DNA of 64,000 bases from contig QNYK01000079.1 in NCBI GenBank assembly GCA_003973385.1, positions 62,001 to 126,000 of the forward strand, read 5' to 3'. The stretch comes from Bacillota bacterium. Its GTDB lineage: Bacteria; Planctomycetota; UBA8108; UBA1146. The notes beneath the pieces were generated by a model. That model was not told the DNA's origin, searched no databases, and worked only from the letters and a program-made list of their open reading frames with translations. Shown here one piece after another: positions 1 through 64,000 of the stretch (its first letter is position 1; each line of letters begins with the position of its first letter). Made by a program: the position numbers and the translations under genes.

Positions 1-1469
1 GTCATCGCGATGTGAAGACCGACCTTGTCCTCATCTCTGAGCATTCGCATCCACGACATCCCATCCGGGAAGGTCCAGACCGGATTGAAAACGCGAGTGA
101 AATACACTCCGATCTTGCCGACACCATCCTCGACCAGGTGCGGAAGCAGATGGCTCATCTCGTAGAACGATGTCGGATACTGTCTCGGCCAGATCAACTC
201 GTTCCATCTCTTGCCGTGCTCCGGGTTCGAGAAGAAGGCAGGCTTCAACTTGTTCCATCCGGCTGGCGATGTGCCCCCCTCCTGCCCCAGAGCTCCCGTG
301 AAGGCGGTCAACAGTGCCAGTGAGCGAGCGATCTGCCACCCCCCGAGGTTACCGCTGGCCGCACTCCTCCAGATGTGGCAAGCCATCCTCGGTCCCGCTC
401 GTTCGATCTCGTCAGCGAGAGTTTGAATGCTCCCTGCCTCGATATCTGAAAGTTCTTCCGCCATCTCCGGGGTCCACTCTTCGAGGTGCTCGGCAAATCT
501 CTCGAGAAATCGAGTCAGCGTCGGAGAGTCAGAAGGATGCAACTCCTGCATGTAGCCGCGCCAGTCGATCCAGTTCTCGACAAATTCGAGATCGATCTTA
601 CGCTCGACGATCAGCAGCCGCAGTACCGCAAGCAGTACAGCCCCTTCTGTTCCGGGGCGCGTGGCAAGCCAGAGATCTGCCTTGGCTGCGGTGTTCGAGA
701 GGCGTGGATCGAGCACGACGATCCTGGCACCTCTCTGCTTCGCCTCGATGATTCTCTGAGCGTGTGGATTGAAATAGTGCCCCGACTCGAGATGGGCACT
801 GATCAGCAGGATCAACTGGGCATTCTCATGGTCGGGAGCCGGTCGATCGTAGCCCCACGTCAACTGGTAGCCACATCGAGCCGATGCGGAGCAAACCGTG
901 GTATGACTGTTGTGCCCGTCGACTCCCCACGCTTGCAGCACCCGCTCCATCGACCCTTCATGTCCTGGGCGACCGACGTGATACATCACCTCGTCATGTC
1001 GCTCTTGCTGTAGCAAGCCTCGTATCTTCTCGGCGATGGTGTCGAGAGCCTCATCCCAGGAGATCGGTTCAAATCCACCCTCGCCACGGGCCCCCTTTCT
1101 GACCATCGGTTGAAGGATTCGGTCCGGATCGTTGATCTGATTGAGAGTCGCCGGCCCCTTGGCACAGTTTCGGCCGCGACTTCCCGGATGCAGCGGATTG
1201 CCCTCGATTCGGACAATCTTTTCCTCATCGACATCGATGGTGGCGAGCAGTCCACAGCCCGCCTCGCAGTTGAAACAGGTGGTCGGGATCATCGCCATGC
1301 GACGCGCACGTCGTGAGGCATCCAGTTCCTCCACCTCGAGCCAACGATCGAAGGGCGGGTAATCCTGGAGATCTTCGCCGTAGCGAGATGGCGGAAGCGA
1401 CTTCTTCTGCCTCGGCACCAGCCCCATCTCGACGGCGACCTTCTCGATCCAGTTCTGCTTTGAACTCAT
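1..1469 (-). CDS. Molybdopterin oxidoreductase catalytic subunit (PsrA/PhsA-like), C-terminus beyond window
   Basis: Continuous minus-strand reading frame with no stop as far as the window edge; about 489 N-terminal residues are visible. Residues 44-90 hold the Cys pattern of the N-terminal [4Fe-4S] site (TCFNCEAGCG, then RNCAKGP). These are followed by the molybdopterin-oxidoreductase stretches NSHTTVCSAS (candidate Mo-ligand Cys, as in polysulfide/thiosulfate reductases) and VVLDPRLSNTAAKAD. The ATG at 1469 has GAGGAG upstream. It lies 8 bp downstream of the Fe-S/NrfD gene, so it should be the catalytic partner of that membrane-bound electron carrier. No Tat or Sec signal is visible at the N-terminus, so the side of the membrane is unclear. 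The substrate cannot be told from sequence. Confidence 0.9.
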   Translation of the reverse strand, partial: MSSKQNWIEKVAVEMGLVPRQKKSLPPSRYGEDLQDYPPFDRWLEVEELDASRRARRMAMIPTTCFNCEAGCGLLATIDVDEEKIVRIEGNPLHPGSRGRNCAKGPATLNQINDPDRILQPMVRKGARGEGGFEPISWDEALDTIAEKIRGLLQQERHDEVMYHVGRPGHEGSMERVLQAWGVDGHNSHTTVCSASARCGYQLTWGYDRPAPDHENAQLILLISAHLESGHYFNPHAQRIIEAKQRGARIVVLDPRLSNTAAKADLWLATRPGTEGAVLLAVLRLLIVERKIDLEFVENWIDWRGYMQELHPSDSPTLTRFLERFAEHLEEWTPEMAEELSDIEAGSIQTLADEIERAGPRMACHIWRSAASGNLGGWQIARSLALLTAFTGALGQEGGTSPAGWNKLKPAFFSNPEHGKRWNELIWPRQYPTSFYEMSHLLPHLVEDGVGKIGVYFTRVFNPVWTFPDGMSWMRMLRDEDKVGLHIAM

Positions 1470-1477
1470 ATCGCTCC

Positions 1478-3004
1478 TCAGGCCAACGGGAGGCGCTGAG
1501 GCGCCTCGACCCACAGATGTTCCCAGATGGCGATGCCCACCAGTGCCAGCAGTCCGGAACAGATATGTGTCAGTTCTGCTGCCGGCAGTCCCCACAGCAG
1601 CATCAGCGGCACGATTCGCCCGACACCGATCGCCCCACCCAGCAGCCACCAACCTCTCGCCCCCAGGGTCATCGATCGCGAGGCGAGACGTGCGGCCTCG
1701 GTCGAGTGCTTGCCGAACACCTCGAGCAAGATGAAGGGCAGTTCGATCAGAAGTGCCATGGCCAGTACACCATGCAAGTCGCTCAGTGCCACGGGACGGA
1801 TCAGCAAGAGCACAGCAGCACCGGCGACCAGTGCCTGGAAGCCGAGGTGAATCGGCGACCATGCCGACTGCCACAGATCGCGGCCCTTCGCCTGACCGAA
1901 CAGCCAGCCGGTATAGACGGCGACAAAGGTGCCACCGAGGCCGCCCAGAGCTAACAACAGCAACCCCACCCACGAATCGGTGGGATTCCCATGCCACCAG
2001 CCGAGTGTCACCACACAGCCGAAGAAGGTGATCCCGTATGCACCTCTCACCAGCCACGAGGACCATTGCGGTCGCAGCAGCACCCAGAGAAATCGTTCCG
2101 GTCGCTTGAGATCGGAGACCAGTAGCACTCCCGTGACGGCGAGAAAGAGCAACGCAACGATCCACCCCAGACCGATCGATTCATCGATGAGCGCACGGCG
2201 TTCGAACGGCACCAACATCGCCGGTACCATCACCACACCCGCAGCGATCGACTTGGTCCACAGGTAGGCACTCACCTTCCAGCCCCAGCTGGCGGCGTGG
2301 CGCTGGTGGATGTCGTAGGTTCGATGGGGAGCTCCTCGTTGAAGTGCCGGCTCCATTCCCTCGGGAGGATCGGTGGCATCTCGAGGACGCTCGCCCCAGA
2401 GGGTTCTGACGCTGCGCTGGCTCGCCAGTGGATCGAGGGCCTCTCGATGCCCCTCGATGTAAAAGATCTTGGGACCGGTCCCCTTCTCTGGCTTTCGCAC
2501 CATCGTCGGTTCCCCGGCCACGAGCCGTGCGATCCGGCTACCGGGATCGGCCAGATTACCGGTGATGATGGCGTTGGTCGGACAGACCACCGCACAGGCG
2601 GGCTCGCGACCGGCATCGACCCGGTGAGAACAATAGTTGCACTTGGTAGCCGTTCCCGTTTCCGGATGGATGTCGATGGCATCGTAGGGACACGCCTGCA
2701 TGCACGCCTTGCAGCCGATGCAGCGGCTGGAGTCAAAATCGACGATCGCGTCCTGGCGCACCGTCAGGCTCGCAGTGGGACAGATCTCGACACAGGGGGC
2801 ATTCTCACAGTGGTTACATCGCAGGACATGGAAGGAGCGCTCTGCGCGAGGATGCACTCCCTTCTCCAGATACTGGACCCAGGTCTTGTTGACGCCGACC
2901 GGATCAGAATGCTCCGTCTTGCAGGCGACCGTGCATGCGTGGCAGCCGATGCAGAGCCGATTGTCGATGACGAATCCATAGGAGAGTTCATTGCGGGAAT
3001 CCAT
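1478..3004 (-). CDS. Fused 4Fe-4S ferredoxin / NrfD-like membrane subunit
   Basis: 508 aa. The N-terminal ~200 residues contain four Cys clusters (CIGCHACTVAC, CNHCENAPC, CIGCKACMQAC, CNYCSHR...C..VC), typical of a PsrB/DmsB-like electron-transfer subunit with four [4Fe-4S] centres. A linker follows, and from about residue 240 there are eight or so hydrophobic segments of the NrfD/PsrC quinone-interacting type. The two functions are usually separate genes; here they are one polypeptide. The next gene downstream is the molybdopterin subunit, so together they form a complete quinone-linked oxidoreductase. The start at 3004 lacks a strong Shine-Dalgarno sequence. Confidence 0.9.
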   Translation of the reverse strand: MDSRNELSYGFVIDNRLCIGCHACTVACKTEHSDPVGVNKTWVQYLEKGVHPRAERSFHVLRCNHCENAPCVEICPTASLTVRQDAIVDFDSSRCIGCKACMQACPYDAIDIHPETGTATKCNYCSHRVDAGREPACAVVCPTNAIITGNLADPGSRIARLVAGEPTMVRKPEKGTGPKIFYIEGHREALDPLASQRSVRTLWGERPRDATDPPEGMEPALQRGAPHRTYDIHQRHAASWGWKVSAYLWTKSIAAGVVMVPAMLVPFERRALIDESIGLGWIVALLFLAVTGVLLVSDLKRPERFLWVLLRPQWSSWLVRGAYGITFFGCVVTLGWWHGNPTDSWVGLLLLALGGLGGTFVAVYTGWLFGQAKGRDLWQSAWSPIHLGFQALVAGAAVLLLIRPVALSDLHGVLAMALLIELPFILLEVFGKHSTEAARLASRSMTLGARGWWLLGGAIGVGRIVPLMLLWGLPAAELTHICSGLLALVGIAIWEHLWVEAPQRLPLA

Positions 3005-3175
3005 TTTCTGAATCTAACTGCCGGAACCGTCCCGGGCCACGACTCTCCCCGGGTTGACCTGGACTTCTTCAGGCCTCAGGTTGGGGTGGCAGCGAGAACT
3101 TCGGCCCCCCCCTGTGAGGGACCTGTCGGAGCGGCTCTGCCACGTCAGATCGGCCGCGAGCAAGGAGCATGTCGT
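3005..3175. promoter_or_regulatory. Divergent intergenic region between nrfCD-like and addB-like genes
   Basis: About 170 bp separating two divergently transcribed units, so promoters in both directions are expected here. No convincing -35/-10 pair or operator could be singled out. The addB ribosome-binding site AAGGAG lies at 3162-3167. Confidence 0.4.
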
Positions 3176-5944
3176 TTGAATCGAATCTTCCTCGGTACTG
3201 AACACGACGCACTGGAGTGCGCCGCAGCCAAGATGCTCGAATCTGCGCCGCCATCTGCCGGCGGCGGCCCTTTCGATCTCAGAGAACTGATCGTTCTGAT
3301 TCCTGGTCGCCAGGCGGGAAGACGATTGCGCCGAGTCCTGGTGCAACAGGCCGACGCCCTCGGTCGAGGACTTCTGCCCCCTCGCATCTCGACCCCGGGT
3401 CATCTGGAACCACTGGTCTGCGCTCCCGATCAGCCGTTCGCAACGGCGCTCGAGGACCGGATCGCCTGGATCCGGGCGCTCAGATCTTGCCCTGCCGACC
3501 TGCTCGCGACCATCGGACTCGAATCGGCGGCTCTCGGTGCATCCGCGCTGCTGGCCCTGGCACGGCTTCTCTCGAGGCTCAGTTCGGACCTGCGCAGAGA
3601 AGGGGTCACCCTCGGTCAGGCCGCCGAGACGACCGCTCGAAACGACCCCAACGCCGCACTCCGTCTGCGCACCGTCGAGCGGATCGAGGCGATCCGTTCG
3701 GCCAGGCTGCGCGAACTGGGTCTCACCGACACCGGTGAGTTTTGCTCGAATCCAGCGAGGCAGGACCAGCGCATCATCCTGTTGGGAATCCTCGAGATCC
3801 CCGCGCGGATGCGGCAGTGGTTGCAACAGAATTGCCAGGCCCAGGCGTGGATCGATGCAGATGAGGCCATGCAACACCGCTATGACGAGTTCGGCTGCCC
3901 CATCCCCGACCAGTGGGAATCCCTCGATGGCCCGGCACCCGCCGAAATGGTCGTGGCCGACGATCCCCGGTCACTGACCGCGGCGTTGCTGCAACAGATT
4001 CATCAGCACTCTTCAGACTCTGCCGAGGCGCAGATCACCATCGGACTGCTCGACCAGAAACTCTCGCCCTGGCTGCTGGAAGGATTCCGCCGCTCGGGAA
4101 TCCCGCTCCACGTCGCCGCGGGAACTCCCCATGCCGAATCCTCGTGCGGGCGACTGCTGGCAGACCTCCACTCCGCTGTCGAATCCCTCTCTCGACGCTC
4201 GGTGGCGGCACTGGCCAGACACCCTGCCATCCATATCCGGTTGCCCGGACTGACACTCAAGGGCGGCAGGGAACTCGAACCCATCGAATCCATCGATCGC
4301 TGGTCATCGAGAAGGCAACCGGTCCAGGCCAGTGATCCACTTGCTCCCCCGGCTGTCGAGTTCATTCGCAAGGCGATCGAGCCCTTACGCACCGACGCTG
4401 GCAACTGTTCAGACCGAGTGCAGCAACTTCTACAGTGTTTCTTGGATCTGGTCGGATCTGGTGACACCGGTCAACCATCCCTTCCAGCATCGGGTCTCGA
4501 CGGGTTGATCTCTGCGGTGGAAAAGTTGAGTCGCATCGGGGATCGTGACGAAGATCCGCTCTCTGGTAGCGATGCCATCGCCTTGATCATCGACTTGCTC
4601 GAGGAGTCTGCGATACCGGATCGACATCAGAACTCAAGTATCGGCTTGCTCGGTTGGCTGGAACTCTCCTTCGATTCTGCCGATGTATTATTGCTGACCG
4701 GCGCAACCGAAGGACAACTCTCGCCCGCGCCATCGGGCGACCCGCTGCTTCCTCACGGTGTCCGTCAGGAACTGGGACTTCCTGGAACTCGCGAGGTGGG
4801 AGCCAGGGATAGCCACCTGCTCCATGTGTTACTCGATGGCCGCCGCAAAACCATCGTCGCCCTGTGTGCCCGTAGCGGTGAAGGCGATCCGCTGCTTCCC
4901 AGTCGATTGTTGCTGCAAGGAACGGATGGCCTCGATCGGCTGGCCCACTTTCTGGATCGAAAGAAACGGTACCGCTATCACCTCGGCGAGCCAGAACAGG
5001 TTGCAAACAGTCCGGATTCGCTCGGCGCACCGAGGAGTGTGCTGCTACCACCCCCTGAGACCATCGCCGTCACTTCTTTTTCCGACTACATCGAAGATCC
5101 TGTGCTGTTCCAGATGAACAAGGTGCTGCGACTTCGGGATTGCCACGACCGCGATCGACAGTTGAATCCTGCGGATTTTGGATCGTTGATCCACAAGGTG
5201 CTCGAATGCTATGGCCTGGATGTCGAACTTCGAGCCCTGACCGATGAAGACCAGATTCGTGACGCACTGCACCAGTTGCTCGATCGATACAGGAGTCGGA
5301 AGATCGCAGATCCCGCCAGAGCCGCCGTGCTGGTCCAGCTGGAACAGGCGAGAGCACGCCTCGATGCATGGGCTTCTCTTCAGGCCCACCAACGAGCCCA
5401 GGGTTGGCGGCTGGTCGACGCAGAGATCGACCTGGATTCCACGAGATGTCGCATCCAGGTTCCTGAGGGTGAAATGGGGCTGTCGGGTCGTATCGATCGC
5501 ATCGACTACAACGAGCAGACTCAGCGCTGGCGACTCCTCGACTACAAGACAGGAGACTCCGGCAAGACCCCGGAGCAGGACCATCGGAGGGGACCCAAGA
5601 ATTCGAAGTCATGGGTAAAACTACAGTTACCCCTCTATCTTCAATTTGCCCATCAACTGGAAATCGATGGGTTGACGCGCCAATCCGAGATGGAAACTGG
5701 CTTCTGCTTGCTTCCTGCCAGTCCAGAGGAGACCCGCATCGAGATCGCGACGTGGAGTCCGGAAGACCTGGAAGTCGCTCGTGAACTGTCCGAAGCGACC
5801 GTCTCCGAGATCCTCAGCGGCACGGAACAACCCCTCTCGGTGCTGAAGACCCCGTGGCAGCGAGCATTCGCCGGAACCACCGTCGAATCGGCATCCCGCC
5901 TCGATGGAATCGCCGACAAGGATGATGAAGAGGGGTCCCGATGA
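3176..5944 (+). CDS. addB: AddB-like helicase-nuclease subunit (PD-(D/E)XK family)
   Basis: About 922 aa from a TTG start at 3176. AAGGAG sits 8 nt upstream, and any start further upstream would run deep into the divergent gene. The N-terminus (LIVLIPGRQAGRRLRRVL) resembles the degenerate UvrD-like domain of AddB. The C-terminal third carries the RecB-type nuclease motifs: LIHKVLE, then GRIDRIDY with the metal-binding Asp, and LLDYKTGD with the catalytic Lys. The four-Cys [4Fe-4S] staple of Firmicute AddB is not visible. The stop overlaps the next gene's start in an ATGA, so the two subunits are translationally coupled. Expected role: processing of double-strand breaks for recombination together with AddA. 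Confidence 0.87.
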   Translation: MNRIFLGTEHDALECAAAKMLESAPPSAGGGPFDLRELIVLIPGRQAGRRLRRVLVQQADALGRGLLPPRISTPGHLEPLVCAPDQPFATALEDRIAWIRALRSCPADLLATIGLESAALGASALLALARLLSRLSSDLRREGVTLGQAAETTARNDPNAALRLRTVERIEAIRSARLRELGLTDTGEFCSNPARQDQRIILLGILEIPARMRQWLQQNCQAQAWIDADEAMQHRYDEFGCPIPDQWESLDGPAPAEMVVADDPRSLTAALLQQIHQHSSDSAEAQITIGLLDQKLSPWLLEGFRRSGIPLHVAAGTPHAESSCGRLLADLHSAVESLSRRSVAALARHPAIHIRLPGLTLKGGRELEPIESIDRWSSRRQPVQASDPLAPPAVEFIRKAIEPLRTDAGNCSDRVQQLLQCFLDLVGSGDTGQPSLPASGLDGLISAVEKLSRIGDRDEDPLSGSDAIALIIDLLEESAIPDRHQNSSIGLLGWLELSFDSADVLLLTGATEGQLSPAPSGDPLLPHGVRQELGLPGTREVGARDSHLLHVLLDGRRKTIVALCARSGEGDPLLPSRLLLQGTDGLDRLAHFLDRKKRYRYHLGEPEQVANSPDSLGAPRSVLLPPPETIAVTSFSDYIEDPVLFQMNKVLRLRDCHDRDRQLNPADFGSLIHKVLECYGLDVELRALTDEDQIRDALHQLLDRYRSRKIADPARAAVLVQLEQARARLDAWASLQAHQRAQGWRLVDAEIDLDSTRCRIQVPEGEMGLSGRIDRIDYNEQTQRWRLLDYKTGDSGKTPEQDHRRGPKNSKSWVKLQLPLYLQFAHQLEIDGLTRQSEMETGFCLLPASPEETRIEIATWSPEDLEVARELSEATVSEILSGTEQPLSVLKTPWQRAFAGTTVESASRLDGIADKDDEEGSR

Positions 5945-8900
5945 CCTTTTCACCTCACCTGCTGATCCGAGCCAGCGCTGGTTCCGGCAAAACACACCAG
6001 TTGACCAGCCGCTTCATCGGATTGCTGACCAGCGGTGAGGACCCCGCTGGGATCCTCGCAGTGACTTTTACACGTCGTGCTGCCGGGGAAATCATGGAGC
6101 GGGTGCTACTTCGGATGCTGAGCGCGACGAGGGATCCAGAGCCACTGAAACAACTGCAAGACTCGCTCGTCGAAGCCGGTTTCGGGCGAGCCACTTCCGA
6201 GCAGATCGAGATCGCCCTCAGAGGACTCGTCGACCAGTTGCATCGTTGTGGAGTCTCGACGCTGGATGCATTTTTCGCACGGCTTGCGATCGCCCATACC
6301 TTCGAGTGCGGGCTACCCCCCGGCTGGACCATCCTCGAAAAAGACCAGCTAGAAGCGGTGCAGGCGGCTGCCATCCAGCAGATCCTGGCGGACGGCGGCC
6401 AGGCCAAGGCGCGAATCTTGATGCACCGGCTGAGCCGTGGCAAAGCAACGAGTCAGGTGGCGGATCAATTGGAGCAGATCGTCTCCCATGGCCATGACAA
6501 GTACATCGAGTTCCCCTACTCGGCGTGGCAAAACCCCCAGATGAGTCCCAGGCCGGATGATGCTCGAGTTCAACAGGTGCTGGACCTCTTCAACTCGGTG
6601 ACCTGTCCGCTGACGAAGGCGGGAACTCCGAAGAAGAACTGGCAAGGGGCTCTGACCCGATTGGGCACCTGGTTTGATCACCCGGATGGAGCCGATGCGC
6701 TGGGCCTGTTCAAATCAGGGCTAGCTCTGGCGGTCCTCAATGGCGAATCGAAATTCGACCGCGTCGAGATTCCCGAGGATATCTACATCTCGGTACAACT
6801 CATCATCGAGTCCGCGCGAACTCACATCGCGAGCGCGATCCGCGCCCAGAACATCGCCACCCGTGAATTGCTGGCGAGTTACGATCGATACAGAAGCATC
6901 GGGCTGCACACTCGAGGAGGCGTGGCGTTTCAGGACATTCCTCAGGCTCTGGCGGTCGCCAGCGTTCTCGCCTCCGCCGACACCATCCTGTATCGGCTCG
7001 ACGCTTCGACGCGTCACCTGCTACTCGATGAGTTCCAGGACACCTCGCTGTTGCAGTTCGCTGCACTTCGCCCACTCATCGAGGAAGTCGCCAGCGATTC
7101 CGATGGGGGTCGAACGGTCTTCTGCGTCGGGGATCCAAAACAGGCGATCTATGGCTGGCGGGGAGGCAGAGCAGAGGTCCTCGACCTGCTTCAGGATTTC
7201 TTGAAACCCGGTTCGGATCAGACCCTCGACGCGTCGTACCGCTCCTCCCAGGAGATCCTCGACGGCGTCAACACGGTATTTGGTAGCCTGCCCCCTGCGG
7301 GGTGGCTCGCTACCGACCACCAGGCCATCCGTAACTGGTGCAATAATTTTCACGACCATGTCAGTGCCGCCGGGGGTCCCGGAGATGCTCCCGGGCACAT
7401 CGTCCTCAAGGTCGCCCAGCAACACCCCGACCGCGAGATCGCAGTCTGTCCCTACATCGATGCCATCGATGAGGTAGAGCGCATCATCGGGATCTCGACC
7501 GAGTGCTCCATCGCCATACTGGTACGCAAGAACCAGAACATCGCCCGGATGGTAGCAGCGCTCAGAGAACGGGGAATCGATGCCAGTGAGGAGGGCGGCA
7601 ACCCCCTGGTCGATTCTCCAGCAGTTGGCCGATTGGTTGCCCTGCTGGAACTGATCGAGCATCCAGGTGACTCGACGATGCGTTTTGCCGTCGCCCATTC
7701 ACCACTGCCGCAGATCGCCCGGAGCATCGGCGGGTTTCCTGACGGCGACTGGCAGGATTCTCAGGTCGCCCGAGCCATCTCGGATACCCTGCGCCGCCGC
7801 ATCCACGAACGTGGCATCACCGAGGCGATCGCTCCCCTTGCTGAGGGTTTGGCGCAGATCTGTTCGTCCGAGGACAGGGTCAGAATTCGCCAGATGATGG
7901 AGCAGATCCACATCCGAAGATTTCGCGGCTGCCGTCTGGAGGAATTGATCACTCACCTGCGCACCCATCACCTCTCATCCCCGAGTGGATCCAGGGTCGA
8001 GGTGATGACGGTCCATCAGGCAAAAGGCCTCGGAAGGGATGTGGTGATTCTTCCCGAACTGGCTCCCGATTGGTTCAAGGTGCTTCCCAATTTGCTCGAG
8101 CAAAGAGCGACCACTGACCCTTCGGGAGAGCGGTGGATCAGCCGTTACATCTCCAAACTGGAGCGACAGATCCTCGGTGAACCTTATCTCGAGATGAATC
8201 GCCAGGCTCGCAAGTCTCAGTTGCAGGAAGCCCTCAGCGTTCTGTATGTAGCGATGACCAGGGCCAGACGTTCCTTGATCATGATTCTCCCCGCGAAAAA
8301 ACCTCCCGAAGCATCCGCTGCCCACCTGCTCCTGCATACCCTCGGAGAGGGCCAGCCCGTCACTCCGGGCGCCACTCTTTACGAGCGAGGAGATGCCGGC
8401 TGCCCGGCACTGATCTGCGGAGAGCCCGAGACGCTGTCGAAGGAGGCGAAAGTTCCGCAACTGTCGACCCCTTCGGTCGGTGTTGTTCAGACTCCTTCTC
8501 AACACTCTGCGACCTTTTCCAGCGAAGCCTCGTTTCGTGCCCGCTCGGTAGGCACCCTGGTTCACTTTGCATTCGAACAACTCGAGTGGGCTGCAGACCT
8601 ACCTCCTGATATCGAGGAACTTCTTTCCAGGGAGTACCCTCGCCTGTCTCCATTCATCGAGGAGACGGTCAAATTACTCGCCGAAGCTGTGCAGGAGCCG
8701 GGACTCCGGGCAACCCTTGACCGAACTGAAACGGAGCAGAGACTCGGCAAGTGTGATGGCGATCAACTGGTGCTGGAACGAGAGGTACCTTTCTGCTGCA
8801 ACACTGGAGACGACCTGTTGAATGGCATCATCGACCGATTGGTGATTCTGGAACGAGATGGGCGACCGATCGCAGCCGAGGTGATCGATTTCAAGACGGA

Positions 8901-9054
8901 TCAGATCAACGAATCATCGCAGCAGACCGCCGAGAAACACGCGGATCAGATGGAGAGTTACAGGCTGGCAGTCTCGAAAACCTGGGGGATTGAAGCCGAC
9001 AGGATCGATTGCCGTGTGTTGCTGGTCAAGAGCGGCGAACTGGTGACTCTCTAG
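5941..9054 (+). CDS. addA: AddA-like UvrD/Rep helicase-nuclease subunit
   Basis: 1037 aa. Walker A ASAGSGKT is at residues 11-18, motif Ia is AVTFTRRAAGE, motif II is LLLDEFQDTS, motif III is VGDPKQAIYGWRGG, motif V is VMTVHQAKGLG and motif VI is LYVAMTRARRS. The C-terminus has a RecB-like nuclease with GTLVHFAFEQ, GIIDRL and EVIDFKTD. This is the classical AddA architecture, with active helicase and second nuclease. The start overlaps the addB stop by 4 bp. The stop TAG shares a CTAG palindrome with the stop of the convergent gene, leaving no terminator space between them. Confidence 0.92.
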   Translation: MTFSPHLLIRASAGSGKTHQLTSRFIGLLTSGEDPAGILAVTFTRRAAGEIMERVLLRMLSATRDPEPLKQLQDSLVEAGFGRATSEQIEIALRGLVDQLHRCGVSTLDAFFARLAIAHTFECGLPPGWTILEKDQLEAVQAAAIQQILADGGQAKARILMHRLSRGKATSQVADQLEQIVSHGHDKYIEFPYSAWQNPQMSPRPDDARVQQVLDLFNSVTCPLTKAGTPKKNWQGALTRLGTWFDHPDGADALGLFKSGLALAVLNGESKFDRVEIPEDIYISVQLIIESARTHIASAIRAQNIATRELLASYDRYRSIGLHTRGGVAFQDIPQALAVASVLASADTILYRLDASTRHLLLDEFQDTSLLQFAALRPLIEEVASDSDGGRTVFCVGDPKQAIYGWRGGRAEVLDLLQDFLKPGSDQTLDASYRSSQEILDGVNTVFGSLPPAGWLATDHQAIRNWCNNFHDHVSAAGGPGDAPGHIVLKVAQQHPDREIAVCPYIDAIDEVERIIGISTECSIAILVRKNQNIARMVAALRERGIDASEEGGNPLVDSPAVGRLVALLELIEHPGDSTMRFAVAHSPLPQIARSIGGFPDGDWQDSQVARAISDTLRRRIHERGITEAIAPLAEGLAQICSSEDRVRIRQMMEQIHIRRFRGCRLEELITHLRTHHLSSPSGSRVEVMTVHQAKGLGRDVVILPELAPDWFKVLPNLLEQRATTDPSGERWISRYISKLERQILGEPYLEMNRQARKSQLQEALSVLYVAMTRARRSLIMILPAKKPPEASAAHLLLHTLGEGQPVTPGATLYERGDAGCPALICGEPETLSKEAKVPQLSTPSVGVVQTPSQHSATFSSEASFRARSVGTLVHFAFEQLEWAADLPPDIEELLSREYPRLSPFIEETVKLLAEAVQEPGLRATLDRTETEQRLGKCDGDQLVLEREVPFCCNTGDDLLNGIIDRLVILERDGRPIAAEVIDFKTDQINESSQQTAEKHADQMESYRLAVSKTWGIEADRIDCRVLLVKSGELVTL

Positions 9055-11108
9055 GGACAAGAAGGATGCATCTCACAGTTGAATCCAGCATCGATGGGTA
9101 TGATCCCGCATTCCGGGAAGGGAGAGGCGGGTTCAGACTGGCCCATGAAAAGATAGTAGAGCAGATACAGTCCATCGGAGATGTCCAGCAAACCATCAGC
9201 ATTTGCATCTGCGGCCTCCGGGCAATCGGGAATCGCAACCTCGCCGAATACCCTTGCGATCAGGAGCATCGCATCAGCGATTCCTATTCCTTCAACGCCA
9301 TCAGCCTCACCGCGAATGAAACCGGGTTCACAGGAGTCCAGCAGACCGTTTGAGTTGGTGTCATTGTTCGCTTCTGCAATATCACACTCGTCTGGAATAT
9401 GATTGTTGTTGCAATCCTCTGCCATTCCCTCGAGAAACTCGCACTCATCGGGTGTGCCGTCTCCATTGCAATCGGGGTCGCAACTGTCGATGGTGCCGTT
9501 GGAATCGCAATCGGATTCACTTCCCGCCTCAAGTTCGCAGGCATCGAGCAGGCCATCACCGTCGCAATCGAGGGATCCGTCCTGACCGATCTCACACGCG
9601 TCAGGGATCAGATTCTGATTGCAATCCGTCTGGCACACATCGGGGATCTCGTCACCATCGCAATCGGTCACGAGACCTGTATCGATGGCGCATGAATCGG
9701 GGATCCCATCGCCATCGCAATCGGCAACGACTCCCTCCAGCGTGGCACAGGAATCCGGGATGCCATCCCCATCGCAGTCGATCGATAGTCCCTGCGAGAT
9801 TCCGCAACTGTCTATGACACCGTCCAGATCGCAATCCTCGACCAGACCAGCGGCTATCGAGCAGGAATCCGGCTCCCCATCGAGATCGCAATCTTCATCT
9901 CCATGAACCACCAGGATGGCGTTTCCGCCGACAGGTGCCAGAGTAGAATCGAAGGGAGCACCTGAGATCACGACGCCACGATGCACGGCGATGGAACTAC
10001 CCAGGAAGGAACTGGGATTCCCGGTCAGCGAATCCTCCAGCTGCCAGCTACCCTGCCAGCGATAGATGGAGACGGAGCCGGCTGGAAACGCTTCGCTACC
10101 GGTATCCGTCGGAGCACCCACCGTCAACAGGCTCCCATCGAGATCGAGAACCGCTCCGAATGCGCAGCCGCTGGCACCGGACGGTGGCAGCAGGTGAGAT
10201 CCGAGAACCCAGACTTCTCCGACCCGGTGATAGTTGACCACTGCTCCCGCGTCAGGACCCGCGATGTCTGAATATGGCGACCCCAGCAACAGGTGCTGTC
10301 CCGAGATGGCGACCGAGGTTCCAAGCCGGTCACCCGGCGTCGCAGCCCCGGTGCCGACGTCAAACTCCTCGACCCAGCCATCCAGTCCTCCGGTGAACAG
10401 GAATGCTGCACCGGTGTCGGGCCCCAGAAAATCTCTACCTGGCGCTCCGATCAGCAATCGGGATCCATCCGCGAGCGAAACCGCCGTACCGAACTGATCC
10501 CCAGGAACACGATCGGTAGCGAGCAATCTCTGCTGCAACTCCCACCCCACCGCGGAGTCAAATCTCCAGAGGGTGACACAGCCGACCTGACCCTGGGCAG
10601 TCTCGAAATGCGGGCTTCCTGCAGCCAGCAGGTTGCCGTGCAGTGACAGTGCGGTGCCGAAACCGTCCCCGGGTTGACCCTGCGGGTCACTGAGGACCTG
10701 AACCTGGGTCCAGGCGAGGCGATCTCTTCGCCAGATCTCTACCGTCGCCGCGCCCGAGGCACCTGCCGCCAGCAAGTTGCCGTCTGCAGCGAGGCATGAG
10801 CCGAGCTGGCTACCCGCCTGTCCGATCAAGACTTCTTCGAGTTGATAGCCGCTCAGATTTCTCTGGAAAATTCTCACACTGCCGCTGAGAAACCCACCAT
10901 CATCATCACCTACGGCTCCGATGAAGGTTCGTCCACCCGAAATGGCCACGGATCGGCCAAGATCGTCCCCTGCACTGACGCCAAATATCTCGATCTCTCC
11001 GGTTGCACATTGGCCCTGAAGCGGGCCGCTACCAGCCAGTAGAATCAGCACCACCAGAGTCCCCTGGCAGAGGATCATCAGCGGTAATCGGCTGGAGCTG
11101 GATGGCAT
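9051..11108 (-). CDS. Secreted FG-GAP / calcium-repeat / dockerin protein
   Basis: About 685 aa from the ATG at 11108, which has AAGGA 7 nt upstream; an in-frame ATG at 11150 has no good site. A signal peptide (LPLMILCQGTLVVLILLAGS) is followed by roughly six FG-GAP-like blade repeats (pattern GDxFGTAVSL...LLIGAP), suggesting a beta-propeller. Then come eleven short Asp/Cys repeats of the form DCDGDGIPDSC, which resemble thrombospondin type-3/EF-hand calcium sites. The C-terminus is a dockerin-like pair (GIGIADAMLLIARVFGE and ANADGLLDISDGLYLLYYLF). Probably exported and calcium-stabilised; the ligand is unknown. Confidence 0.85.
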   Translation of the reverse strand: MPSSSSRLPLMILCQGTLVVLILLAGSGPLQGQCATGEIEIFGVSAGDDLGRSVAISGGRTFIGAVGDDDGGFLSGSVRIFQRNLSGYQLEEVLIGQAGSQLGSCLAADGNLLAAGASGAATVEIWRRDRLAWTQVQVLSDPQGQPGDGFGTALSLHGNLLAAGSPHFETAQGQVGCVTLWRFDSAVGWELQQRLLATDRVPGDQFGTAVSLADGSRLLIGAPGRDFLGPDTGAAFLFTGGLDGWVEEFDVGTGAATPGDRLGTSVAISGQHLLLGSPYSDIAGPDAGAVVNYHRVGEVWVLGSHLLPPSGASGCAFGAVLDLDGSLLTVGAPTDTGSEAFPAGSVSIYRWQGSWQLEDSLTGNPSSFLGSSIAVHRGVVISGAPFDSTLAPVGGNAILVVHGDEDCDLDGEPDSCSIAAGLVEDCDLDGVIDSCGISQGLSIDCDGDGIPDSCATLEGVVADCDGDGIPDSCAIDTGLVTDCDGDEIPDVCQTDCNQNLIPDACEIGQDGSLDCDGDGLLDACELEAGSESDCDSNGTIDSCDPDCNGDGTPDECEFLEGMAEDCNNNHIPDECDIAEANNDTNSNGLLDSCEPGFIRGEADGVEGIGIADAMLLIARVFGEVAIPDCPEAADANADGLLDISDGLYLLYYLFMGQSEPASPFPECGIIPIDAGFNCEMHPSCP
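9330..9898 (-). repeat. Eleven tandem DCDGDGxPDSC-type coding repeats
   Basis: Within the FG-GAP/dockerin gene. Most units are 19 codons (57 bp) and two are 13 codons. Each has a calcium-loop core of Asp/Asn at alternate positions and ends in Cys. The units differ at the DNA level, so this is not a recent expansion. Confidence 0.8.
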
Positions 11109-11258
11109 CGAACTGTCCTTCGAGACGAGGGAAGATTCCTCCCGTGACATCGGGAGTGAAAGTTCTACCTCTATCGTCTCGGCACAGCGAATACTGTCAA
11201 TCCACGCAGCACCTATAGGCTTGTGTGGGACAGGAAAGGGAGATGAAACGCTGAGGAT

Positions 11259-12653
11259 CTAGAGAGGATCTCCGAGTCGACGCGGCCAGTGGTCTTCGGG
11301 AGGCTCGGGTTCATCTTCACCGGCGGGCCGAATGTGATCCAGAAGGCCTTCTTCGACCTTGTCGTACTGGATCTTGCCGTTGATGACTGCCCACCGTACA
11401 TGAGACATGTACGAAAGAAGATCACCGTCCATGATGATGAAGTCGGCATCCTTTCCCACCTCGATCGACCCGATTCGATCCGCCACTCCGAGCAGGCGCG
11501 CGGGTTCGATGGTGATCGACTCCACCGCCACCTCCTCCGACAATCCACCTCTCACGGCAAATGCAGCTTCCAGAGGTAAGTGCGACAGATCCCGGCCTGC
11601 CAGACCCCACAGGGCAATTCCTCGACTGCCCGGCATGATGGTCACTGGAACTCCATGCTCATACAGGATCCTGGCATTCTCGATACTGGATCCCCCTGCA
11701 GCCCCACGGCTCTCATCCCGGTCTCGGCGACTACGAGGAGTCAACACCACTGACGCCCTGCAGCGTGCCAGCACTCCGGGTTCGATCCATGCCTCTTCAG
11801 CTCCCTCGATGATCATCTCGAATTCAAACCTTCTGGCCAGTTCACAGATTTCACGTAGATCGTAAATGGTCGAGGCCCGGGTCAGTGCAATACTCTTGCC
11901 GGTCAGCAGTTTGCGTGCTGTGGCGAAAACCCCTCGAATCCACTTATCGTCGGGAGCTTTCGCTTCCGGGTTTTCCTTCTTGTCACTCTCGTATCGTTCC
12001 AGTTCCCTGAGATGTTCCTGGACCTTCTCGAGCGCTTCGCGGAGTTCGCGCTTCCCGGTTGGGTTCCTGCTGACATAGCTGATCGAGGTGAAGGCCTTGT
12101 TTCGAAGCGTCAGGTCGCTGACTTCGCCTCGAATCAACTTACAGACACGGCTGCCGTTCCACGTCGAGGTGATCCCTGCAGCCAGCCCCATCACCGTGCC
12201 CAGCGCAAACGGATCCTGGGTCTTTTCCGGCTCTCCTGAGCCGACAAGGCCACTGGACCGAAACGCGACAAGGCCCGGATAGAGATGGTGTCCGCTGGCG
12301 TCGATCTTTTCAGCATCCGAGGGAGCCACGATGTCTTCCCCTATGGAGATGATCTTCCCATCCTTGCACAGCACGGTTCCTCCGCGAATCACTGGACCTG
12401 TGACGGTGTGGATGGTGGCACCCACGATGACGAGGTACTCGCCACCGGGATCCTCTGGCTCCGTCTCCTCTTTCTCCGGTTCAGGCGCTGGCGCAGGGGG
12501 CGGTGGTCGACGCCCGCGCCGGCGACGGCGTGGCGGGTCCTGTGCCTCCGAGATTCCCGCCATCTGGATCCGAGATCCGCAGTTGAGCGGAATGTCGGTC
12601 ACCATGAAGAAGACCGCCAGCATCACGAGAGAGGCTCTCATTTTGGGGTTCAT
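11259..12653 (-). CDS. Exported amidohydrolase-fold protein lacking the HxH metal motif (last gene of operon)
   Basis: 464 aa with an N-terminal export signal, then an Arg/Pro-rich spacer (PPRRRRRGRRPPPPAPAP) and an acidic stretch. The amidohydrolase composite fold is recognisable from VIVGATIHTV, GGTVLCKDGKIISIG, LYPGLV and the C-terminal EPARLLGVADRIGSIEVGKDADF. After LYPGLV, where active enzymes have DxHxH, it reads AFRSSGLVG, so the first two metal ligands are missing. A Lys/Glu-rich segment (residues ~205-240) sits in the barrel region. The start overlaps the upstream stop by 4 bp. Probably non-catalytic; the role is unknown. Confidence 0.85.
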   Translation of the reverse strand: MNPKMRASLVMLAVFFMVTDIPLNCGSRIQMAGISEAQDPPRRRRRGRRPPPPAPAPEPEKEETEPEDPGGEYLVIVGATIHTVTGPVIRGGTVLCKDGKIISIGEDIVAPSDAEKIDASGHHLYPGLVAFRSSGLVGSGEPEKTQDPFALGTVMGLAAGITSTWNGSRVCKLIRGEVSDLTLRNKAFTSISYVSRNPTGKRELREALEKVQEHLRELERYESDKKENPEAKAPDDKWIRGVFATARKLLTGKSIALTRASTIYDLREICELARRFEFEMIIEGAEEAWIEPGVLARCRASVVLTPRSRRDRDESRGAAGGSSIENARILYEHGVPVTIMPGSRGIALWGLAGRDLSHLPLEAAFAVRGGLSEEVAVESITIEPARLLGVADRIGSIEVGKDADFIIMDGDLLSYMSHVRWAVINGKIQYDKVEEGLLDHIRPAGEDEPEPPEDHWPRRLGDPL

Positions 12654-13984
12654 CGGTTGTCCTCTCGATCCCAGACCACTTCTCCTGCGATGATGGTCTT
12701 CATCACCTTTGCCCCCGGCTCCAATGGGTCGGCATCGAAGAGTACGAAGTGCGGCTCCTTACCTGCCTCGACGGTACCCATACGATCTCCGAGTCCCAGC
12801 AACCGGGCAGGCTCAGCCGTGACCGAAGCGATGGCGGCCTCGCGGGTGAGGCCATATCGAACCAGTTCTGCCAGCATGCCCGGGATGTTCCTCATCCCCT
12901 CAGGGTTGTCAGTACGCGGTATCGTCACCAGAGTGCAGCCGGCACGAGACAGCGCCACAGGAATCGAAATCCTCGTATAGGTGTCGGGAAAAGCACTGAG
13001 ACCAGGCGGAATCAACACCGTGGCCTTTCGCTCTGCGAGCAGTTCAATCACCTGATGAAAGGCGCCATTTCGACTGCTGGGCAGGATGAAGATCCCCATC
13101 GGGTCGCGGTCCTTCAACTCTTTTACCTTCGCCATGGCGGCATCGAAGTGAAGGATCAATCCAGGCGTACCCGCATCAAATACGATCGGAAGGGCATCCT
13201 CTTCTTCCTGAAGAATCTTGACCAGTTCGACGAGCGCAGGATCCATCTCGGGTGGAGTGAACTCCTTGGGCTTGTCATCTTTGGCCTCTCCTCCCTTCTT
13301 TTTCTCCTCGGCCGCTTCTGCATCCTTTTTTCCGGACTCTTCCTCGGCTTTCTTCTTCGCCTCTTCCTGCTCCTTGTCCCACTTCTCTCTTGCTTTCTCG
13401 ACCTTTTCTATCTCACCTCGCGCGTTACCGAACGCCTTGTCGATCGAAGCGTAGAGTCCAGACGATGTTCTGCCATTGAGCGGCAGGAAGGCGGATTCAT
13501 TGAGGATGCGGTCAGCACTCTCGGGAGCTGTGTTGACCACCACTGCATGTCCAGGAAATCCGGAACCACTAGGTACCAGCGAAGCGGCAACAAAGCCGGC
13601 TTCCAGAAATTCAGACCAGGGCATCTCGATCTCATTCAACTGCCGCAGCGGCGACCAGTCACAATGGATCCCATTTCGTGAAAGAGCGCTGAGACCATGG
13701 CTGGAGCGCGCGAGTATCATTCCGGCCATCAGGGTCTGACCCCTGGCATCGATGATCCTGGCATTCTCGGGATACTCCAGCTGATTGCCAACCAACGAGA
13801 TCTTGCCGTCCTCGTAAACAACCTCGCCTGGCTCAAGAATTTCTCCGGTACCGGTGATGATACGCGAGGCTCGAATCACCGTGACACGATCCGCGTCGTC
13901 TGCCGCCTGTAACGGAAGGGCTGGCAGCAGCAACACCAGCAGGCAGATGGCCCACCTCGGGAGGGGTTGAGTTCGGCCATCCAT
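12650..13984 (-). CDS. Exported amidohydrolase-fold protein lacking the HxH metal motif, with charged insertion
   Basis: 444 aa from the ATG at 13984, which shares one base with the preceding stop (TGATG). The signal peptide is WAICLLVLLLPALPLQA. The fold is shown by VIRASRIITGTGEILEPGEVVYEDGKISLVG split over strands 1-3, and by EPARLLGLGDRMGTVEAGKEPHFVLFDADPL at the C-terminus (quoted here only as landmarks). The position after TLMAGM reads ILARSSHG instead of DxHxH, so the metal site is absent. Residues ~165-215 are a very charged Lys/Glu coiled segment rich in EEAKKKAEEE-type heptads. The two genes next to it belong to the same family. Confidence 0.85.
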   Translation of the reverse strand: MDGRTQPLPRWAICLLVLLLPALPLQAADDADRVTVIRASRIITGTGEILEPGEVVYEDGKISLVGNQLEYPENARIIDARGQTLMAGMILARSSHGLSALSRNGIHCDWSPLRQLNEIEMPWSEFLEAGFVAASLVPSGSGFPGHAVVVNTAPESADRILNESAFLPLNGRTSSGLYASIDKAFGNARGEIEKVEKAREKWDKEQEEAKKKAEEESGKKDAEAAEEKKKGGEAKDDKPKEFTPPEMDPALVELVKILQEEEDALPIVFDAGTPGLILHFDAAMAKVKELKDRDPMGIFILPSSRNGAFHQVIELLAERKATVLIPPGLSAFPDTYTRISIPVALSRAGCTLVTIPRTDNPEGMRNIPGMLAELVRYGLTREAAIASVTAEPARLLGLGDRMGTVEAGKEPHFVLFDADPLEPGAKVMKTIIAGEVVWDREDNR

Positions 13985-15222
13985 CAGAAGACCCGCTTTC
14001 CGCTGGCATCGTAGGTCACCTTGCCATCGATGATGGTCAGTTCGCACGATGAACGAGGATCGATCGGGTCGCCTGTCCAGAGGCCGAAATCCGCATCCAG
14101 GCCGACAGTGATGCTGCCGAGTCGATGATCCATCATCAGTGCTTCTGCAGGAATCCGCGTCACTCCCTTGAGTGCCTCGTAGGGAGTCCAGCCGTAGTAG
14201 CACGCCATCGCCGCCTGGTAGAACAACTCCTCCTGGGGGATCACCGGAGAGTCGGTATTGATCCCCAGTCGTCGCACGCCTGCTTGCCACCAGCGGGCAG
14301 CATTCCCCATGATCCGCCGTTGCGTCCGGTCATAGTGGATCTGACGGGGCCCGTTGATGGTGTAGATGCTCTCATCTTCATTGACCAGCCTGGCCACCTT
14401 CCAGGCGTCAAAGGTGGAGTGGTCGAGAACGGTACGAATTCCGAACTCTCCTGCGACCATCTTCACGGTGGTCATCAACACCTGGAAAATTTGCGTGTGC
14501 ACCGATGCGACGATCTCTCTGCGAAAGAGCGGCCGAAACTCCTCCCAGTGAAGATCCTTCGGAGGTTCAGTTTCCAGTTTTCCCTCTTCCCACGCCGTAC
14601 GAGCGAGGTGGTAGTCTCTCGCCTTGCGCAGGGTCTGGCGTGTATTGAAGTTCATGAATGAACGCCCAACGCCGTAAAAGTACCGCTCGGGGTTCCCTGC
14701 CTGAGCAATTTTCAACGAGCCTGGAGCCTTCAATACGGCTTCCTCTACCGTGCCTGTCCCGGCTGTCTTCAAGATGGTGCCGAAGCCAGACATGTTATTG
14801 CCGCTGCCCGGAATCGTCAGCACGGTGGTGACCCCTCCGGCCCTGGCGCGCTCCATTTGCTTTCCATCAGGGACCACCGACTCCAGGGTTCGCAGGCCAG
14901 GATTGGTCAGGTAGATATAATCGTGAAGGTCAGGGCTGGAGCCACCCGTGTGGTTGTGGCACTCGACCATTCCCGGAACCAGCCACAGTTGTGGCCGGTC
15001 GATGACCTCTGCTCCATCGGGAATCTCGATATCTCTGGATCGACCAAGCGCGGTGATCTTTCCATCGACAACCACCACGACGGCGTTGTTGATGACCCGA
15101 TCATCGTCATCCATGGTGATGATCTTGCCGACCTGGAAGGCCGTGACATCCACAGCAACTACATTGTCGGCGAAACTGACCAGGGTCAGCAAACCGACGA
15201 GAAACAACTTCATGTCCCTCAT
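13984..15222 (-). CDS. Amidohydrolase with intact metal-binding residues (the only one in the operon)
   Basis: 412 aa with signal peptide LFLVGLLTLVSFADNVVA. It keeps HNH (H89, H91) in GMVECHNHTGG, further His candidates H242 and H268, and Asp at D324 in INTDSPV, matching the metal-ligand/catalytic set of imidazolonepropionase-like amidohydrolases. The C-terminal beta-sandwich signature (HRLGSITVGLDADFGLWTGDP) is present. No charged insertion as long as those of its paralogues is seen. GGAGG lies 7 nt before the ATG, and the start overlaps the preceding stop in ATGA. A C-N bond hydrolase is likely; the substrate is unknown. It may be the sole catalytic member of this set. Confidence 0.9.
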   Translation of the reverse strand: MRDMKLFLVGLLTLVSFADNVVAVDVTAFQVGKIITMDDDDRVINNAVVVVVDGKITALGRSRDIEIPDGAEVIDRPQLWLVPGMVECHNHTGGSSPDLHDYIYLTNPGLRTLESVVPDGKQMERARAGGVTTVLTIPGSGNNMSGFGTILKTAGTGTVEEAVLKAPGSLKIAQAGNPERYFYGVGRSFMNFNTRQTLRKARDYHLARTAWEEGKLETEPPKDLHWEEFRPLFRREIVASVHTQIFQVLMTTVKMVAGEFGIRTVLDHSTFDAWKVARLVNEDESIYTINGPRQIHYDRTQRRIMGNAARWWQAGVRRLGINTDSPVIPQEELFYQAAMACYYGWTPYEALKGVTRIPAEALMMDHRLGSITVGLDADFGLWTGDPIDPRSSCELTIIDGKVTYDASGKRVF

Positions 15223-17948
15223 CTCGGGACCTCCTCTCCATCGATGAACACCCTTTGCAGACGGCTACCCGCCTCGAGGGGATGTCCATGCCAGATCAAC
15301 AGGTCTGCGTCGAGGCCCTTCTCGATCGATCCGACTCGATCCTGAGCTCCCAGCGCTTCAGCCGCTCCACGTGTCAGTGCATATAAAGCAGCGTCAGCAC
15401 CCATGCCCCTCTCCACCGCCTCCATCGCCTGCTGGGGCAGGGCACGCGCTCCATCGGAAGCCTGACTCTGGAACGCAACATTGATACCTGCGCGAGTGAG
15501 AAAGGAAGCGGGGGCGAATTCTTCCCGATTGACGGTAAAAGTCACCTGCCGCGGCAGAATCACCGATACCGAGTTTTTGGACAGAAGATCACTGTAGTGT
15601 CTCATCTCGGGACCGAGCCTGAGCGTCAAGGAAATCTCCTTCTTCGAGAAGAACTGGATGACCTTTGCTGCGACTTCCAGACCACTGGGAGTCACCACCA
15701 CTGGAATCTTCTTCTCGAGTACATCACGGATCGGCTCCATCGCCAGATTGACCTTCGGCGGATTGGGACGACCGTCATCGTCTCGCTTCTTGCGCCGCTC
15801 CACCTTGAAAGTCTTGGCTTCCTTGCTGGTGCGGGTACCCACCACATCCGCAGAGAATTGCATCACCGAGATGGTCCCCGACAGGGAGTCTTCTCCGGTC
15901 AGTTCTGCTTCGATCTTGGGTGTATCTGGAATCACTCCATCTTCGATCTCGATGGTGCCTTCGATGGTTGTCCCGGAGAGTGTTCCCACCACCCTCACCG
16001 GAATCGGAGGAACAGGGTCCACGATGCGACCCTCGAACTTGTCTCCGTCGAGTTGAATCGAGATCGAAACCGTCTCGGTATCCGGAAGCGGGCCGCCAGA
16101 GATGCTCAATTCCCATATCCCCGTGAGTGGGTCCGGCCCCTCTTCTTCCACCACTTCTTCCTCTACCTCGTCCTTCGTTTCGATCGTTTCCCCCGCGTCC
16201 TTCTTTACTTGCCACTCTGCGAGTTCCTTCTCGTACTTCTTCCAGGAATCGAGGTACTTCTGGCCCTGCCCCAGTAATCGTGTGATGGAGCCGAGAGCAT
16301 CATCCGGATGGCCGCTGGCTTCCAGAAGCAATGCAGATACAGGCTGTGCAACACGAGTGGCTCTGGTCCGGCCAGCGGTCTTGACCAGCACTGCTGTTGC
16401 AGCACCTCGCTGCAATCGCCTGGGAGTCAGCAACTGGGAAGTCACTCCCGCTCGCGCTACCCGGTGTTCCGGCTCATCCGCGGATCCGATCAGTCTGAAC
16501 AGGCGATCCCCGGTACCTGCAGCTCCCGTGTCACCTCGCAATCCGAGATGACCAAAGGTGTCTATGAATCCAGCGACGACAAAACTGCCCGGTCCCGCAT
16601 CGACCACCTTCGAATGGGGTGGGTGCGGAACCCTTCGTCCCACCGATGCGATCTTGCCATCCTCGACGAGGATCTCCCCATCATCGATCACCTCCTCGGG
16701 CGAGAGCCAGATCGTCTCGGCGCGAATCACCGTTGCGGATTCGTTTCGTGGCTGCCAGACACTCCGGCCATCGGCAACCACCTCGAGTGGGTGGGCAGTG
16801 ATGTTCCACGGCGCTTCGTTCCAGACCACGATGTCTGCGTCTTTACCCGCTTCCAAACTACCCACACGATCATCGACTCCCAGGATGCGAGCGGCATTGT
16901 GTGTCACCAGTGCAATCGAATCCTCGGGGTTCTTCATATGTGAGGCTGCTTCTACCAGCGCCCATCGCAGATTGGCCAGATCGTTACCGGGAGGAGCGAG
17001 AGCCATCAGTCCATCGCTTCCCAGATCGGGCCAGTGGGTCAGGCCCTCGATCGGCTCCCTCACTGAGAACCCTACATCTCCACCCACCAGCTGTATGCGC
17101 AGGACCAGCGGGATTCCCGCCGCAGCAAGCGCAGGAGTGACCTCGGCGATCTCTGTTCCCCCCACGATGTAACCTTCACGCCCCTTGCCGCGGATGAAGG
17201 AGATCGCAGCGAGGATCTCCGGCGCTCTACGAGCGGCCACCCTCAGGGGCAAACCCGATTGCCAGGCTTGTGCCAGTTCGCCATGGGCCGCTGCATCCTC
17301 GGTTGATTTCTCGATCGCCTCACTGAGAGCCAGCAGACGGCCGATGCGACTTCGAGGCCGCTGCTCTACAGGTGCGGTGATCGCCACATCACTGGAGGCG
17401 GGAAATGGAATCTCGAGCAGCGCACGAGGGCCATCCACATCGTCGGTGAGCGAAAGGCAGAGATCTGAACTGGATCGGATGATCCGGTCCTCGGCGTCCC
17501 CGACCAGCTTGACGACAGCTCCCTGGCCACTGACGAGGCGATGCTCTCCCGGGCTCAGGTGGACGGTGGTGACCCCTGTCCTCAACAGCGGGCGGTGGTC
17601 TCCGTAACGATCGAACCCATCCGAGGCCCGGAAAGCAGCGGAGATGCTCTCAGGCGATGAGTGCGGGGATACCAATCCACTTGCTGCAGCAACGAGACCG
17701 GGAGTGACATAGGCATCGGGCCAGTGGACCAGCGGAAGTTGATCCAGACTGGCATCTTGCTCCAGTTCAGACCATGCAGCGGCTGCGACCACCTTGCCAT
17801 CACGGACCACGATCGCTGCATCGGGAATCTCTCGAATCCCCGTGTGGACGGTGCCTGCACGGAGCACGAAGTCATCCCCTGCGCCCTGCGCAGCCACCGA
17901 CTGGACCCACAGTGACAGGATCCCGATCAGGATCAGCGGAAATCGCAT
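15219..17948 (-). CDS. Double amidohydrolase-fold protein with inserted beta domain; both metal sites lost
   Basis: 909 aa from the ATG at 17948 (GGAGG 8 nt upstream, one base after the preceding stop). There is a signal peptide at 1-20. Residues ~25-400 form one amidohydrolase-like domain (YVTPGLVAAASG in place of the HxH loop; ARILGVDDRVGSLEAGKDAD at its end). Residues ~405-909 form a second (FVVAGFIDTFGHLGL; GAQDRVGSIEKGLDADLLIW). Inside the second, after an acidic linker at ~585-605, residues ~606-710 form a beta-rich module (DPLTGIWELSISGG ... GTISVMQFSADVVGTRT), lipocalin-like in look, rarely seen in this family. Neither half has the metal-binding HxH. Exported, probably non-enzymatic. 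Confidence 0.85.
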   Translation of the reverse strand: MRFPLILIGILSLWVQSVAAQGAGDDFVLRAGTVHTGIREIPDAAIVVRDGKVVAAAAWSELEQDASLDQLPLVHWPDAYVTPGLVAAASGLVSPHSSPESISAAFRASDGFDRYGDHRPLLRTGVTTVHLSPGEHRLVSGQGAVVKLVGDAEDRIIRSSSDLCLSLTDDVDGPRALLEIPFPASSDVAITAPVEQRPRSRIGRLLALSEAIEKSTEDAAAHGELAQAWQSGLPLRVAARRAPEILAAISFIRGKGREGYIVGGTEIAEVTPALAAAGIPLVLRIQLVGGDVGFSVREPIEGLTHWPDLGSDGLMALAPPGNDLANLRWALVEAASHMKNPEDSIALVTHNAARILGVDDRVGSLEAGKDADIVVWNEAPWNITAHPLEVVADGRSVWQPRNESATVIRAETIWLSPEEVIDDGEILVEDGKIASVGRRVPHPPHSKVVDAGPGSFVVAGFIDTFGHLGLRGDTGAAGTGDRLFRLIGSADEPEHRVARAGVTSQLLTPRRLQRGAATAVLVKTAGRTRATRVAQPVSALLLEASGHPDDALGSITRLLGQGQKYLDSWKKYEKELAEWQVKKDAGETIETKDEVEEEVVEEEGPDPLTGIWELSISGGPLPDTETVSISIQLDGDKFEGRIVDPVPPIPVRVVGTLSGTTIEGTIEIEDGVIPDTPKIEAELTGEDSLSGTISVMQFSADVVGTRTSKEAKTFKVERRKKRDDDGRPNPPKVNLAMEPIRDVLEKKIPVVVTPSGLEVAAKVIQFFSKKEISLTLRLGPEMRHYSDLLSKNSVSVILPRQVTFTVNREEFAPASFLTRAGINVAFQSQASDGARALPQQAMEAVERGMGADAALYALTRGAAEALGAQDRVGSIEKGLDADLLIWHGHPLEAGSRLQRVFIDGEEVPR

Positions 17949-17949
17949 T

Positions 17950-19557
17950 CTAGAGCCCTCCGACCGTCGGCTTGTCGTCGGGATTGTCATCCGGCTTGTC
18001 GTCAGGCTTGTCCTCCGGTGGCACCGGCTTCTTGTCGGGGGCCTCTTTCTTGACCTTCTCGGTCGACTTTTCCTTCAAGGGTTGAGGATCTGCCTTCTCG
18101 TCACCCTCCGGCTTGTCTCCATCCTCGTCGGCGGAACTGCCATCCCCGTCCTCTGCAGAGGAATCCGAATCATCGAGGGGAGCAGGAGGTTCTGGCTCCT
18201 CGGGAACTTCTGGAAAGAGCCTCTCCAGCCTCGCATCTTTTTCACGATCATAGGCGAGAATGCCCTCGACCCAGACCTTCTGGACCCAGGAGGTCAGATC
18301 GAGGGGGTCACCGGTCCACATCACAAGATTGGCGACCTTTCCGACCTCGATCGATCCATAGCGATCCCCAACTCCACAGATCTCTGCAGCGCCGAGGGTC
18401 ACGATGCGCAAAGCAGCTTCTGGAGAGACTCCGGAGCGGACCAGACGAGCAGCCTGGTAGCCCAGGAATCTCTCAGGCATCGAACCGGTCCTGGAAGGCT
18501 GGATTGCAAATTTCACCCCTGCATCGCGATAGATATCCGGAATGAACGTCTCGATCAGATCGCCGCTGATGGGATCCCTTTTTCTGTACATCAGGTCAGC
18601 ATCGAGGATCACCGATAGGTTGGAGTCATCGATCTCGGTCACCGCAAGGTGGGCATCTCCGCCGAGGACCAGTACAGAGTTCTTCTGCCACCCTCTATCG
18701 GAGATGAGCCCCAGCGCAGGAGCCACATCCGAGGCCGATCCACAATAGATCCACGCACCCAGTCGACCATCGACAAGATGGGCAAGATTGCGATGCAGAT
18801 CATCCAGATCTTCATCACGGATCAGTTCCTCACCCTTCTGGCGCGCCTCTTCAGGTGGCAGCGGCTCCAGATCGTCGTCTTTATCCGCTTCTTGCTCGAA
18901 TCTCTTCTCTGCAAGGTCCTCTCTCCAGCGGTCGTATTCCGAGAATACCTCGCGCAACTCTGCCAGTTGTCGCAATCGATCGTATCCCCGCTTTGGAGAT
19001 GTCGAGAGTTTCATCGCCACACCAGCCTGGCGCGACATCTCGTGTGGAGAGAGTCCAATCGGATGCACGATGCGACTGACACCACCAACAACGCAGTTGT
19101 TCCCCTGAATGACATGGATCGTCGTGACACCATTTCGAAGCGAATCCTCGAAGAAGAATCTGGAAGGATCGATGGCATCGAAGACGTCGACAAATGGCGC
19201 TTTCGCAAGGTTCTCATTGGGAATGTCGAGTCCGTCAGCACTGTGCGGATCGACAAATCCAGGCGCAAGGATCATGCCGCTGCAGTCGACTTCCATCGCA
19301 TCGTAGGGAATCTCCGTGTCCCCTTCACCGACTGCAGTGATGATGCCGTCTTCAACGAGGATCACTCCCTCATCGATGACAGATCCGGAGACGGTCAGCA
19401 CCGTCCCTCCTGTGAAGGCAACCTTGTTCCCATTCGCCTGCGCCATCGGTGTTGCCATCAGGAACAACACCGTGACGATGACCCATGTCAGTGGGCGTAT
19501 AATATTGAAGTTCATCGAAAACATCGGCTCCTTGCCTCCCGGGACTCTCGGATTCAT
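17950..19557 (-). CDS. Exported amidohydrolase-fold protein, metal motif degenerate, acidic C-terminal tail
   Basis: 535 aa. The start at 19557 overlaps the previous stop (ATGA) with GGAG 7 nt upstream; ATGs at 19524 and 19515, nearer the signal peptide, are alternatives. The HxH loop reads GFVDPHSADGL, so only one of the two His remains. C-terminal signature GVGDRYGSIEVGKVANLVMW is present. A charged stretch lies at ~205-245. The last ~90 residues are a low-complexity Asp/Glu/Lys/Pro tail (SSAEDGDGSS, KPDDKPDDNPDDKP). An exported non-catalytic role is inferred, and the tail could bind cations or partners. Confidence 0.85.
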   Translation of the reverse strand: MNPRVPGGKEPMFSMNFNIIRPLTWVIVTVLFLMATPMAQANGNKVAFTGGTVLTVSGSVIDEGVILVEDGIITAVGEGDTEIPYDAMEVDCSGMILAPGFVDPHSADGLDIPNENLAKAPFVDVFDAIDPSRFFFEDSLRNGVTTIHVIQGNNCVVGGVSRIVHPIGLSPHEMSRQAGVAMKLSTSPKRGYDRLRQLAELREVFSEYDRWREDLAEKRFEQEADKDDDLEPLPPEEARQKGEELIRDEDLDDLHRNLAHLVDGRLGAWIYCGSASDVAPALGLISDRGWQKNSVLVLGGDAHLAVTEIDDSNLSVILDADLMYRKRDPISGDLIETFIPDIYRDAGVKFAIQPSRTGSMPERFLGYQAARLVRSGVSPEAALRIVTLGAAEICGVGDRYGSIEVGKVANLVMWTGDPLDLTSWVQKVWVEGILAYDREKDARLERLFPEVPEEPEPPAPLDDSDSSAEDGDGSSADEDGDKPEGDEKADPQPLKEKSTEKVKKEAPDKKPVPPEDKPDDKPDDNPDDKPTVGGL

Positions 19558-21122
19558 TTATTGGCTCCGCCTCGAATGAACGAGATCACACCTTCGTGGT
19601 ACACCTTTTCTATCTGCGACAGAGAGGAGAAGGGTGTGCCACTCCAGATGACCAGATCAGCTCTTTTTCCGGCCTCGATGGTTCCGACCTGGGCATCGAT
19701 CCCCAGCAGCCGGGCTGGATTTTGCGTCACCAGTCTCAAGGCCATCGCAGGATCGACTCCATGTCGAATCGCCAGCATCACCTGGCGGGCGAGCCCCTCC
19801 TCACCTCTGAGGTCCTGAGCGCTCAGCGACACGGAAACTCCGGATGAAACCAGGTCACGTAGGGTGTGCAGACGTGCCCCGCGGCTCTCGTTGGTGCCCG
19901 CCAGAATTCCACTGGGAACATCAAATACCGGGCCGAACACGACATCGACGCCACTCTCCGAGAGCAGGTCGACTCGCTTCCACGCTTCGACAGGATCTTC
20001 GAGAACAAAATCCAGGCCGAACTCGCCGCAAAGTCTGAAAGCAGTTTCTATATCAGGCGCTGTGCGAGCCTGGATCCTGAGTGGAACTTCACCGGCGAGA
20101 ACCTGCGAGAGCACTCTCGAGGCACTGGGACTGGATGTATCCGCGCCGCTGGGTTGGACACCACTTGCCCGCAGGATTGCATCATGGAAAGCCTTGCGAA
20201 ACACCCATGTCACTCCCATCCGGGAATCAGGGCGTCTGGTGTAAACGGAGACCATCGAACGAAATGGGCCGCGGTTTCGCGAACCGTATCGATAGGCGTC
20301 GCTTCCGACGACACCCTTCACCGCACCGGCTCCCAGATATCTGGCGCCAACGGGTCCACCTGTCTTCATCAGGGAACCCCGGCCTCCAATCACCGCCGAG
20401 GAGTCGGGACTGACATAGATGGTCGTCACTCCCTCTTCGAGTAATCGGTCGAAATCATCCGATCCCTGATCGATCGCATCGAACACATCGAAGTGAGGCA
20501 CAACCTCACTCGATTGTTCATTGACGACTCCACTGGGTAGGGGGACTCCAGCCGCTCGATCACCAGCAAGTGCATCCGCAGCGATTTCATCGGTTGGATC
20601 ATGAGGGTGAGGGTCGTGATCGGGCCAACCGCAGTAGAGGCACATCTCGTCGGCGATATGGGATGTCATGGCGGGGCAAACCGTGCCGCAAGGGCAGACA
20701 TCGCCGCCGTGGTAATGTTCTTCCAGACCCATCACCCGGAGAATCTGCAGCCTGGGATCCTCTCCGGGGAAATAGATCGCATCGGCGACATCGATCCTGG
20801 CGTTGGCGTCGATCAGTCCAGGTGTGATGTCAGAGACGACCAGTAGATTCCCACCCCCCACGACCTCACCACCGCTGACAACACTCTGGATGATGCCGTC
20901 CTTGATGACGATCAGTGCATTCTCGACGATCTGTCCATCACCGATATGCGCACGGTCTGCACGGATGGTCACATCTCTGACCAGTTCAACAGCCGATTCT
21001 TCGGCATCGCCAGCCACAACCACGGTGCTCGATGCAGGAGCCAGCGCCAGAGTCAATAGCAACACAATCGATGTCGCTGAGATGAATCCAGATGGCTGTC
21101 TCGTCGGGGTTTGCTTCTTCAT
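19554..21122 (-). CDS. Exported amidohydrolase-fold protein with Cys/His-rich insertion, no HxH
   Basis: 522 aa from the ATG at 21122, overlapping the preceding stop in ATGA, with AAGGA upstream. Signal peptide SIVLLLTLALAPASS. The loop after the first barrel strand reads DITPGLIDANARID, lacking both His ligands. Residues 136-174 form a Cys/His-rich insertion: HYHGGDVCPCGTVCP, then CLYCGWPDHDPHPHDP, with five Cys and five or more His. It looks like a small metal knuckle and is not a normal amidohydrolase element. The C-terminus (ARLLGIDAQVGTIEAGKRAD) is conserved. Exported, with a possible metal-binding role. Confidence 0.85.
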   Translation of the reverse strand: MKKQTPTRQPSGFISATSIVLLLTLALAPASSTVVVAGDAEESAVELVRDVTIRADRAHIGDGQIVENALIVIKDGIIQSVVSGGEVVGGGNLLVVSDITPGLIDANARIDVADAIYFPGEDPRLQILRVMGLEEHYHGGDVCPCGTVCPAMTSHIADEMCLYCGWPDHDPHPHDPTDEIAADALAGDRAAGVPLPSGVVNEQSSEVVPHFDVFDAIDQGSDDFDRLLEEGVTTIYVSPDSSAVIGGRGSLMKTGGPVGARYLGAGAVKGVVGSDAYRYGSRNRGPFRSMVSVYTRRPDSRMGVTWVFRKAFHDAILRASGVQPSGADTSSPSASRVLSQVLAGEVPLRIQARTAPDIETAFRLCGEFGLDFVLEDPVEAWKRVDLLSESGVDVVFGPVFDVPSGILAGTNESRGARLHTLRDLVSSGVSVSLSAQDLRGEEGLARQVMLAIRHGVDPAMALRLVTQNPARLLGIDAQVGTIEAGKRADLVIWSGTPFSSLSQIEKVYHEGVISFIRGGANK

Positions 21123-22273
21123 CGGGTTCCTTCCAGTTGCCGGATGTGGTCCGGGGCTTGTGAGCGCATGCGCGCTCCTCCGATCCACACCTGAAGTACT
21201 CTCGCCCCCGGATCGAGTGGGTCCGAGGAGAACAGCACCAGATCTGCGCGAGCGCCCGGTTCGATGACTCCGACCCCGCGACACCCGGCGACCCGGGCAG
21301 GGTTGGAGAAGAGTGCTCGTCTGGCGGCATCTCCGTCGAGTCCAGCGGCCACGGCGATGGCTGCACTCCCTCGCAGTTGATCTGCAGGACCTCGCCCCAA
21401 TAAACCCTTGAAGGCGAGTTCCGTACCGGTGCGAGCTGCCCGGATCGCGGTGGACACCACTGCCGGATCTCCACCTTCGAGGAACGGACCCACCACCATC
21501 ATCGCGTCTCGACCTGCGAGCCTCCCGACGGGAGACCTCGCGTCTCCAGAGTGAACCAGCACGGGTAATGACTTCCAGCCGAGCGACAGAGTTTGACGGA
21601 GGTCGATGGCATCGGGACAGTAGAGGATTCCCGGGGTCCGGGGCGTGGAGTCGTCGCTGTTCAGCCAGCCCTTCCAGATCGACACCATCGCCGAACGGCT
21701 GGTCGGCTCACGAGACGAATTGAGAACCGTTCCTGACAGTGCGAAGAACGGTTTTCCAGTCGCCACCGATGTGGCTTCGATGGAACTCTGGCAGATGAAG
21801 GTGGCGGTGGTTCCGTTGAGGACACCGGAGGGAATCGCAGCGATGGTGGTATAGAGCACACCGTGTATCGCTGCTCGATCGAGATCGGGATCTGTCGGGT
21901 CGAATGCGTCCGCAGCAGCCAGTTCTTCATCGATGAGAACAGTACCCGCTTTGAGGGAACCGCTGGCCCCCAGTGATCCGAGCAGATCGTGCAAGCCGGG
22001 TGTGAGTACCGCGCCAGACGGAGCAGCGAAGGTGGAGAGCTGCGGATCTGCCTGATCTGCGGGAATGACGGCGGCGATGGTGCCGTCAGGCTCGATGACA
22101 ACTGCCATCTGCTGGCAGATACTTCCATCGGGGCCAATCACTCCGACCGGAGCGATCACGACGGTGCCGTCCTTTGTGATCGACGCCGCAAGCAGCAACG
22201 GTATCAGCGATAACAATCCGACCATGGCAAGCCTACTGATCAACAGTGTGATTCTCTGAAGGCGAGTTCTCAT
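21119..22273 (-). CDS. Exported amidohydrolase-fold protein lacking HxH (short member)
   Basis: 384 aa from the ATG at 22273, which shares a base with the preceding stop (TGATG) and has GGAAGG 9 nt upstream. Signal peptide LLISRLAMVGLLSLIPLLLAAS. The usual HxH position reads LTPGLHDLLGSLG. The C-terminal ARVAGCRGVGVIEPGARADL still matches the family. This is the smallest and most divergent paralogue and has no charged insertion. Its place within an unbroken series of overlapping starts and stops shows it is co-translated with its neighbours. Confidence 0.82.
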   Translation of the reverse strand: MRTRLQRITLLISRLAMVGLLSLIPLLLAASITKDGTVVIAPVGVIGPDGSICQQMAVVIEPDGTIAAVIPADQADPQLSTFAAPSGAVLTPGLHDLLGSLGASGSLKAGTVLIDEELAAADAFDPTDPDLDRAAIHGVLYTTIAAIPSGVLNGTTATFICQSSIEATSVATGKPFFALSGTVLNSSREPTSRSAMVSIWKGWLNSDDSTPRTPGILYCPDAIDLRQTLSLGWKSLPVLVHSGDARSPVGRLAGRDAMMVVGPFLEGGDPAVVSTAIRAARTGTELAFKGLLGRGPADQLRGSAAIAVAAGLDGDAARRALFSNPARVAGCRGVGVIEPGARADLVLFSSDPLDPGARVLQVWIGGARMRSQAPDHIRQLEGTR

Positions 22274-23742
22274 CAAAAACTACCTTCCCGGGTCCCGGCG
22301 GGACGCTGCCAGACGACGGTGCCATCGATGATCACACGTTGCGGTCTTGCGAGCGGGTCTTGCGCAGGATTTTTATCCCAGAGCACCAGTTCCGAGCCGC
22401 CCTTGCGAAGCCACCCAGCCCCCCGGCCGCGCGAACCCTGGGCGAGAGCGAGTCGAAGTGGAGAGGCCCCATCGGCTTGCCCGGCGATCATCTGGATCGA
22501 TCTCCAGAGAGATGTACTCTCGCCGCCACTGGCCACTGACCATTCGATCCCAGAAGCTTCGAGTCTCGATATCAGTGCAGAATCTCGACGAGGAACAGAA
22601 CCTCGCTGGAGCGGAACACGCGGCACATCGAGCAGGATCGACAGCTGGTCCATCTCTTGCAGCGCCTCCAGCATCAGGTGAGCCTCGTCCGCGCCCTGGA
22701 TGGTGGCGACAAAACCGAACTCCTCGATCAGGTCGAGGGCATTCTGTAAATCCTGGCTCCTTCGGGCTGTGATCATCACCGGCAACTCGTGGTCGAGAGC
22801 CTGAAGCAGGATATCGGAGGCGGGATTGCGCTGCGGTCGACCGGGTTTCTCGGGACCCTTCTCCTCTTCCTTTTCCTTATCGTCCTTATCGTCCTTATCG
22901 TCCTTATCGTCCTTATCGTCATTATCGTCATTATCGTCCTGATCGTCGGCTTTCTTGTCGTCACCCTTCTCTTCCTTGCCCTCGGAATCTGCCTTCTTCT
23001 TGGCGGCTTCGGCGAGTTCCTCGATGTACTTCTCCAGATCACTGGAGTAATCATCGGCAGCATCGCGGCGACGCTCCGCAGCACGGAATGCTTCTCTCAC
23101 CTTTTCAAAGGTGCGGATCTTTTGCAGTGGAGTTCCGGTATCGAGATCGATACAGAGTGCGACATCCTCGGCATCGAGAATTCCATGGCCGCCGCCTTCC
23201 CTTGCACCGAGAGAAACCGAACAAGCTCGTCCGACAATTCCCCCTGCGCCCACCGGCACCAGATGAATCCTCGTCACGCCAATTGAGAGCACTTGCATGA
23301 TCCGTTCCGAGTCGTATCGGTCGAATCCATCCCAGGCACTATGAACTGCGCTCGCCGAGTTCACCGCGTCCAGGGTCAAGGTAGAGTAAAGATCGGTCAT
23401 CCCTGCCGTGGCAAAGAGCCCCTCGACTTTCAATTTCCGGGACATCAATGGAGCATCCGCGTCGGGTCCCATCTCGGTGATCCGGCCACCCCTCAAGATG
23501 ATGTTGGCATTTTTCATCACCGTGCCATCCGGAGCGGGCAGATGGACACCCTCGAGCACGAGTGCGCGCTCGAATATCTGCGCCTGCAGCGTGTCCGGAC
23601 CCCAGCCACCGATCAGCAACACGAGTGCTGAAATGGCTGCCAGGGTCAGAGATCTCATACTGGCAGAGAGCCCGGCGAGGCGACCCGTTGCAACCTTGAC
23701 GCGCAGCACCTCATGTGGGCAATAACGGCAACTCGGCTTCAT
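22273..23742 (-). CDS. Exported amidohydrolase-fold protein lacking HxH, with Asp-Asp-Lys repeat linker (first gene of operon)
   Basis: 489 aa from the ATG at 23742 (AAGGA about 12 nt upstream); an in-frame ATG at 23658 directly before the signal peptide (LTLAAISALVLLIGGWG) is an alternative. The HxH loop reads LFATAGMTDLYSTL, so the metal site is absent. Residues ~245-300 are a charged linker containing a perfect run of DDK units. The C-terminal part has SELVLWDKNPAQDPL in place of the usual signature. It heads the seven-gene operon. If the long start is used, CRYC precedes the signal peptide. Confidence 0.83.
   Translation of the reverse strand: MKPSCRYCPHEVLRVKVATGRLAGLSASMRSLTLAAISALVLLIGGWGPDTLQAQIFERALVLEGVHLPAPDGTVMKNANIILRGGRITEMGPDADAPLMSRKLKVEGLFATAGMTDLYSTLTLDAVNSASAVHSAWDGFDRYDSERIMQVLSIGVTRIHLVPVGAGGIVGRACSVSLGAREGGGHGILDAEDVALCIDLDTGTPLQKIRTFEKVREAFRAAERRRDAADDYSSDLEKYIEELAEAAKKKADSEGKEEKGDDKKADDQDDNDDNDDKDDKDDKDDKDDKEKEEEKGPEKPGRPQRNPASDILLQALDHELPVMITARRSQDLQNALDLIEEFGFVATIQGADEAHLMLEALQEMDQLSILLDVPRVPLQRGSVPRRDSALISRLEASGIEWSVASGGESTSLWRSIQMIAGQADGASPLRLALAQGSRGRGAGWLRKGGSELVLWDKNPAQDPLARPQRVIIDGTVVWQRPAGTREGSF
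22881..22943 (-). repeat. 9-bp coding minisatellite (DDK units)
   Basis: Seven consecutive 9-bp units on the plus strand: four of CGTCCTTAT, two of CGTCATTAT and one of CGTCCTGAT. On the coding strand they give Asp-Asp-Lys and Asp-Asp-Asn triplets. The near-identity of the first four suggests recent slippage, so copy number may vary between strains without breaking the frame. Confidence 0.85.
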
Positions 23743-24124
23743 CTTGAGGTGATTTCCTTTGGTCTACTGGCCCGGGGTACAGGGCCCAGCGAGGCGAACC
23801 GGAAGCCACCAGGACCTGGCCATCCGAACCTCAACCATGGATTCCCCGAACGGATTGAGTTGTCGACGATGATCCAGCAGCACAGACCACTGGATCCGGG
23901 AGTCTGCCTCATTTTCGGTCCCCTTCTCCGGAATTTCCGGAGTCTTCCCCAGGCACCTCTGATGTTCGCCATATTCCCGGCAGTTCTGGCATCAGAGTAA
24001 CTGTTTCCCGGTGGCTCGGAAAGGGCCTCTCTGTGACCCGATCCCCTCGCATCTGCTCCTCAGAAGGGGCAATATCGGGTTCCGCCTGCGGGGGCGCAGC
24101 GCAGCCTTCGCATCGTAAGAGAGG
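23743..24124. promoter_or_regulatory. Divergent intergenic region (amidohydrolase operon / pdxS)
   Basis: About 380 bp without a convincing gene, expected to hold the promoters of both divergent operons. A perfect 17-bp palindrome, CTCCGGAA-T-TTCCGGAG, lies at 23926-23942 and could be a regulator site. No clear sigma-70 hexamers were assigned. Confidence 0.45.
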
Positions 24125-25051
24125 ATGGAAGCCTTGAACGATCAGTTCTCCACTCCGTTGAGAGCCGTCGGTTCCGATGATGAGTTTCGCACCAAGGTCG
24201 GCCTCGCCGAGATGCTGCGAGGCGGCGTCATCATGGATGTCACCACTGCCGACCAGGCGAAGACAGCACAAGAGGCGGGAGCCGTCGCCGTCATGGCACT
24301 CGAGCGTGTTCCCTCTGACATCCGTAGAGACGGAGGCGTCGCTCGGATGTCACCCGTGGACAAGGTTCGGGAGATCCAGGCAACCGTCTCGATCCCCGTG
24401 ATGGCCAAGGCGAGAATCGGCCACTTCGTCGAGGGCGAGATCTTGCAGGCGCTGGAAGTCGATTTCATCGATGAATCTGAAGTTCTGACTCCTGCAGACC
24501 ATGCCCACCACATCGACAAGAGCCGCTTCAAGGTTCCATTTGTCTGCGGAGCCACGAATCTCGGTGAAGCGCTTCGCCGCATCGCAGAAGGAGCTGCCAT
24601 GCTTCGCACCAAGGGCGAGGCCGGCACCGGCGATGTGACCGAAGCTGTCAGGCATCTGAGATTGATTCGCAGCCAGATTCGCGCCGTCACCCAGGCCAGT
24701 CCCGATGAACTGATGAGCATCGCAAAGGAACTGGCTGCCCCCTACTCGCTGGTGTGCCAGATCGCCAAGGATGGCAGACTTCCTGTCCCCAACTTCGCCG
24801 CAGGAGGCATCGCCACACCCGCAGACGCAGCCCTCGTGATGCGACTCGGTGCCGAGGCAGTCTTTGTCGGTTCGGGAATATTTAAATCCGAGGAACCGCT
24901 CCGAACCGCCACGGCCATCGTCCATGCGACTGCGCACTTTGATGATGCTGTGCAGCTTGCCGAGGCTTCCAGCGGACTCCCGAAAGCGATGCAGGGGTTG
25001 GATTCCAGCAAACTTCCCGAGGATGAACGACTCCAGGTCCGAGGCTGGTAA
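24125..25051 (+). CDS. pdxS: Pyridoxal 5'-phosphate synthase, lyase subunit
   Basis: 308 aa, close to the usual ~295. PdxS condenses ribose 5-phosphate and glyceraldehyde 3-phosphate with ammonia from PdxT to make PLP. Landmarks are GGVIMDV (D38), [11 protein letters not shown] (K95, the Schiff-base Lys of the first site) and [11 protein letters not shown] (K163, second site), plus the phosphate-binding [19 protein letters not shown] abuts the ATG at 24125; a TTG at 24134 has better spacing and may be the real start. pdxT follows 2 bp after the stop. Confidence 0.96.
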
Positions 25052-25053
25052 CC

Positions 25054-25626
25054 TTGCCATCGGTCCGCCCAGCAGTTCTGGCTTTACAGGGTTCTGTCGA
25101 GCCGCATCTTCGTGCGTTGTCGGAAGCGGGTGCAGAGCCGATCGAACTGCGGCGTCCCGACCAGCTCGATGACATCACTCACCTCGTAATTCCGGGGGGC
25201 GAGAGCACGACGTTGAGCCACCTTCTCGATCTCCACTCCCTGGCGAGGACGATCACCGACCGGGTCATGGCTGGAGACCTCGCTCTACTCGGCACCTGTG
25301 CAGGAGCGATCCTGATGGGTCGAGACGATGACGAGGCGCCACGGCGCTGGAACCTGATCGACATCGGGGTGCATCGAAATGGATACGGCCGCCAGGTCCA
25401 TTCCTTCATCGGTGACATCGAGTGGATCTCGGGTCCTCGATCAGGTGCGAGCGAGGGAGTCTTCATCCGGGCACCGCGCCTCGATCGACCCGCCGCCGAA
25501 GTGGAGATCCTGGCCACCCGAGCACAGGAGCCCGTCGCCGTGAGGCAAGGACGCTGCGTCGCCTGCACATTCCACCCGGAATTGACGACAGATACGCAGG
25601 TCCACCGCTGGTTCCTGGAACTCTGA
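25054..25626 (+). CDS. pdxT: Pyridoxal 5'-phosphate synthase, glutaminase subunit
   Basis: 190 aa from a TTG start 2 bp after pdxS. Class-I glutaminase: nucleophile C82 in LGTCAGAILMG, and H174/E176 in FHPEL complete the triad. VIPGGESTT forms the oxyanion-loop region. It supplies ammonia to PdxS. GAGG in the pdxS tail serves as ribosome-binding site. Confidence 0.95.
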   Translation: MPSVRPAVLALQGSVEPHLRALSEAGAEPIELRRPDQLDDITHLVIPGGESTTLSHLLDLHSLARTITDRVMAGDLALLGTCAGAILMGRDDDEAPRRWNLIDIGVHRNGYGRQVHSFIGDIEWISGPRSGASEGVFIRAPRLDRPAAEVEILATRAQEPVAVRQGRCVACTFHPELTTDTQVHRWFLEL

Positions 25627-25723
25627 TCTGGCGCTGCTCAGCTGTAAAAGTACGCCATCGGGGCAAAACATCTGTAGGATCGCTTCCTTCCTCCCCCGGA
25701 ATCTGCAGGATGGAGCCGTTGAA

Positions 25724-27373
25724 ATGGGGCCCCTGGTGAATCTCCCGGTCAGAACATCAAACCGTCGCATCGGTATCTTCGGCTGGGGAGTGGTCGCTCC
25801 TGGCTGTCCTGATGTCGACAGTTTCCGCAAGCGGCTCGCGGATGGAGGCTCATGGCTGGAGCCCTTCAGCGACTTCGGGCCCAGCAACTTCCTGGTAGGA
25901 AACCCATCCTTTGATCTCGAGAAGTACCACGGCTGGATCGATGAGCGCTTCCCACCGAGCCGTTTCTCGCAGTTGCTATCGAAGATGGGGCAACCCACCC
26001 TCTACGCAGTGGGCGCATTCATCCAGGCTCTCGACCAGAATCCGGGGATCGAAGCAGCACTTCAGGAGATGGGCAGCGGCGCACATGTCTACGTCGGAAC
26101 CGGACTCGGAGATATCCCCACCATCTCCCGGATCGCTCTCGAGGCGGATCGTGCGCAGAGGCAATGGGATGCTTTCTGGGCAGATCCTGAGCGCTGCCCG
26201 GCACGAGCAGCCCACGATGCAGGAGATTCTCCTCCCGAGTTGTCAGACCAGGCACCAGCCGACCCGGATCAACTGGAAGCTGCTGCACGGGAGGAAGCAA
26301 GGCGGATCTGGAATTCGTTCTGGGCCGCTCACTCATCCAACCTGCAGGAGTATCTGGCGTCGCTGAGAGAGATCGAGAATCTGAGTGTCGAGGGCGAGGT
26401 GGAGGCAGGGAAATCTGCTGTACTTCGTGAAAAGATGAAGCGTACCGCCTCCCTGCGTAAGGAATGGGGAACACCACCAGAACCGTGGGCATCCATCAGT
26501 TCCAACGTGTTGTGGAACATCCACAGCAGCCCCCCGACCCAGATCTCCATGATGGGGAAAATCACCGGACCTTGCTTCGCACCGGTCGCCGCATGCTCCA
26601 CCTTCGGTGTCTCACTCAAACTGGGAATCGATGCCATCGAGAGGGAAGAAGCAGAGGCGGTCGTCATCGGAGCCTCTGATCCTGCGCCATGTTCTCTGAC
26701 GGTCGGCGCCTTCAGTGCGGCCAAGGTACTCTCCAGTGATGGACGAGTCTCGAAACCTCTGACGGGCCTGCGAGGCACTCATGTCAGTGGCGGCTCATGC
26801 GTCTGGATCATCGGAGACCTAGAGAAGATGCGCGCTCGTGGTTTTCAGCCGCTCGGAATGGAGCCGATCTCGGTGGGACTGACAGCGGATGCCGACCACA
26901 TCATCACGCCCAGCGCCGAGGGACCGCAGGAAGCCATCTCGCAGGCGATGGCCAGTGCCGGAGCCAGCCCGACCGAAATCGCAACCTGGGATCTGCACTG
27001 TACAGCCACACCTGGCGACTACCTCGAGGTGGAAAACACGCGTCAAATTCTCCATGAAGATGTACTGATGACCGCTCGCAAGGGCACCTTCGGTCACGGC
27101 ATGGGCAGTTGTGGTGGCTGGGAATTGACGGCCCAGATGTTCTCTGGCGAGGAGGGCATGGTTCCTCCCACGGACCTCGGAGACCAGGAGTTGAATCCGG
27201 AGATCGCCCGGGTGCATGGCAACTTTGTCGGTGACACTGCTTCACCTCTACCCGAGGGTTATGCGGGGAAACTCTCGATGGGAGTCGGCGGCATCAACGC
27301 CTGCGTCATCTCGAGACCCTGGAGTGACTCCGATCTTGCAGACTCTGAATCCACCGCGGCCGAGCAAGACTGA
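25724..27373 (+). CDS. Beta-ketoacyl synthase family protein with large insertion
   Basis: 549 aa, against about 410 for FabF. GGAG lies 8 nt before the ATG. Catalytic Cys C291 is in PVAACSTFG, the first His is H425 in DLHCTATPGD (normally HGTGT), and the second is H458 in KGTFGHGMGSCGG, so the Cys-His-His triad is kept. MGVGGINACV near the end matches the glycine-rich loop. Residues ~135-255 are an extra helical, charged insertion between the KAS N-terminal half and the Cys loop. No acyl carrier protein or other polyketide gene is adjacent. The acyl substrate is unknown. Confidence 0.87.
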   Translation: MGPLVNLPVRTSNRRIGIFGWGVVAPGCPDVDSFRKRLADGGSWLEPFSDFGPSNFLVGNPSFDLEKYHGWIDERFPPSRFSQLLSKMGQPTLYAVGAFIQALDQNPGIEAALQEMGSGAHVYVGTGLGDIPTISRIALEADRAQRQWDAFWADPERCPARAAHDAGDSPPELSDQAPADPDQLEAAAREEARRIWNSFWAAHSSNLQEYLASLREIENLSVEGEVEAGKSAVLREKMKRTASLRKEWGTPPEPWASISSNVLWNIHSSPPTQISMMGKITGPCFAPVAACSTFGVSLKLGIDAIEREEAEAVVIGASDPAPCSLTVGAFSAAKVLSSDGRVSKPLTGLRGTHVSGGSCVWIIGDLEKMRARGFQPLGMEPISVGLTADADHIITPSAEGPQEAISQAMASAGASPTEIATWDLHCTATPGDYLEVENTRQILHEDVLMTARKGTFGHGMGSCGGWELTAQMFSGEEGMVPPTDLGDQELNPEIARVHGNFVGDTASPLPEGYAGKLSMGVGGINACVISRPWSDSDLADSESTAAEQD

Positions 27374-27377
27374 ACGC

Positions 27378-27704
27378 TCAGTTCCATCCCCTGTGCGCGA
27401 TGGAACACTTGTCGAGCCACTGTCTCACAAAATCGACATGATCTCCTTGAAGCTCGAGGGTTTGCCCCTTGCAGGTTCCTCCGGTGGCACAGCGTTTCTT
27501 CAGATCTCTCAGCAGCAATTTTACATCTGATCGTTCGAGCGGAAGTTCAGCGATGACGGTGACGGTCTTTCCACGTCTCTTTTCGATGCGAATCTTCGCC
27601 ACTCCCTCTGGAACTCTCTTCTGACAGAGGCATTCTCCAGCACTTTTCCTGCATATCGGGCACGGTTCTGCAGAGTCCGAACTCCACACCACCTTTGCGG
27701 CCAC
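27378..27704 (-). CDS. yciH: YciH/SUI1-family translation factor with N-terminal Cys motif
   Basis: 108 aa from a GTG start with AGGAG 6 nt upstream. The SUI1/eIF1 core is clear: IRIEKRRGKTVTVI, LLRDLKKRCATGGTCK and ELQGDHVDFVRQWL. Residues 14-28 carry CPIC...CLC, possibly a small zinc site. In Escherichia coli YciH is linked to stress-time control of initiation. Convergent with the ketosynthase gene, 4 bp apart. Confidence 0.92.
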   Translation of the reverse strand: MAAKVVWSSDSAEPCPICRKSAGECLCQKRVPEGVAKIRIEKRRGKTVTVIAELPLERSDVKLLLRDLKKRCATGGTCKGQTLELQGDHVDFVRQWLDKCSIAHRGWN

Positions 27705-28006
27705 CTGTTTCTCCTGCCCACCTCGAACACGCCGACTCGGTCATGCTCACCGACATGTTGTCGCTGGTGACGATGGCCTTGTCGAGATTCCAGAGCAATT
27801 TTGGCGATCCGGAGACGCTATTTTCAGCTGAAGGACAGCGCAGAACACACCTCCTTTGGCTTCCCGATCCAACTGGAGTGGAGTATCCTGCCCCTTCGGG
27901 GTACTTCCCTACCGGGGGAGGAAACTGGTTCTGCGATCGGCAATACCGCCGGTTTCATGGTGCGGATACCGTGGAGAATTCCACCTCCAATGCAAGGAGA
28001 CTTTTC
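27705..28006. promoter_or_regulatory. Divergent intergenic region
   Basis: About 300 bp between the yciH-like gene and the thioredoxin-like gene. The plus-strand frame is open through it, but the predicted peptide has no recognisable features and the downstream start has its own strong site (AAGGAG at 27994-27999). Treated as non-coding with promoters for both genes. Confidence 0.4.
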
Positions 28007-28960
28007 ATGTCGATGATCATCCTGACAGCCCTGCTGGCCTGTTCACCGCTGACCGTCGGAGACGAACCCACCGCCCCCGTCGCCAGCCAACCACTTCCAT
28101 GGGTGATGGACATCAGCATCGCCAAGGAGTTGGCCCGCAAGGAGGGGAAGGACATCCTCATCAACTTCACCGGCAGCGACTGGTGCGGATGGTGCAAACG
28201 CCTCGATGGCGAGGTGTTTTCCGTGCCGAGTTTTCATGAGAGTGCAGGCAAACAGTACATCTACCTGTACCTGGACTTCCCCAGATCCGAAGAGGCGAGG
28301 GCCAAGGTCATAGATGAAGCCCTCAACTCGAAGAGCCGCGAGGAGATCGGAGTCAGTGTATTCCCGACCGTCATCCTCGCAGACAGTCAGATGCGACCCT
28401 ATGCAAGAACCGGCTACCTGGAGGGTGGTCCCGAAACGTACCTCGAGCACATCGCCGAGTTGCGTGGCTCCGGCCAAAAGATCAAGGCACTGCTCTCGGC
28501 CAAGGAAGAGCAACAACAGGGTCTTCTCGCCGGGGCTTTTAGCGTGCTCGCCGAGCACAAACTGCTCGGCTACCCGGGCTTCAATAAATTCCTCGACATG
28601 GCTTCGAAATCGGGCGATCAGAAACTGGTCAAGATGGTTGCCCAGCACCGATCTCTTAGCGACTTGATGGCACTGATGAACTCCCAAAAACAAGATTACC
28701 CAGCACTGGTAAAATTTCTCAAGGACAACCCTGATCTTCAGGGTCCGGAAGTTCTCAATGCGCTCTGGCTCAGCCACGGCTGGTTGCATGAGTCGGGAGA
28801 AAAGGAAGTCGCCATGCAGTTCCTCAACAGGATGCTGGCAGACCCATTGCTCGAAGGTAACGAGCAGGGACAGAAGATGATCGGAGCGGCGCTCAAGCGC
28901 CTCGACGAAGACCCAGAAGTTGGCCATGATCACGATGGTGACGGCGTACCAGACCACTAG
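28007..28960 (+). CDS. Exported thioredoxin-fold protein (WCGWC)
   Basis: 317 aa from the ATG at 28007, with AAGGAG 7 nt upstream. A short hydrophobic N-terminus ending LLAC may be a signal peptide or lipobox. Residues ~35-150 form a thioredoxin-like domain with FTGSDWCGWCKRLDGEVF, the DUF255/YyaL-type WCxWC active site. The rest is mostly helical and unassigned, ending in DHDGDGVPDH, a possible calcium loop. Probably a periplasmic thiol-disulfide protein. It resembles the UGA-containing thioredoxin-like genes elsewhere in the window but uses Cys. Confidence 0.83.
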   Translation: MSMIILTALLACSPLTVGDEPTAPVASQPLPWVMDISIAKELARKEGKDILINFTGSDWCGWCKRLDGEVFSVPSFHESAGKQYIYLYLDFPRSEEARAKVIDEALNSKSREEIGVSVFPTVILADSQMRPYARTGYLEGGPETYLEHIAELRGSGQKIKALLSAKEEQQQGLLAGAFSVLAEHKLLGYPGFNKFLDMASKSGDQKLVKMVAQHRSLSDLMALMNSQKQDYPALVKFLKDNPDLQGPEVLNALWLSHGWLHESGEKEVAMQFLNRMLADPLLEGNEQGQKMIGAALKRLDEDPEVGHDHDGDGVPDH

Positions 28961-29019
28961 AAATCGGTGCTGCAGCACTTCGGAGTGACCATCGGCGGAA
29001 CCATCTCGATCAACTGATA

Positions 29020-29052
29020 GTGGCCGGGTCCAGGCGGACCCGGCCACCTTTT
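29020..29052 (+). terminator. Rho-independent terminator
   Basis: Perfect 12-bp stem (GTGGCCGGGTCC / GGACCCGGCCAC) with loop AGGC, followed by CTTTT, 60 bp after the thioredoxin-like gene. Its position argues that the next gene starts downstream of it. Confidence 0.88.
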
Positions 29053-29172
29053 ATCTGTTCACAACTGTCATTCCCAGCAGTCATATGCCGCGGTCAAGAC
29101 CCACAGTTTCCTTCAGATCCTCTGCTACCATGCTGCTACCGAGCCCCCCACCTGGATATCGACACGTCGATC

Positions 29173-31053
29173 GTGGCGTTGCCATTCTCCCGACGGAATC
29201 CTGCGGCTATCATCCTGGCGACGGGGGGCCGATTGGCGAGTTCCGGGAAACCACGCGAGGGGTGCGAAGGCTATCGCCGCTCCTCCCGGCGCTATCCGGG
29301 GCGATCCGGACGTCGCCGGGCCGTCTTTCTCGGTCTGGTCCATCTGATCATCGCTGGCCACCTGCTCCACTGGATCATCACCGGCAACACACTCTCCCCT
29401 GTCGAACCATCGGAGAGCATGTACACCCTGGAGAATGGTGAGGTCAATGCAGGCTTCATCTTCTTCATCGTTGCGATCCTCTCGACCGCCGTCCTGGGAC
29501 GATGGTTCTGCGGCTGGGCCTGCCACATGGTTGCGCTGCAAGATCTGTGCGGCTGGATGATGCGAAAGGTGGGCGTGCGCCCGCGCCCCTTTCGCTCCCG
29601 CCTGCTCGGCTTCGTTCCCTACCTTCTCGCCTTCTACATGTTCCTGTGGCCAGCACTGAAGCGATGGGCATCTCCCTGGCTTGACCAGAACTTCGCTTCG
29701 CTGGCCAGCTGGTTGGGCCCGGTCACGCCATGGCCAGGGTTTTCAAACCATCTGATGGTGACCGATTTCTGGGCTACCTTTCCGTCGCTTCTGGTCGCGA
29801 TCCCCTTCTTTCTCATCTGTGGATTTGCCTGCGTCTATCTGCTGGGGGCCAAGGGCTTCTGCAGTTACGGTTGCCCCTACGGAGCTTTCTTCTCGGTTGC
29901 AGATCGCATCGCACCGATGCGAATAATCGCCAACATGGATGCGTGCAATACATGCGGGCTCTGCACTGCCAACTGCACCTCGAATGTGCAGATCTCGCGC
30001 GAGATCCGAATACATTCTCAGGTCGTCGATCCGGGTTGCATGAAATGCCTCGACTGTGTCGATGTGTGCCCCAACGGAGTTCTTTCCTACGGACCCGGCA
30101 GTAGAGATCTCATCTCGGCCAGTTCCAGCAGAAGTGCGTCCACCAGCAAATCGGATCTGTCACTCGCTGGTGAGGTGGTACTGGCGGTCATTTTTTCCGT
30201 GGCATGGATTTGCTGGCGAGGAGTCGCACAGCAGATCCCGATGTTGATGGCCACGGGCATTGCGCTGGCTATCACCTTCTTGCTCTGGAAAAGTTACCAG
30301 ATACTCACGCAGCCCGATGTCTCTCTGCATCGACAGCCACTTCGTCGCAGTGGGACATCGACAACTCGTGCCAAACTACTGATGGCGAGTGCCATTCTCT
30401 GCACATTACTGACCACGTCAGCGGGTCATACGCGCTGGAACCAGCATCAGGCGGATGGTCACTTTTCGCTGGCAGAGGTAAATCTTGATCGGGTGCTGCT
30501 TCCCCAACAGGAGCCTGTTTCCGCCGAGGTGAAGGCGTCCGCTCGTCGCGCCATCTGGCACCTGCAGCAGACGCTCAGCTTCGGCCGAGGTGGCCTGGCC
30601 CTGTTCGAACCGAAAGAGACCATCCTGGAGCAGAGGCTCGGATACATGAGTGCCGTCTCCGGTGATCTGGAGGCGGCCAGATCCTGGTGGACCCGTGCGC
30701 TTGAAGAAAACCCGACCGATGACCTGCTGGTGCGCTTCGGCCAGTTGATCGAGATCACGGGTGAAGGGGCTGCGGGGCCGAAGGCGCTGGCAGACTGGCT
30801 CGATGAACAGCGAAACCGGCTCGGAAACCGCATCGTTCTGGTCAATCTTCGTGGGGACCTCGCCAGAAGACAGGCGCTCGCTGCCGTCGGTCAGGGCAAC
30901 CCGGAAGCAGCGGCTCGGCATCTACAGGCCCTCATCGGCTGGGTCGGCGATGAACCGCAGCTTCTGCTCGACATCGCAAAACTCCTCGAAGAAGCGGGAA
31001 TCAGCGCCGAGGCACGGAGTTTCAGGGAAAGGGCGCAACTGCCGCGACAGTAG
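29173..31053 (+). CDS. NapH/CcoG-like membrane polyferredoxin with TPR-like C-terminal domain
   Basis: About 626 aa if the GTG at 29173 is used. The start is uncertain: TTG codons at 29179 and 29233 are also possible, and the latter follows a G-rich stretch. Membrane segments surround GRWFCGWACHMVALQD and GFCSYGCPYGAFF, the paired Cys motifs of NapH/FixG-type electron-transfer proteins. Two ferredoxin clusters follow, CNTCGLCTANC and CMKCLDCVDVCP. After two more membrane segments, residues from ~430 form a soluble, TPR-like helical tail. Likely a quinol-linked electron donor; the tail is unusual. The stop lies inside a tandem repeat. Confidence 0.85.
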   Translation: MALPFSRRNPAAIILATGGRLASSGKPREGCEGYRRSSRRYPGRSGRRRAVFLGLVHLIIAGHLLHWIITGNTLSPVEPSESMYTLENGEVNAGFIFFIVAILSTAVLGRWFCGWACHMVALQDLCGWMMRKVGVRPRPFRSRLLGFVPYLLAFYMFLWPALKRWASPWLDQNFASLASWLGPVTPWPGFSNHLMVTDFWATFPSLLVAIPFFLICGFACVYLLGAKGFCSYGCPYGAFFSVADRIAPMRIIANMDACNTCGLCTANCTSNVQISREIRIHSQVVDPGCMKCLDCVDVCPNGVLSYGPGSRDLISASSSRSASTSKSDLSLAGEVVLAVIFSVAWICWRGVAQQIPMLMATGIALAITFLLWKSYQILTQPDVSLHRQPLRRSGTSTTRAKLLMASAILCTLLTTSAGHTRWNQHQADGHFSLAEVNLDRVLLPQQEPVSAEVKASARRAIWHLQQTLSFGRGGLALFEPKETILEQRLGYMSAVSGDLEAARSWWTRALEENPTDDLLVRFGQLIEITGEGAAGPKALADWLDEQRNRLGNRIVLVNLRGDLARRQALAAVGQGNPEAAARHLQALIGWVGDEPQLLLDIAKLLEEAGISAEARSFRERAQLPRQ

Positions 31054-31109
31054 CCACAGTAGTAGCCACAGTAGTAGCCACAGTAGTAGCCACAGTAGTA
31101 GCCACAGTG
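31051..31109. repeat. 12-bp direct tandem repeat
   Basis: Unit TAGCCACAGTAG, four exact copies plus an 11-bp partial fifth. The first three bases are the stop codon of the NapH-like gene. It fills the gap before the convergent ABC gene and gives no obvious hairpin. Confidence 0.9.
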
Positions 31110-31117
31110 CGGTGGGG

Positions 31118-32077
31118 CTACTCCTCCAGCTGCGCTGACGCCTCATCGCCTGTGATCCTCAGATACGCCTCCTCGAGACTCGCACCCTCGCGCATCTCGT
31201 GCGGTGGCAGGCCCAGTTCCAGCAACCCTCCCAGCAGTGCGCAGAGAGCGGCATCGATTCCCCCCTCGCCACTGCCATCCAGATCGACCGTGATTCGATC
31301 CCCGGCCACGATCGACTTGCGGACGTGCTCTGTTTGGTCCAGCTGCTGGGCCTCCTCTTCGGAGACCAGTCGCCCCACTCGAATCTCGAATCGACGGCCT
31401 CTACGGGTCACCTCCTCGATGGTGCCAGATTCGATCATCTGGCCATCGGCGATCACCGCGATCTCATCGATGAGATCCTGCAGTTCCAGCAAATTATGAG
31501 ATGACACGATGACCAGCGCCGTCTTGCCGAGTTCTCGAATCAGTTGCCGCACCTGCTTGGCATTGGCAGGATCGAGTCCAGAGGTGGGTTCATCGAAGAG
31601 AATCAACTCCGGTGATCCGAGCAGAGCCTGTGCCACTCCCAGGCGCTTGCCCATGCCGTGGGAGAGCACAGCAGCTCCTCGATCGAGTTCGCCTGCCAGA
31701 CCGACACTCTCCATCGTGGCGACCACCTCTTGAACCGCGGTGGCGCCTCGAACGCCATCCAGGGCTCTCAGAAACATCAATTGATCGCCGATCGAGACAT
31801 CTCGGGCAAAGATCGCATCTTGAGGCATCACCGCAACCCGGCTCACCAGACTTGGATGCCCGGGAGACGCCGCTCCGAGTACCTCGATCGAGCCCTGCTG
31901 CACTCTCAAGAATCCTGCGATCAATGAGAAGAGAGTCGTTTTCCCAGCGCCATTGGGTCCCACCAGACCCACAACACCTCGGTCGGGGAGACTCCAGTCG
32001 AGATGGTCGATGGCGACCTTGTCACCAAAACTGTGGCTCAGCCCTTGAATCCGGAGTTGGTGATGCGATCTGTTCAC
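31118..32077 (-). CDS. ABC transporter ATP-binding protein
   Basis: 319 aa from a GTG at 32077 overlapping the permease stop (GTGA) with AAGGA upstream. Walker A GPNGAGKTT, Q-loop VMPQDAIF, Walker B LILFDEPTSGLD, H-loop VSSHN. The signature region reads LSHGMGKRLG, matching LSxGMxxR of ABC-2 exporter ATPases. A C-terminal ~90-residue regulatory part follows. Last gene of the dtxR/ferritin operon. Energises export with the adjacent permease; the substrate is unknown. Confidence 0.93.
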   Translation of the reverse strand: MNRSHHQLRIQGLSHSFGDKVAIDHLDWSLPDRGVVGLVGPNGAGKTTLFSLIAGFLRVQQGSIEVLGAASPGHPSLVSRVAVMPQDAIFARDVSIGDQLMFLRALDGVRGATAVQEVVATMESVGLAGELDRGAAVLSHGMGKRLGVAQALLGSPELILFDEPTSGLDPANAKQVRQLIRELGKTALVIVSSHNLLELQDLIDEIAVIADGQMIESGTIEEVTRRGRRFEIRVGRLVSEEEAQQLDQTEHVRKSIVAGDRITVDLDGSGEGGIDAALCALLGGLLELGLPPHEMREGASLEEAYLRITGDEASAQLEE

Positions 32078-32997
32078 AGGTCCATCCTTCGAAATCGAAG
32101 TACGGCCACGATGGTGAAGAAGAGCCCATGACATAGGCAAAACAACATCGCCCAGGCGACCGTCTGCCCGTCCGGTGACAGCAAGTTGTGGGAGTAGCCC
32201 CAGGGTAACAGGTACAGCAGATAGCCCAGAAAACCCAGCATCTCCCACTCTTCCCCGGCTCGATGGAGACTCAAGGAGATCACTGGAACAGCGATGGTGA
32301 ATCCAACAGATCCCAGCAACGCCACCATCGGTACCCTGAAGAGGGTGCTGAACAGCACTCCCAGAGCAACATAGGGAACACACAGCACCAGCAATGCGCC
32401 CAGCGTTTTGATCCCCCAAGGCACCAGGTCACTCCAGCCATCGAGGGGCAACACGATACCCAGGTACAAGACGATGGCTCCCTGAAGCAGGGTGATCAGG
32501 GTCCAGGAAAGCACCAATGCGCCCAGCAGCCGACCCAGTAGCAGCGATGTTCGGGTGGTTCTCGGTAACAGGTATCGGATCGAGCGATGCTGAACATCCC
32601 CCGAGATGGAGGCGAAGGAACCGAGTGGCAGCAGGATCGGAAGCACCAGACCCAGCAGCAACACCGTCAAGGACAGCAGCACCGGATGATCCAGCACCAG
32701 GTATCTGCCCCAGGTCGCCAGTTCGACCAGGTCTCCCGCCTCCATCCGCTCCACGAAGGTGTTGAAGGACCACTCCTGCAGCGTCGCCATGGCGAGGAAG
32801 AAACCCACTGCCCGGGCAGCATTATCTCTGAACTCTTCCGCGGTGATCATTTCCAACTCGATGGGCATGAATACCAGGCTGGCGACGCCCAACCCCGTCA
32901 TCATCGTCAATACGATGAAGGCAATCCCCGATCCTGAACGAAGCGAATGGGACATCGAGTTTCGAGCATGGAGGAGTATTTGAGAAATACGACTCAT
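32074..32997 (-). CDS. ABC-2 type permease
   Basis: 307 aa with about six hydrophobic segments. A first helix near residues 25-45 and an extracytoplasmic loop are followed by five clustered helices from ~105 onward, the layout of NosY/Nat-like ABC-2 permeases. No periplasmic binding protein is near, so export is more likely than import. ATGA overlap with the upstream gene and GTGA overlap with the downstream ATPase gene show translational coupling. Confidence 0.87.
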   Translation of the reverse strand: MSRISQILLHARNSMSHSLRSGSGIAFIVLTMMTGLGVASLVFMPIELEMITAEEFRDNAARAVGFFLAMATLQEWSFNTFVERMEAGDLVELATWGRYLVLDHPVLLSLTVLLLGLVLPILLPLGSFASISGDVQHRSIRYLLPRTTRTSLLLGRLLGALVLSWTLITLLQGAIVLYLGIVLPLDGWSDLVPWGIKTLGALLVLCVPYVALGVLFSTLFRVPMVALLGSVGFTIAVPVISLSLHRAGEEWEMLGFLGYLLYLLPWGYSHNLLSPDGQTVAWAMLFCLCHGLFFTIVAVLRFRRMDL

Positions 32998-33470
32998 CGC
33001 TTCCCCAGATCCTTACGAAAGATCACCTGCACCATGAACAACAGGAACAACGGGTAGAACAACTGCCTCACCAGGTCCATTCCCACTGCCCGCAACACGT
33101 CGCCCGGCAGGATCTTCAGCGCCAGCAGTGAAACCGAGACCATTCCCACTGCGGCCAGTGTCGAACACCACTTTCCTGCCCAGCGGGATCGCTTCCACAA
33201 TCCCACCACCGAGATGACGAGCAACAAGGCCACCACCACACCGAGCACGCCGAGCCACTGGAGATGGGTCGGGTCCACCTGTGCCTCGACCATGGATTGC
33301 ATCTCCCTGCGAAGCCAGCGTCCACGGGTGTGCTCTGGGTCCTGAAGGAATGAGCGCAGATTAAATGAATTGATGATCCGCCCCAGCGCCGGGCCGACGC
33401 TGGCGAGTGCAAAGAAACCATTCAGAAATGCAAGGGATGTCAGCCCCCCCGGACGGTCACTGATCGCCAA
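32994..33470 (-). CDS. Small integral membrane protein of the ABC/ferritin operon
   Basis: 158 aa from a TTG at 33470 with GGAG 7 nt upstream; the start lies 14 bp inside the ferritin-like gene. Four hydrophobic segments (SLAFLNGFFALASVGPALG; VLGVVVALLLVISVVGLW; AAVGMVSVSLLAL; LFYPLFLLFMVQVIF). I do not recognise the family. Its position between a ferritin and an ABC-2 permease suggests an accessory membrane subunit of the transporter. Confidence 0.75.
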   Translation of the reverse strand: MAISDRPGGLTSLAFLNGFFALASVGPALGRIINSFNLRSFLQDPEHTRGRWLRREMQSMVEAQVDPTHLQWLGVLGVVVALLLVISVVGLWKRSRWAGKWCSTLAAVGMVSVSLLALKILPGDVLRAVGMDLVRQLFYPLFLLFMVQVIFRKDLGKR

Positions 33471-33909
33471 CTGGCGACTCCACCAGCAACATCTGCAGTT
33501 GAGAGACGTGCTCCGATTCGACAGCCACCTGTTGTCTCGCGAACTCCTCGAGTACCACATCTCCGCTGGAGTCCACCTGCTCGAGCAGATCGCGATAGCC
33601 ATCGAGGGCTGCCTGTTCAAATAGCAGCGCTTCTGCGATCGCCTGCTGCCCGGAGTACCTCCTGCCGTCGAGATTCAGCTGGATCCTGGGGCTTGGATTG
33701 CCCCCGAGTTGCAAGATCTTTTCGCTGACCTGCTGGGCATGCTCCACCGTCTCCTCGTGATTTTCCTGAAGAATCTTTTGAACAATCAGGCGATCGATCC
33801 CCTGAACCATCGAGCCGAGATGAAGATAGCGAATCGACGCTTCCAACTCTTCAGCGAGCAGGGCGTTGAGCCTGGCGATGGTTTCTTCACGGGTTATCTT
33901 CGGGTTCAT
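33457..33909 (-). CDS. Ferritin-like (bacterioferritin-type) protein
   Basis: 150 aa, four-helix ferritin length. Candidate iron-site residues are the E20/E21/E23 group in LLAEELEASIRY, the HEETVEHA segment (E52/E53/H57), E99, and E131/H134 in VESEHVSQL, in the order expected for a diiron ferroxidase. Spacing in the second motif is a little off the classic ExxH, so activity is not certain. Start overlaps the regulator stop (ATGA). Likely stores or oxidises iron in the cytoplasm, under the control of the upstream DtxR-type gene. Confidence 0.82.
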   Translation of the reverse strand: MNPKITREETIARLNALLAEELEASIRYLHLGSMVQGIDRLIVQKILQENHEETVEHAQQVSEKILQLGGNPSPRIQLNLDGRRYSGQQAIAEALLFEQAALDGYRDLLEQVDSSGDVVLEEFARQQVAVESEHVSQLQMLLVESPVGDQ

Positions 33910-34454
33910 GAGTCCTCACTCTCGATGGCAGCTGCTTTCTTCAGGAGGCGGTTTGCAAGCTGCTGAGTTGCAGTATCAGGGAAGGGAGAGGATGAGTCTG
34001 AGGAACTTCGCGCCGACTCCACCAATGAACGTATCCTCTGGTCTTCGCTCAAGTCCTCCAGACCTTCAAGCAGCGATCCTGCCGCCTCGGCAGTCATGTC
34101 GCTGATGAGGTGTTCAATCTTGCACGCATCTTGTTCGGCGATCTCATCGGGAACCCCCAGCACGTCGCGAAAGAGCGCCTGGATCAGGATTCGCTTGGTG
34201 CGAATTCCCTGAGCGATGCGCTGGCCCTCCACCGATAGGCTCAGGTGCTTGTGCTCATCTTCCACCACCAGCCCTCGATGACGCAGTCCCTTGAGGGTCA
34301 CGGAGACACTTCCACGGGTGATCCCGAGATGCCTCGCCACATCGGAAACGCGTGCGTATCCCACCTCGTCGTGCAGGTCGCCGATGGTGGTCAGATGATG
34401 CGCAGCGGAGTGGCTCACCGGGTTCTGATCGAATTCTCGCCAGTCGCTCACCAA
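33906..34454 (-). CDS. DtxR/MntR-family metal-dependent regulator
   Basis: Up to 182 aa (TTG at 34454 or the next codon, GTG at 34451, both behind GGAGGA). N-terminal winged helix (VSDVARHLGITRGSVSVTLKGLRHRGLV) and the dimerisation/metal region with EQDACKIEHLIS, matching the Cys-Glu-His primary site of iron-type DtxR/IdeR. The usual His/Glu of the other site (RHR.IE) reads KRILIQ, so one ligand set is altered. First gene of the ferritin/ABC operon, probably regulating itself and feo through the palindromes at 34538 and 38541. Confidence 0.9.
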   Translation of the reverse strand: MVSDWREFDQNPVSHSAAHHLTTIGDLHDEVGYARVSDVARHLGITRGSVSVTLKGLRHRGLVVEDEHKHLSLSVEGQRIAQGIRTKRILIQALFRDVLGVPDEIAEQDACKIEHLISDMTAEAAGSLLEGLEDLSEDQRIRSLVESARSSSDSSSPFPDTATQQLANRLLKKAAAIESEDS

Positions 34455-34537
34455 TCCTCCAGTCTTCCCCTGGTTTCGTCGCCAGATGCTTCTCCCGGGC
34501 TCTTCCTGGGCTCAAATCCGTCCATCGAACTCGATGA

Positions 34538-34553
34538 GTTTGGCTACCCAAAC
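34538..34553. promoter_or_regulatory. Putative DtxR-type operator between dtxR and feoA
   Basis: GTTTGG-CTAC-CCAAAC, a perfect 6-4-6 inverted repeat. The same 16 bp with a single change occurs upstream of feoB. Located 84 bp from the regulator gene and 168 bp from feoA, suited to repress both divergent units when iron-loaded. CAAACAGGT recurs as a direct repeat just downstream. Confidence 0.72.
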
Positions 34554-34720
34554 AGGTTGACGGGAGTACAAACAGGTCGCTAAACTGCTGCCGAGATCGC
34601 CGGATGGGTTCCGGTCCGCTATCGGAGCAGGGTAGCGGCACCAGCACTCCAAGACAATCCACATGCTCAAGTTGTTCAGTCGCGATCTCGCCCTGATGAG
34701 ACCCTCACGAGGAGAAACTG

Positions 34721-35035
34721 ATGTTTCGAGATGTCCTGGCAGAGACGAGTCCTGGATCACCGGCCGAATCCGGGCCATCAGAATCGGACACACCCTCCCC
34801 TGGCGCCGAAGTGCGGTGTTTGATGGCGATGGAGCGTGGCCAGCGCGTCCGACTGGTCACCGAATCACTGCCTTCGACCCACCGCCCTCTGCTCGAGGCG
34901 ATGGGACTCTGCAACGACTGCGATCTCCACATCTGCCTATCGAGCGGTACCTGCATCATCGACATCGACGGCAGCCGTCTCGGAATCAGCAGACAGGTGG
35001 CCCGGTCCATCATGGCCATCCCGGTCGGTCCCTAA
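34721..35035 (+). CDS. feoA: FeoA-domain protein
   Basis: 104 aa with a strong site (GAGGAG, 6 nt before the ATG). Residues ~36-104 are a FeoA/SH3-like domain (RGQRVRLVTESLP, LLEAMGL, GSRLGISRQVARSIMAIPVGP). The first ~30 residues are a Ser/Pro/Glu-rich extension not typical of FeoA. It probably modulates the ferrous transporter FeoB, which is encoded 1.4 kb away on the other strand. The stop overlaps that of the convergent gene. Confidence 0.88.
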   Translation: MFRDVLAETSPGSPAESGPSESDTPSPGAEVRCLMAMERGQRVRLVTESLPSTHRPLLEAMGLCNDCDLHICLSSGTCIIDIDGSRLGISRQVARSIMAIPVGP

Positions 35036-36186
35036 CGAGTTCCCTCATCATCTTCGCGAGCATTCAGTTCGGCCAGTAACGCCTCGATCGCTGCGTCAAG
35101 GTCATCACCGCGAACATCCTTGTATCGGATGACTCCAGAGGAATCGATCACATACGTGGTCGGCCAACCATTGACATTCCAGCGTGTCGAGATGGGTCCG
35201 CTGGTTCCACCATCGTAGAAATTCTTCCAGGTCAGATTGTTCTTCTTCACCGCATCTCGTGCGGCCTCGATGGTGCTCTCCGAGTTGACTCCGACGATGG
35301 CAAACTGATCGGCAGGGTGCTTTTCCACGAGCGACCGCTCGTGTGGGTACATCGCCCGACAGGGTCCTCACCAGTCACCCCAGAAATCGAGTAGCACCAC
35401 CTTTCCCCTGAATGCAGAGAGTTGCATCAGATTTCCGTCGATCTTCTTACCGATGATCTCGGGAGCGACATGACCGATCTGGAGATGCTCCAGTTCGAAG
35501 ATGTCTCCCTGCACCAGGTCGCCGTAAGTGGTCTGACGAACAAAGGTCACATCTGCATACTCCTTCAGCAGACGGTCCAGGAGTCTCCTCGACTCCGCTC
35601 TGGTGTCCTTCTCCGCTGCCAGGATCTTCGAAAGAGAATAGTAGGCTGACGCTCTGGCGGTGCGATGTGGAGAGCGATCCGCCACCGCCCTCAGGAGTCT
35701 GAGATTGGCGGCCGACGGCGGATTGTAGTGGGCAAAGCGAACCAGTTCCTTGACCCCCTCATCTTCGATGAAATCGACCAGAACCGTATCGACCACCTTG
35801 TCGAGAACCCAGCCGCTCTCTTCATCCCTGGCCGCCATCATCATGACTTCCTGAAGTGCCTCGAGACAGGCATCGGTACCCGCATGAATCCTGGTGAACT
35901 CCAGCATCTCTGGCAAGAAGACGACCGTGGGGCTCTTCTTTGGATCGAGCTGGATCGCTTCTCGTTCTTCGTCTGTTTTCGCCTCCCGATAAGGCAACAT
36001 GTATTCTTCCCATGCTGCATTGATTCGCTCCTGCAATTTTGCCAGTGCAGCGGTTGCAGCAGTCTGTTGCGCTTCGGTCACTTCACTCTGCGGAGAATCG
36101 TCCGCGGGGAAAGCATGCAAGGATGGGGGAAGTGGTGCTGTCAATGCTAGCGTGACGGATAGAGTCAAGATCCATGACATCGGCAT
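35032..36186 (-). CDS. TlpA-like selenoprotein (in-frame UGA at redox site, UGPC)
   Basis: Read through TGA at 35370-35368, this is one 384-aa protein. Start ATG 36186 (AAGGAG 9 nt upstream), signal peptide, helical N-terminal domain, then a C-terminal TlpA/AhpC-like domain from ~240: GKVVLLDFWGDW-U-GPCRAMYP, with the TGA as residue 273 exactly where TlpA proteins have the first Cys of WCGPC. The frame continues with VGVNSE and GWPTTYVIDSSGVIRYKD, so the domain is intact on both sides. A hairpin follows the TGA. Membrane/periplasmic thiol-selenol oxidoreductase is likely. Lies 120 bp downstream of the feoB operon. A plain nonsense mutation is the alternative. Confidence 0.85.
35326..35370 (-). 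other. UGA Sec codon and putative bacterial SECIS hairpin
   Basis: TGA at 35370-35368; the stem CACGAGC / GCTCGTG with loop GGUC occupies 35343-35326, starting 24 nt after the codon. Seven perfect pairs, a short loop with leading G and U, and a coding location all fit bacterial SECIS elements bound by SelB. Confidence 0.72.
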
Positions 36187-36305
36187 CCTGCTGATCTCCT
36201 TTGCTGTTTCTTGAGCGCGAGATTGAGCCCGGGCACATCCAGGTCGAGGCTTGAGGATCATCAGATCATCCGGGCTCCAGGAATACCAGCAGACAACCGC
36301 TGAAA

Positions 36306-36449
36306 TCACTTTGGCTTGCAACCACCGCAGGAACCACCCTGATCACGCTTCTTGCTGCTATTTCTCGACCACAGGAGCAGAATAACGGCGCTGATCGACA
36401 GCAGCGTTACGATCCAGAACTGGGGATCCTCGATGGGGAAATCGCTCAT
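36306..36449 (-). CDS. FeoB-associated Cys-rich membrane peptide
   Basis: 47 aa from an ATG overlapping the feoB stop (ATGA). One membrane helix (FWIVTLLSISAVILLLW), a basic stretch, and the C-terminus GGSCGGCKPK, the hallmark of the small FeoB-associated Cys-rich family. It probably assists FeoB at the membrane. Confidence 0.88.
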   Translation of the reverse strand: MSDFPIEDPQFWIVTLLSISAVILLLWSRNSSKKRDQGGSCGGCKPK

Positions 36450-38374
36450 CCTGAAAAGCCCATCGCCATCATCACCGACCGAGTTGCGGTGCCCAGGATC
36501 CATGCCACGGCCGTCATCCAGGTCAACTGCAGGAGCGCCCATCGAAGGCCGCCAGTTTCCTTGCGGGTGACTGCAAGGGTCGGCAAGCACTGCATCGCCA
36601 GCACATAGAAGACCAGCAATCCGGCCGCGGATGCGGGTGGCAGCAGGGCTGAGCCGTCATCTCGCTTCGAGCCACGGATCCTGGCCATCGAGGTCGGATC
36701 CTCCAGATCTTGTCCGACACCGACCATCACATTGAGCGAGGAGACAAACACCTCCCTGGCAGCAAAACTGGCGAGCACTGCCACCGAGAGTTGCCAATCC
36801 GCTCCGACCGGAGCCAACACCGGCTCGACCCATCGACCCAGTCTCCCGGCGTACGATGCCTGTGCAGACTCTCGCAGTTCCAGCGATCGGGCTCTCTCCA
36901 GCAGCGAGTTGGCTTCGATCGGATCGGATTGCATCGCCGCAGATTCGCGTAGTGCGGTGACCTCCGCTCCTGCGGGAGTACTCGGGTAGTTACTCAACCA
37001 CCACAGGGCGATACAGATCAGCAGGATCACGGTCCCGGCATTGGTCAGGAAAGACATGCCTCGATCGAAGGCGATGCGCAGTGCTTCCTTCACTGAAGGG
37101 ATACGGTATGGCGGCAGTTCCAGCACCATCGGAAGACTTCGACCTGGCAACAGCGTCCTTCTCACCAACCCGGCAGTTCCCACCGCCGCCACAGCACCGA
37201 GCAAGTAACAGCCGATGAAGGCGGCTCCCGCTGCGATGGGGCGATCAGGAAACAGGATTCCGACCAGCAGGATGTACACCGGCAGCCTGGCAGAGCAGGA
37301 GAGAAAAGGTGCCACCAGTATGGTGGCGAGTCGATCTCTTCGGTCGGGGATCAGGCGGCTACACAGAATCCCCGGGATCGCACAGGCATGGCTCGAAAGA
37401 AGCGGCACGAACGCCTGCCCCGGTAACCCGAAGGGCCTTAGCCAGCGGTCCGCGACAAATGCGGCGCGCGCCATGTATCCGGTTTCCTCCAGCAGCGAGA
37501 CGAGGAAGAACAAGGTCACGATCTGCGGCAGGAACACCAGGGTCCCGGAGACACCTCCGATGACCCCATCGACCAGCAAGCCTCTGAGTGCTCCTTCGTC
37601 CATCCGTGACGAGATCCACACGCCCAGCTTTCCGAACAGCGCATCGATCCATTCCATCGGGTACTGGGCAATCCAGAACACCGAACCGAACAGAAGCGTC
37701 ATCGCGACCAGGAACAAGGTCAGACCAAGAATCGGATGAATCAGCAGACGATCGAGCCGATCATCTCGCAACCGCCTTCTCCTGGCCTGCTCCGGATGCA
37801 CAGGCTTGCTCACTTTCGCCAGCAGGTCTGTTCCCCACTGCTCGATCGACTGTCCCTGTGCCGGAATCTGCGCTGGAATTCGTGCGCCATCGATCAGGTC
37901 ATCGATTTCCAGGGATCTGACATCAGATCTCTCTGCTGCTCCGATCACAGGAATCCCCAGCTGCTCCTCCAGCAACTCCAGATCGATCTGATATCCGCGC
38001 AACTGAGCCTCGTGTGATTTTGTCACCACCGCAGCCATCGGGATTTCGAGTTGAGTCAATTCCGAGAACAACTGAAAATTGCGTCGGAGTCCCATGGCGT
38101 CGATGACGATGATCAACATGGCGAACTCTACATCCTGGTCCAGATGCTGACGGCAGAGTTTTGCCTCCGGGAGGTCCAGGTGGAGGCTGTATGTCCCCGG
38201 GAGATCGGTGACGAGCAACCGGTCCTTGTCCCTGTCGCGGAATCCATCGACCGACTCAGCGGTGATCCCGGGATGATTCGAGATCCGAGATTTTCCGCTC
38301 ACCATCGAATTGAAGAGAGTGCTCTTGCCGACATTCGGATTGCCTGCCAGCGTCACATGAAGCGTGGTCGCCAT
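36446..38374 (-). CDS. feoB: Ferrous iron transporter FeoB
   Basis: 642 aa from the ATG at 38374 (GAGG 9 nt upstream; a weaker in-frame ATG is at 38389). The N-terminal G domain has G1 GNPNVGKST, G2-region NHPGITAES and G3 DLPGTYS. The G4 position, usually NMxD, reads VVTKSH, so the guanine-specificity residues are lost. The membrane part has FLPQIVTLFFLVSLLEETGYMAR and pore motifs HACAIPGILCSR and SCSARLPVYI. Imports Fe(II). Followed by the Cys-rich partner; a 22-bp palindrome lies 167 bp upstream. Confidence 0.95.
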   Translation of the reverse strand: MATTLHVTLAGNPNVGKSTLFNSMVSGKSRISNHPGITAESVDGFRDRDKDRLLVTDLPGTYSLHLDLPEAKLCRQHLDQDVEFAMLIIVIDAMGLRRNFQLFSELTQLEIPMAAVVTKSHEAQLRGYQIDLELLEEQLGIPVIGAAERSDVRSLEIDDLIDGARIPAQIPAQGQSIEQWGTDLLAKVSKPVHPEQARRRRLRDDRLDRLLIHPILGLTLFLVAMTLLFGSVFWIAQYPMEWIDALFGKLGVWISSRMDEGALRGLLVDGVIGGVSGTLVFLPQIVTLFFLVSLLEETGYMARAAFVADRWLRPFGLPGQAFVPLLSSHACAIPGILCSRLIPDRRDRLATILVAPFLSCSARLPVYILLVGILFPDRPIAAGAAFIGCYLLGAVAAVGTAGLVRRTLLPGRSLPMVLELPPYRIPSVKEALRIAFDRGMSFLTNAGTVILLICIALWWLSNYPSTPAGAEVTALRESAAMQSDPIEANSLLERARSLELRESAQASYAGRLGRWVEPVLAPVGADWQLSVAVLASFAAREVFVSSLNVMVGVGQDLEDPTSMARIRGSKRDDGSALLPPASAAGLLVFYVLAMQCLPTLAVTRKETGGLRWALLQLTWMTAVAWILGTATRSVMMAMGFSG

Positions 38375-38540
38375 CGAGTCTGCCCTCATCCGGGCACCTC
38401 GCAGTGAGTCATCGGCTCGAATCGCGTTGCCGCCTGGCGCTTCAATCTGTCCTCACCTCCTGGCCCTTCAGCCCCCTGAATCGACCCTTTCGGGCTCTGG
38501 ACTCGATCACATACCGGGCGGGCAAGGGACCACGCAGAGC

Positions 38541-38562
38541 TTTGTTTGGCAACCCAAACAAA
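38541..38562. promoter_or_regulatory. Putative DtxR-type operator upstream of feoB
   Basis: Perfect inverted repeat TTTGTTTGG-CAAC-CCAAACAAA. Its 16-bp core matches the dtxR/feoA site at 15 of 16 positions. Lies between divergent feoB and the methyltransferase gene, closer to the latter (54 bp) than to feoB (167 bp). Confidence 0.73.
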
Positions 38563-38615
38563 AAAATAGTCCGCCAATCCCACCATCCGGGCGCTGAATT
38601 TCATACGATTTCGCC

Positions 38616-39782
38616 ATGGATACGATCTGGAGACGAATTCTGGCGGGTCAACTGACGCCGCTGCTGGAAGCGGCACGGACGGTGCGGACCGGGGATCTCG
38701 GTTCCCTCAATAAACTGCGTGAACACGGCAGTCGCGAGGAGGTCTCGGCAGTTCTCTGCATCTGGGATGCGCGTCGCCGCGCCGAAGGTCGCCTCGAAGA
38801 TGCGCATCGATGGTGGCTCACTGGCGAGGCTCTCCAGCAGGCGACTCGCTCGAGCGTGGCTCGGCACAAGGCTCACCGCATCCGGAGAGTCTGTGGTGAA
38901 TCCCCAGTGATCGACCTCTGCTGCGGCATCGGAAGCGATGCAACGGCGCTGTCTCGGGGCGGACCCGTGGTGATGGTCGATCGAGACCCACTGCGTCTGG
39001 CGCTGGCGCGAGCCAATGTCGCCGCCGCAGGTGGACAGGGCTGGGCAGTCGAAGCGGATGTCCGCTCTCTGCCCCTCTCCCCCTTACCGACACACATCGA
39101 CCCCGATCGTCGCCTCGACGGGCGTCGCCGACATTCCTACCCACAGATGCTGCCCGGTCCCGATGTGCTGGAACCACTGATGGAGCGAGTTCCAGATCTG
39201 GCACTGAAGTGCGGTCCCGGTGTCGATATCAAGGATCTGCCTGCGGGTGAGGTCGAGTTCATCCAGGATCGCGGTGACCTGGTCGAGGCAACTCTGTGGC
39301 GAGGTGCCTTTGACGGCGGCCAGCGACGCCGCGCGACCTTGCTTCCCGGGGAAGAGACCATCAGTGGCGAAAGTACCGTCCTCGAATCTTACTCTGGAAC
39401 CGAACCGAGATGGATCCACGAACCGGTGGCGGTACTCGAAAGATCTGGACTGGTCGCACAACTGCTGACTCGCCACATCCTCGGAGAGTTGCATCCGGGA
39501 CTCGGCTGGCTGGCCGGGGATGACCGGATCGAGTCGCCGTGGTTGCACAGTTTTGAAGTGGTGGAGCGGATGCCCTGGCGGGAGGAAAAGGTACGGCGAT
39601 GGCTTCGAGCACACGGCGAAGGGATTGCGATCGTCAAGACCCGAGGCGTTTCGGAGGACCCTGCAAAATTGCGCAGGAGATTGCGTGGCTCCGGTGGTGA
39701 TTTGATCCTGGCACTGCTGAGACACGGCAAGAAACAGGTCGCCTGGATCCTTCGCGCAGATTCGGAATCCGGTCGAGGCTAG
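38616..39782 (+). CDS. Class I SAM methyltransferase with THUMP-like C-terminal domain
   Basis: 388 aa. Residues ~95-150 show SAM motif I (VIDLCCGIGSDATALS), the acidic VMVDRDPLR, and a catalytic-region THIDPDRRLDGRR followed by a Tyr-Pro. The C-terminal ~100 residues (RWLRAHGEGIAIVKTRGV, GGDLILALLR) match the THUMP-like tail of a family with unknown, probably RNA, substrate. The stop overlaps that of the convergent FAD gene in a CTAG. Confidence 0.85.
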   Translation: MDTIWRRILAGQLTPLLEAARTVRTGDLGSLNKLREHGSREEVSAVLCIWDARRRAEGRLEDAHRWWLTGEALQQATRSSVARHKAHRIRRVCGESPVIDLCCGIGSDATALSRGGPVVMVDRDPLRLALARANVAAAGGQGWAVEADVRSLPLSPLPTHIDPDRRLDGRRRHSYPQMLPGPDVLEPLMERVPDLALKCGPGVDIKDLPAGEVEFIQDRGDLVEATLWRGAFDGGQRRRATLLPGEETISGESTVLESYSGTEPRWIHEPVAVLERSGLVAQLLTRHILGELHPGLGWLAGDDRIESPWLHSFEVVERMPWREEKVRRWLRAHGEGIAIVKTRGVSEDPAKLRRRLRGSGGDLILALLRHGKKQVAWILRADSESGRG

Positions 39783-40945
39783 ACTGGTACGCAGAACTCC
39801 TCCGGGATCTCGGTGCCATCTATCATCGAATCCACCACCATCGTTGCGGTCGCGGGTCCGACCAGCAAGCCGGCTCGATAATGGCCGGTCGCCACCCACA
39901 GTTGTGGCCGTCCGGGCCACATCCCCAGCAACGGGCCGCCATGCCGGGTCGCCTTCGGTCGGATGCCTGCCCGATGATCAGTGATCCTGTTTTCCACCCC
40001 GGGACCGAACATCGATAGGGCCACTTCGACCAGTTCCTGGTGCCCCTCGCGCGTCGGCTCCACGGCATCCCGAGGATCGCCACGATCGACACCGTTTCGA
40101 TGTCCACTGGCGACGCTGTTGCCGAGCCAGGAACTGCCATCCGGTGCAGGGATCCACGAGTAGATCGAACGATTGCCTGACGCATCTCTGAAGCCCGACA
40201 GATCGACATTGAAATGAACCAGATGTGGAGGTGCCTCGATGTCGAGAGCGATCGCCTCGCCAGGCACCGGCTCCAGCGGAAGTGGCGATGGCGGTACCGC
40301 AAGTGCTGCGGTGGCACTCTCCCAGCCCGCAGCGAGAACCACCTTGCGGTGCTCCGATGGCTGTTCCAGTTGCAGGTCCTGTCTGCCAGCGAGATGGATC
40401 CCTGCAGCTCCCTGCGGTTCGATTCGAATCGGACCGAGATCCTCGCGAATCCGCACCCCCGATGCCAGACACGACTGGCGCAGTGCCTCGATGGTGGCGA
40501 GCGGATCGATCCTCGCTTCCATCTCGACGCGAAGTCCTGCCTCGGGTGTCCGGACCATCTGAGGCAAGAGTTGTCGGATCTCGGCACCGGTGAGGACCTC
40601 GACCCTGCCTCCAGAGTTCCGTAATTTTCGCACTTCACGTTGTGGATTCCGCATCGTCCGCTCGCGAATATCGATGCCTCCGCAGCGACGGTACCCCACG
40701 TCGATCCCTGTCTCGGTCGCCAGATCATCGGCGAATTGTGGCCAGCTGTGCCAGGCCAGGGTACGCAGCTGGTAGAAGGGTGTGCGAGTGTGTTGCGGGG
40801 GGGTCAGGATCCCTGTAGATGCAGCGGTGGCTCCAGTTCCGATGCGTCTGGATTCCAGCAGTTCTACCTCGACCCCACGACCGCGCAGTTCCCTCGCCAT
40901 CGTGAGTCCTACGATCCCTCCCCCGAGCACAACCACCGACCTCAT
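39779..40945 (-). CDS. FAD-dependent oxidoreductase (glycine oxidase/DadA-like)
   Basis: 388 aa. Dinucleotide-binding VVVLGGGIVGLTMARELRGRGVEVELLE at the N-terminus is quoted in part: GGGIVG with the terminal Glu of strand 2. ATAASTGIL follows, then the second FAD contact KVVLAAGWES. The C-terminal GIRPKA...GPLLG...WVATGHYRAGLLVGP is typical of the DAO family, closest in style to ThiO glycine oxidase. No thiamine genes are adjacent, so the substrate is left open. GGGAGAG precedes the ATG. Confidence 0.85.
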   Translation of the reverse strand: MRSVVVLGGGIVGLTMARELRGRGVEVELLESRRIGTGATAASTGILTPPQHTRTPFYQLRTLAWHSWPQFADDLATETGIDVGYRRCGGIDIRERTMRNPQREVRKLRNSGGRVEVLTGAEIRQLLPQMVRTPEAGLRVEMEARIDPLATIEALRQSCLASGVRIREDLGPIRIEPQGAAGIHLAGRQDLQLEQPSEHRKVVLAAGWESATAALAVPPSPLPLEPVPGEAIALDIEAPPHLVHFNVDLSGFRDASGNRSIYSWIPAPDGSSWLGNSVASGHRNGVDRGDPRDAVEPTREGHQELVEVALSMFGPGVENRITDHRAGIRPKATRHGGPLLGMWPGRPQLWVATGHYRAGLLVGPATATMVVDSMIDGTEIPEEFCVPV

Positions 40946-41036
40946 CGATCTCTCCCGCCATTTCTGGTGCCAAATCTGCGGCTGTCACCCTACCCGCAGA
41001 GATGTACAATCGTCGATGACAGGGAGGCGGTCCACC

Positions 41037-44000
41037 ATGAGGTTAATCCTGCTACTCACGGCCATGATGACGTTGCCTGCAGTTCTGTGGGCCCAGGCGC
41101 AAAATGATGAATGTGGTACAGCGACCATCGCGGTACTCGGATCCAACGCCATCGACACCACAGAAGCCACCAACAGCCCTGAGGAAATCCCGACGAGTAC
41201 CTGTCCCGGGACCGCTCTCGGGGGAATATATTCCGACGTCTGGTTCTATTTCACTCCCACCGAAGATGGCCTGATGACCATCACTACCTGTGACACCGTC
41301 GATTTTGATACTGACGTCATCGTCTATGGCGGCGTTTGCGGATCACTGGTCGCCATCGCCTGTCACGGCGACACGGCAGGTTGCAGCGTCCAGGGAACCA
41401 CCAACTCCTGGAATACCATCCTTGAAAATGTGCCCGTCTTTGTCGGCGAGACGATTCTGATTCGCATCGGCGGCTGGGCAGATTTCGACATCGGAGGAGG
41501 GACCTTCGACATCTCGATGGTCAACACCCCACCTCCGCCACCGGGAGCCCCGGAAAACGATGAGTGCAGCGGTGCCATCGAAGCGGTACTCGGCGACAAC
41601 CCCATCGATACCACCTCCGCCAGCGACAGCACCGATCCCTACAGTAGTTCCACCGGTTGCAGTGCTCTCGGAGTGATGAACCAGGATGTCTGGTACCGCT
41701 GGACCGCACCGGGTGAGGGTTCTCTCACTGTCAGCCTGTGTAACATCGTCAACTTCGATACCGACCTGGTGATCTATCTCGGCAATTGCACATCCAAGAT
41801 CGAAGTCGCCTGTAGTGGCGACGAGTCAGGATGCCCGATGCAGGGCAACGGCGCTAACTACGCATCAGTCGTCGAAGGTCTGCAAGTCTCCGCCGGCGAG
41901 GAGTATTTAATCCGCATTGGAGGCTGGGGAGATGGTCAAAACGGTACCGGTAACGTCAATGTTCAGTTTGTTCAAGCGCTCATCGAATCACTGACCCTCA
42001 GTTCAGTACCCGGCAGCGCCGAGATCGATTGCGAGGCCGTGGTTTCCGGTCCGTGTGATTCAGTGGTGTTCGCAATAGGGGTCGGGGGCCCCAGCCAGGT
42101 GGCCGTGAACGGTCCTTTTGTCGCTGGTGACCTCGTCACAGCAGCGCTCTCGGTGTCGTCGATCCAGACGATGATCGAGGTCTGCGCCACGCCGCAAATC
42201 GGAAGTGCCCCCGGTACATCTTTCTGCGACGAAGTCGCTGTCACCGGGCCGATCACTCTGGAAAATTGTAGTGCACCACTCATCGATATTCCCGATGGCG
42301 GAGAGCCGATCGAATCCTTCATCGACATCAGCGGCGATCCCAGTGCCGTCCTGTGGGATGTCCAGGTCGAGGCTCACATCAATCATCCCGATGCCAGTCA
42401 ACTGCTGGTCGAAATCGCCTCCCCCGATGGCATCACCGTGACACTGCATAACCAACCGATCGGAGCTACCGGGGGGATCGATCTGACCTGGTGGCAAAGT
42501 GGCAGCCCGAACCAGCCGCCCTACGATGGCAATGGCTGGATGCAACCCTTTGAATATCTTTCAGCCTTCACGGGTTCCAACCCCATCGGTTCCTGGACTC
42601 TCACCGTCTCCGACGAGATGACGGGTGAAACGGGGATGCTCGAGGAGTGGTGTCTGCGGATTTACGACACAGCACCAGTTCCCACCAGCGGGCAAGACCT
42701 GATCATCGGAGACTCCAACAACCTGGTGATGGTCGGTCGTGAGGGCTCGCAGGCCAGTTTTGGCTCCGAGTCAGTGATGTGTAACGGCGGTACCGAACCG
42801 CTCGACTGGTTCGCCAACCCGGACCCACGTCACCCGATGATGGCCTTCAACATGTTTCGCCTCGATTCCGATCGTCTGATCCAGATCGGTGGCTCGTGGG
42901 TCAAGCACGGCTGGTCATCGGCCCAGGCCGACGCCTGCGGATTCGGCTGCGACCCCAGCCCCACCAGTACCTATACAGGTGTCGGCTGTTCCGACACCTA
43001 CGGTGCCGGTGGCAATGCCAACCAGAACACGATGGGGCCCCGCAGTGAGATCGATCCCTGGAGTGGCGGTTTCGTCTACGAGGGTTCCTATCTGCAGTCC
43101 GATTCGGGGCCGTGGGATCAGGTCGAGGAACGCCTCTCGGTCGAGGATGACGATCTCGATCCAGCCTTGCACCCCGGATCGATCTGGATCTCCGAGGTCT
43201 CCGTGGTTCATCCGGGGGATATCGACCACACCACCAACCATGCCTGGGAACCGATCGGTGTCACGGGATCTCCCGGCGGCAACTGGTCGATGAACATGTC
43301 CGCCCCGAGCCAACTGGGGACGGTGCAGGCGGCCTGGCCTGGAGCCTTGATCGAGGTGGTGAAACCGCTGCCCGTCATCGATGGACGCTGCTACCTGGCT
43401 CACAAGGTCACCGACAACGGGGATGGCACCTGGCACTACGAGTACTCGATTTACAACCACGACATGGGACGCAATGCGGGTTCCTTCTCGATTCCGGTCG
43501 CATCCGATGTCGAGGTCAGCAACATCGATTTCTTCGCTCCGACCATTCACAGCTTTTCCTTCTCCAACGACAACTGGTCGGCAGTTCGCGATGCCGATGG
43601 GATCACCTGGTCTACCACCGATCATGCCAGCGGCGCCTCTGCCAACCCGATCCGATGGGGATTCCTCTACAACTTTGGTTTCGATGCGGATGCTGCACCG
43701 GAAACCGGCACGGCAATTCTCGGCGTCCACTCCCCATCTGCAGTTCCCTACATCGAGGTCGAGGTGGCGACTCCACCGACTGCCCCACCGCCTCCCACCT
43801 TTCGCAGAGGACTGTGTAATGGCGATGGCAGTTTCGACATCGGCGATGTGATCTTCCTGCTCGGATACCTCTTCTCCAATGCTGAAGCCCCTGGTTGCCA
43901 CGACTCGTGTGACACCAACGACGATGGCGATCTCAACATCGCCGATGGCATCTCGATGCTAGGCAGCCTGTTCAATGGCGATGCTCCACCCGCACCACCG

Positions 44001-44075
44001 GGACCAACAGACTGCGGAGTCGATCCGACAGCGGATGCTCTCGATTGCAGCAACCCGTCCCCCGGCTGCCCCTGA
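41037..44075 (+). CDS. Large secreted protein: two PPC-like domains, P domain, dockerin
   Basis: 1012 aa from the ATG at 41037 (GGGAGG 9 nt upstream). The signal peptide ends near AQAQ. Residues ~23-165 and ~172-310 are two homologous beta domains beginning NDECGTA and NDECSGA, with DVWFYFTP/DVWYRWTA, like bacterial pre-peptidase (PPC) modules. At ~425-550 lies a proprotein-convertase P domain (VQVEAHINHPDASQLLVEI, GSWTLTVSDEMTGETG). A long unassigned region follows. The last ~90 residues are a dockerin pair (GDGSFDIGDVIFLLGYLF, DGDLNIADGISMLGSLF). No protease active site was seen. Confidence 0.86.
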   Translation: MRLILLLTAMMTLPAVLWAQAQNDECGTATIAVLGSNAIDTTEATNSPEEIPTSTCPGTALGGIYSDVWFYFTPTEDGLMTITTCDTVDFDTDVIVYGGVCGSLVAIACHGDTAGCSVQGTTNSWNTILENVPVFVGETILIRIGGWADFDIGGGTFDISMVNTPPPPPGAPENDECSGAIEAVLGDNPIDTTSASDSTDPYSSSTGCSALGVMNQDVWYRWTAPGEGSLTVSLCNIVNFDTDLVIYLGNCTSKIEVACSGDESGCPMQGNGANYASVVEGLQVSAGEEYLIRIGGWGDGQNGTGNVNVQFVQALIESLTLSSVPGSAEIDCEAVVSGPCDSVVFAIGVGGPSQVAVNGPFVAGDLVTAALSVSSIQTMIEVCATPQIGSAPGTSFCDEVAVTGPITLENCSAPLIDIPDGGEPIESFIDISGDPSAVLWDVQVEAHINHPDASQLLVEIASPDGITVTLHNQPIGATGGIDLTWWQSGSPNQPPYDGNGWMQPFEYLSAFTGSNPIGSWTLTVSDEMTGETGMLEEWCLRIYDTAPVPTSGQDLIIGDSNNLVMVGREGSQASFGSESVMCNGGTEPLDWFANPDPRHPMMAFNMFRLDSDRLIQIGGSWVKHGWSSAQADACGFGCDPSPTSTYTGVGCSDTYGAGGNANQNTMGPRSEIDPWSGGFVYEGSYLQSDSGPWDQVEERLSVEDDDLDPALHPGSIWISEVSVVHPGDIDHTTNHAWEPIGVTGSPGGNWSMNMSAPSQLGTVQAAWPGALIEVVKPLPVIDGRCYLAHKVTDNGDGTWHYEYSIYNHDMGRNAGSFSIPVASDVEVSNIDFFAPTIHSFSFSNDNWSAVRDADGITWSTTDHASGASANPIRWGFLYNFGFDADAAPETGTAILGVHSPSAVPYIEVEVATPPTAPPPPTFRRGLCNGDGSFDIGDVIFLLGYLFSNAEAPGCHDSCDTNDDGDLNIADGISMLGSLFNGDAPPAPPGPTDCGVDPTADALDCSNPSPGCP

Positions 44076-44183
44076 ATTGTTTTGCCACGATGGCTCGGTA
44101 TACTGGGTGCAGAATTGAGCGCAGTTGGAGGAGATTTGCAGCCTGAATCAGAGTCGATGTCAGACGCAGGGGAGGGTATCTCG

Positions 44184-44537
44184 GTGGAACACCGACAAGA
44201 GGATAATGCAACCCGCGAGTGGGCGATGTACCTGCATCTCTCTCTGCTGGCAGGATATGCCATTCCGTTGGCTGGTTTCATCGTTCCCATCATCATCTGG
44301 CAGGTCAAGAAGGACGAACTGCCAGAGATCGATGTTCACGGCAAGATCGTCACCAACTGGATCATCTCATGGCTCATCTATTTTATCGTCAGTATCTTCC
44401 TGGTATTCCTGGTCATCGGGATCCCCTGTCTGCTGGTGCTCGGAATCCTGAACATCGCGTACCCCATCATCGGCGGATTGAAGGCGAACAACGGCGAGGT
44501 CTGGCATTACCCGATGACCATCCGTTTCATTCGATGA
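44184..44537 (+). CDS. DUF4870 (Tic20-like) membrane protein
   Basis: 117 aa from the GTG at 44184, with GGGAGGG 7 nt upstream. An upstream ATG at 44157 lacks a site. Three membrane segments with conserved HLSLLAGYAIPLAGFIVPIIIW, the DHGKIVTNW-like element (VHGKIVTNWIISWLIY) and YPIIGGLKANNGEVWHYP. Matches the DUF4870 family of unknown function. Confidence 0.87.
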   Translation: MEHRQEDNATREWAMYLHLSLLAGYAIPLAGFIVPIIIWQVKKDELPEIDVHGKIVTNWIISWLIYFIVSIFLVFLVIGIPCLLVLGILNIAYPIIGGLKANNGEVWHYPMTIRFIR

Positions 44538-44570
44538 AGAAGATGAACTCATGACGGGTTCAGAGAGTGG

Positions 44571-44638
44571 AATACTGTGCCTTCAGCAATACTGTGCCTT
44601 CAGCAATACTGTGCCTTCAGCAATACTGTGCCCTCAGC
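44571..44638. repeat. 17-bp tandem repeat, four copies
   Basis: Unit AATACTGTGCCTTCAGC, three exact copies and a fourth with one change (T to C). Lies in the 150-bp gap between convergent genes. No hairpin or coding potential is seen. Confidence 0.92.
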
Positions 44639-44689
44639 GTGGACCTGTTGACGCGTATTCGCTGGGTCGCTGCGATCGAACTCCGAAGT

Positions 44690-45274
44690 TCACTGAATGT
44701 CGGCGATCACCGAGGCGTGAAGTGCCCAGCGTGAGCCGGCGTGATTCTCGACCACGGCCTGCCAGTCCTTCTTGAGGAGTTCGGTGTCGAACGAGTTGCC
44801 GAGAAACGCCGCCATACCCCTGCGGTACAGGATTTCAGCCACAGCAGGACCCTGAGGAGCAGCTTCCAGAGCCCTGTCGTATTCCCCCACAGCCAGAAGC
44901 GGCTCTTTCCTATCATGAAGATCGATGGCTCGAGCCAGATGCATCTCGGCGATCAACTCCGCTGTTGGCAACCAGCCGGTCCAGTCCCGTAACAATCGTT
45001 TCTGATCGCTGCTGAAGAAACGAAACCGAGGAGAGAAGGGGATCCTGGTCATCACCGTCGCATCTCTGAAATCATCATGCCGATCGGTGACGTTGATGCG
45101 AAGGGGTGCCACCAGTTCACCGATGGCACGGTTGAAATCAGGATCTGGATACGTCACGGCATCCAGGCGCTTGCAACCGAGTCAGCCGGGGGCCTCCAGG
45201 ATGATGAGAATCGGACGCTGGTCCTGCTCTGCGTGCTGCCTCGCCTGCTCGATCGTATCGTGCCAGTGCTCCAT
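44690..45274 (-). CDS. Thioredoxin-fold selenoprotein (in-frame UGA, ULGC)
   Basis: Read through TGA at 45184-45182 the gene codes for 194 aa. The ATG at 45274 has GGAGG 8 nt upstream and follows ileS by 62 bp. N-terminus: WHDTIEQARQHAEQDQRPILIILEAPG, then U31-L-G-C-K-R-L-D, which fits the AdWCxxCkxLd site of DUF255/thioredoxin-like proteins, then YPDPDFNRAIGELVAPLRINV. The rest holds a TPR-like pair of helices (AVGEYDRALEAAP). No signal peptide, so cytoplasmic. A hairpin starts 15 nt after the TGA. Without read-through, the downstream part would lack a thioredoxin active site. Confidence 0.83.
45145..45184 (-). other. UGA Sec codon and putative bacterial SECIS hairpin
   Basis: TGA at 45184-45182; the 8-bp stem CUGGAUGC / GUAUCCAG (one G-U pair) with loop CGUGAC occupies 45166-45145. 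The loop starts about 23 nt after the codon, in the window usual for bacterial SECIS. Confidence 0.7.
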
Positions 45275-45336
45275 CGAAGCCCCCTCCACGTCACTGCATG
45301 TCGTCACGGTTGCCATCAAAGCCCTGCATCCTGCAG

Positions 45337-48300
45337 TTAGACCGGAAACACACCGATCCGCACTGCGGTTCCATCGATCTCGACATCTCGGAACTCGCCG
45401 CTGTCTGGAGCTTCCCGCAGGATCTCCACCGTCAGGGTCTCATTTTGCAGGTGCTCGCCATGCTCGTCGACCGCCTGGGCAAGATCGCCCTCCGTTGCAA
45501 CGGAGAGTCGAATACGCTGATCATAACCGAGGTCGAGATCTCTGCGGATCCCCTGGACGTGACTGATCACTTCTCGCACCAGACCTTCGCGGTGCAGTTC
45601 AGGGGTCACCTCGGTCGAGAGCACTACCACGACGCCTCGCGATTCCGCGGCACTCCAGCCATCCTTCTGTCTCATCCTGACATCGAGATCTGCCGCCTCC
45701 AGTTGGACCTCACGATCTGCATCGAGGCGTAACGAAATCTGATCCCCTGTGGTCGCCGCCTGAACAATGGATGCCGGATCCGGATGCTGTGCCAGCGCCG
45801 CAGCAATTGAACGAGCATCCGAACCGAAGCGGGGACCGATCGTCTTGAAGTTAGGCTTCACTTCATAGGAAACAAACTCTGAAGCGTCCTCGACAAATTC
45901 GACACTCTTCACATTCAGTTCCTCAGAGATCAACTCGGTATCGGATGCCAGTGCAGAAGCCATCGACGAATCGGCCAGTACTATTCGTACGGCTGGAAGT
46001 GGCTGCCTGACACGTAACTTTTCGCGCGATCTACAGGAGCGTCCAAGAGAAGCGATTTCCCGGATCGTCGCCATCCGATGGCAAAGGGCATCGTCTCGCC
46101 TGTTGGCGTCTGACTCGGGGTAATCACAGAGGTGTACCGATTCCGGGAATACATCCCCTCTCGGAAGCACCAACGCACCGTAGAGGTGTTCCGTGATGAA
46201 GGGAACAAATGGCGCTGCCAGGAGTGTTGTCGTGACCAGGCAGTGATAGAGAGTCGAGTAGGCCGCATCTTTATCCGGGTTCATTCCCTCACTCCAGTAG
46301 CGATCTCGGCCTCGGCGAACATACCAGTTTGACAGTCCATCGACGAAGTCATTGAGGGCAGTGGCAGCACTCAGGTTGTCGAGACCGTCGAGGGAAGTTC
46401 GCATCTTGTCCACCGTGGCGTGTAGTTCTGCCATCACCCAGCGATCGAGCTCTGACAGCTCGACATCGTCTCCAGGGGGAGCGATCAGATCTCCGCTCGG
46501 CTGCCAGCCATCGATTCGCGCGTAGATGCTGAAGAACGAATAGACATTCCACAGCCGCAGAAGGAACTCCCGCTGCCCCTCGGTGATCGACTGCTCCTGG
46601 AAGCGAAGGCTGGTCCACGGAGCCTGTCCGGCATAGAAGAACCAGCGCATCGCATCGGCACCCTCCTTCTCGAAGATGTAGTCGGGCGTTCGATAGTTCT
46701 TGAGCGATTTCGACATCTTGAGGCCGTCTTCGCCGAGCAGGTGGCCCAGGACGATGCATGAACGAAACGGATGAGGCCAGTCTGTAAAGACCTCATCTGG
46801 TATGCGATCGTCCCCGTGAGCCGCTCCCTCGGGTCCAAACAGAATCGTCGAGATGGACAGCAGCGCGTAGAACCAACCGCGTGTCTGGTCGATCGCCTCG
46901 CTGATGAAGTCTGCCGGGAACTGGCTCGTGAATCGTTCAACATTGTCATGAGGGAATCCCCACTGAGCAAATGGCATGCACCCGGCATCGAACCAGCAGT
47001 CGATGACATCCGGGACCCTCCTCATGCGCGCACCTTCTGCAAACGGAGAGGAGTAGGTCACGGCATCGATGTAGGGACGATGGACTCGCAGATGATCGTC
47101 AAGCAGCGGATCCTCTGCTTTTGCAGCAGCGAATACCTCCTGCCCCGTGGCATCGGGTTTGGAGAGTAACTCATCGTAGCTTTCGATCGCTTCCATCTGA
47201 CCGGTCTGCTCGCAGACCCAGATCGGAAGCGGAGTCCCCCAGAAGCGTTCACGCGAGAGGGTCCAATCTACATTTGATTCGAGGTACTTACCGAAGCGAC
47301 CATCCCGGATGTGATCTGGAAGCCACTGAATCTGCTGATTGTTGGCGAGCATCTGGTCGACATACTGCGTGGTCCGGATGAACCAGGAGCGTCGAGGATA
47401 CTGAATCAGTGCATCTTCTGGAGCACGGGGACAGAAGGGGTAGTCGTGGCGGTACACCTCCAGGTGCAGGAGAGTGCCATCTTCCTTCATCTCACGAATC
47501 AGATCACGGTCGCAATCTTTGACCCACCGTCCTTCGTATTCGGGACCGGCGATCTTCGAGAAGGATCCATCGGGTTCGACGGCACACAGCAGCGGCAGTT
47601 GTTCCGGATCGTCGAGTTCTCTCCTCTGAGCAACAAGCAGGTCGTGGTCCACCTCACCGAAGGCGGGAGCCTGGTGAACGACACCCGTACCACTCTCGGT
47701 GGTGACGAAATCGGCAGCGACCACCCGCCACATCGCCACCATCTCCTCGCCTGATCGCTGCTGGACATGCAGTGATGCCAGATCTTTCCAGTAGTTGTCG
47801 AAGGGAGGCTGGTAACGAGCTGCCACCAGATCTGCCCCTGGCATCGTCTTTTCGACGGTCAGTTCGCGCTTCAATTTTCCAGCCAGGGTCTCCACGAGAG
47901 CTTCGGCCAGAATCAGCCGCTCCCCCGTCTCGCCATCGACAGCGACGCAGTAGTTCACCTCGGGGTGCACCGCGATGAACTGGTTCGACAGCAGGGTCCA
48001 GGGGGTCGTCGTCCAGACGACGAAGCTGGTCCCGTCGGGGGTACCATCATCATTCAACCGAGGCATCCGGACGAACACACTCGGATCATCGACCTCGCGA
48101 TATCCCTCTCCCACCTCACCTGCCGATAGCCCGGTGCCACCCTGTGCCCACCACCAGACGATTTTATCACCCTGGTACAGGAGTCCCCGATCAAACAGTC
48201 GTTTCAGCGCCCACCAGACGCTCTCGATATATTCTTGATGGTAAGTGGCGTAGGCCTCATCCAGATCGACCCAGAATCCGATGTTTCTCGTCAGCGATTC

Positions 48301-48717
48301 CCACTCCTGGACGTATCGAAATACCGATTGCTGGCAACGGCGAACAAAGGGCTCGATGCCATACTCTTCGATCTCTCCCTTGGAGTGGATCCCGATCTCC
48401 TTGCACACCTCGGTCTCGACTGGCAACCCGTGGGTATCCCAGCCCGCCTTCCGCTCACACAGCCGCCCACGCATCGTCTGGTAGCGAGGGAACAGATCCT
48501 TCATCGCCCTGGTCAGAGCGTGTCCGGGGTGCGGCATACCGTTGGCAGTGGGAGGGCCCTCGAAAAAGACAAATCGCTCGGCACCTGCGCGCGCATCGAG
48601 AGCCTTCTGGTGAATCGAGTTCCGTTGCCAGAAATCACTGATCTGCGCCTCAAGAGCAGGAAAGTCGGGGGATGAGATCGGCTCGGGGAACTGGAAAGGA
48701 CTGCCGGTTTCATTCAT
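45337..48717 (-). CDS. ileS: Isoleucyl-tRNA synthetase
   Basis: 1126 aa. Class I signature HPGH at residues 63-66, GWDTHGLPVE, editing-domain landmarks VVWTTTPWTL and GTGVVHQAPAFGEVDHDL, and KMSKSLKNY. The length and the residues around the signatures look like the eukaryote-like (type 2) IleRS branch, which is often mupirocin-insensitive; this subclass call is inferred. Charges tRNA-Ile. The UGA-containing thioredoxin-like gene follows on the same strand. Confidence 0.96.
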   Translation of the reverse strand: MNETGSPFQFPEPISSPDFPALEAQISDFWQRNSIHQKALDARAGAERFVFFEGPPTANGMPHPGHALTRAMKDLFPRYQTMRGRLCERKAGWDTHGLPVETEVCKEIGIHSKGEIEEYGIEPFVRRCQQSVFRYVQEWESLTRNIGFWVDLDEAYATYHQEYIESVWWALKRLFDRGLLYQGDKIVWWWAQGGTGLSAGEVGEGYREVDDPSVFVRMPRLNDDGTPDGTSFVVWTTTPWTLLSNQFIAVHPEVNYCVAVDGETGERLILAEALVETLAGKLKRELTVEKTMPGADLVAARYQPPFDNYWKDLASLHVQQRSGEEMVAMWRVVAADFVTTESGTGVVHQAPAFGEVDHDLLVAQRRELDDPEQLPLLCAVEPDGSFSKIAGPEYEGRWVKDCDRDLIREMKEDGTLLHLEVYRHDYPFCPRAPEDALIQYPRRSWFIRTTQYVDQMLANNQQIQWLPDHIRDGRFGKYLESNVDWTLSRERFWGTPLPIWVCEQTGQMEAIESYDELLSKPDATGQEVFAAAKAEDPLLDDHLRVHRPYIDAVTYSSPFAEGARMRRVPDVIDCWFDAGCMPFAQWGFPHDNVERFTSQFPADFISEAIDQTRGWFYALLSISTILFGPEGAAHGDDRIPDEVFTDWPHPFRSCIVLGHLLGEDGLKMSKSLKNYRTPDYIFEKEGADAMRWFFYAGQAPWTSLRFQEQSITEGQREFLLRLWNVYSFFSIYARIDGWQPSGDLIAPPGDDVELSELDRWVMAELHATVDKMRTSLDGLDNLSAATALNDFVDGLSNWYVRRGRDRYWSEGMNPDKDAAYSTLYHCLVTTTLLAAPFVPFITEHLYGALVLPRGDVFPESVHLCDYPESDANRRDDALCHRMATIREIASLGRSCRSREKLRVRQPLPAVRIVLADSSMASALASDTELISEELNVKSVEFVEDASEFVSYEVKPNFKTIGPRFGSDARSIAAALAQHPDPASIVQAATTGDQISLRLDADREVQLEAADLDVRMRQKDGWSAAESRGVVVVLSTEVTPELHREGLVREVISHVQGIRRDLDLGYDQRIRLSVATEGDLAQAVDEHGEHLQNETLTVEILREAPDSGEFRDVEIDGTAVRIGVFPV

Positions 48718-48816
48718 CAGGGTTTCCTCCAGGGCCTCGGCTGATGAGAACTTGCCGGGGACGAGGGAGGATAGCCGATCCTGAGCATCGCTACACCCGC
48801 TTCGAGGAAGCGGTGC

Positions 48817-49950
48817 TCAGCAGCCCGATTGGCTGCAGTCGAGGGGGTCCGTATCGGTCGGATCGGGGCCGCAACCGTTCACGATGTTCGGCTCCGGGAT
48901 GGTCGGCGACCCCGGGATGAACAGACTGCCGAGCAGATACACAGCATCGGCAACGTTCATGCCACCGTCGTCATTGCAGTCACCTGCATCGGCGCACATC
49001 ACCTGCGGACTCCCGGGGATGAAGAGGCTTCCTAGCAAGTACACGGCATCGGCAACATTGACTCCCAAATCGAGATTGCAATCTCCACGGATGAAATTGT
49101 CACCAGGCGGGCACGGGGTTGCAATCTCGACCAATGCGATTCCGTTGACGTCGTGATCAAAGGTGCCGAGGAAGGTCTCCCCTCCATCTTCGGTGACCAG
49201 GTAGACCGATCTTGCTGTATCCCCCTGGACCCAGAGAAATACATCCTCTGCAGGCCAGTAGGTCAGCGATCGAACGGATTCAGAAGAGAGGTTTGCAGCG
49301 ATGGCAATCGATGCAGAGTCGCAGTTATTCGATCCACTGGCGGAAGGACGCTCGAACTCCGCCGGCCCACCAACGCTGTAGCCGCCGGAAGCGCGAAACA
49401 CCTCATCGCCGGATCCCAGAGCAATGGTGTCTCCACCTTCACTGCCGGTGTACTGACACAGATCGCTGGGTCCACCCGTGATGGTACTCAACTCGCAGTA
49501 ATTTGAACTGCCTGTCGAAAGGATGTTGGTGATGCCACGCAGATCACCGTCTTCTCTGAAATCGATGTCGTTGAAATCGAGTACGGTGAAGCCCAAAAGA
49601 TCGATGGTGTCGTTGATGGGGTCGTATTCCATCAACCAGGGAGCGGGGGCTGGCGAGGGCGGTAGCGAGGTCATCGCCAGTAGAAACCAGTTTCCGGTGG
49701 TCGGATGAATCGTGATTCCCCTGAGACCGTCGATCTCGATCGCACCCGGGATCGACAGAGAAATCTCAGCCACGACCTCAAGAGTGTCCGGGTTCACCGT
49801 CCTGACGACATCATCGAACTCCGATACTGTCAGAAAATTGGTGACGTAGCAGATCCCCTGCTGGGCCTCCACCACAGGAGCCGGGAAGAGCAGCCCGGCA
49901 ACCAGGAAGGGCACGATAATGTTGATCTTCATGAAGAAATCCGATTTCAT
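48817..49950 (-). CDS. Secreted dockerin-containing protein of unknown function
   Basis: 377 aa from the ATG at 49950 (GGGAG 6 nt upstream). Signal peptide IIVPFLVAGLLFPAPVVEA. The body has propeller-like phrases (VRTVNPDTLEVVAEISL, GLRGITIHPTTGNWFLL, MEYDPINDTIDLLGFTVLDFND across strands) but no catalytic motif. The C-terminus has two near-identical dockerin repeats, each with VNVADAVYLLGSLFIPGSP, differing at the DNA level by silent changes. Ends in a Cys-containing tail. Confidence 0.84.
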   Translation of the reverse strand: MKSDFFMKINIIVPFLVAGLLFPAPVVEAQQGICYVTNFLTVSEFDDVVRTVNPDTLEVVAEISLSIPGAIEIDGLRGITIHPTTGNWFLLAMTSLPPSPAPAPWLMEYDPINDTIDLLGFTVLDFNDIDFREDGDLRGITNILSTGSSNYCELSTITGGPSDLCQYTGSEGGDTIALGSGDEVFRASGGYSVGGPAEFERPSASGSNNCDSASIAIAANLSSESVRSLTYWPAEDVFLWVQGDTARSVYLVTEDGGETFLGTFDHDVNGIALVEIATPCPPGDNFIRGDCNLDLGVNVADAVYLLGSLFIPGSPQVMCADAGDCNDDGGMNVADAVYLLGSLFIPGSPTIPEPNIVNGCGPDPTDTDPLDCSQSGC

Positions 49951-50003
49951 GGCTCGCTCCCCTGGCGAACCGATCAGGACAGGAATCAGGCTTCCCGACC
50001 AGT

Positions 50004-51359
50004 TCATTTTCTGAGGGCCTTTTGAAGAGAATTTTCTAGTTGTTCATAACTCTGATAGCCCGGTGCTCGCGATACGACATCACCCTTACGATCGATGAAG
50101 TAGACTGTGGGCAGTCTCTTCAGATGATACTGCTGAAATCCGACTCCATCGCCCCTCAACAGCATCCGTTGCTGTAGGTCATTCTCCGCGACGAACTCTC
50201 GAATTCTGCCGCGTCCGTCGTTGTCGGCATTTATTGCCAGTACCACCACACCCTTGCTGCGAAACTCCTTCTGGATCTTGCTGAGGTGCGGAGACTCCGC
50301 ACGACAGATCCCTCACGAGTAGCCCCAGAAGGCGACCATCACCGTCTTGCCCCTGTAATCAGAGAGACTCACTGATTTCCCCTCGAGATCCTCGAGTGTG
50401 AAGTCGGGTGCGGGCTTACCAAACATCTTCCTGGCTCGAACATCTGGATCGAGGGGCCGGGAAGCGATCTTCTTGCTCGATTTGAGAAGACTGGCCACTT
50501 CTTCCACGACCTCGCCGAGGGGTCCTCGCTTGTGGTCATTACGGCCCTTCTCGAACATCGTCTCGGCGATTTCCACCGCTGCCAGAGACATCCCCTTTCG
50601 AAGCACGCGGACCACCGGAGCCAGGAACTCGTAGCCTTCCTGAACTTGCTTCGATTCCTCTTCCTCTATCAGCCCGGCCTCGAGGCGCTCGACTCGCAGC
50701 ACTCGCTTCTCGGTGGTGACAGATTCTTCGCTTCCCCGTAGCAGGGTCGCCGTCCATTCGGCCTGTTTCAGGGAACCGCCTGTACCGAGCAGCAACGTCT
50801 CCTTGAACTCGCTCAGTTTCAGTGCCCGGGAACCCCCTCTGATCTGGGTCGTACCCCCTGCAAGAACTCCGACCTGAGTCACTCTGCCCTCGGCGTCGGT
50901 CGTTTCAGTGCGCTCGACGGGAATCTGACGCCTCAGGCCGACCGAGGTTCCATCGGCCCAGCCCAGCCCCACCCCCTGGTTTCCTGCCTCATGAACAGAG
51001 AGCAGCATCTCCATCACTCCGGGCGAGAGCGGATCGAACAGTTCCGGGCGAGGTTTGCCGCTGCCCAGGATCAGCATCGATCCGATCGGGAATCCACCCG
51101 GGTAACTCCCGTCGGAAGCGATGGCCCGCCATACCCAGCGATTCCCGCCAGGAGCTGGGATCTGATAGATGGTCACCTCGTATTCGACCTTCTCTTCCCC
51201 ACGCACCTGGACAACCTTCCAGACTGCCTTTGCAGACGGATTTTCGAGCTCTTCTTCACCGTCCTGGACCCCGAGCAATAGCCCTGGAAGCAGTACGGCC
51301 CACAACATCACGAGAAGCACTCGAAGTGGATCCGTGGCCAGGAAGGGAACATGGGTCAT
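50004..51359 (-). CDS. TlpA-like selenoprotein (in-frame UGA, UGIC)
   Basis: Read through TGA at 50315-50313, one 451-aa protein from the ATG at 51359 (GAGGAG 8 nt upstream). Signal peptide LRVLLVMLWAVLLPGLLLG, a beta-rich N-terminal domain, then APDFTLEDLEGKSVSLSDYRGK and VMVAFWGYS-U349-GICRAESPH, the standard TlpA active-site context with Sec for the first Cys. Downstream VVLAINADNDG, LKRLPTVYFIDRKGDVV complete the fold. A hairpin starts 10 nt after the TGA. Probably a periplasmic redox protein. The last ~100 residues alone would have no start or signal, which argues against two genes. Confidence 0.86.
50286..50315 (-). other. UGA Sec codon and putative bacterial SECIS hairpin
   Basis: TGA at 50315-50313; the stem GUGCGG / CCGCAC with loop AGUCU occupies 50302-50286, 10 nt after the codon. 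The loop closely resembles the AGGUCU loop of the Escherichia coli fdhF SECIS. Confidence 0.74.
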
Positions 51360-51664
51360 GCAGAACTCTCCTCAGGGCAAAACAGCCCGAATGTGTCCAG
51401 AATTGGCTCTCCTGGAGCGATTTCAGCGCTCTCGAAGGGACGCCAACCAACGGTAAACCCACCCCCACCTAGGCACAAGTGGGGGCCCCACGACAAGGTA
51501 GTAGCAAAATATCGCCTCCAGCCTTACACTGGGGCCTTGAGCGAGAGGGCTTCAGTCGCACGTAGAAATTCCACGGGGAATACTGGCTTGCTGGAGTCCT
51601 ACAGGATGCTGGACAGTTTGAATTAGTTGATCCTGCGAAGACCCCTCTCGAGAGGAGGCTCGGT
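51360..51664. promoter_or_regulatory. Divergent intergenic region
   Basis: About 305 bp between the TlpA-like selenoprotein gene and the vWA-like gene. It holds an inverted repeat CCCCCAC...GTGGGGG near 51467-51490 and a 12-bp palindrome CCTCTCGAGAGG just before the downstream ribosome-binding site. No gene is seen. Confidence 0.45.
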
Positions 51665-52381
51665 TTGTCGAAACAAACTCGCGGCATTTTTCTGATGGCC
51701 CTTCTGTTCGTCTTTGCCCCGGTGGCCCTCAGCACCGTGTACTCAGCAGACGATATCGGAGCGGCACGCAAACCTCTGGATCTTCCGGCCGGTGGTGCTG
51801 GTGAGAACGATGAGGAAGAAGATGCTCCGGAAGCGATTCGCTTCTACGGCAGTGAGTTCGAGGGAGACTGCTTCGTCTTCATCGTGCCTGCATATGGGTT
51901 CTGCGGAGAGACCGTCATCTTCGACATGATCCGCCAGGAAGTTTCAGCGACCCTGAACCAGTTATCAGCGTCTGTCGATTTTGCGATCGTCGCATATAAC
52001 TCGACAACCTACATCTGGCGTCCGGAATGCTGCAACGCCTCGGCACCGCACAAGGCTTCTGCGCAGGCCTGGCTCGGCACCCTCGCTCCGATTGAGAATC
52101 ATTGTCTTCTCGATGCAGCGCTGGCTGGCCTCGGCCTCGCCCAGCAAGCTCCGGGATCTCACAAGCAGGTCATCATCTGCGGAGCCCGTGAGCCGTACTG
52201 CAACGGAGCGGGTGGCGGCAACTACGCAGACATCTGCATGGAGTCGATCACGGCAGCCAACTTCGAGAACCTGCCGGTTCACACCATTTACTTCACCAGT
52301 TCCTTCTACACCGGTGAAGAGCAGTTCTACGTCAACCTCGCCGCCATGAACGGTGGAACCTTCCGTCAGGTGGATTACTAG
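51665..52381 (+). CDS. Secreted vWA-like protein with degenerate MIDAS
   Basis: 238 aa from a TTG start with AGGAGG 6 nt upstream. Signal peptide GIFLMALLFVFAPVALS, an acidic spacer (GENDEEEDAPEA), then a von Willebrand A-like core: CFVFIVPAYGFCGETVIFD, ASVDFAIVAYNST, LDAALAGLGLA, LPVHTIYFTS, MNGGTFRQV. The metal motif DxSxS is replaced by VPAYG, so the ion site is gone. Eight or more Cys suggest disulfides. A strong terminator follows, so it is a monocistronic unit. Partner unknown. Confidence 0.75.
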   Translation: MSKQTRGIFLMALLFVFAPVALSTVYSADDIGAARKPLDLPAGGAGENDEEEDAPEAIRFYGSEFEGDCFVFIVPAYGFCGETVIFDMIRQEVSATLNQLSASVDFAIVAYNSTTYIWRPECCNASAPHKASAQAWLGTLAPIENHCLLDAALAGLGLAQQAPGSHKQVIICGAREPYCNGAGGGNYADICMESITAANFENLPVHTIYFTSSFYTGEEQFYVNLAAMNGGTFRQVDY

Positions 52382-52401
52382 AACCGACCGCAGGTCACCT
52401 G

Positions 52402-52441
52402 AAAAAGCCCTCGGACGCAGCAGCGTCCGGGGGCTTTTTTT
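52402..52441 (+). terminator. Rho-independent terminator
   Basis: AAAAAGCCC-T-CGGACGC / GCGTCCG-G-GGGCTTTTT with loop AGCA, a 17-bp stem with one T-G pair and a run of seven T. It lies 20 bp after the vWA-like gene. Confidence 0.95.
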
Positions 52442-52536
52442 CTGATGATCAGTGCGAGTCTCTGCCGCGATGTCGACGGCCACCCCATCCTGTATAAGCC
52501 ACCGGAAGGTGCCTCGATCCTGCACAGTCACTCGAG

Positions 52537-52604
52537 CAGGTACAGTGTCATGGCAGGTACAGTGTCATGGCAGGTACAGTGTCATGGCAGGTACAGTGTC
52601 ATGG
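52537..52604. repeat. 17-bp tandem repeat, four copies
   Basis: Unit CAGGTACAGTGTCATGG, four exact copies, in the gap between the terminator of the vWA-like gene and the convergent mraY. Same unit length, copy number and setting as the repeat at 44571, but a different sequence. Confidence 0.93.
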
Positions 52605-52651
52605 GTCGACGCAGCACCGGGATCAGGCCATCGCCTGGCAGCAGTGGCTGG

Positions 52652-53752
52652 TCAGCGCACCTTCAACAGAATCACGATCAACATCGGCGCCATCACCGCC
52701 TGCATGATCACGAATCGCACCAGCACCTGGGTGTTGGACCAACCCCAGTTCACCCGGACATGATCGTGAAGTGGGCAGCGAATACCATCGAAGACGCGGA
52801 TGCTAAGGAACTTCTTGAAACCGACCTTGAACAACCCGGTGCCACCATTGGTGAGGATCAGCAGTGCCACCACCAGCAGCAGGAATGGATTTCCCGTTGC
52901 CAGTACGAAGACTCCCAGAAGAAGTCCGAGGGCACGCGAGCCCGCATCTCCCATCAGCAACTGAGAAGGATATGCATTGAACCAGAGGTAGGCGGCGAGA
53001 GTACCCAGCGTGGTTGCGACGATCACAGCCCAGCTGGCCCCATCCTCGTAGAAGGGCACCAACAGGTAGTGGGCGGAGTCAACATGGCCGACAACACCGT
53101 ACAGGACCCCACCGAGGCCGAGAAATGCTACTGAAAGTAAACTACCCGAGAGTCCATCCACTCCATCCGTACAGTTGGTGGTATTGATGGAGAACCAGAG
53201 CAGTGCCGTGGCCATCAGTCCGTACAGCCATGGCTCGCAGAGGATCGGCGCCAGCATCCCTGCAGTTCCATCGAGCAAGGCCTCTTGCCCCATCTTTGGC
53301 GCGAAGAAGGGCAGCCATATCTCCATCCTGGACTCGCCACCGATCATCGCCCAGGCCACCCCCATCGAGATGAACAGGTCGATGAGTCCCTTGCTCAATC
53401 GACCCCAGGCATCTGGACTGCAGTCATCGAGAAACCCGGCGCCCATCGCCAACAACACACCCAGCAGGATCACTGCACGATATGGATCCCATGGCGCCAC
53501 GAGTAACGCCACCAGCACCGTGACAGGGATGAAAAGAGCCCCCGCGCCGGTCGGCTTTCCGATCGACTTCACCGACTCGGCTGCGTGTTCTCGCCCGCGA
53601 TCGCACGGCAGTGTTCCGAGCCAGTGCCGCATCACCAGGAAGGAACCCACAGCAGCCAGCAACGCCCCCAGAGTGCAGAGGACCAGGTGAGACTGGAGCA
53701 GCCTGATCGGCCCCCAGAGGTGTTCGAATTGGAATCCGAGCCAGTGGAGCAA
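52652..53752 (-). CDS. mraY: Phospho-N-acetylmuramoyl-pentapeptide-transferase
   Basis: 366 aa from a TTG at 53752 behind a G-rich site; the length matches MraY. About ten membrane segments. Motifs: FLDDCSPDAWGRLSKG (DD and K), NTTNCTDGVDGLSG (NxxDGxDGL), NAYPSQLLMGDAGSRALG and CPLHDHVRVN, in which the usual HHH reads HDH. Makes lipid I for peptidoglycan. It stands alone, without other mur genes. Confidence 0.92.
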   Translation of the reverse strand: MLHWLGFQFEHLWGPIRLLQSHLVLCTLGALLAAVGSFLVMRHWLGTLPCDRGREHAAESVKSIGKPTGAGALFIPVTVLVALLVAPWDPYRAVILLGVLLAMGAGFLDDCSPDAWGRLSKGLIDLFISMGVAWAMIGGESRMEIWLPFFAPKMGQEALLDGTAGMLAPILCEPWLYGLMATALLWFSINTTNCTDGVDGLSGSLLSVAFLGLGGVLYGVVGHVDSAHYLLVPFYEDGASWAVIVATTLGTLAAYLWFNAYPSQLLMGDAGSRALGLLLGVFVLATGNPFLLLVVALLILTNGGTGLFKVGFKKFLSIRVFDGIRCPLHDHVRVNWGWSNTQVLVRFVIMQAVMAPMLIVILLKVR

Positions 53753-53904
53753 CGAAACTTCCCCCCCGGACCGGACCCTGGCGAGAGCCGATCCACGAGC
53801 AGGATAGCCGCATGCACTCATGTGGGGAAGCGTCTAGACGGTGGACCCCATCGATGGAATCACGGTGCGCTCTGCCTTGTGATTTTCACCTCGCCAGGCC
53901 CAGA

Positions 53905-54642
53905 TCAGCGGCCTCCGCCTGCGGATTCAGGGGACTTCGGCTGCTTCGGAACCTGCACCTCTGCACGCGCTTTATCGAGGGCAACTCTACGAATATCCTC
54001 AAGGCGGCGAGTACGGATCTCCATGCCATAGGCACGAGTCAGTGGGTTCTCCACTTCAAGTCCTTCCACCGCCTGTCGGATCGCATCATCGAGGTACAGT
54101 TTGCGATCCAAGTTCCTCCCCCACACATCATCATCAATGGCCCCGTGATAGACGATCTTGCCCCGGTCCAGGACCAGGTAGGTGGGGCAGTTCTTGACCC
54201 CGAACGCTTCGGCGACCGTACCTTTTTGATCGAGCAGGTACGGATGCTGTATAGGGTATTTTTCATGCCAGGGTTTGATCTTCTCCGGATGGGAATAGAA
54301 GGTCGAATTGATGCTGATCCATTTCACATCTTGCTTACCCCAGCGACGGATCATCGGGATGATACGGTGCTGAGTATAGAGGCGACGAGTGAATCGACAA
54401 TCAGGTTGGGTCCACTCCAGCACTACTACCTTGTCGGAGAGAGTTGCGAGATCGAAGAACTTGCCCGATGTATCAGTGAGCACCATGGCTGGATGAGCTT
54501 TTCCCAGCAGGGAGATCGCCGGGCTGATGGCTGGAGTTTCGGTTTTTTCATCAGCTGCAGCGGGTTGCTTGCCAGCCGGGGGAGCTTCCTGGGGTGGCGA
54601 TAGCAGCAGCGACAGCAATAACAATGGAAGTGACGGAATCAT
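53905..54642 (-). CDS. Exported redoxin-like protein
   Basis: About 245 aa from the ATG at 54642 (GAGAGG 8 nt upstream). Signal peptide PSLPLLLLSLLLSPP. AhpC/redoxin-like fold: KVVVLEWTQPDCRFTRRLY, WISINSTFYS, AEAFGVKNCPTYLVLDRGKIVYHG. One active-site Cys (DCRFT), so peroxidase- or resolvase-like rather than CxxC dithiol. The C-terminal ~40 residues are charged. Belongs to the group of redoxin-like proteins common in planctomycetes. Confidence 0.82.
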   Translation of the reverse strand: MIPSLPLLLLSLLLSPPQEAPPAGKQPAAADEKTETPAISPAISLLGKAHPAMVLTDTSGKFFDLATLSDKVVVLEWTQPDCRFTRRLYTQHRIIPMIRRWGKQDVKWISINSTFYSHPEKIKPWHEKYPIQHPYLLDQKGTVAEAFGVKNCPTYLVLDRGKIVYHGAIDDDVWGRNLDRKLYLDDAIRQAVEGLEVENPLTRAYGMEIRTRRLEDIRRVALDKARAEVQVPKQPKSPESAGGGR

Positions 54643-54899
54643 CTCCACTACCTCTCACTCGGGTCCAGATTCTCTCATCCGACGGACCATTCGGGCCCGG
54701 ACACGCATCATCGTACCATCGAGATCGAGAATTGTTCAGGTACAGGATCGTCTTCTTCGCGACATGGGTTCAGCTCCGGTTCCGAACAATCGTGCCGATG
54801 TGATACCATGATCCAGGGAATCCTGCTTGTAGGCCTTGGCCACGGTCTCGCGCCTCATTCCCCCCTCGATCACTGACTGGCCACCTGGAAGGTAGTGAA

Positions 54900-56501
54900 A
54901 TGGAACTGTGCTGCTGCTGTGGAGACGATTCGCCTGGACGACCCGATCGGAAGTTATTCCCCGGGTCGATGGTCATGCTGCTGCTGGTGCTGCTGGTGCT
55001 GCTGTTTCTACCCGGTCAGTCACAGGCAGCTTTCGAGCCGCAGATCCTCACGCAGGAGGTCGAACACGATCTCGACGAGAAATCAGCGGAGGAACTGGCG
55101 AAGTTCGTCAACGACAAACTGCAATCGATTCCCGACCCCCGAACCCTCACGCGCGATGACCTACCCCGGATCTTCATCATCCTGGATGAGGGGATCGAAG
55201 CCGGGCGCAAGTATGTCTCCGATCACCCCGATGGAGCCGACTTTCCCGCCGTTTGCTGTGATCTGGGCCGGATGCTGGTGCTCAATGTTGACCGTCATGT
55301 AGGCGAGTTGAATGAGGAAGCGAAAATATTCGGAGCCCCCCTGACGGCGGAGCAACGCCTCAGTGAACAGTTCACGTATCTCGTCGAGGTAGAACAGTTG
55401 GCCAGGCTGTCACTCAAATCGGAGATGAAACCAAGTCTTCGCTGCCGCCTCGAAGTATTGCTTGGAGATTGCTTGCTCAAGATGCGAGATGCATCTGGAT
55501 CTGCGGATGCGTTCATGAGAGCACTCCGACTCGACACTTCTCTCGAAGATGTCCAGGAGATGCGAATCAAGTTGATCGAATCCCTGGAGATTGCGGAACG
55601 TTACAGTGACATGCTCAAGGCGGGCAAAGAAGCTCTCCAGAAACATCCACGGTCACCATTCCTGCCACACCTGGTCTACTTCACCCACAAGGCGCATCGC
55701 CACCTGGGACTGTTACGGGAAGGCAGGGACCTCTGGCGACTGTGGGGACCGGTGCTGCGAGCCGGTGCATCGGGGGGAGCCATCTCCGTTCCAGGTTTCG
55801 AAAAGAAATGGCAAGTCCCCGCTGGCAAGGAAAACGATTTCCTGTTGATTGCTGATCGTGCTGGATTTTATGAGGGCTTCTACCAACTCGCACTCGGTGA
55901 GCGTCAGGCGGCATTGAAGGCGTTTCTCGACTTCAATGATTCGCTCAACACCAGGATCAACAATGGCGAAGTGATTTCGATGGCAACAAAGACCTATCTC
56001 GACTTCCAATCGATACCCATGGCGCAGCGCGTCGATGTCTTGCACGGAAGGCAAGCCCCGTCCCTCGATGGAATGCAATGGGTACAACCTCCCCCGGAGA
56101 ATGATCTGGACAAGACCGTCGAATTGCGCCTCCTCTGCAATTCGAGTCGCGCGAATGGCCGCCAGGAGCGATTGATTACCTTGCTGAAAAAACTGGAACT
56201 TGAATACTCATCCAGGGGCCTTCGCGTCGTCTGGATCAGTTCTGTACTGCGCAGGGAGCGTGCTGACAAGGAAGCAGCCTCGATGGCGGCCATCGCCAAC
56301 AAAAACCTACTCGGCTGGGCCTACGGCGTGCAACCGGGACAGGAAGCAGGAATCATCGAACGGCACCTTGGATCTCACGGCGGCACCCTGCTTCTGGCCA
56401 TCGATGCAGATGGATTGATTCAGTGGGAGGTGATCGACCCGATGTTCTGGGATGAGGGGCTGTATCGCACCATCATCAACCGGCTCTTGCACAACGAGTA
56501 G
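54900..56501 (+). CDS. TPR-like protein with C-terminal thioredoxin-like domain
   Basis: 533 aa; GGAAGG lies 7 nt before the ATG. Odd N-terminus MELCCCCGDD precedes a signal/anchor (MLLLVLLVLLFLPG). Residues ~130-300 are helical TPR-like repeats (SADAFMRALRLD, MLKAGKEALQKHP). Residues ~400-533 look like a TlpA/thioredoxin fold (TVELRLLCNSS, LRVVWISSV, GGTLLLAIDADGLIQW) with a single Cys, so the redox CxxC is absent. The function is unknown. Confidence 0.72.
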   Translation: MELCCCCGDDSPGRPDRKLFPGSMVMLLLVLLVLLFLPGQSQAAFEPQILTQEVEHDLDEKSAEELAKFVNDKLQSIPDPRTLTRDDLPRIFIILDEGIEAGRKYVSDHPDGADFPAVCCDLGRMLVLNVDRHVGELNEEAKIFGAPLTAEQRLSEQFTYLVEVEQLARLSLKSEMKPSLRCRLEVLLGDCLLKMRDASGSADAFMRALRLDTSLEDVQEMRIKLIESLEIAERYSDMLKAGKEALQKHPRSPFLPHLVYFTHKAHRHLGLLREGRDLWRLWGPVLRAGASGGAISVPGFEKKWQVPAGKENDFLLIADRAGFYEGFYQLALGERQAALKAFLDFNDSLNTRINNGEVISMATKTYLDFQSIPMAQRVDVLHGRQAPSLDGMQWVQPPPENDLDKTVELRLLCNSSRANGRQERLITLLKKLELEYSSRGLRVVWISSVLRRERADKEAASMAAIANKNLLGWAYGVQPGQEAGIIERHLGSHGGTLLLAIDADGLIQWEVIDPMFWDEGLYRTIINRLLHNE

Positions 56502-56505
56502 TCCG

Positions 56506-56856
56506 ATGGCTCGTCCTTACCAGAAACTGGTGTTCGTTTGCGTCCATGGACGCACCTGTCCTCTTCAGGGATCGCTCGATACCTGTGATGCCTTGCGCCA
56601 GCTGGTGACCCTCGCCGGGCTCAGAGACAGGATCCGCATCGTCAAATCGGGCTGCCTCGCCCAGTGTGGGCATGGACCGATGGTCGCCATCGAGCCAGAC
56701 GGCGCCTGGTACTGCGGGGTCACGGAGGCCGATGCCGAGCGATTGTTCGAGGGCCCGATCCTCAACGACTCGCCACTCACCGAACTGCTTTATCAGCCTG
56801 CTTCGAGTGGCAAGAACGTACTTCCGCCGGATCGCTGGCCCATTCCCCCCCTGTAG
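56506..56856 (+). CDS. Thioredoxin-like [2Fe-2S] ferredoxin
   Basis: 116 aa from the ATG at 56506, 4 bp after the preceding stop. VFVCVHGRTCPLQGS and VKSGCLAQCGHGPMVAIEPDGAWYCGV (in parts) match the CxxxxxxxxC...CLxxCxxGP pattern of thioredoxin-like ferredoxins related to the NuoE/(2Fe-2S) family. Likely a soluble electron carrier; the partner is unknown. Confidence 0.87.
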   Translation: MARPYQKLVFVCVHGRTCPLQGSLDTCDALRQLVTLAGLRDRIRIVKSGCLAQCGHGPMVAIEPDGAWYCGVTEADAERLFEGPILNDSPLTELLYQPASSGKNVLPPDRWPIPPL

Positions 56857-57112
56857 TAGGAGTCCTGCCGCCCTGCTCCTGACCTACCGCGGGCGCCACA
56901 AGCACTGCTGTGGCCCACCCTTGCTACCATCGGGGGCGATCTCGCCGCCGATGAATCCCTCGATCATTCCCTTCAGATTCTGTCTACACGCAAGCACCTC
57001 AACGCTATCCTCGTGGTTCGAGACTCCAGCGTGAGTCTCGTGCCCTGCAGGGACACTGCCGGGATGCAACGAGCCAGCAAAAAACGGGACCTCGTCCCGA
57101 GGAGAAATTGGA

Positions 57113-59197
57113 ATGAGCCTAGACATCACCGAGATGCGCAACATCGGCATCAGCGCCCACATCGACAGCGGGAAAACAACCCTCACCGAGAGGATCCTCT
57201 TCTACACCGACCGGATCCACACGATCCATGAGGTTCGCGGAAAAGACGGAGTCGGTGCCACCATGGACTCGATGGATATCGAGCGCGAACGAGGGATCAC
57301 CATCCAGTCTGCGGCGACGTACCTTGAATGGGGCAATAAGCACATCAACATCATCGATACGCCGGGTCACGTCGACTTCACCGTCGAAGTGGAGCGAGCC
57401 CTGCGCGTGCTCGATGGAGCGATCTTGATTCTCTGTGCCGTCTCAGGCGTCCAGAGCCAGTCGATCACCGTCGACCGCCAGATGCGTCGTTACAATGTGC
57501 CCCGACTCGCATTTGTCAATAAGTGCGACCGCACGGGAGCAGATCCGCTCAAGGTCTGTGACCAGCTCCGTGAAAAATTGCGTCTCAATTCCGTGATGTT
57601 CCAGCTCCCCATCGGTCTGGAAAACGATCACAAGGGAGTCGTCGATCTGATCAAGATGAGAGCACTTTACTTCGAAGGTGACAACGGAGAGAACGTTCGT
57701 GTCGACGAGATTCCAGCCGACATGCAGGAGGATGCAGAACATCGCCGAGAAGTGATGCTCGATGCCATTTCGATGTTCTCCGATGACCTGATGGGAGCGA
57801 TGCTCGAGGGCGAAGTCACCGAAGAGTTGATCGTCGAAGCGACTCGTAAGGGAGTCATCTCACTTGAACTGTGCCCGGTGTTCTGTGGGTCCGCTTACAA
57901 GAACAAGGGTGTTCAACCGCTGATGGACGCGGTGAACGCATTCCTGCCCTGCCCCTCCGATGTCGAGAACTTCGCGATCCACCAGGATGACGAAGAGGAT
58001 ACCTGCCCCATCACCAACAGTAATGATGATGACCTGCTCTGCTACGCCTTCAAACTGGAAGATGGCGCTTATGGCCAGTTGACCTATGTGCGGATCTACC
58101 AGGGAGAACTGGTCAAGGGAGAGTTCGTCTACAACGCTCGTACCGGCAAGAAAGTGAAACTGGGTCGGATCGTTCGAATGCACGCCGACAACATGAATGA
58201 GATCGATCGAGCTGGCGCGGGTGATATTGTTGCCCTGTTCGGAATCGATTGCGCATCCGGAGATACTTTCCGTTCCCAGGGAACGGATTATGTTCTCTCC
58301 TCGATGCATGTTGCGGAACCTGTGATTCACCTTGCAGTGAAGCCGATCGACCGGAAAGCCACCGATAACATGTCAAAAGCGCTTCAGCGCTTCACCAAGG
58401 AAGATCCGACCTTCCGGGTCGCCTTTGATCCAGCCAGCAGTGAAACCATCATCTCTGGAATGGGAGAACTCCACCTGGAAGTCTATGTCGAGAGAATGAA
58501 GCGGGAGTTCAAGGCAGAGGTCGAGGTCGGCGCCCCTCAGGTCGCCTTCCGTGAGCGAATCACCCGCATGATTGAATTTGACTACACTCACAAGAAGCAG
58601 ACCGGTGGATCGGGTCAGTTCGGCAGGATCATCGGAACCATGTCACCGAGCGAAGATGGTGAATACACCTTCGATAGCAAGGTCACAGGAGGAAATGTGC
58701 CGCGGGAGTACATCCCATCGGTGCAGAAGGGTTTCTCTCAAAGTCTCGAAACTGGAATGCTGATCGGTGCTCCCATCGATGGACTCGATGTCGTACTGAA
58801 GGACGGCGCCTACCACAATGTCGATTCATCCGACATGGCATTCCAGGCCGCAGCCAGAGGCTGCTTCCGGGAATACTACATGTCCGGAAAGCCTGAGGTC
58901 CTCGAACCACTGATGACTGTGAGCCTCGAAGGGCCCACGGAGTATCAGGGTGACATGGTCGGAACACTGCTTCAACGGCGAGGTGTTCTCAACGGCACCG
59001 TCGATGAACAGGGATTCGTTCGTATCGATGCCGATGTCCCTCTCGCCGAGATGTTTGGTTATGCGACCGCGTTGCGGTCAGTAACGCAGGGTAAGGCGGA
59101 GTTCACCATGGAATTCAATCGCTACGCTTCGGCACCTCGTAATGTCCAGGAGGAACTGGTCGAAAAGTTCCGCGTCGAGAAGGAAGCAAAGAAGTAA
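57113..59197 (+). CDS. fusA: Elongation factor G, mitochondrial EFG1-like (spd) type
   Basis: 694 aa with AGGAG before the ATG. G1 AHIDSGKTT (residues 15-23; the usual bacterial form is AHIDAGKTT), G2-region [12 protein letters not shown]3 DTPGHVD, G4 NKCD. The run [16 protein letters not shown] and [19 protein letters not shown] are those of mitochondrial EFG1 and of the spd EF-G clade found in planctomycetes, spirochaetes and deltaproteobacteria. Catalyses ribosome translocation. Not in a str operon here, which fits that clade. Confidence 0.96.
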
Positions 59198-59240
59198 CCG
59201 CCGCTTGATCGGGAACAGACCGGAAGCTTCGTGCTAGCCT

Positions 59241-59273
59241 GTAGACCCCAGAGGGTCTACGGGCTGTTCTGTT
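59241..59273 (+). terminator. Possible terminator after fusA
   Basis: Perfect 8-bp stem GTAGACCC / GGGTCTAC with loop CAGA, followed by GGGCTGTTCTGTT, about 45 bp after fusA. The T tract is imperfect. Confidence 0.5.
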
Positions 59274-59339
59274 GACCGTGACCTCACCTCCAGCTGGCGA
59301 GTCTCCCATCCTCTGTCAGGGATGCGTCTGCGTCGAGAA

Positions 59340-60902
59340 CTAGCGATCCGTGAGGAAGCTTTCCACGGCTCGGCGGGTTCCCTGAAAAGCGACACGCTGG
59401 GTATAGAGGTCGAGCGCCCTGATCCCACCGAGTTCCTCGCCACCACCTGCCCTTCCAGGTCCACCATGCAGCGACTGGGGCAACGCAACCCCGGATCCTG
59501 GCGCCTGGCTGATCATCTTTTCCGAGGCCAGGTAGAATCGTCCGCTCCATGCACCGCAGCGCCGTAGAAGATCAAAGGTCCACTGCTCCTGATCACTGTA
59601 GACGGAGGTCACGAGCGTCCCCTTACCCTTGCTATTGAGACAGGCCGCCGTGGCAGCCTCGCCATCGAAGGGACAGATCGTCGATACAGGGCCGAACACC
59701 TCGAGATCATGGATGAGATCATCGGAATCACCATCTCGCAGTTGCAGCAGGGTCGGAGCAAAGAAATAACCCTTGCCCGGCTCTGCACCGATGCCATCCA
59801 CCCTCTCGCCACTTCCAGCGACAAGATCTGCCACCTCGCGCAAACTTGCCGTCCCCTCCAACACGCTGCTGAGTTGATCCGCTGTTGCCAGCGGCCCGAC
59901 ATTGACGCTTTCATCGAAGGGGTTTCCAACCACCCTGGTCGCCAGTTCCTCGCAGAGGTCTTGCTGAAGATCCGAGATCCTGTCGTGAGGAACCATGATT
60001 CGCCGCACCGCAGTGCACTTCTGGCCACTCTTCTGCGTCACTTCCCTGGTCACTTCTCTGACGAACAGACGCCACAGTTCACTGCCCGGCTCCACATCCG
60101 GAGCCAGGATGGCCGCATTGAGGCTGTCGGCCTCGATATTGATCGGAGTGGACTGCCTCAGCAGATTCTCGTTCGATCGGATACGAAACGCGGTCGCTGC
60201 AGATCCTGTAAACGCAACCACATCCTGACCGGTAAGGTGGTCAAACAGATCGCCGATCGATCCGCAGATCAATCCCAGTACTCCATCGGGTAGAACAGCG
60301 GAATCCACCACAGCCTCGATGCAACTCTCGGTCACGATGGATGTGCTGGAAGCAGGTTTGGTGATGACCGGCATGCCGGCAAGGATCGCTGCTGCAGCCT
60401 TCTCCGCAAATCCCCAGGCCGGGAAATTGAAAGCATTGATGTGAACCGCAACACCATCTCTTGCAATACGTCCATGCCGACCCCAGTAGATGGCACTACG
60501 CCCCAGCGGCTCTCCCTCGCCATCTACGAGTCTATGCGTTTCACCGAGTTCTTTTCCGAGAGCACCGTAGTGGTACAGCGTCCCTGTAGCACCATCGATG
60601 TCGAACTTGGAGTCCTTGCGTGTACTTCCACAACTCCGCATCGATAGTTCCAGCAGTTCGTTTCGTTTGCTGTGGATCGCTCTTGACATCCCAATGAGTA
60701 ACTCGCCGCGCTCGGCAAATGTCATCTCGCGCAGCGCTCTTCCACCCTCGAGCTGTGCATACTCCACGGCTGCCTTGAAATCGACTCCAGCACTACTCAC
60801 CGCCGCAAGCGGTTCCTCGGTGGAGGGATCGATGACATGAACTCCGGAATCCTCTCCCGGTTCAATCCATTTGCCCATCAGATGGCTGCGCAGGAACTTC
60901 AC
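59340..60902 (-). CDS. Aldehyde dehydrogenase, PaaZ/BoxD-like
   Basis: 520 aa from a GTG with GGAGG 6 nt upstream. ALDH motifs: HINAFNFPAWGFAEK, KPASSTSIVTE, VAFTGSAATA, catalytic Cys in KSGQKCTAVRR and general-base Glu in NIEADSLN. The GKWIEPGEDSGVHVIDPSTEE and EMTFAERGELL elements match the ALDH domain of PaaZ and BoxD, which oxidise CoA-linked semialdehydes in aromatic degradation. No hydratase domain and no paa/box genes nearby, so the substrate is tentative. Confidence 0.88.
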   Translation of the reverse strand: MKFLRSHLMGKWIEPGEDSGVHVIDPSTEEPLAAVSSAGVDFKAAVEYAQLEGGRALREMTFAERGELLIGMSRAIHSKRNELLELSMRSCGSTRKDSKFDIDGATGTLYHYGALGKELGETHRLVDGEGEPLGRSAIYWGRHGRIARDGVAVHINAFNFPAWGFAEKAAAAILAGMPVITKPASSTSIVTESCIEAVVDSAVLPDGVLGLICGSIGDLFDHLTGQDVVAFTGSAATAFRIRSNENLLRQSTPINIEADSLNAAILAPDVEPGSELWRLFVREVTREVTQKSGQKCTAVRRIMVPHDRISDLQQDLCEELATRVVGNPFDESVNVGPLATADQLSSVLEGTASLREVADLVAGSGERVDGIGAEPGKGYFFAPTLLQLRDGDSDDLIHDLEVFGPVSTICPFDGEAATAACLNSKGKGTLVTSVYSDQEQWTFDLLRRCGAWSGRFYLASEKMISQAPGSGVALPQSLHGGPGRAGGGEELGGIRALDLYTQRVAFQGTRRAVESFLTDR

Positions 60903-61120
60903 TCTGATCCTCCTTGCCGAAGAAACCGATCCTCCAGGAATCAGTCCTGAGACGGTATTAGATACAGGGAGGCGCTCCTGTTCCAGAGGAACAGCAATTC
61001 TGGCACAGACCAGATCTCGCTACAGACATGCGGATATGCACGGATCTGGCACAGGTAGTGGCAAGAAGGGCGGGACCTACTTCAGGTGTTTCCAGAATGA
61101 AGGCGAAGCAGAGTCCGAGA

Positions 61121-63199
61121 TCAGGGGAGGCAAGCGGCGAGTCCATCGGGTGTCGGGTCGATGCCGTAACCGGGGTACGGGTAGGGAATCGTCTCGCCAT
61201 TTGAAAAGAGGAAGTTCAGTAGATTGATGGCGTCTCCGATGTTGATCGAACCGTCATCGTTGGAATCTGCAGCATCGGGACACACGCTGGCAACCCCGCC
61301 GATGAACAGGTAATCGAGCAGGAAGATGGCATCTGCGATATTGACTGACTGGTTGTAATTCGCATCACCACGGACAAACAGGAACTGCGGTTGTTGCGAA
61401 ATGGTCACGGTGCCATGGATCAGATAAGGAGCCTCGGAGAGTCCCCCTTCGATGGCGTAAATGGTGTTGATCGGTGGATCTCCTACTCCATCGGTGAAGC
61501 TCATCTGCGTCGACGTGCCCATGGGAGTTCCAAACTGGACGGTGTAGTCGAGAGTGCAAAGCGTCTGATTTGTACCCGGATCCATCATCCTGCCATCGAA
61601 GGGAGGTAGCGTATCGAAGATGACCGCCAGATACATCGTCGAGTCGATACCCGCTGGATTGATCTGTGTGATGAAGAACTCCGGCAACAGCGCCTGAGCC
61701 ATCGTTCCAGTCAGGGAGATCTCCTCCATCACGAGAATCGTGGCATCGTATCGGAGCGCAATCTGGTACCCCTGAAGGAAGTTGTCATGTGTTCCAAGAA
61801 CCGGATGGTACACAGGTTGCCCGGCAAAGACTTCGATATCCGCAAGAGCCATCGAGGATGCAGGAAGAGCGACCTCGATGGGACCTGAGGACACCATCGT
61901 ATCGGTACCACCGGGTCCCGTAACCGTCAGCGAGATGATGAAAGTCCCTGGTTCAACATAGGTGTGCTCCCCCTGCGGCATCGAACTGAACTCTCCATCA
62001 CCGAAATCCCAGAGGTGACTTGAAATCATACCTGCACTTTCGGAATGAAATGAGATGGTGTGATCTGCGATGCCATCGTCATCGCTAGTGATGACAAAAT
62101 CAGCCGTGGGTGCGGGAGTATCATGCGTATACCACGCTTCACCATCGGAGATCACCATGAAGTGCTCGTTGCCAGCTGCATCTATCGCCACTTCTACCTC
62201 CTGGGGATCTCCCTCGATGAAATCGAGAGCATCCGTCGAGATGGTTCCATCCGGGCGAAGGGAATGACGCTGGAGCATGCCGTCCTGAATCCATGAGATG
62301 CAGTACCTCTGCTGCGACAGGCTGGAGAAAGATAGATGTGAAGTGCCTGTTCCTCGGTTGCTGATCACCTGCTGGGAGGTGATACCGCCTGTAGTCGATC
62401 CTTCGAGAAGCAGCAGTTGATCGTCGACCAGAGCAACAATCTGGAGATTGGCAGAGGCATCGGACTCGATACCCCAGTGCAAGGGCACGTTGAGCATATC
62501 GTAGAGATCAAAGGCCATTCCCATCGATCCAGTATCCACCTGGCGAGCACGAAGCACCGTTCCGTCGAGCCATACGATCAAGGTGGTTTCGCCCCCCACG
62601 GAAAGCACCTGGCTCGACGCTCCAGTTCCGACTTCTACCGGTGGAGTCTCGCCATACTTCATCCAGACCGTGTCACCACTTGCATTCGAGCAGGTCCAGC
62701 TGATGACTCTGTGGCCACTGTCGAGAATCTCTATATCGGAGTCATGGCAATCATCAGACCCGCTACTGATCTGTTCAGGATCTCCAAACCCCGTAGCATA
62801 ACTCTCGATCAGGTAGATGGTTCTTGGCCCGGCGGCCACCCCCTCCTCGAGGGTGATGAGGTAGTGCGCCGCAAATCCCTGGGTCAGAGCGGGAGAACCG
62901 ACTTCATTGGCGGAGTCGAGGGCCGATATCATCGTTTCGAACTGGAGCAAGGTACCACTGAAATGGATCTGATCGCTGGTCCTGGCACAGAGGGAAACCT
63001 GTTGCGGTGAGCAACTGGAACAGCTGGTATCCAGATTGATCTGCGCATCGGAGACGGTGTCGATCCCGGCGGTGAGCAGAATTGGCTCACTGAACTGGGC
63101 ACACAGATTCGAATGGAAGCAGATGGAGATGCCAAGACAAAGGACCCAGGCCAGGTGAGAAATCACCGGAAGCCTGGTCGGCCGTTGTGCTCTCGTCAT
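61121..63199 (-). CDS. Secreted PKD / cohesin-like / dockerin protein
   Basis: About 692 aa from the ATG at 63199 (GAGGAGG 8 nt upstream). Signal peptide HLAWVLCLGISICFHSNLCA. The N-terminal ~370 residues are beta-rich and unassigned. A PKD domain follows (SHLWDFGDGEFSSMPQGEHTY), then a ~150-residue cohesin-like module (VFAGQPVYHPVLG, LQGYQIALRYDATILVMEE). The C-terminus is a dockerin pair (ANYNQSVNIADAIFLLDYLF, DGSINIGDAINLLNFLF). Confidence 0.84.
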   Translation of the reverse strand: MTRAQRPTRLPVISHLAWVLCLGISICFHSNLCAQFSEPILLTAGIDTVSDAQINLDTSCSSCSPQQVSLCARTSDQIHFSGTLLQFETMISALDSANEVGSPALTQGFAAHYLITLEEGVAAGPRTIYLIESYATGFGDPEQISSGSDDCHDSDIEILDSGHRVISWTCSNASGDTVWMKYGETPPVEVGTGASSQVLSVGGETTLIVWLDGTVLRARQVDTGSMGMAFDLYDMLNVPLHWGIESDASANLQIVALVDDQLLLLEGSTTGGITSQQVISNRGTGTSHLSFSSLSQQRYCISWIQDGMLQRHSLRPDGTISTDALDFIEGDPQEVEVAIDAAGNEHFMVISDGEAWYTHDTPAPTADFVITSDDDGIADHTISFHSESAGMISSHLWDFGDGEFSSMPQGEHTYVEPGTFIISLTVTGPGGTDTMVSSGPIEVALPASSMALADIEVFAGQPVYHPVLGTHDNFLQGYQIALRYDATILVMEEISLTGTMAQALLPEFFITQINPAGIDSTMYLAVIFDTLPPFDGRMMDPGTNQTLCTLDYTVQFGTPMGTSTQMSFTDGVGDPPINTIYAIEGGLSEAPYLIHGTVTISQQPQFLFVRGDANYNQSVNIADAIFLLDYLFIGGVASVCPDAADSNDDGSINIGDAINLLNFLFSNGETIPYPYPGYGIDPTPDGLAACLP

Positions 63200-63525
63200 C
63201 GATACCACCTCCTCAAGATCTTCACGGCATCTGAATGGTGATTCCGCTTCAGATCCCGGTCCCTCCAGGTGAAATAATCACATCTGGAATTCACACCCGG
63301 GAAAGACTCGTTCACAACCTACCAAACCGTGGCAAGCCTGCCACGGAACCCGAACTGGGCGAAGGTCGATGAACCCATCTATTGGACCATGAAATCGTCA
63401 ATTCCGGAACCCTTGATCAGGATGGTCCCTGGTGCCTGGAGAGGGCGATAGGAGTGACCTCGAACAGCCACCCGTGAGGAGCACCATGCATCTTCGGCGC
63501 GTCGACCGATCGAGTTGCCGGCAAG
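63200..63525. promoter_or_regulatory. Intergenic region upstream of the PKD/dockerin gene
   Basis: About 325 bp between two minus-strand genes. An 8-bp perfect hairpin (CCGTGGCA / TGCCACGG, loop AGCC) at 63327-63346 could end the upstream transcript; on the minus strand it is followed by a short TTTGG. The promoter of the dockerin gene should lie here. Confidence 0.4.
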
Positions 63526-63762
63526 TCACCAGCCTCGGTGAGCACGAGCCTGAATCTGAACCTGGTAGCGAAGCACGAAGATGATCAGCAACGAACTGGC
63601 CAGACCCATCAGCGGCAACTCGATGCCCGGATGCCAGACGTCGATGCTTCCGATCGCATCGGGTGAGTCTACCGGGACCTGGGGCTGGCCAGGAAAAAGC
63701 CACAGAAGCACACTGAGGAGCAGCGGAATCAGCGACAATTGTCCGATTCGATCGATGCGCAC
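63526..63762 (-). CDS. Small membrane protein, unknown
   Basis: 78 aa from a GTG at 63762 with AGGGGG just upstream. Two hydrophobic stretches (LSLIPLLLSVLLWLF and LPLMGLASSLLIIFVLRY) separated by a Pro/Asp-rich loop, and a basic C-terminus. No family recognised. Confidence 0.55.
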   Translation of the reverse strand: MRIDRIGQLSLIPLLLSVLLWLFPGQPQVPVDSPDAIGSIDVWHPGIELPLMGLASSLLIIFVLRYQVQIQARAHRGW

Positions 63763-64000
63763 ACATCCCCCTGACTCTGCTGCTGTCGGGACCATCATAC
63801 TCCAGAGCGTTCGCCGGCACAGTCCAGATCGATGGACTCGATGTCTGCAAGGTCTCGTTTGTTCTGCTTGCTGATGGCTTGCGCTTGGTAGACCATCTGC
63901 AGGGGGCATCGCGTCCCGCGAGCCAACAGGAGGGTTCTTGAGCACTGACGACCTGCTTCCGCGCAACCATACCCGCTCGATCAGGGTCGGGACCACAACG
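63763..64000. other. Unassigned terminal stretch
   Basis: About 240 bp to the window edge. On the minus strand one frame ends in DLADIESIDLDCAGERSGV and a TGA near 63800, which may be the C-terminus of a gene lying beyond the window, but too little is present to say. Confidence 0.3.

Follow-up and report, generated by a model that had tools for sequence, protein, structure and literature searches.

The window analysed here, a 64,000-nt stretch of the planctomycete contig QNYK01000079.1, carries on its minus strand an operon (11259-23742) of eight genes that encode nine amidohydrolase domains, termed A, B, C, D, E1-E2, F, G, and H, with junctions of −4, −1 or +1 bp between neighbouring genes. 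The preliminary description of this DNA had correctly recognized adjacent minus-strand amidohydrolase genes joined by short overlaps or a 1-bp gap, but counted seven genes and eight domains, at odds with the nine motifs in its own list; likewise, the genes without the metal-binding HxH number seven (eight domains) rather than six. Gene A (22273-23742) encodes an exported amidohydrolase-like predicted pseudoenzyme with DLYST as its strand-1 motif. The further exported products with degenerate motifs are those of B (21119-22273 if started at ATG, or to 22276 from TTG; LHDLLGS), C (19554-21122; DANAR), D (17950-19557; DPHSA), E (15219-17948), which combines two putative pseudoenzyme domains, E1 (AAASG) and E2 (DTFGH), G (12650-13984; ARSSH), and H (11259-12653; AFRSS). 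All the degenerate motifs quoted earlier are present, HxH is missing from each of the eight non-F domains in the window, and the intact version, HNH, occurs only in F (13984-15222), an exported amidohydrolase with a complete metal site and the sole predicted active member. The proposed export of every product also finds support in the 12-residue mean hydropathy by which we judged the N-termini: all eight are hydrophobic and of the export type, with best values of 2.4-3.0 as compared with 0.2-1.3 in three cytosolic controls. Downstream by 109 bp and on the same strand lies a gene (9051-11150) for an FG-GAP repeat protein with a TSP3-like and dockerin-like C-terminus, and divergent pdxS-like and pdxT-like genes (24125-25626, plus strand) lie upstream of the operon.

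To place the nine domains, we aligned the eight non-F groups with the F profile using hhalign, which returned a probability of 100 and E ≤ 4e-46 over 353-395 columns in all cases. The earlier statement that most members keep the GSIEVGKDAD-type C-terminal signature stands only in part: Pfam matches to most domains covered chiefly their C-terminal part, but the signature is absent from A, which had no Pfam amidohydrolase match whatsoever, and the amidohydrolase score of B fell under the cut-off. The AlphaFold2 model of A is nonetheless a full barrel (pLDDT 82.5, pTM 0.77), whose top Foldseek match in the PDB is 3ooq (TMt 0.72-0.74), and that of E contains two full barrels (pLDDT 88.9, pTM 0.78) with the same top match; its pTM indicates a fairly confident overall arrangement for the two dead barrels of this protein. 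The superfamily fold (PF01979/PF07969), a TIM-barrel with a flanking beta-sandwich, was thus found in F by sequence, in A and E by AlphaFold2 and Foldseek, and in the rest by profile alignment with F. By fold, A-E, G, and H are relatives within this superfamily and, as judged from their motifs, they are not catalytic members.

The barrels differ in their insertions. Between barrel strands 4 and 5, AlphaFold2 predicted a 53-residue helix in A (residues 205-257) and a 37-residue helix in E2. A also contains an acidic low-complexity stretch of the DDKDDKDD type (22789-23286, minus strand), and in the barrels of D, G, and H the equivalent position is taken by charged helical insertions. A beta-rich insert of E2 (15804-16136, minus strand; approximately residues 605-715 of E, as delimited by AlphaFold2 secondary structure) yielded no match in a PDB sequence search, and it may be absent from some class-level relatives, since E2 is ~100 residues shorter in them.

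For F, the top solved sequence relative is again 3ooq (E = 7e-77), an amidohydrolase of Thermotoga maritima that is a single gene product with which no pseudoenzyme set is known. F further shares its fold with COG1228-type prolidases, carboxypeptidases, and imidazolonepropionase (Cc2672 3mtw, 3feq/3n2c, and HutI), all of which, to our knowledge, function without pseudoenzyme paralogues. None of the function-specific NCBIfam models reached its cut-off with F, the top one being XaaProDiPepCaul at 72.6 bits against a cut-off of 500. F is best explained as a metal-dependent hydrolase belonging to the imidazolonepropionase/prolidase-like (COG1228-type) enzymes, and its substrate would by default, as a guess from the family, be an amide, a dipeptide or an N-acyl amino acid encountered outside the cytoplasm.

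We then scored the metal ligands across orthologues at positions taken from profile alignments, a few of which were left unaligned. H89, H91, K171, H242, H268, and D324 of F, which match the ligands (HxH, Lys, His, His, Asp) of metal-dependent COG1228-type members, occur without exception in 97 of 97 orthologues and are likewise retained by the tandem extra copies of F, from which we infer that F is active as a hydrolase. The other lineages have lost this set to different degrees. No testable F ligand survives in more than 3% of 86 orthologues of H, which has invariant residues of its own (W289, R307, D355, and R368), and next to no F ligands are left in A, E1, and G. D retains the first His in 82% and the Lys in 94% of its orthologues but never the second His, which persists in 77% of those of E2, and 55% of C orthologues have Lys at the K171 position. 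B is mixed, with HxH still there in some lineages (e.g., L067 and L074), which makes the count of active members lineage-dependent. The proposal of pseudoenzymes made together with one intact member is borne out by this pattern, albeit partly for B, and the alignments support classing the eight non-F domains as pseudoenzymes.

Loss of the canonical ligands could still conceal activity through a metal-free or relocated active site, in which case the operon would encode a multi-enzyme pathway. The residual His and Lys of D, the second His of E2, and the conserved acidic and basic residues of C, D, E1, and H, which are specific to each lineage, are compatible with this possibility, and pseudoenzymes with migrated catalytic residues do exist (PMC10211241). 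However, when we looked for the alternative complete metal site that the preliminary description had named as evidence against its own reading, the orthologue alignments of the eight pseudo lineages revealed no cluster of conserved His or Cys. A, B, and G moreover have no more than three polar positions conserved at 88%. These two observations make a replacement metal site unlikely, and we regard hidden catalysis as improbable.

We next compared the operon among relatives collected from whole genomes, mostly metagenome assemblies, and from named contigs, nearly all of them planctomycete-labelled. Absence of the operon from relatives, which the preliminary description had named as refuting its reading, was not what we saw: the order A B C D E1-E2 F G H with all nine domains occurs in 66 of 98 distinct loci, and 19 further loci from more distant families have the same order. 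Nearly all the remaining loci of the 98 are truncated by contig ends, the exceptions being split operons. In L133 and L139, A-E and F-G-H lie at separate sites of one genome, and L142 fits this pattern, although of its A-E half a short contig (L205) shows just C-E; both halves are retained in each of the pairs L203/L133, L204/L139, and L205/L142. Incomplete loci were also considered as true losses, which was rejected for those checked because the missing half was found elsewhere in the genome. L106 adjoins a run of N and has A-D elsewhere on the same record. Some loci of distant families carry up to five copies of F; L187, L178, L188, and L062 have 3 to 5 tandem copies of F and a single copy of each dead member. 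Coverage beyond Planctomycetota came from one scan of contigs, in which nearly all of the best 80 of 300 matches are planctomycete-labelled records. Two records, L106 and L111, are titled Gemmatimonadota and Vicinamibacteraceae and hold a planctomycete-type operon with ~60% F identity; these titles may be misassignments.

Flanking genes are common only within the window's family, with pdxS/pdxT upstream and the FG-GAP protein downstream, and are different in other families. The FG-GAP gene adjoins the operon only in this family, and the pdxS-like and pdxT-like pair, kept in the family, is replaced by other genes elsewhere. Since the operon remains whole while its surroundings change, its conservation is that of a unit in its own right and does not derive from the neighbourhood, and regional synteny alone was rejected as the cause of conservation. 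No conserved neighbouring transporter or enzyme hinting at a substrate was found among the operon flanks compared. Both the size of the gene set and, by a wide margin, the breadth of its conservation exceed what could be told from the window.

Co-occurrence was assessed by searching 392 genomes of the phylum separately with F, H, and D profiles, the orthologue scores of H and D being well separated from those of paralogues. D, F, and H were all present in 103 of the 113 genomes that had any of the three, a count that leaves out two weak F matches, and the discordant genomes, lacking one or two of them, are mostly fragmented assemblies. When 151 domains were placed in a tree, single clades were obtained for C, D, E1, G, and H, whereas 2-3 changes are required for each of E2, A, and B, and F is broken up by its tandem copies. 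These position-specific clades suggest that the nine domain lineages probably predate the sampled planctomycete families. Branch-length distances are correlated across the nine domains (r 0.70-0.92), as expected under vertical inheritance as one unit.

Purifying selection on the pseudoenzymes, which had been put forward as a test, was evident. In the best-calibrated genus, where dS is unsaturated, dN/dS is ~0.02-0.10 for the eight dead domains and lower still for F; other pairs are noisier, reaching 0.43 where dS < 0.1, and all are well below 1. The dead members hence combine loss of the catalytic motif with purifying selection, the two features that define a pseudoenzyme set. A trivial origin of the array, by neutrally decaying tandem duplications or as an assembly or annotation artefact, could be read into the adjacency of the paralogues and the graded loss of ligands, some of which B and D retain, but this would not account for the purifying selection, the clades by position, the phylum-wide order, or the co-occurrence in many independent assemblies. 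We rejected neutral decay on the dN/dS values and the position clades, and consider this whole explanation hardly credible.

Additional indications of a common function came from gene architecture. In several lineages, genes are fused along the gene order (A-B, A-B-C, C-D, D-E, and G-H), E1-E2 being fused everywhere; the fusions seen join neighbours only and none includes F. Exactly 4 or 1 bp of overlap was scored at 223 of 422 junctions, a count in which the start nearest the upstream stop was used and which favours short distances. Ordered fusions and gene overlaps are classical, albeit indirect, signs of a shared complex. Partner-specific co-evolution of adjacent members was also sought across the nine domains and gave no signal, with rate correlations of 0.13 for adjacent versus 0.14 for non-adjacent pairs (permutation p 0.55).

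On balance, we lean towards the operon product being an exported hetero-oligomer of paralogous barrels in which eight pseudoenzyme domains support one active hydrolase. The operon would thereby specify a single exported system of several proteins, comprising nine paralogous amidohydrolase (TIM-barrel) domains, with F, the one metal-dependent hydrolase, at the centre of the assembly. The other eight domains have lost the metal site but kept the barrel, and would serve as subunits dedicated to structure, regulation or substrate positioning, which position, stabilise or regulate F. Physical assembly is suggested by the fixed order, the ordered fusions, the coupling, and the co-occurrence, and a periplasmic location and a role for each pseudoenzyme are likewise proposed. 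Several observations point against a hetero-oligomer, namely the lack of a partner-specific rate signal, the restriction of fusions to neighbours and the absence of fusions with F, the HxH still present in some B orthologues, and the duplication of F up to five times in some lineages; the fast evolution of A, B, and G, in which 7-11 positions are conserved at 95%, would suit scaffolds and loose partners equally.

Alternatively, the dead members could be separate exported proteins that bind substrates, products, or cell-wall or polymer fragments in the pathway of F, outside any single complex. Barrels that stay intact after loss of the ligands would still offer binding pockets, lineage-specific conserved polar residues do occur in C, D, E1, and H, and the co-evolution test gave no sign of specific partners. 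Yet a conserved binding pocket is unlikely in A, B, and G, which are almost without conserved polar residues, and a phylum-wide fixed order with ordered fusions exceeds the usual need of independent binders; we therefore deem this arrangement rather unlikely. A bolder version of the hetero-oligomer, which we put forward tentatively as a possibility, is a planctomycete-specific exported and self-assembled ring, shell or filament, in which nine different barrels would take fixed places and the eight dead ones would make up the body and gate, feed or regulate the single live hydrolase. Its logic would resemble that of heteromeric assemblies such as the proteasome or septins, although the building block would be a metabolic-enzyme fold.

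The nearest precedent in the same superfamily is the class A2 aspartate transcarbamoylase (ATCase) of Pseudomonas, in which an inactive dihydroorotase chain (pDHO) without zinc ligands is kept as the partner of an active enzyme and is required for assembly and activity (PMC7053772). That system, however, involves one pseudoenzyme and an unrelated catalytic chain in the cytosol, whereas the operon described here, known from sequence, has eight pseudoenzyme domains and one active paralogue, all with export signals. Closer at hand, a related ARRANGEMENTS is found in the same genome as the window, where a two-gene locus (L079, C48:4000-16000) encodes one member with all six ligands and one with none, and a two-domain protein (L080, C57:1-8000) has a dead N-domain and a C-domain with HxH. 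An arrangement comparable to these active/inactive pairs lies on a Hymenobacter plasmid (L198:5137-8400), where a run of three short amidohydrolase ORFs resembles an active gene that is broken plus one inactive member. All three cases involve two members, unlike the nine of the operon, and fall on separate branches of the tree. On their basis, active/inactive pairing may be a wider habit of the group, with the nine-domain operon as its extreme form. Neither the nine-domain set nor the C48, C57, and Hymenobacter pairs had a published account in the literature searched.

Pseudoenzymes usually occur singly. Eight dead domains and one live paralogue, kept in order phylum-wide, provide a natural test bed both for the retention of dead enzymes and for the evolution of paralogous hetero-complexes, and natural variants are at hand for comparison, namely the fusions, the split operons, the loci with up to five copies of F, and the lineages in which B has HxH. 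Collectively, the conserved nine-part set suggests an undescribed machine in which eight dead domains would serve a live one, a conserved exported function of planctomycetes that the annotation 'amidohydrolase family protein' has hidden.
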